Below, in pieces: positions 1-18,170 of a stretch of 18,170 bases of DNA (position 1 is the first letter of the stretch; each line of letters begins with the position of its first letter). A model generated the notes under the pieces. That model ran no database searches, was not told the origin of the DNA, and saw only the letters and a program-made list of their open reading frames with translations. Both the position numbers and the translations under genes were made by a program. The DNA comes from Rhizobiaceae bacterium (GTDB lineage Bacteria > Pseudomonadota > Alphaproteobacteria > Rhizobiales > Rhizobiaceae). Location: NCBI GenBank assembly GCA_913776675.1, contig CAJYRE010000390.1, positions 1 through 18,170 of the forward strand, written 5' to 3'.

Positions 1-393
1 CTGACGCTGGGCATGAATGATATTACCTTTGCCGGCACCGGCAACCTCGTGGCACCACAAGAGAAACATGTTCAGCAAATCATTGATTTTGCAACAGAGT
101 GGAACCGCGATGCGCCCTTGCTGATTCATTGCTGGATGGGCGTTTCGCGCTCGCCTGCGGCTGCCATGATTGCCAGCCTTGCGCTTTTTCCAGACGACGA
201 CGACGTGCAACTGGCCATGCGCTTGCGCACAGCATCGCGCTTTGCAACGCCCAATATCAGACTTGTCCAGATTGCCGATGATATTTTGCAAAGAAAGGGG
301 CGCTTTGCCGACGCCGTGAAAAAAATCGGGCGGGGAGAGGATGCAGACGGCAACACACCCTTTGTGCTGCCACTTCCCTCCAGCACGAAATGA
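1..393 (+). CDS. Tyrosine/dual-specificity phosphatase-like protein, 3' part
   Basis: The frame is open from the first base of the window (L-T-L-G before the first ATG at 13), so the gene begins upstream and only its C-terminal part of about 130 residues is seen. Counting from the Met at 13, residues 39-47 read HCWMGVSRS. This fits the cysteine-phosphatase signature HCX5R, with C40 as the candidate nucleophile and R46 as the phosphate-binding Arg. The family hydrolyses phosphotyrosine or related phosphoesters through a cysteinyl-phosphate intermediate. The substrate cannot be told from sequence. No membrane segment is visible in this part. The gene ends in TGA and is followed by a hairpin that can act as a terminator (439-474). 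The ATG at 13 is probably internal, because the open frame runs off the left edge and the phosphatase fold needs more N-terminal sequence than would remain. Confidence 0.8.
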   Translation: MTLGMNDITFAGTGNLVAPQEKHVQQIIDFATEWNRDAPLLIHCWMGVSRSPAAAMIASLALFPDDDDVQLAMRLRTASRFATPNIRLVQIADDILQRKGRFADAVKKIGRGEDADGNTPFVLPLPSSTK

Positions 394-438
394 CACCGCC
401 TTTTTTCAGGCGTTATCGATGCGCTATTTCAAAAATAG

Positions 439-474
439 CGAGAGGCTTTGCTGGATCGTAAACAAAGCCTCTCG
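439..474. terminator. Bidirectional hairpin terminator between phosphatase and EF-hand genes
   Basis: Perfect 12-bp inverted repeat CGAGAGGCTTTG (439-450) / CAAAGCCTCTCG (463-474) with a 12-nt loop. On the plus strand CCTGCTTTTG follows. On the minus strand CTATTTTTG follows, which is the better U-run. It lies between the convergent phosphatase (+) and EF-hand (-) genes, so it can serve both. Two smaller hairpins flank it (422-440 and 481-496). Confidence 0.7.
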
Positions 475-623
475 CCTGCTTTTGCCTCACGGCAAAGGCA
501 ATCATTACGCATCTTTTGAGGTCACATACCGATTATGCAGAAACACCGCATACACTCAATTCACAGATGCGTGTATGGATGACATTATAACCCAGACGTC
601 CAACCAGACACAACATCGGTCTT

Positions 624-1253
624 TTATACGATAAGACTGTCCTTGTTGGTGGTGGTGGCCGCGGTTGAAACACCAGCATGATCATCCTGATTGCCACCGG
701 CCGAACGATAAGCATCAATCACTGAACGCATCTTGTTGAACAGTTCATCCATGCCCATGGTCTCATTGGCGTCGCCTCCAGAGGCTTTTTCCGCATGATG
801 GGCATGGTGCGCATGTTCGCCGTGCGCTCCCTTCATCTTTTCACTGGCCAATTGCTGCTCGGTCAATGAACCCGTCTTATTGGTATCCAGCGCTTCAAAG
901 CGTTTGGTAGCCTGTTCTTCACTCATATGTTTCGGCCGCGCGGCAACAAACTCGGCCTCTGAGACCTTGCCGTCGTGATCCGTATCCATGGCATTGAAGC
1001 GAGAGGCCTCTCTGGAGGCTTCCTGCGTGGAATGATCGCCTTTGGCCAGCACCATGGCCATCATATCTGCCGATAATTGCGATGTCGAACTGCTGGCCGC
1101 ATTATCGGTGCTAACGGTCGGGTCCTGCGTTCTGATGGAAGCGGCCGCCTGTTCTTCGGGAGAAACAATACCATCACCATTGGTATCCAGACTGGAAACG
1201 CTGGCCGTATATTGCGCAAGATTTGCGGCTGTTGTGGAAGAAATAGTCGTCAT
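624..1253 (-). CDS. EF-hand calcium-binding protein
   Basis: 209 residues. The start is put at the ATG at 1253 (MTTISS), not further upstream, because a GGACAGGG ribosome-binding stretch precedes it by about 8 bases and the N-terminal extension has no family character. Three EF-hand loops are visible: D23-E34 (DTNGDGIVSPEE) and D90-E101 (DTDHDGKVSEAE) match the Ca2+-binding pattern. D123-Q134 (DTNKTGSLTEQQ) has Thr and Gln where acidic ligands are expected and is probably weak or dead. Residues 143-156 form a His-rich stretch (HGEHAHHAHHAEK) that could bind a transition metal; that is inference. There is no signal peptide or membrane segment. The protein is likely a cytoplasmic or non-classically exported Ca2+ sensor or buffer; no partner can be named. 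Its 5' side faces the divergent HD-domain gene across 337 bases. Confidence 0.75.
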   Translation of the reverse strand: MTTISSTTAANLAQYTASVSSLDTNGDGIVSPEEQAAASIRTQDPTVSTDNAASSSTSQLSADMMAMVLAKGDHSTQEASREASRFNAMDTDHDGKVSEAEFVAARPKHMSEEQATKRFEALDTNKTGSLTEQQLASEKMKGAHGEHAHHAHHAEKASGGDANETMGMDELFNKMRSVIDAYRSAGGNQDDHAGVSTAATTTNKDSLIV

Positions 1254-1590
1254 GGGAAAACCCTGTCCAGGTTGTTGGTTGCCGACACCGAAAACGCAAG
1301 ACAGGTCGATGTGCGCCGACAACTATGCTGATTTGCTCAAACAGGTCAAAACGATTTGTTATAGGCAATAACTTCTATGGTTTTTCGCCTGATTTCACGC
1401 ACTTGTTATTCGCCCGATGTTTCGCGTGAAGTCAGGACAGATATTTTCTCGATTCTGTTCTACACAAAGGTGGCTGCTGCCTTTCGCTTCAATACAGTAT
1501 GCTGGCGATATACCCGAATCGAATCCCATTGCCTTCTCATCGCCGCACCGTGAAGGCCATGCCAAAAGCCAACCATTCTCAGGAGCCATC
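1254..1590. other. Divergent intergenic region, EF-hand (-) / HD gene (+)
   Basis: 337 bases without a convincing gene; the frame upstream of the HD gene is open but shows no conserved sequence. It should hold promoters for both divergent genes, though I see no strong -35/-10 pair. The main structure is an imperfect inverted repeat, CCTGATTTCACGC (1388-1400) and GCGTGAAGTCAGG (1434-1446). It has 13-base arms with one mismatch and a 33-base spacer. Confidence 0.5.
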
Positions 1591-2232
1591 ATGCCATCAG
1601 CCGCCTTTGCCCCGCATCAAAAGCTTGCGGAATGGCTTTTGCCCCATGCGACATCCGGCGATGATGGCTCGCATGATGTCGCGCATCTTCTTCGTGTGTT
1701 TAAAAATGCCATGCGCATCCATGCGGTTGAAGGCGGCGACATCGCGTGCCTTGTGGCGGCTGTGCTGCTGCATGATTGTGTGGCCGTTGAGAAGAATTCA
1801 CCCTTACGCCATCAGGCATCACAGCTTGCCGCCACCAAAGCCGAGACAATTCTCTCCGAAGCCGGATGGCAGAAGGAACTGATCGAGCGCGTGTCGCATG
1901 CCATTCTCACCCACAGCTATTCCGCCAATCTTGCACCGGAAACGATAGAGGCCAAAATTCTTCAGGATGCAGATCGGCTGGACGCCATTGGCATGGTGGG
2001 GGCAGCCCGCTGCTTTTACATTGCCGGACGTATGGGGTCTTCCCTCTACGACCCAGCCGATCCCAAAGGACAGCAGCGCCCGCTGGATGACAAACGCTTT
2101 GCGATTGATCACTTCGAAACCAAACTGTTCAAACTGGCGGATGGATTTCAAACACCAACCGGACAGGCCCTGGCGCGTGAGCGGCATCAACGCCTACAGC
2201 AATTTCTTGACCAATTCCTTGATGAAATCTGA
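1591..2232 (+). CDS. HD-domain metal-dependent phosphohydrolase (YedJ-like)
   Basis: 213 residues from the ATG at 1591, chosen because AGGAG at 1581-1585 sits 5 bases upstream. The same frame is open to 1417, but that extension looks like untranslated sequence. HD-superfamily residues appear in order: H28 in SHDVAH, H61-D62 in VLLHDC, a His in ILTHSYS, and the later Asp of KILQDADRLDAIG. This pattern binds one or two divalent metals and hydrolyses phosphate esters, often of nucleotides; the natural substrate is unknown. The protein should be soluble and cytoplasmic. The stop codon TGA overlaps the ribosome-binding site of the MOSC gene 9 bases downstream, so the two are probably translated from one mRNA. 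Confidence 0.85.
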   Translation: MPSAAFAPHQKLAEWLLPHATSGDDGSHDVAHLLRVFKNAMRIHAVEGGDIACLVAAVLLHDCVAVEKNSPLRHQASQLAATKAETILSEAGWQKELIERVSHAILTHSYSANLAPETIEAKILQDADRLDAIGMVGAARCFYIAGRMGSSLYDPADPKGQQRPLDDKRFAIDHFETKLFKLADGFQTPTGQALARERHQRLQQFLDQFLDEI

Positions 2233-2241
2233 GGAAAAATC

Positions 2242-3114
2242 ATGCGCGTTTCAGACCTTGCCATTTACCCTCTCAAAAGCGGTCGCGGCATCCATCTTTC
2301 GCAAAGCCGGGTGCTTCGGCATGGGCTGGAACAGGATCGCAGGATGATGCTGATCTCACCATCGGGCGCTTTTGTGACTCAGCGGGAACTGCCTGCTCTG
2401 GCGCGCATTTCGGCCCGTTGCGATAGCGTCTCCTGTTCTCTGGAATGTGATGATGGCCGCAGCCTGCATATATCCCTGAACCATTTCCATCATCGCAAAA
2501 GCGTGACCATCTGGGAATCAACCGTCGATGTCGCCATCGCACCTGAAGAGGCCAATCAAGCCCTCAGCGCATGGCTCGGTCAACCCATTGAACTTTGCCT
2601 GTTTGATGAAAGGGCATCTCGTACGGCCAGTGAAAATTGGGCGGCTCCTGGCACCCCGGTGACGTTTTCCGATGGTTATCCTGTGTTGATCACCACCACG
2701 GCATCGCTTGCGGCCTTGAATGCGGATATGGCCGCTCACGGTGAAGGCGCCGTGGGCATGGAACGGTTTCGCCCCAACCTGGTGATTGATTGCGATCAGC
2801 CATGGGCCGAAGATCAGTGGGCCAGCCTCTCGATTGGCGGGATTGCCTTTGATCTCGTCAAGCCTTGCAGCCGCTGCATCATCACCAGTCAGGACCAACA
2901 AACCGGCTCCCGAAATGGACCCTCCCCCATTGCCGCCATGGGGCGCTTGCGCATGTCGGCAGATCAGCGTGTGCGCGGTGTTTTATTTGGTTGGAATGCC
3001 GTGCCCCGCCATGAAGGAAGAGTGAGCCTTGGCGACAGTATCGAGATTGTCGAAATCCGCCCGGCAGGCATTCCTCTCAAAAAGCGTGGTGTAACGCATC
3101 AAGAGAACCCGTAA
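2242..3114 (+). CDS. MOSC-domain protein (YcbX-like)
   Basis: 290 residues. GAGGAA, overlapping the stop of the HD gene, provides the ribosome-binding site. The N-terminal half (about 1-115; IYPLKSGRGIHL and HGLEQDRRMMLI near the start) has the character of a MOSC N-terminal beta-barrel domain. The C-terminal half contains a MOSC domain with the conserved PCSRC motif (C209 and C212). MOSC proteins bind the molybdenum cofactor or carry sulfur; members of this type reduce N-hydroxylated compounds together with redox partners. No ferredoxin domain is fused here, so it would need a separate electron donor. The shared operon with the HD hydrolase suggests, but does not prove, a joint role. A hairpin terminator follows at 3129-3168. 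Confidence 0.85.
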   Translation: MRVSDLAIYPLKSGRGIHLSQSRVLRHGLEQDRRMMLISPSGAFVTQRELPALARISARCDSVSCSLECDDGRSLHISLNHFHHRKSVTIWESTVDVAIAPEEANQALSAWLGQPIELCLFDERASRTASENWAAPGTPVTFSDGYPVLITTTASLAALNADMAAHGEGAVGMERFRPNLVIDCDQPWAEDQWASLSIGGIAFDLVKPCSRCIITSQDQQTGSRNGPSPIAAMGRLRMSADQRVRGVLFGWNAVPRHEGRVSLGDSIEIVEIRPAGIPLKKRGVTHQENP

Positions 3115-3128
3115 AAACGCAGGGATTA

Positions 3129-3168
3129 CCGCAATGCAAAACGAACCTTAAGAAAGGTGGCATTGCGG
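3129..3168 (+). terminator. Terminator of the HD-MOSC operon
   Basis: Perfect 9-bp arms CCGCAATGC (3129-3137) and GCATTGCGG (3160-3168). The loop itself can fold through ACCTT/AAGGT. ATTCATTTT follows on the plus strand. It starts 15 bases after the MOSC stop codon. Confidence 0.7.
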
Positions 3169-3522
3169 ATTCATTTTGCCACGAAACATTCACAATTGTT
3201 CCCTCACAAAAATTTATTTTATTTTTTCGCTTCAGCCATTGACGAAAGAACGGCTGAATCCTATTTTCAGCTTCATCGGACGAACCGATTGGTATTCAAC
3301 CCAGAGCCTGATCTCAAGACAGGTTCCAATGCAAGGAGGGTAAGCCTATGCGACGACTGACGCACACAGCGAAAAACTCCTGGCATCTATGCCCGCTCAG
3401 CACCAACCAAGTCAAAACGATTGGTTTCGACAACTGTCGAATGTGATTGCCCTTAAAGCGTAAAAACTCATCACCTTCGAATTCTATGTTGGCCCGCGTA
3501 TGCACGACGGGGGGGAAGTATT
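3169..3522. other. Intergenic region upstream of the small hypothetical gene
   Basis: About 350 bases with no gene I can support. It is AT-rich at 3205-3228 (A/T runs). It contains a 7-bp inverted repeat TTCAGCC (3231-3237) / GGCTGAA (3252-3258) and the 16-base palindrome TTCGACAACTGTCGAA (3426-3441; 7-bp arms, 2-base centre), about 80 bases before the start of the next gene. The palindrome could be an operator. A short ORF at 3157-3360 has no conserved features. Confidence 0.5.
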
Positions 3523-3771
3523 ATGGAAAAGCAAGTTATTGAATATGCAGGTGTACCTGTTGGAATCAGCGTGCCCGAAGGCAATCAGGTGAAGTTCATT
3601 GCCGTGAAATTTCCAGTGATTGATCTGGATGGCGGCATTTACAACAGCGTTGCCGAACTTCAGCGTGCCATTCGCACACACATGAAAAACAGTCAGAGCG
3701 AAGTCTACACAGGCAACAGCGAGCGTTCCTGGTCACCATCCAGCTCACGCAACGCCTTTAGCGCCGCCTGA
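3523..3771 (+). CDS. Small hypothetical protein, 3' end overlapping recO
   Basis: 82 residues, with a G-rich ribosome-binding stretch (seven G then AAG, from 3509) about 6 bases before the ATG. I do not recognise a named family. The first 60 residues or so ([34 protein letters not shown]) look like a real, compact alpha/beta protein of the kind seen as a short hypothetical gene next to recO in rhizobia. The last 22 residues or so are Ser/Asn-rich and lie antisense to the 3' end of recO (3705 onward), so this tail may be a recent extension by loss of an earlier stop. No signal peptide or membrane segment. Function unknown. Confidence 0.6.
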
Positions 3772-4472
3772 CAAAAGCCATCACGCGCGGCAGCAACAAC
3801 AATGCCGCGCGGCTCATAGACATGTCTTTCCAGAAAATATCCTGTCAATCGAAAAGCTTCCATCAGGGAATGCGTGTCGGCTCCCTGATTTTGACCAATC
3901 TTAAGAAAAGATGGCAAAATCAGCATCTTGTCAGCATAAGGCAAGCCTGCTTCCCGGCAGACGGCACGTCCGCTTTTGGGAGAAACAAAGGCAAGATCAT
4001 TTTCTGCTCCCGTTGCGACACAACGGGACAGGTCAAGCCCGAAGCCCAAATGATTCAGCACCGCCAGCTCAAAACGAACGAACAATTCACCCGCAGACCT
4101 TGGCTCATGCAAATGATCCAGAATAACATCCATTGCCTCGAACAAAGGCAGATGCGGCTACCGCTCGGGCAGCAAGCGTAACAGCGATGCAAGCGCCTGC
4201 ACGCCGTAGACCGATGTGGCCGTTTCCATCAACTGCCCTGCCCGAAGGCGTACAGGCTCCACGCGAAAATCACCAAGATGTTCTTCCAGCCGCGCGCGCC
4301 AGGTGACTTCCACAACATTTCCGGGCTGCAAAACCGGCTGCATGGCACGGGAACGACCACTGCGCACCAGCCCGAAATGCCGACCGCGATCACGGGTCAT
4401 CACTTCGGCCACAACACTGGTTTCTCCGTGCCGCCGTACACCCAAAACAATTGCGTGATCCGTCCATTCCAT
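3705..4472 (-). pseudogene. recO: recO, DNA repair protein RecO, interrupted by an in-frame TAG
   Basis: RecO mediates loading of RecA with RecF/RecR at gaps and anneals single strands. The N-terminal part (start ATG 4472, [19 protein letters not shown]) is a typical RecO OB-fold domain. It reads 104 residues to LLRLLPER and then meets TAG at 4158-4160. In the same frame, with no gap, the next codons read [15 protein letters not shown] and continue through the helical C-terminal domain ([45 protein letters not shown]) to a TAG stop at 3705. The combined length, about 254 residues, equals the usual rhizobial RecO. The lesion is therefore one nonsense codon, where I expect Glu or Asp in relatives; GAG to TAG would need one change. 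Both halves still look well conserved. It is either a recent pseudogene, a base-call error, or read-through. No clear ribosome-binding site exists for restart after the stop. The start has only a weak Shine-Dalgarno. Confidence 0.85.
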
Positions 4473-4477
4473 AGGGC

Positions 4478-4491
4478 GCTGTTATAACAGC
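4478..4491. promoter_or_regulatory. 14-bp perfect palindrome in the recO upstream region
   Basis: GCTGTTATAACAGC is fully self-complementary. It begins 6 bases upstream of the recO start codon and contains TATAAC, which could be a -10 element on the minus strand. It may be an operator. With so short a 5' leader it could also just be a promoter with chance symmetry. No matching -35 is obvious. Confidence 0.35.
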
Positions 4492-4597
4492 AGAGTGTTA
4501 TGACCGATAGAAAAATAACGGAATTGAGTGACTCTCTTGAAAAAGAATCAGGTTAAGACATCAACCTATCATTGATAATGCATTGGAAACGCCTGAC

Positions 4598-5698
4598 ATG
4601 GCATCGCCCACACCGCCCGCTGATGATCAGCAGCAGACTCCAACCGTTCTGACAGCCCTGCCAACGCCTTTGAAATGGACTTTGCTCATCACGCTGTCCT
4701 GCGTTCTGGTTGTGATTCTAGAATATGTGCGGTTGCCCGCAGCCCTGCTGCTGGGCCCGATGATTGCTGCCTTGCTGTTTGCCACCAATGGCGCTCAGCT
4801 CTCCCTGCCCAGACTGCCTTATGTCGCGGCACAAGCCTTGATTGGCTGCGTCATTGCCGATTCTTTGAACAAACAGATCATGATACGATTTTTGCAGGAA
4901 TGGCCTTTGTTCATGGGCGCTGTTCTCTCTATCGTGGCTGTGAGTTCGCTGCTGGGTTATGTAATGGCCAAGCGCCAGATTTTCCCAGGCACAACCGCGG
5001 TGTGGGGCACCTCCGCTGGCGGCGCGTCTGCGATGATTCTTCTGGCAGAAGCCCATGGAGCCGATGTCCGCCTCGTGGCGTTCATGCAATATTTTCGGGT
5101 GGTGTGCGTGGCATCCGCCGCAGCCGGCGTTGCAGCGTTCATGTTCAATATCAGTGGGGGACCCCAACCTCCCCTCGACTTTTTCCCACCCTTTGCGTGG
5201 AAAGCCCTGCTCGAAACCCTGATCCTCACGGGGATCACATCCTACATTGGCAAGCTGTCGAAAATCCCGGCCGGGACCATGCTGGTGCCCATGTTGAGTC
5301 TGGCGGTTCTTCATGCGTTTGATCTGATTGAAATCACTTTGCCGCTCTGGCTGCTGGCCCTCGCCTATGCCATGATTGGCTGGCGCATTGGTCTGGCCTT
5401 TACCCGCCGTTTGCTGCGCCATGTGGCCAAAGCAGCACCGCAGGTGGCTCTCTCCATTGTCATTCTGATTGTGTTTGGCGGCTGCCTTGCGTTTTTGCTC
5501 ACCACATTTATGGAGGTTGACCCTCTCACAGCCTATCTGGCAACCAGCCCCGGCGGATTGGATTCTGTGGCCATTATCGCCTCCACAACCCATGTGGACA
5601 TGCCCTTTGTCATGGCCTTGCAAACGGTGCGTTTCGTGGTGATCCTCGCCCTCGGCCCATCGATTTCACGCTTCGTTGCCAACCGAATCAGAGCTTGA
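4598..5698 (+). CDS. AbrB-family integral membrane protein (duplicated AbrB domain)
   Basis: 366 residues from the ATG at 4598; a TTG at 4583 in frame is an alternative, and GGAA at 4585-4588 is the only weak ribosome-binding stretch. The protein is very hydrophobic, with about ten membrane segments, and shows an internal duplication. RLPAALLLGPMIAALL in the first half matches KIPAGTMLVPMLSLAVL in the second. WGTSAGGASAMILLAEAHGADV matches ATSPGGLDSVAIIASTTHVDM. This is the architecture of the AbrB-duplication membrane family, named after E. coli AbrB, whose deletion affects aidB expression; despite database names it is not a DNA-binding protein. A transport or export role is inferred. It sits between recO and era, which are usually adjacent in relatives, and is transcribed opposite to both. 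A hairpin follows its stop. Confidence 0.8.
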   Translation: MASPTPPADDQQQTPTVLTALPTPLKWTLLITLSCVLVVILEYVRLPAALLLGPMIAALLFATNGAQLSLPRLPYVAAQALIGCVIADSLNKQIMIRFLQEWPLFMGAVLSIVAVSSLLGYVMAKRQIFPGTTAVWGTSAGGASAMILLAEAHGADVRLVAFMQYFRVVCVASAAAGVAAFMFNISGGPQPPLDFFPPFAWKALLETLILTGITSYIGKLSKIPAGTMLVPMLSLAVLHAFDLIEITLPLWLLALAYAMIGWRIGLAFTRRLLRHVAKAAPQVALSIVILIVFGGCLAFLLTTFMEVDPLTAYLATSPGGLDSVAIIASTTHVDMPFVMALQTVRFVVILALGPSISRFVANRIRA

Positions 5699-5705
5699 AA
5701 CAACA

Positions 5706-5734
5706 ACGCCACCTGCTTTCAAAACAGGTGGCGT
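5706..5734 (-). terminator. Hairpin terminator, era operon end (possibly bidirectional)
   Basis: Perfect 10-bp arms ACGCCACCTG (5706-5715) and CAGGTGGCGT (5725-5734) with a 9-base loop. On the minus strand TGTTGTTTC follows, making it a terminator for the lepB-rnc-era unit. On the plus strand no T-run follows, so any use for the convergent AbrB gene would be weak. Confidence 0.65.
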
Positions 5735-5748
5735 CAACCGCAAAACCT

Positions 5749-6696
5749 TTAATCGCGGGGGAATTCCAGCCCCATTTCCCGGAAACGCTCTGGATCATTG
5801 CCCCAGTTTTCACGCACTTTGACAAACAGAAACAGATGCACAGGCTGCTCGAGAATTTCAGACAGCTCCTTGCGGGAACTGGTCGAGATGGACTTGATGG
5901 CATCGCCATTCTTGCCCAGCACGATTTTTTTCTGGCTGTCGCGCTCGACATAGATCACCTGTTCAATCCGAACAGAGCCATCCTTGCGCTCTTCCCACTT
6001 TTCCGTCTCGACGTGCGAGGAATAGGGAAGCTCCTGATGCAAACGCAAAAACAGCTTCTCACGGGTGATTTCCGCCGCCAGTTGGCGCATCGGCAAATCC
6101 GAAATCTGATCTTCGGGATAGTACCACGGACCTTCCGGCAGGGTTGTGGACAGATAATCCATCACATCATCACAACCAGAGCCGTTGGTGGCCGAAATCA
6201 TGAATGTGCGTTCGAACTTGACGGCTTCATTCGCAGCCGACGCCAGCTTCAGCAGATCTTCGTGACGAACCTGATCAATCTTGTTCAGCACCAGAATCTT
6301 GGGCTGATGCACATCCTTCAGCGCTTCCAAAATCGCCTCAGCGTCGCCCCGCAGACCGCGTTCACTGTCAATCAGCAGAAGAATCAGGTCCGCGTCCTTG
6401 GCACCACCCCAGGCGGATGTCACCATGGCGCGGTCCAGCTTGCGGCGTGGCTTGAAAATACCAGGCGTATCCATGAACACAATCTGGGCGCGGTTGTGAA
6501 TGGCAATACCGCGCATGACAGCCCGCGTGGTTTGCACCTTATGGCTCACGATGGAAACCTTGGCACCAACAAAGCGATTCACCAGCGTGGACTTGCCAGC
6601 ATTGGTCGGCCCGATCAGCGCCACAAACCCCGAATGGGTGGGCTGCGCATCGGTTGGGCCTGCATCGTCGGCGGGTTGGTTTTCAAGTTCAGTCAT
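5749..6696 (-). CDS. era: GTPase Era
   Basis: 315 residues. Era binds the 3' end of 16S rRNA and is needed for 30S assembly. The GTPase motifs are clear: G1 GPTNAGKS at 29-36, G3 DTPG at 76-79, G4 NKID at 138-141 and an SAT G5 region. The C-terminal KH RNA-binding domain carries its GxxG loop (GKNGDAIKSI). The start is placed at the ATG at 6696 (MTELENQ): it lies 10 bases after the rnc stop codon, and the longer frame to 6831 overlaps rnc and shows no family match. The N-terminus carries about 20 acidic, low-complexity residues before the G domain, as in other alphaproteobacteria. Only a weak GGAT precedes the start, so translation is probably coupled to rnc. Confidence 0.95.
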   Translation of the reverse strand: MTELENQPADDAGPTDAQPTHSGFVALIGPTNAGKSTLVNRFVGAKVSIVSHKVQTTRAVMRGIAIHNRAQIVFMDTPGIFKPRRKLDRAMVTSAWGGAKDADLILLLIDSERGLRGDAEAILEALKDVHQPKILVLNKIDQVRHEDLLKLASAANEAVKFERTFMISATNGSGCDDVMDYLSTTLPEGPWYYPEDQISDLPMRQLAAEITREKLFLRLHQELPYSSHVETEKWEERKDGSVRIEQVIYVERDSQKKIVLGKNGDAIKSISTSSRKELSEILEQPVHLFLFVKVRENWGNDPERFREMGLEFPRD

Positions 6697-6706
6697 TTTT
6701 ATCCAA

Positions 6707-7426
6707 TCAATCTGAGGTGCCGGATCGAACCCAGACACCTTCGCGTTCCAGCAGTCGGGTGGCCGCCATCTGTTCAGCAGCCCGCTTAGAGCGCTCCACA
6801 CCCGTTTCAGGCGCAAGATTGCCCACTTCAACGGTCACTGTAAAGCGCGGATCATGGTCCGGCCCCGACCGATCCGCAATGCGGTAAACCGGGGTTTGCG
6901 CAAATTTGGCATGCGCCCATTCCTGCAATTCTGTTTTGGCGTCGCGGCGGCCTGCATCTTCGCCAGCGGCACGGTCTGACCAGAATTTTAACACAAAACG
7001 GCGCGCCGCTTCCAGCCCGGCATCGAGGTAGATGGCCGCAATCAGGCTTTCCACCACATCGGCACGCACATTCAGCATGTTCTTGCCGGTCAGTTTTTTG
7101 ACATCCGCACCTGTGCGGATATAGCGGTGCAGCTCAATCTGGTCGGCGACCGCCGCACATGTCTCTGCACTGACCAACTGATTCAGACGAACGGACAGCT
7201 CACCCTCCGTTGCGGCCCGAAACTCCTTGAACAGATGTTCGGCCATGCACAAGCCCAGAACCCGGTCGCCCAGAAATTCAAGCCGTTCATAATCGCCGCC
7301 TTTGGCATGACGGGCGCTGGAATGGGTCAAAGCCCGATCCAGCCGCTCTTTTTCAACAAAGCTGTAACCGATTGCGGCCTCGACCTTTTCACGCTCGTCT
7401 GCGCTCAGCGCTTTTGGCACCTTCAT
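6707..7426 (-). CDS. rnc: Ribonuclease III
   Basis: 239 residues. RNase III cleaves double-stranded RNA and processes rRNA precursors. The signature ERLEFLGDRVLGL lies at 47-59 with the metal/catalytic acidic residues E47, E50 and D54; the second acidic cluster is in ADVVESLIAAIYLDAG. A double-stranded RNA-binding domain follows at about 160-230 (AKTELQEWAH ... GVERSKRAAEQMAA). The start at 7426 (MKVPKALS) is favoured because its ATG overlaps the lepB stop as ATGA (7423-7426), the classic arrangement for translational coupling. The frame is open a further 15 codons into lepB. It is the middle gene of lepB-rnc-era. Confidence 0.95.
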   Translation of the reverse strand: MKVPKALSADEREKVEAAIGYSFVEKERLDRALTHSSARHAKGGDYERLEFLGDRVLGLCMAEHLFKEFRAATEGELSVRLNQLVSAETCAAVADQIELHRYIRTGADVKKLTGKNMLNVRADVVESLIAAIYLDAGLEAARRFVLKFWSDRAAGEDAGRRDAKTELQEWAHAKFAQTPVYRIADRSGPDHDPRFTVTVEVGNLAPETGVERSKRAAEQMAATRLLEREGVWVRSGTSD

Positions 7427-8181
7427 TGCACGCCCTTGAAGAAGCGGTTGAAACGCAGATTGGTCGGCCATTTCCAGATTTCGCTGAAGGCTGTATCATT
7501 ACCCAGCGAGAAGAAAATGATCGAAGCACGACCAACAAGATTCTCTGCCGGCACCATGCCAACATCAAAACGGCTGTCGGCGGAATTGTCGCGGTTATCG
7601 CCCATCATGAAATAATGATCCGGCGGGACAATAAATTCGCGCGTGTTGTCGCCATCGGAATTCGGCCTCTCATCCAACGTGTCATAGGTGCGACCATTGT
7701 CGAGGGTTTCGCGGAACACCGGAATATCACGACCGGGATCATTTCTATAATCGGAATTAAAGGTACCATCGGCCACCTTCGGCACGGCCTTGCCGTTGAT
7801 GTACAGCACCCCGTCCTTGACCTGAATGTGATCACCGGGCAAGCCCACAAGACGCTTGATATAATCGACATCTGGATTGGGCGGATAACGGAACACCACA
7901 ACATCGCCACGAGTCGGTTCGCTTTTCAAAATCCGACCTTCAAACAAATCCGGCGAGAAAGGCAAAGAGTATTTTGAAAAGCCGTAAGCGAACTTATTCA
8001 CGAAAATATAATCGCCCACCAGCAATGTTGGCATCATTGAGCCAGAGGGAATTGTAAACGGCTGAAACAGCACTGTGCGGATCACCGTTGCCAGAATCAA
8101 TGCTTGAACAATGACCTTGATATTTTCCCAAAGAGGATTCTGCTTCTTGTCGTCTCTATCCGTCACGCCGGTCTCTTTCAT
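7423..8181 (-). CDS. lepB: Signal peptidase I
   Basis: 252 residues. It is a membrane-bound Ser/Lys protease that removes signal peptides from exported proteins. One N-terminal membrane segment (about 22-38) is followed by the periplasmic catalytic domain. The nucleophile is S48 in IPSGSMMPTL, the general base K109 in YIKRLVGLPGD, and the conserved box GDNRDNSADSR lies in the C-terminal part. Length and boxes are normal for alphaproteobacteria. It is the first gene of lepB-rnc-era. The stretch upstream is about 600 bases without acpS, which usually precedes it in rhizobia. No strong ribosome-binding site is seen before the ATG at 8181. Confidence 0.95.
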   Translation of the reverse strand: MKETGVTDRDDKKQNPLWENIKVIVQALILATVIRTVLFQPFTIPSGSMMPTLLVGDYIFVNKFAYGFSKYSLPFSPDLFEGRILKSEPTRGDVVVFRYPPNPDVDYIKRLVGLPGDHIQVKDGVLYINGKAVPKVADGTFNSDYRNDPGRDIPVFRETLDNGRTYDTLDERPNSDGDNTREFIVPPDHYFMMGDNRDNSADSRFDVGMVPAENLVGRASIIFFSLGNDTAFSEIWKWPTNLRFNRFFKGVQ

Positions 8182-8502
8182 AATACGTCATGTGCTGCCT
8201 ATCTAGTCCGTTCCAATCGCCGCGGCAACGGCAAAACCACCAGATCACGCGCTTGAGACCACGAACAGCCAGCAAAATCGTACGTCAGCAACATTCACGC
8301 TTCATTGAAAACAGCCGAGAGGCCTTGCTGAGCCTCAACCCATCACAAGACAGCACCGGACAAAGAGAGATCACGCATTCAAAGCTGGGAGTCCAAAAGA
8401 CGCGAAGAACGAAAAAGCAAATCGTCGGGTATGATAGCAGCGCCCTCATTCCGCGCTGCCGCGTCAAATCATAACATGCCCCACTCAGCCTATACCGACT
8501 GC

Positions 8503-8546
8503 GCCGTGCGCTATATATGGCGCACCAAGGTTCGCTGTAGCGCTTT
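8503..8546 (+). repeat. Dispersed palindromic repeat, copy A
   Basis: The core is a hairpin, GTGCGC (8506-8511) and GCGCAC (8520-8525), followed by CAAGGTTCGC. The 44 bases match the reverse complement of 14990-15033 at 38 positions by hand alignment, without gaps. Two intergenic copies 6.4 kb apart in opposite orientation indicate a short extragenic repeat family. Confidence 0.7.
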
Positions 8547-8615
8547 ATATCTGCTGCATAATTCAGGGCAACGTGGCGAAGTGCATGTTTGCATTTCACC
8601 CAAGATACTCTCATC

Positions 8616-8641
8616 AAGGTAAGCGAAACCGCTTACCTTTT
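8616..8641 (+). terminator. Orphan plus-strand terminator
   Basis: Perfect 10-bp stem AAGGTAAGCG (8616-8625) / CGCTTACCTT (8630-8639) with loop AAAC, leading into TTTTC. The tetraloop-like loop, strong stem and U-tract are those of an intrinsic terminator. On the minus strand the stem is followed by GATGAG, so it points to the plus strand. No plus-strand gene lies upstream for more than 2.9 kb (the AbrB gene ends at 5698). Confidence 0.65.
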
Positions 8642-8776
8642 CATTCAGGCACATCTCCCCAAGAGAGCCATACCTCAGCCCCGGAATATCCGGGAACCAC
8701 ACATTCAAACCGCTCTAGGCATATCAATTTAGCAGAGCTTACGCTGCATTTCAGCCATGCATAAAGCGCGCATCAC

Positions 8777-8929
8777 TTAGCGGGTGCGACGGAACAGGCC
8801 GTTATCGATTTCGCGCTGGCGATATTCCAGATCAACACGATCATAGGCGCCGTTCAGATAGGCCATTTCACGATCCTGAACGCTAGGAACGCTGAGTGCG
8901 CGGGCAAATTTACGAATAGGTCCAAACAT
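8777..8929 (-). CDS. Small DUF3563-like protein
   Basis: 50 residues, ATG at 8929, TAA at 8777-8779. An excellent ribosome-binding site (GAGGT, 7 bases upstream) supports translation. The protein starts MFGPIRKFARALSVPS, and its centre REMAYLNGAYDRVDLEYRQR continues to a basic end (GLFRRTR). The pattern of an acidic central segment with LEYRQR followed by a basic tail resembles the short DUF3563 family of alpha- and betaproteobacteria, whose function is unknown; I assign this by memory only. It is soluble, highly charged and probably helical. The upstream region holds two symmetric sites: GCACAA/TTGTGC at 8960-8976 and ATGCATT/AATGCAT at 9015-9029, suggesting regulation. Confidence 0.65.
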   Translation of the reverse strand: MFGPIRKFARALSVPSVQDREMAYLNGAYDRVDLEYRQREIDNGLFRRTR

Positions 8930-9014
8930 TGTCTTACCTCGTTTGCTTCAAGTTCATGAGCACAACATAATTGTGCCGCGCACAAATAACCAGCCACAAG
9001 GTCAAGCACCAGCC

Positions 9015-9029
9015 ATGCATTAAATGCAT
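9015..9029. promoter_or_regulatory. Symmetric site upstream of the DUF3563-like gene
   Basis: ATGCATTAAATGCAT has perfect 7-base arms around one base and lies about 85 bases before the start codon at 8929. A second dyad, GCACAA-N5-TTGTGC, lies at 8960-8976, in the likely 5' leader. TTGACC at about 8998-9003 (minus strand) may be a -35 element. These are operator candidates; no regulator can be named. Confidence 0.3.
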
Positions 9030-9164
9030 ATCAAAAGGTTTAATGAGGGATAAATAGGCAAAACTGTCTGAAATTTAAGCAGGCGGCACGGAGCAAAAGC
9101 CAGCCAGAGGCTTCGACCGCAGAGAGAATGGAGCAAAATCATGCTCTGTCTCGAACGAAATGCG

Positions 9165-9186
9165 AAAAGGAGCCTTTTGGCCCCTT
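9165..9186 (-). terminator. Terminator of rsh
   Basis: Read on the minus strand: AAGGGGCC, loop AAAA, GGCTCCTT, with one G-U pair, then TTCGCATTTCG. It begins about 15 bases after the rsh stop codon at 9202. The T-run is short, with four T in all. Confidence 0.65.
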
Positions 9187-9201
9187 CCCTCCTACTCCAG
9201 C

Positions 9202-11439
9202 TTAATCGTAAACGCGCTTGGTTGTTGCCACGCAATCCAGCTCTTTCAATTGTGTCAGCAACTGATTGAGCTGGCGCAAGTCCCACACATCCAGATCGAA
9301 GGCCATTTCGGTAAAATCTGCGGCAACACGCATCATGGTCAGCAGGCGAATATTGATGTCCAATGCAGCAATCTGCTGGGCCACCTTGGCCAAGGTTCCG
9401 GGCTCATTAATGCCATTCACCAGAATGCGGGCACTGAAGCGCGATTTATTGGCCAGATCCAAATCCCAGCGCACATCAATCCAGCGCTCCGGCTCATCAT
9501 CAAACTTCTGCAAGGCAGAAGCCTGAATGGGATAGATGGTAATGCCCTTGCCTTCTTGCATAATGCCAACGATGCGATCACCTGGCACAGCCCCGGCAGG
9601 CGCAAAATGCACATCCGGATTACCCACAAATCCGCGAATGGGCAAAGGAGCAGCGGTTTCCGCCCGCTCTCCTGCGCCAGCCGCATTTTCACTGGGCTTT
9701 TTGCCCTCAGGCAATTTGAACATCACGCCATTGGCCGAGCGCATGTTGAACCAGCCATCATCTGTCGATGGTTTCACCGTGACGCGCTCATCCTGATAAT
9801 CAGGGAACACCGCCTTAAGCACATCCAGCGACGACAGCTCACCACGGCCAACGGCCGCCACGGCATCCTCGACATCCTTATGGCCGAGACGATGCAGGAC
9901 CGGCTTTAAAACCTCGCGGGAGAATACTTTGCCGGCCCGCTCAAACGTGCGCTCCAGAATGCGATGACCAAGACCGGAATATTGCTTGCGAATGGCCATA
10001 CGGGTGGCGCGGCGAATGGCGGCACGCGCCTTGCCCGTAACCACAATTTCTTCCCAGGCGGCGGGCGGAACCTGGACACCAGAGCGGATGATCTCCACCT
10101 CATCACCATTGGCAAGGCGTGTGACCAGCGGCATGATGCGCCCGTTGATCTTCGCCCCCACCGTCGTATCGCCAATGTTGGTATGCACCGCATAAGCAAA
10201 ATCAATCGGCGTTGCACCACGCGGCAGGGCAATCAGCTTGCCCTTTGGCGTAAAGCAGAACACCTGATCCTGAAACAGCTCCAGCTTGGTGTGTTCCAGA
10301 AACTCTTCCGGATTATTGGCTTCGGAGAGTGATTCAATTGTATGGCGCAGCCAGCTATAGGCGTTGCTCTCTCTCGAGAGCAATTCACCCTCGGTACCGC
10401 TTTCACCATCTTTATAGAGCGAATGCGCGGCAATGCCGTATTCAGCAATTTCATGCATGCGTTTCGTGCGGATTTGCAGCTCGATACGCTGACGTGACGG
10501 CCCGACAATCGTGGTGTGCAGCGAGCGGTAATCATTCTGCTTCGGTGTCGAGATGTAATCCTTGAACCGACCGGGAACCACGCGCCAGCGGGTGTGGACA
10601 ATGCCCAACGCCCGGTAACAGGCGGCAATATCATCGACCAATACGCGGAAACCATACACATCGGAGAGCTGCTCGAACGACAGCGATTTCGACTGCATCT
10701 TGCGAAACACCGAATATGGCTTTTTCTGGCGTCCCTTGACCTTGGCATGCAACAGGCCATTGGCCAGCAGCAATTCGCTCAACTCGGCCTCAATCTTGAT
10801 GATGAGGCCTTCATTGCGCTTGGAAAGCTCTTCGAGGCGGTGCGTCACCGTTTCATAGGCTTCCGGATTGATGTAGCGAAACGACAGGTCTTCCAACTCG
10901 TCCCGCATATCCTGCATACCCATGCGACCTGCCAGCGGCGCATAGATTTCCATGGTTTCTTCGGAAATACGGGCACGCTTGTCCGGGCGCATATGCTCCA
11001 GTGTGCGCATATTATGCAGGCGATCAGCCAGCTTCACCAGAAGCACGCGCACATCATCGGAAATCGCCAAGAGCAGCTTGCGCAGGTTTTCAGCCTGCTT
11101 GGCTTTTTTGGAAACCAGATCGAGCTTTTTCAGCTTGGTCAGCCCTTCCACCAGCCTGCCAATATCCTCGCCAAACAGCTCATCAATTTCGGCACGGGTG
11201 GCGGTGGTATCTTCAATGGTGTCATGCAGCAGGGCAACGGCAATGGTCGATTCATCCAGATGCATTTCCGTGAGAATCGCAGCCACTTCCAGAGGATGCG
11301 AAATATAGGGATCGCCGCTGGCGCGTTTTTGCTGACCATGCTTTTGCATGGCATAGACATAGGCCTTGTTGAGCAATGCCTCGTTTGCATCGGGCTTGTA
11401 TTGTTGCACCCGCTCCACGAGTTCATATTGCCGCATCAT
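9202..11439 (-). CDS. rsh: Bifunctional (p)ppGpp synthetase/hydrolase (RelA/SpoT family)
   Basis: 745 residues, the normal length of a rhizobial Rsh. The N-terminal HD hydrolase domain (about 20-200) has HDTIED at 72-77 and LLVKLADRLHNMRTL, so ppGpp breakdown should be active. The synthetase domain contains RFKD at about 291-294, the form usual in bifunctional enzymes, followed by DYISTPKQNDYRSLHTTI. A TGS domain (FCFTPKGKLIALPRGATPIDFAYAVHT) and a C-terminal ACT domain (RILVNGINEPGTLAKVAQQIA) complete the regulatory half. It sets ppGpp level in response to starvation. Two adjacent ATGs (11439, 11436) are possible starts; GGAG lies about 10 bases upstream. rpoZ lies 200 bases upstream on the same strand but is followed by its own terminator, so rsh probably has its own promoter. 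Confidence 0.97.
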   Translation of the reverse strand: MMRQYELVERVQQYKPDANEALLNKAYVYAMQKHGQQKRASGDPYISHPLEVAAILTEMHLDESTIAVALLHDTIEDTTATRAEIDELFGEDIGRLVEGLTKLKKLDLVSKKAKQAENLRKLLLAISDDVRVLLVKLADRLHNMRTLEHMRPDKRARISEETMEIYAPLAGRMGMQDMRDELEDLSFRYINPEAYETVTHRLEELSKRNEGLIIKIEAELSELLLANGLLHAKVKGRQKKPYSVFRKMQSKSLSFEQLSDVYGFRVLVDDIAACYRALGIVHTRWRVVPGRFKDYISTPKQNDYRSLHTTIVGPSRQRIELQIRTKRMHEIAEYGIAAHSLYKDGESGTEGELLSRESNAYSWLRHTIESLSEANNPEEFLEHTKLELFQDQVFCFTPKGKLIALPRGATPIDFAYAVHTNIGDTTVGAKINGRIMPLVTRLANGDEVEIIRSGVQVPPAAWEEIVVTGKARAAIRRATRMAIRKQYSGLGHRILERTFERAGKVFSREVLKPVLHRLGHKDVEDAVAAVGRGELSSLDVLKAVFPDYQDERVTVKPSTDDGWFNMRSANGVMFKLPEGKKPSENAAGAGERAETAAPLPIRGFVGNPDVHFAPAGAVPGDRIVGIMQEGKGITIYPIQASALQKFDDEPERWIDVRWDLDLANKSRFSARILVNGINEPGTLAKVAQQIAALDINIRLLTMMRVAADFTEMAFDLDVWDLRQLNQLLTQLKELDCVATTKRVYD

Positions 11440-11459
11440 TCCAAGGCTACTCCATCAGA

Positions 11460-11502
11460 GCATTTCCGGCAAAAGTGTATCGCGGTGAGCAATCGGAAAT
11501 GC
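11460..11502. repeat. Rhizobial-type extragenic palindrome in the rsh leader
   Basis: GCATTTCCG (11460-11468) and CGGAAATGC (11494-11502) are perfect 9-base arms around 25 bases that include GCAAAAGTGTATCGCGGT. The order (arm, GGCAAAAGTGT, GCGGT, arm, then GTATAACAAGGAAT) resembles, from memory, the abundant intergenic palindrome of Rhizobiales genomes of the form AGAGCATTTCC-GGAAAAGTGTGAAGCGG. This copy is degenerate. It lies 20-63 bases upstream of the rsh start. Confidence 0.6.
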
Positions 11503-11555
11503 GTATAACAAGGAATCACAAGATTTCAGCTTTGCATAGAAAAACTGAAATTTAT

Positions 11556-11592
11556 TAAAAAGAAAAGCGCGCCAACCTTTTATGGCTGACGC
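11556..11592 (-). terminator. Terminator of rpoZ
   Basis: On the minus strand GCGTCAGCC (11592-11584), loop ATAAAA, GGTTGGCGC (11577-11569) form a 9-bp stem with two G-U pairs. GCTTTTCTTTTT follows. It starts about 47 bases after the rpoZ stop and separates rpoZ from rsh. A further inverted repeat (AGATTTCAG / CTGAAATTT) lies just beyond at 11521-11553. Confidence 0.7.
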
Positions 11593-11639
11593 ACATGATA
11601 ATAAACTGAATGACCAAGAGGTCAAAACCATGACGACGA

Positions 11640-12038
11640 TTAATAATCGTCGCTTTTTTCTGGCGGAACAAGACCTTCAATACCAGCCAGAAGATCTTCT
11701 TCGGACATTTGGTCGAAAGCGATGGTTTCCGGCATGTCATCTTCATCGTCGGAGCGCGCCGCAATCTGCCCTTCGCTGATCGATGCACCATCGCGCTCTG
11801 GCTCATCCACTTCCACATGTTTTTGCAGCGAGTGGATCAGATCTTCCTTCAAATCATCCGGCGAGAGTGTTTCGTCGGCAATCTCACGCAAGGCAACAAC
11901 AGGATTTTTGTCGTTGTCACGATCAATGGTAATGGACGCACCCTGAGAAATCTGGCGGGCGCGATGGCTTGCCAACAGTACCAGCTCGAAGCGGTTGTCG
12001 ACCTTGTCGATGCAATCTTCCACGGTAACGCGTGCCAT
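11640..12038 (-). CDS. rpoZ: RNA polymerase omega subunit
   Basis: 132 residues. Omega helps fold and assemble the beta' subunit of RNA polymerase and, in many proteobacteria, forms part of a ppGpp-binding site. The conserved N-terminal part [20 protein letters not shown] and [10 protein letters not shown] are clear. The acidic C-terminal extension (about 85-132, rich in D/E, ending [11 protein letters not shown]) is usual in alphaproteobacteria, where the protein is longer than the 91-residue E. coli form. AAGGA about 6 bases before the ATG at 12038 is a good ribosome-binding site. It lies upstream of rsh in the same direction, so the polymerase subunit and the ppGpp enzyme stay linked. Confidence 0.95.
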
Positions 12039-12086
12039 GGTCAGTCCTTCTTTTAATATTTATTACCCAAGGGATTGACAGACCGG

Positions 12087-12096
12087 ATACATGTAT
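12087..12096. promoter_or_regulatory. ATACATGTAT site 1, rpoZ side
   Basis: Perfect 10-base palindrome, 49 bases upstream of the rpoZ start codon. An identical site lies at 12223-12232. It overlaps possible promoter elements: on the minus strand TTGAAC, 17 bases, TATCCG; on the plus strand TTGACA at 12075-12080 is close by. Candidate operator. Confidence 0.4.
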
Positions 12097-12222
12097 TATC
12101 GCCAGAGTTCAAGTTTTTCCTCACGAGTGACTTTTTTTGCGTTGTTCAACCTGTATGCTGCAAAAAAACCGAAAATTTTAAATATTCAATCCAGAGGCGC
12201 TTGGAAATCCTTCTATCCCAAT

Positions 12223-12232
12223 ATACATGTAT
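12223..12232. promoter_or_regulatory. ATACATGTAT site 2, NYN side
   Basis: Second perfect copy of the palindrome, 136 bases from the first and 97 bases upstream of the NYN gene start. A separate dyad TATGATTAAATCATA (12237-12251) with CATAAT (possible -10) follows immediately. The twin sites in one divergent promoter region suggest a shared regulator. Confidence 0.4.
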
Positions 12233-12328
12233 CTTATATGATTAAATCATAATACACTAGTTCGGAAAATTGTGCGCCAACAAAACTATGGCCCCCCGCC
12301 CAGTGTAAGAACAAAAGGATGTTGCAAG

Positions 12329-12907
12329 ATGTTTGACCCCAGAGAAAAAATTGCGCTGTTTATTGATGGTGCCAACTTATATGCAGCTTCAAAAAGCCTT
12401 GGTTTTGATATTGATTATCGCAAGCTTCTCAAGGCTTTTCAAAAGCGTGGTTATTTGCTGCGCGCTTACTATTACACCGCGCTCATTGAAGATCAGGAAT
12501 ATTCATCTATCCGCCCGCTGATCGATTGGCTGGATTACAATGGATATAAAGTTATCACCAAGCCCGCCAAGGAGTTTACGGACTCGATGGGGCGGCGCAA
12601 GGTGAAGGGCAATATGGACATTGAATTGGCGATTGACGCCATGGAGCAGTCCGAAACAGTCGATCATCTGGTGATTTTCTCTGGTGATGGAGACTTTACA
12701 ACCCTGGTTGAAGCGTTGCAGCGCAAAGGGCGCAAGGTGTCTGTTGTCTCCACCATGGCAACCCAACCGCCGATGATTGCCGATGATTTGCGCCGTCAAG
12801 CTGACCATTTCATCGATCTTGTCTCCTTGAAGACAGAAGTTGGCCGTGATCCCGGTGAGCGTCCTTTGCGCGTGAATGACCCGATGATGAGTGAGCCACT
12901 TATCTAG
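12329..12907 (+). CDS. NYN domain (LabA/DUF88-like) protein
   Basis: 192 residues from the ATG at 12329 (MFDPREKIALFIDGANLY), preceded by AAGGA about 10 bases upstream. Codons further upstream in the open frame are ignored because the conserved protein starts here. NYN domains have a PIN-like nuclease fold. The acidic metal-binding set is complete: D13 (FIDGAN), D97 (NMDIELAID), D120 and D122 (FSGDGDF). This predicts a metal-dependent ribonuclease, though the substrate is unknown for this family in rhizobia. The protein ends with TAG, 35 bases before a hairpin (12942-12968), so this amber codon acts as a normal stop. It is divergent from rpoZ. Confidence 0.85.
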   Translation: MFDPREKIALFIDGANLYAASKSLGFDIDYRKLLKAFQKRGYLLRAYYYTALIEDQEYSSIRPLIDWLDYNGYKVITKPAKEFTDSMGRRKVKGNMDIELAIDAMEQSETVDHLVIFSGDGDFTTLVEALQRKGRKVSVVSTMATQPPMIADDLRRQADHFIDLVSLKTEVGRDPGERPLRVNDPMMSEPLI

Positions 12908-12941
12908 GATTGCAAACGCGAAACCTGCAAACGCACTTCAA

Positions 12942-12968
12942 CCCCGATTACATATTTTGTGATCGGGG
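12942..12968 (+). terminator. Hairpin after the NYN gene
   Basis: CCCCGATTACA (12942-12952) and TGTGATCGGGG (12958-12968), 11-bp arms with one T-G pair and loop TATTT. The sequence after it is GCATTCCTTC, a weak T-run. Confidence 0.5.
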
Positions 12969-13133
12969 GCATTCCTTCAAGAAAAAGAAGAAATTAAACA
13001 TTAAAATCAATAGACTACCTTAAGACACGGCCTTTTTTCTCCTCCAAGTTCCTCGCATTTTTATTGACCGTTATCATATTATTAAACCTAGAGACGTACG
13101 CCATTCCTGGGAGATGATACCTTCGACGATAAA

Positions 13134-13155
13134 CACCCTGACAATTGTCCGGGTG
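13134..13155. promoter_or_regulatory. 22-base interrupted palindrome
   Basis: CACCC (13134-13138), one mismatched base, the perfect palindrome GACAATTGTC (13140-13149), one mismatched base, and GGGTG (13151-13155). It lies about 130 bases upstream of the globin receptor start. Symmetry and position fit an operator. Confidence 0.35.
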
Positions 13156-13163
13156 CTTTGGCT

Positions 13164-13211
13164 GTTGCGGTATCCGGTGTGCAACTTGCTCTGCACACCG
13201 GATACCGCAAC
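13164..13211. repeat. Perfect 20-bp inverted repeat upstream of the globin receptor
   Basis: Left arm GTTGCGGTATCCGGTGTGCA (13164-13183), 8-base loop (13184-13191), exactly complementary right arm (13192-13211). Outer arms GCTTTGG (13155-13161) and CCAAAGC (13216-13222) extend the stem across a small internal loop. No T-run follows in either direction, so it is not a normal terminator. It lies 73 bases before the start codon of the receptor and would be in its leader if transcription starts further upstream. Confidence 0.75.
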
Positions 13212-13283
13212 GTAACCAAAGCTCGGCGAACTGGCGCATGATGCACCGCATTTTAAAGTCAACGTTTGACAAAGGTGCTTATT

Positions 13284-14789
13284 ATGACTGCGAACGCACA
13301 GAGTGAACTCAATAAGCGACTTGATTTTCTGCATATTACCCATGACGATCTCCAGATCGTTGCGAACCTTCGCCCCGTGATTGCCAAGGCGATTGGCCCT
13401 GCCCTTGATCGTTTTTACAACACGGCAAAGCAATATCCGGAGACGGCACGTTTTTTCTCCAGTGACGCGCATATTGAACACGCCAAGCAAAAACAGGTTC
13501 ATCACTGGTCACACCTTTTGTCGGGAAAAATTGACAGCAACTACATCAGCTCTGCCACCAAGATCGGTCAGACACATGCCAAACTCGGGCTGGACCCGCG
13601 CTGGTATATTGATGGGTATGGCATCATTCTGGCTGGCTTGGCGCAGGCCGTGCTGGAAGAAGAAATGCGCGGCACCCTGTTTGGCAAACGCTTTAGCGGC
13701 GCAATTGCCAAAGTATCTGCGCTTATTCGCACAACCATGCTCGATATGGATTTCGCCATTTCAACCTATGGCGAAGCCCTGAATGAAGAGCGCGCCAAAA
13801 TCGCCGAAGAACGCGCCCAGATTGCCAAAGAACAGCAGGAAGCGCTGACCGCTCTCGACAATGCGTTGGAAGCGTTGAGTCAGGGAGACCTAACGGCCTC
13901 GATCAACCAGCCGCTGTCCAGTCATTATGAAGGGTTACGGGCCAATTATAACAAGGCGGTTGCGGCTTTGGCAAATGCCTTTCAGGAAATCAGCCACGAA
14001 GCAGGACAGGTTTCCGCCAACAGCCGTGAGCTGACCCGCGCCACCGACGAAATGGCCAAGCGGACAGAACAGCAGGCAGCAGCCCTGGAAGAAACCTCGG
14101 CAGCACTTGAGCAGATCAGCGTGATTTCAAAACAATCCGCCAAACGAAGCGGTGAAGCGCAATCTGTGGCTTCCCATGCAGCCGATTCGGCCAGCAAGTC
14201 CAGCCTGATTGTGAGCGATGCCGTCAACGCGATGGATGCCATTGAGGAAAGCTCGAAAAAGATCTCCTCCATCATCAGCGTGATTGATGAAATCTCCTTC
14301 CAGACCAATCTTCTGGCCCTGAACGCAGGTGTTGAAGCCGCTCGTGCCGGTGAAGCTGGCAAGGGCTTTGCCGTGGTGGCGCAGGAAGTGCGGGAATTGG
14401 CCCAGCGCTCTGCCAATGCCGCCAAGGAAATCAAGACGCTGATTGATCGATCGTCACAGGATGTAGCCAACGGGGTTTCGCTCGTTAATCAGACCGGAGA
14501 AGTGCTGCGCAACATCAGCGATCAGGTGCGCGAGGTGAATGGCCATATCGTTGCCATTGCCCAGTCTGCTCAAGAACAAGCGTCTGGCATCATGGAAATC
14601 AACGCTGCCATCACCAGTATGGACCAATTGACCCAGCAAAATGCAGCCATGGTGGAAGAAACAAACGCATCGACCCATACGCTGAAGGGCGTTTCGGATC
14701 ATTTGACATCCTTGCTCGCTCGTTTTCAAACACAAGGGGCCAAGATGCACACCCGCTCCAACGCCTATCATCAGTCCTACGTGGCTTGA
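13284..14789 (+). CDS. Globin-coupled methyl-accepting chemotaxis protein (HemAT-type)
   Basis: 501 residues from the ATG at 13284, with AAAGGTG about 7 bases upstream. There is no membrane segment, so it is a cytoplasmic receptor. The first 170 residues or so are a protoglobin sensor. H98 in [20 protein letters not shown] fits the proximal haem ligand of globin-coupled sensors, predicting O2 (or NO/CO) sensing. A helical linker ([21 protein letters not shown]) leads to the coiled-coil signalling domain with the hairpin tip [20 protein letters not shown], followed by [20 protein letters not shown], at about 334-385, which contacts CheW/CheA. The C-terminus lacks an NWETF-like CheR tether. It is convergent with a second soluble receptor. 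Aerotaxis is the likely role. Confidence 0.92.
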
Positions 14790-14804
14790 CGCCAAATTGC
14801 CGAT

Positions 14805-14834
14805 AAAACGGGCATAAATCTCTATGCCCGTTTT
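14805..14834 (+). terminator. Terminator of the globin receptor gene
   Basis: Perfect 12-bp stem AAAACGGGCATA (14805-14816) / TATGCCCGTTTT (14823-14834), 6-base loop. The final TTTT belongs to the arm. It starts 16 bases after the stop. The A-rich left arm makes it usable on the minus strand as well. Confidence 0.75.
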
Positions 14835-15072
14835 CGACATCATGCGACGGTTAAAGCTGACGCGCGCCCTCCCCCGAACCAGTGCCAATATTGCACACGG
14901 CTGTCGCCACCTGCGATCATGTCTCTATCGTCGTCCACGCGACCATGTGTGGGGATACGGCATAATTCTTTAAATCGGACTCGATTTAAAAAGAGCGACT
15001 GCGAACCTTTGTGCGCCATCTATGGCGCACGGCTCTGCAGAGAATCAATGAAAACACTCATAAAATAATTAG
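14835..15072. other. Intergenic region between the convergent receptor genes
   Basis: No gene seen. It contains an AT-rich perfect inverted repeat TTTAAATCG (14969-14977) / CGATTTAAA (14982-14990) directly abutting copy B of the dispersed repeat. The stretch 14840-14960 shows no structure I can name; I looked for a tRNA and found none. Confidence 0.5.
14990..15033 (-). repeat. Dispersed palindromic repeat, copy B
   Basis: Reverse complement matches 8503-8546 at 38 of 44 positions by hand alignment. The hairpin is better formed here: GTGCGCCA (15011-15018), TCTA, TGGCGCAC (15023-15030). It borders a second perfect inverted repeat (14969-14990). Confidence 0.7.
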
Positions 15073-15098
15073 GGGCTGCGTTTGATCAAACACAGCCC
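15073..15098. terminator. Terminator of the second receptor gene
   Basis: GGGCTGCGTTTG (15073-15084), AT, CAAACACAGCCC (15087-15098). The single imperfect pair is G-U on the minus-strand RNA and C-A on the plus strand. TTTTGTT follows on the plus strand and TAATTATTTT on the minus strand, so it can end transcription from both sides. Confidence 0.7.
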
Positions 15099-15116
15099 TT
15101 TTGTTGGAATGATCAA

Positions 15117-16556
15117 TCAGGCCGCATAGCGCAGAGCAGTTGCGGACGCCTGCCCTGACAGCGAAAAGCGCTGAAGCAAGCCAGTCAATTCCTGTGCGCG
15201 GGCACTCATCTCATTCACGGCTGCTGTGGATTCCTCGACCATAGCAGCATTCTGCTGCGTGACCTGATCCATCTGATTCACGGCAGTATTGATTTCGTGC
15301 AGGCCCGTGGATTGCTCGCGCGCGGATGCCGCAATATCAGCAATCAACCGATCCATTTCTGTCACTTTGCCAAAAATGGCGGCCAGCGTTTGCCCGGTTG
15401 ATTCAACCAATGTGACACCCCGCTCCACTTGCTGGGTGCTGGTGGCAATCAGATTGCGGATCTCCTTGGCGGCATCGGCAGAGCGTTGCGCCAACGCACG
15501 CACTTCGGAGGCAACAACCGCAAAACCCTTACCGGCATCACCGGCACGGGCCGCCTCAACCCCCGCATTCAAAGCCAAAAGATTGGTTTGGAAGGCGATT
15601 TCATCAATCACCGATACAATCTGGCTGATCTGGCTTGAACTGGAAGCAATCTCAGCCATTGCCGATTCGGCCTCCTTCATGATGTCGCTGGATTTTCCAG
15701 CCTCATCACGGGCACTGGCAGCAGCAAGGGTTGCCTGCGATGCTCCATCCGATGTTCGCCGGACAGTGGCCGTAATCTGATCCAGTGCCGCCGCTGTCTG
15801 CTCAAGCGTTGTCGCCTGCTGCTCGGTCCGCCGGGATAGATCCCCCGTGGAAGCAGCAATTTCCTGCATGCCGCGGCACAAATCATCTGATGTTTGCGCA
15901 ATACCCAGCATGGCTTGACGCAAGGCTTCAGCCGCATTGTTGAAATCGTGACGCGCACTTTCATGCCGGGCCGGCAAGGTTTCGGTCATGCGTACCGTCA
16001 GATTGCCGGAAGCAAGGCTGCTCAAGGCTTTGCCCAGCGCTTGCATGGCCAGAGCGTCGGCAGCAGCAGCCTCTTCGCGTTGACGGTCGTATTCTGCTCT
16101 TTGCCGGGCGGCTTCATCATTCATATCACTGATCAGATGATGAATGGCCACAGCCACATCGGTATAAAGGCTTTTCATAAGGCTTCGAAGGTAAGCTTCC
16201 CGCTTGCTGGCGCTCCAGCGGGTTTCCTTCAGCACTGCCAGAGACCATTCTACGGCATAAACCGAGCATGCCTCGACGATAAACCGTGTAAAGCCGATTT
16301 TGTTATTAATGTCTCGAATAACTTTACCCTGGGCTTCAAAATATTCGTTTGTAAAAGCCCCTTCACACAGCCGTCGAAACTTGACGCCTTCAAGCCTCAA
16401 AAGTTCTTCGGGAACGTTGACCATGGTTGGATCGAAAGATTGAAAACACTTGATGGCAATCTCACGGACATGCTTTTCCAGATGGCTGTAAAGCTCCTCT
16501 CCGCGTCTGCGCTCGTCACCAACCCAGGGCTTGATCTCATCTTCGATCCTGCGCAT
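15117..16556 (-). CDS. Soluble methyl-accepting chemotaxis protein with degenerate globin-like N-terminus
   Basis: 479 residues from the ATG at 16556 ([11 protein letters not shown]), chosen because AAGGGG lies about 11 bases upstream; the frame is open to 16646 but there only TTG is available. No membrane segment. The N-terminal 170 residues or so have the size, helical character and placement of a protoglobin domain, and N84-N-K-I-G-F lines up with H98-A-K-L-G-L of the neighbouring receptor. The proximal His is absent: I find no His between residue 29 and the HH in the later linker, so haem binding is doubtful. The signalling domain is complete ([40 protein letters not shown] at about 315-365). 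It has no CheR tether at the C-terminus. It probably joins the same CheA/CheW array and senses something other than haem-bound gas. Confidence 0.88.
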
Positions 16557-16898
16557 TTTATACAAATCCCCTTCAATACATGATTGAAGCCTTCCTATCT
16601 TACAATCATTTCCACTTTCTAAATCCGGCCCGATTTCCGTCTGCAAAGCATACTAATGAGAGGCGCTGTAAGCGCCTGAGAGGGCGCTTGCAAAAACAAG
16701 CCTTGGCTCATCAATCAAGGAAGAGAATGGAACTCATTCGAAACATTCGTTAGACGAATGGGAACAGTTGCGGCATTTTGCCGCCGAACACGCGCAGAAG
16801 CCTCTGACGCAAATCCTCAACCCACAACCTTAACATCACCTCGCACTTTAACTGAGTGCGGGCTGTCTCTTTTCGTGCCAACTTGAAAGGACAAAGCC
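16557..16898. other. Hairpin-rich divergent intergenic region
   Basis: 342 bases between the second receptor (-) and the DUF1127 gene (+), without a gene. Hairpins: AGGCGCT/AGCGCCT (16661-16677), competing AGCGCC/GGCGCT (16671-16688), CATTCGT/ACGAATG (16744-16760), GCGGCA/TGCCGC (16770-16784), CGCACT/AGTGCG (16842-16860; followed by GGCTGTCTCTTTT). It must hold two promoters; none is obvious. Confidence 0.55.
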
Positions 16899-17168
16899 AT
16901 GAGCACGGCAGACAAGACGAAAAAAAGCGCTGTCATCAGCCAGGGAAGCCGCTTCGGCCTACGCTTTTTCACCCCCTATCGCTGGATTGCCGCTGTCTTT
17001 TCGCGCCGCGCCCGCTTCACGCCAAACAATGATATTGACGCGCTGAATGCCTACCAATTGCGCGATATTGGTATGCATGAGAGGGGACACGACGTGAGCC
17101 CACAACAGGTCAGGTCGCAAACTGCGCGGTTCAACGCCATGCTGCTCATGGGGACAAATGGCCGTTAA
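16899..17168 (+). CDS. DUF1127 family protein
   Basis: 89 residues with AAAGGA 7 bases before the ATG. The DUF1127 core is ALNAYQLRDIGMHERG at about 50-65, matching the L-x-D/A-x-x-L-x-D-I-G pattern; the first half is basic (RFFTPYRWIAAVFSRRAR). Such short Arg-rich proteins in alphaproteobacteria can bind RNA and affect small-RNA turnover or phosphate and carbon metabolism; which applies here is unknown. It is soluble, with no signal peptide. Its 5' region is rich in hairpins, one about 40 bases before the start, which hints at control at the RNA level. A plus-strand terminator (17243-17269) lies inside the end of convergent smpB. Confidence 0.8.
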   Translation: MSTADKTKKSAVISQGSRFGLRFFTPYRWIAAVFSRRARFTPNNDIDALNAYQLRDIGMHERGHDVSPQQVRSQTARFNAMLLMGTNGR

Positions 17169-17174
17169 CCGCAT

Positions 17175-17201
17175 AAAAAATGCCGCCTGCAGATGCAGGC
17201 G
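17175..17201 (-). terminator. Terminator of smpB
   Basis: CGCCTGCA (17184-17191), GA, TGCAGGCG (17194-17201). On the minus strand GCATTTTTT follows (T-run at 17180-17175). It lies 40 bases after the smpB stop and only 7 bases beyond the DUF1127 stop. Confidence 0.75.
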
Positions 17202-17240
17202 ACATCACAATCTGCGTATTCACGCCTTGAAAATGTAAAA

Positions 17241-17717
17241 TCAGCCGGTTTTCAACAACCGGCTTTTTTGCCGGTTCCAATCGCGCTCTTTTTCAGATTC
17301 GCGCTTGTCATGCAGCTTCTTGCCCTTGGCCAACGCCAGTTCGAGCTTTGCCCGGCCTTTTTCGTTAAAATAGACCTTGAGCGGCACAAGCGTCATGCCA
17401 TCTCGGTTGATGGCTGAGCGCAAGCGATTGATCTCGCGCGCAGTGAGCAGAAGCTTGCGACGACGGCGCGGCTCGTGGTTAAACCGATTGGCTTGCAGAT
17501 ATTCTGGCAGATGGGAATTAATCAGCCAGATCTCGTCACCCTCATCAGAGGCATAGGATTCGGCAATATTGGCTTTTCCCTCGCGCAGAGATTTCACCTC
17601 GGTTCCGGTCAACACCAGACCGGCCTCGTAGGTATCGATAATCTCATAGTTAAAGCGGGCCTTGCGGTTTTCCGCAACGACCTTGTTGATAGTGCGCTGG
17701 CTGCCTCTGGGTGCCAT
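17241..17717 (-). CDS. smpB: SsrA-binding protein SmpB
   Basis: 158 residues from the ATG at 17717 ([19 protein letters not shown]); the upstream TTG at 17732 in frame is not needed. SmpB binds tmRNA and delivers it to stalled ribosomes for trans-translation. Conserved blocks are [37 protein letters not shown], and the C-terminal tail [20 protein letters not shown], which enters the empty mRNA channel. Length is normal for rhizobia. The ribosome-binding site is weak (GGAC about 9 bases upstream). It lies 134 bases downstream of dapA on the same strand, with a terminator between, so it probably has its own promoter. The last codons overlap a plus-strand terminator. Confidence 0.96.
17243..17269 (+). 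terminator. Plus-strand terminator inside the 3' end of smpB
   Basis: AGCCGGTT (17243-17250), TTCAAC, AACCGGCT (17257-17264), TTTTT. A strong intrinsic terminator for the DUF1127 transcript. Its sequence also encodes the last residues and stop of smpB on the other strand. Confidence 0.75.
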
Positions 17718-17811
17718 GGGGTCAAAGTCCAATCCGCCCGATGCTTTTCATTGTTTCCGGACGGCGGGCTCCCGATCCGGCTTGTGTCGTCTATTTAGTA
17801 CACCCATGCCC

Positions 17812-17843
17812 AAAAGGGAAGAAGCCCGACACATCAGGCTTCT
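17812..17843 (-). terminator. Terminator of dapA
   Basis: On the minus strand AGAAGCC (17843-17837), a 10-base loop, GGCTTCT (17826-17820), then TCCCTTTT. It lies 9 bases after the dapA stop. Confidence 0.65.
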
Positions 17844-17851
17844 GCCCGCTG

Positions 17852-18170
17852 TCAGTTCAGCAGGCCCGCGTGAATCAGCGCAGCATCAATGGCGGCTTCG
17901 GTGGCAGCTTCCAAATCTGACATCAGCGGCAGACGCACGGTGTTGCCCATACGGCCAAGACGCTTGAGGGCATATTTGGCTCCGCAAACACCGGGTTCCA
18001 TAAAAATCGCCTTGTGCAGTGGCATCAAGCGATCCTGATATTCCAATGCCTTCTTGAAATCACCTGCCAGCGTGGCGGCCTGAAATTCCGCACACAGGCG
18101 CGGCGCAACATTGGCCGTCACCGAAATGCAGCCTACACCGCCATGGGCATTAAAGCCCAGCGCCGTGGCA
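17852..18170 (-). CDS. dapA: 4-hydroxy-tetrahydrodipicolinate synthase, C-terminal part
   Basis: The frame is open to the right edge; about 105 C-terminal residues are seen, so the start is outside the window. DapA condenses pyruvate with aspartate semialdehyde in the diaminopimelate/lysine pathway. The visible part begins [20 protein letters not shown], the late barrel segment ([14 protein letters not shown]) conserved in DapA, and continues with the C-terminal helical domain ([40 protein letters not shown]). The Schiff-base Lys and the catalytic Tyr lie in the missing part. It is adjacent to smpB in the same direction, as is common in alphaproteobacteria. Confidence 0.93.

Follow-up and report, generated by a model that had tools for sequence, protein, structure and literature searches.

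The window, by which we mean the whole 18,170-nucleotide stretch analysed here, is the entire contig C390 of a Rhizobiaceae assembly of 3,024,982 bases that is 66.48% complete and, to judge from its 602 contigs and 66% completeness, probably metagenome-derived. On the minus strand of the window, a reading frame for recO occupies positions 3705..4472 and is interrupted at codon 105 by a premature in-frame TAG (4158-4160). Translation of the minus strand from 3699 to 4472 agrees with the original prediction, which gave no strand, that a single in-frame TAG splits this gene, and a codon alignment with three sister genomes contains no indel, as had also been proposed. RecO is a recombination mediator of the RecFOR pathway, and members of the family bind DNA, SSB and RecR and help in the loading of RecA. 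The N-terminal half of 104 aa (4161..4472) carries the RecO_N domain and the start of RecO_C, with a PF11967 match of 4.4e-18 that spans 4158-4472. The C-terminal half of 150 codons (3708..4157) is open and conserved, and matches PF02565 (RecO_C) at 4.1e-22 on its own and at 2.2e-26 when read across the stop, so that both halves retain the family character ascribed to them earlier. TIGR00613, the RecO equivalog, also matches both halves, which cover positions 1-103 and 107-225 of its 239. The locus thus resembles other members of the family in having both domains in order, in having era and rnc adjoining as in the three sisters, and in being 80-83% identical to its nearest full-length relatives (P0001-P0005); it differs from them in the one in-frame TAG at codon 105, which leaves it without a single uninterrupted reading frame. 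Among solved structures, a profile built from three relatives matched E. coli RecO (3q8d) alone, and weakly. The adjoining genes era (5749..6831), rnc (ribonuclease III, 6707..7471) and lepB (signal peptidase I, 7423..8181), all on the minus strand, are uninterrupted by domain matches and locus comparison, with era placed in the same order as in the three sister genomes, and the remaining window genes common to the three sisters are likewise uninterrupted.

The column in which the TAG falls is acidic in 29/29 aligned relatives (21 D, 8 E) and holds D or E in 120/120 of the best protein matches (91 D, 29 E). Because the two halves match the same family in order, and because of this column in the 120 relatives, the recO frame is not a product of chance. 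The comparison with recO of relatives that had been suggested as a check was run, and no stop was found at the TAG column in the 29 aligned relatives, the 120 best matches or the other genus genomes. A RecO_C profile search of 40 genomes, including the present one, gave a match in 40/40, with a stop inside the match only in the present genome. When a sister's RecO was used as query against 63 genus genomes, again including the present one, recO was recovered as one match free of stops in 58/58 of those at least 90% complete. The five genomes below 90% are the present one (TAG), G063 (split), G066 (a match of only 23 residues), G015 and G017 (both free of stops). In G063, one contig carries recO as two fragments whose frames differ, and a three-frame reading places a frameshift ~9 codons past the column that corresponds to the window's TAG; this frameshifted copy lies near the start of its contig (C371, about 1-700), and the closeness of the two lesions may be due to chance. 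Interruption of recO is therefore found in 2/5 genomes below 90% completeness versus 0/58 at or above it (Fisher p 0.005 with G066 taken as not interrupted, 0.003 with G066 set aside), while the stop alone, leaving out the G063 frameshift, gives 1/5 versus 0/58, a weak p of 0.08. In 479 aligned copies of recO (split into its two halves), era, lepB, rnc, relA, rpoZ and the NYN gene, drawn from the recO-region loci of relatives and the three sisters, a stop was present in four alignments, in every case within 3 residues of the first or last aligned gene residues. The 104-aa N-terminal half was also searched against a collection of 5.8 billion proteins clustered at 90% identity, in which the sole identical sequence among the best 120 of 122 matches was that of the window's own contig, a singleton cluster, and the next match was 82% identical; these matches included no other sample of the species that could speak for the stop or against it. 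A search of the literature found no direct precedent.

To judge from its codons, the C-terminal half of recO is under purifying selection, with pairwise dN/dS of 0.05-0.14 to the three sisters at synonymous sites that are near saturation. Its dN to the three sisters is 0.17-0.18, as against 0.081 and 0.087 for G076 versus the other two and 0.027 between G050 and G073. The resulting dN ratio of 2.1, about twice, is higher than in seven other genes (1.05-1.8) and in the N-terminal half (1.5). Private residues relative to the 120 relatives number 1 in the N-terminal and 3 in the C-terminal half of the window's recO, compared with 0-1 and 0-7, respectively, in P0001-P0005 and with means of 0.42 and 1.49 over all 120. 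Long decay of the C-terminal half was accordingly rejected: the pairwise dN had pointed to faster change, and the private residues are unremarkable among the closest kin. An old pseudogene is not supported either, as the C-terminal half is open and without indels and has low dN/dS, albeit with raised dN, and few private residues. Codon 109 (Pro, 4146..4148), four codons past the stop, is off a nearly invariant column that holds H in 109/120 and Y in 11/120 relatives. In recO, relA, era, lepB and rnc together, 1084 columns are conserved at 97% or more (rpoZ and the NYN gene, with fewer than 60 sequences, gave no columns, and era was taken without its first 50 residues and rnc without its first 15); the window departs from these at one column, codon 109 of recO, and at 0 of the 975 such columns in the four genes other than recO. 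The number itself is unremarkable, since 50/83 relatives depart at a rate at least equal to that of the window, the sisters G076, G073 and G050 have 1, 1 and 0 departures, and 15/83 relatives have at least one in the C-terminal half of RecO. It is the position of the odd codon beside the stop that is suggestive, and no more than suggestive, of a local fault.

Other stops lying between two coding stretches were sought by a codon-score scan of stretches of 118 contigs, covering 712,534 of the 3,024,982 bp in three batches, with a threshold of 60 codons on each side in the first batch and 50 in the other two; a higher score cut-off missed recO itself. The contigs were chosen by number or for their tRNA or transporter genes, rather than as a strict random sample, and the splits in recO and urtD entered the scan as cases already known. 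Splits too near contig ends and frameshifts lay outside the scan, most of whose rows looked, on inspection by eye, like ordinary ends of genes and were set aside without individual testing. Four intragenic in-frame stops were accepted: the recO TAG, a TGA in urtD, a TAG in a PAS-domain protein gene and a TAA in an alpha/beta hydrolase gene. In urtD, which encodes the urea ABC transporter ATPase, the TGA lies at 3194-3196 of contig C448 and the halves match UrtD positions 2-94 and 96-242. The PAS-domain protein gene has its TAG at 184-186 of contig C470, on the minus strand, and is open over 870-873 aa in three sisters; its two parts lie one codon apart in the sisters, and a control comparison found the 61 residues beyond the TAG to be 98-100% identical to theirs. 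The hydrolase TAA, at 771-773 of contig C85, interrupts a gene that is open over 650 aa in G050 and 635 aa in G073 and has its own broken copy, with one TGA and one TAA, in the sister G076. This copy stands in a 99% complete genome, so that real pseudogenes do occur in this group. A TAG at 1642-1644 of contig C28 either interrupts a TniQ-like transposition gene or simply ends it; what follows this codon matches no family, and the case is doubtful. None of the 73 BPD_transp_1 matches in the assembly holds a stop; a stop was found in 1 of 53 listed ABC_tran matches (of 102 in total) here and in 0 of 97 listed in a sister. Since the BPD_transp_1 matches and the other window genes common to the three sisters hold no stop, the error rate cannot be very high. 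Approximately 2.9% of random substitutions in these codons yield a stop, and 3-5 stops over 622,629 coding bases would imply some 1.7-2.8 wrong or new bases per 10,000, a rate in keeping with a consensus that mixes strains or has low coverage, and no less with a genome in which a few pseudogenes have recently arisen.

These data lead us to prefer, with a probability of about one half, the reading that the recO TAG arose as an error at base level in this fragmentary assembly and that the real organism makes an ordinary full-length RecO. The TAG would then affect one codon of a recO that is normal elsewhere, its base presumably wrong rather than mutated, and the wrong base would have entered a consensus that was strain-mixed or, as seems probable, of low coverage. 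The original prediction had offered a recent lesion, a sequence error or tolerated read-through. The first two both fit, in that past the stop the frame and the conserved columns are preserved and none of the 58 more complete genus genomes is interrupted, and the third is without positive support. Error is favoured over a real allele mainly because interruptions of recO in the genus were seen only in assemblies less than 90% complete, and to a small extent because of the odd codon 109 beside the stop; the presence elsewhere in the assembly of isolated in-frame stops of all three kinds is a further point in its favour. Against it stand the dN ratio of the C-terminal half, above that of the seven other genes, and the weakness of the completeness test once G063 is left out. 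A redundant decayed copy beside a full-length recO, which had been raised as an alternative, is not supported, since searches with RecO_N, RecO_C and the full protein of a relative found only the window locus, although in an assembly only about two-thirds complete this is not final. The recO TAG is an ordinary thing for which no new mechanism is needed: like the consensus errors and nonsense alleles met with in other fragmentary assemblies, it is an isolated stop without clear decay, its sequence comes, among the matches listed, from one contig only, it lies in an assembly of 602 contigs, 66% complete, where further stops are scattered, and nothing sets it apart from them. Where one stop makes a conserved repair gene of an incomplete assembly look like a "pseudogene", caution is called for, and without reads this should not be taken as biological loss or recoding.

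The principal alternative, which we hold tentatively at somewhat less than even odds, is a real nonsense mutation, very recent or specific to the strain, by which RecO would be lost and the loading of RecA either impaired or carried out by another route such as AddAB. A recent event fits the otherwise preserved frame of recO; the raised dN of the C-terminal half may mark some real period of relaxed selection; and single stops split other genes, with the hydrolase gene broken in G076 as well. If the TAG is real, the N-terminal fragment, which lacks most of RecO_C, should be inactive. The absence of any interruption in the 58 more complete genus genomes speaks against a real mutation, the other odd codon, next to the stop, is explained at least as well by a local error, and recR is intact in the assembly; recF gave no match above the cut-off, which in a two-thirds-complete assembly says little. 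In Thermus thermophilus recO deletion is reported to be viable, the deletions made being always accompanied by addA or addB mutations (PMC11143384), and a text on Rhizobium etli names RecFOR and AddAB among the recombination proteins evaluated (PMC10932983). In a 2005 survey, RecO, counting putative orthologues, is given as missing from 19 genomes (PMC1193525). A real mutation would be the sole recO nonsense allele among the 63 genus genomes examined, and would offer a natural experiment on the extent to which another RecA-loading route can replace RecFOR.

Read-through or suppression of the amber codon, by which an amino acid would be inserted at the TAG and some full-length RecO made, is improbable. 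The locus does share with programmed read-through and amber reassignment an in-frame TAG followed by conserved coding sequence, the constraint on the C-terminal half is kept, and a second conserved gene, that of the PAS-domain protein, is also split by a TAG. The base after the recO stop is C, a context that may be leaky. The fold around and after the stop, which would also count in favour, is weak (z -2.0, with 8/200 shuffles as good), and a read-through signal past the stop was rejected on this ground. The suggested search for a suppressor tRNA was carried out: the anticodon was read for all 37 tRNA matches in the 66%-complete assembly and none was CUA, although a suppressor could be missing with the rest of the genome. 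RF1 is present (contig C131, 498 bits), and of 488 final stops in frames of at least 150 codons 59 are TAG, 262 TGA and 167 TAA, a mechanical count that may include premature stops. TAG is the final stop of recO itself (3705-3707) and of the NYN gene (12905-12907), and the terminator hairpin reported within 35 bases of the latter is a strong one that starts after 34 intervening bases. General reassignment of TAG, already considered unlikely in the original prediction, was rejected on this use of TAG as a final stop together with RF1. Amber-specific recoding is likewise unsupported, as TGA and TAA also occur among the premature stops and the share of TAG among these, 2/4 (P 0.65) or 3/5 with the doubtful case (P 0.45), is that of chance in very small numbers, random single-base changes in this genome's codons being expected to give TAG in 0.47 of new stops. 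Stops so scattered and of mixed kind point, small as the numbers are, to errors or ordinary pseudogenes rather than to amber recoding. In amber reassignment or programmed read-through, moreover, the stop would be conserved, and no stop stands at the TAG column in the relatives examined. That the lineage tolerates occasional ambers, as in recO and the PAS-domain gene, through a suppressor tRNA encoded in the assembly's missing third, with partial suppression making RecO, is more improbable still.

It is very unlikely that RecO is made as two cooperating chains, the second restarted past the stop at TTG 4143-4145 or ATG 4131-4133 (minus strand, 5 and 9 codons past the stop codon), since the break falls inside the C-terminal domain rather than between domains (the RecO_C match starts at profile position 6 when read across the stop and at position 26 for the C-terminal half alone), no well-placed ribosome-binding site was seen by eye, the ATG is not new, being ATG in the three sisters as well, and a split of this kind was found in no relative examined.

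Three minor features of the region may be recorded. The G+C content is 52.8% for the window and 54% for the 3.4-kb recO locus, lower than the 57.5-64.5% of the recO loci from other genus genomes that were compared. Between relA and lepB, at 8780-8947 of the minus strand, 56 residues are 87.5% identical to an open reading frame of a sister (locus L193, 6071-6292). Finally, an 82-aa gene without a Pfam match, at 3523-3771 on the plus strand, overlaps the 3' end of recO (3705-4472, minus strand) head-on by 67 bases, and the same head-on overlap is present in the sister genome G050.
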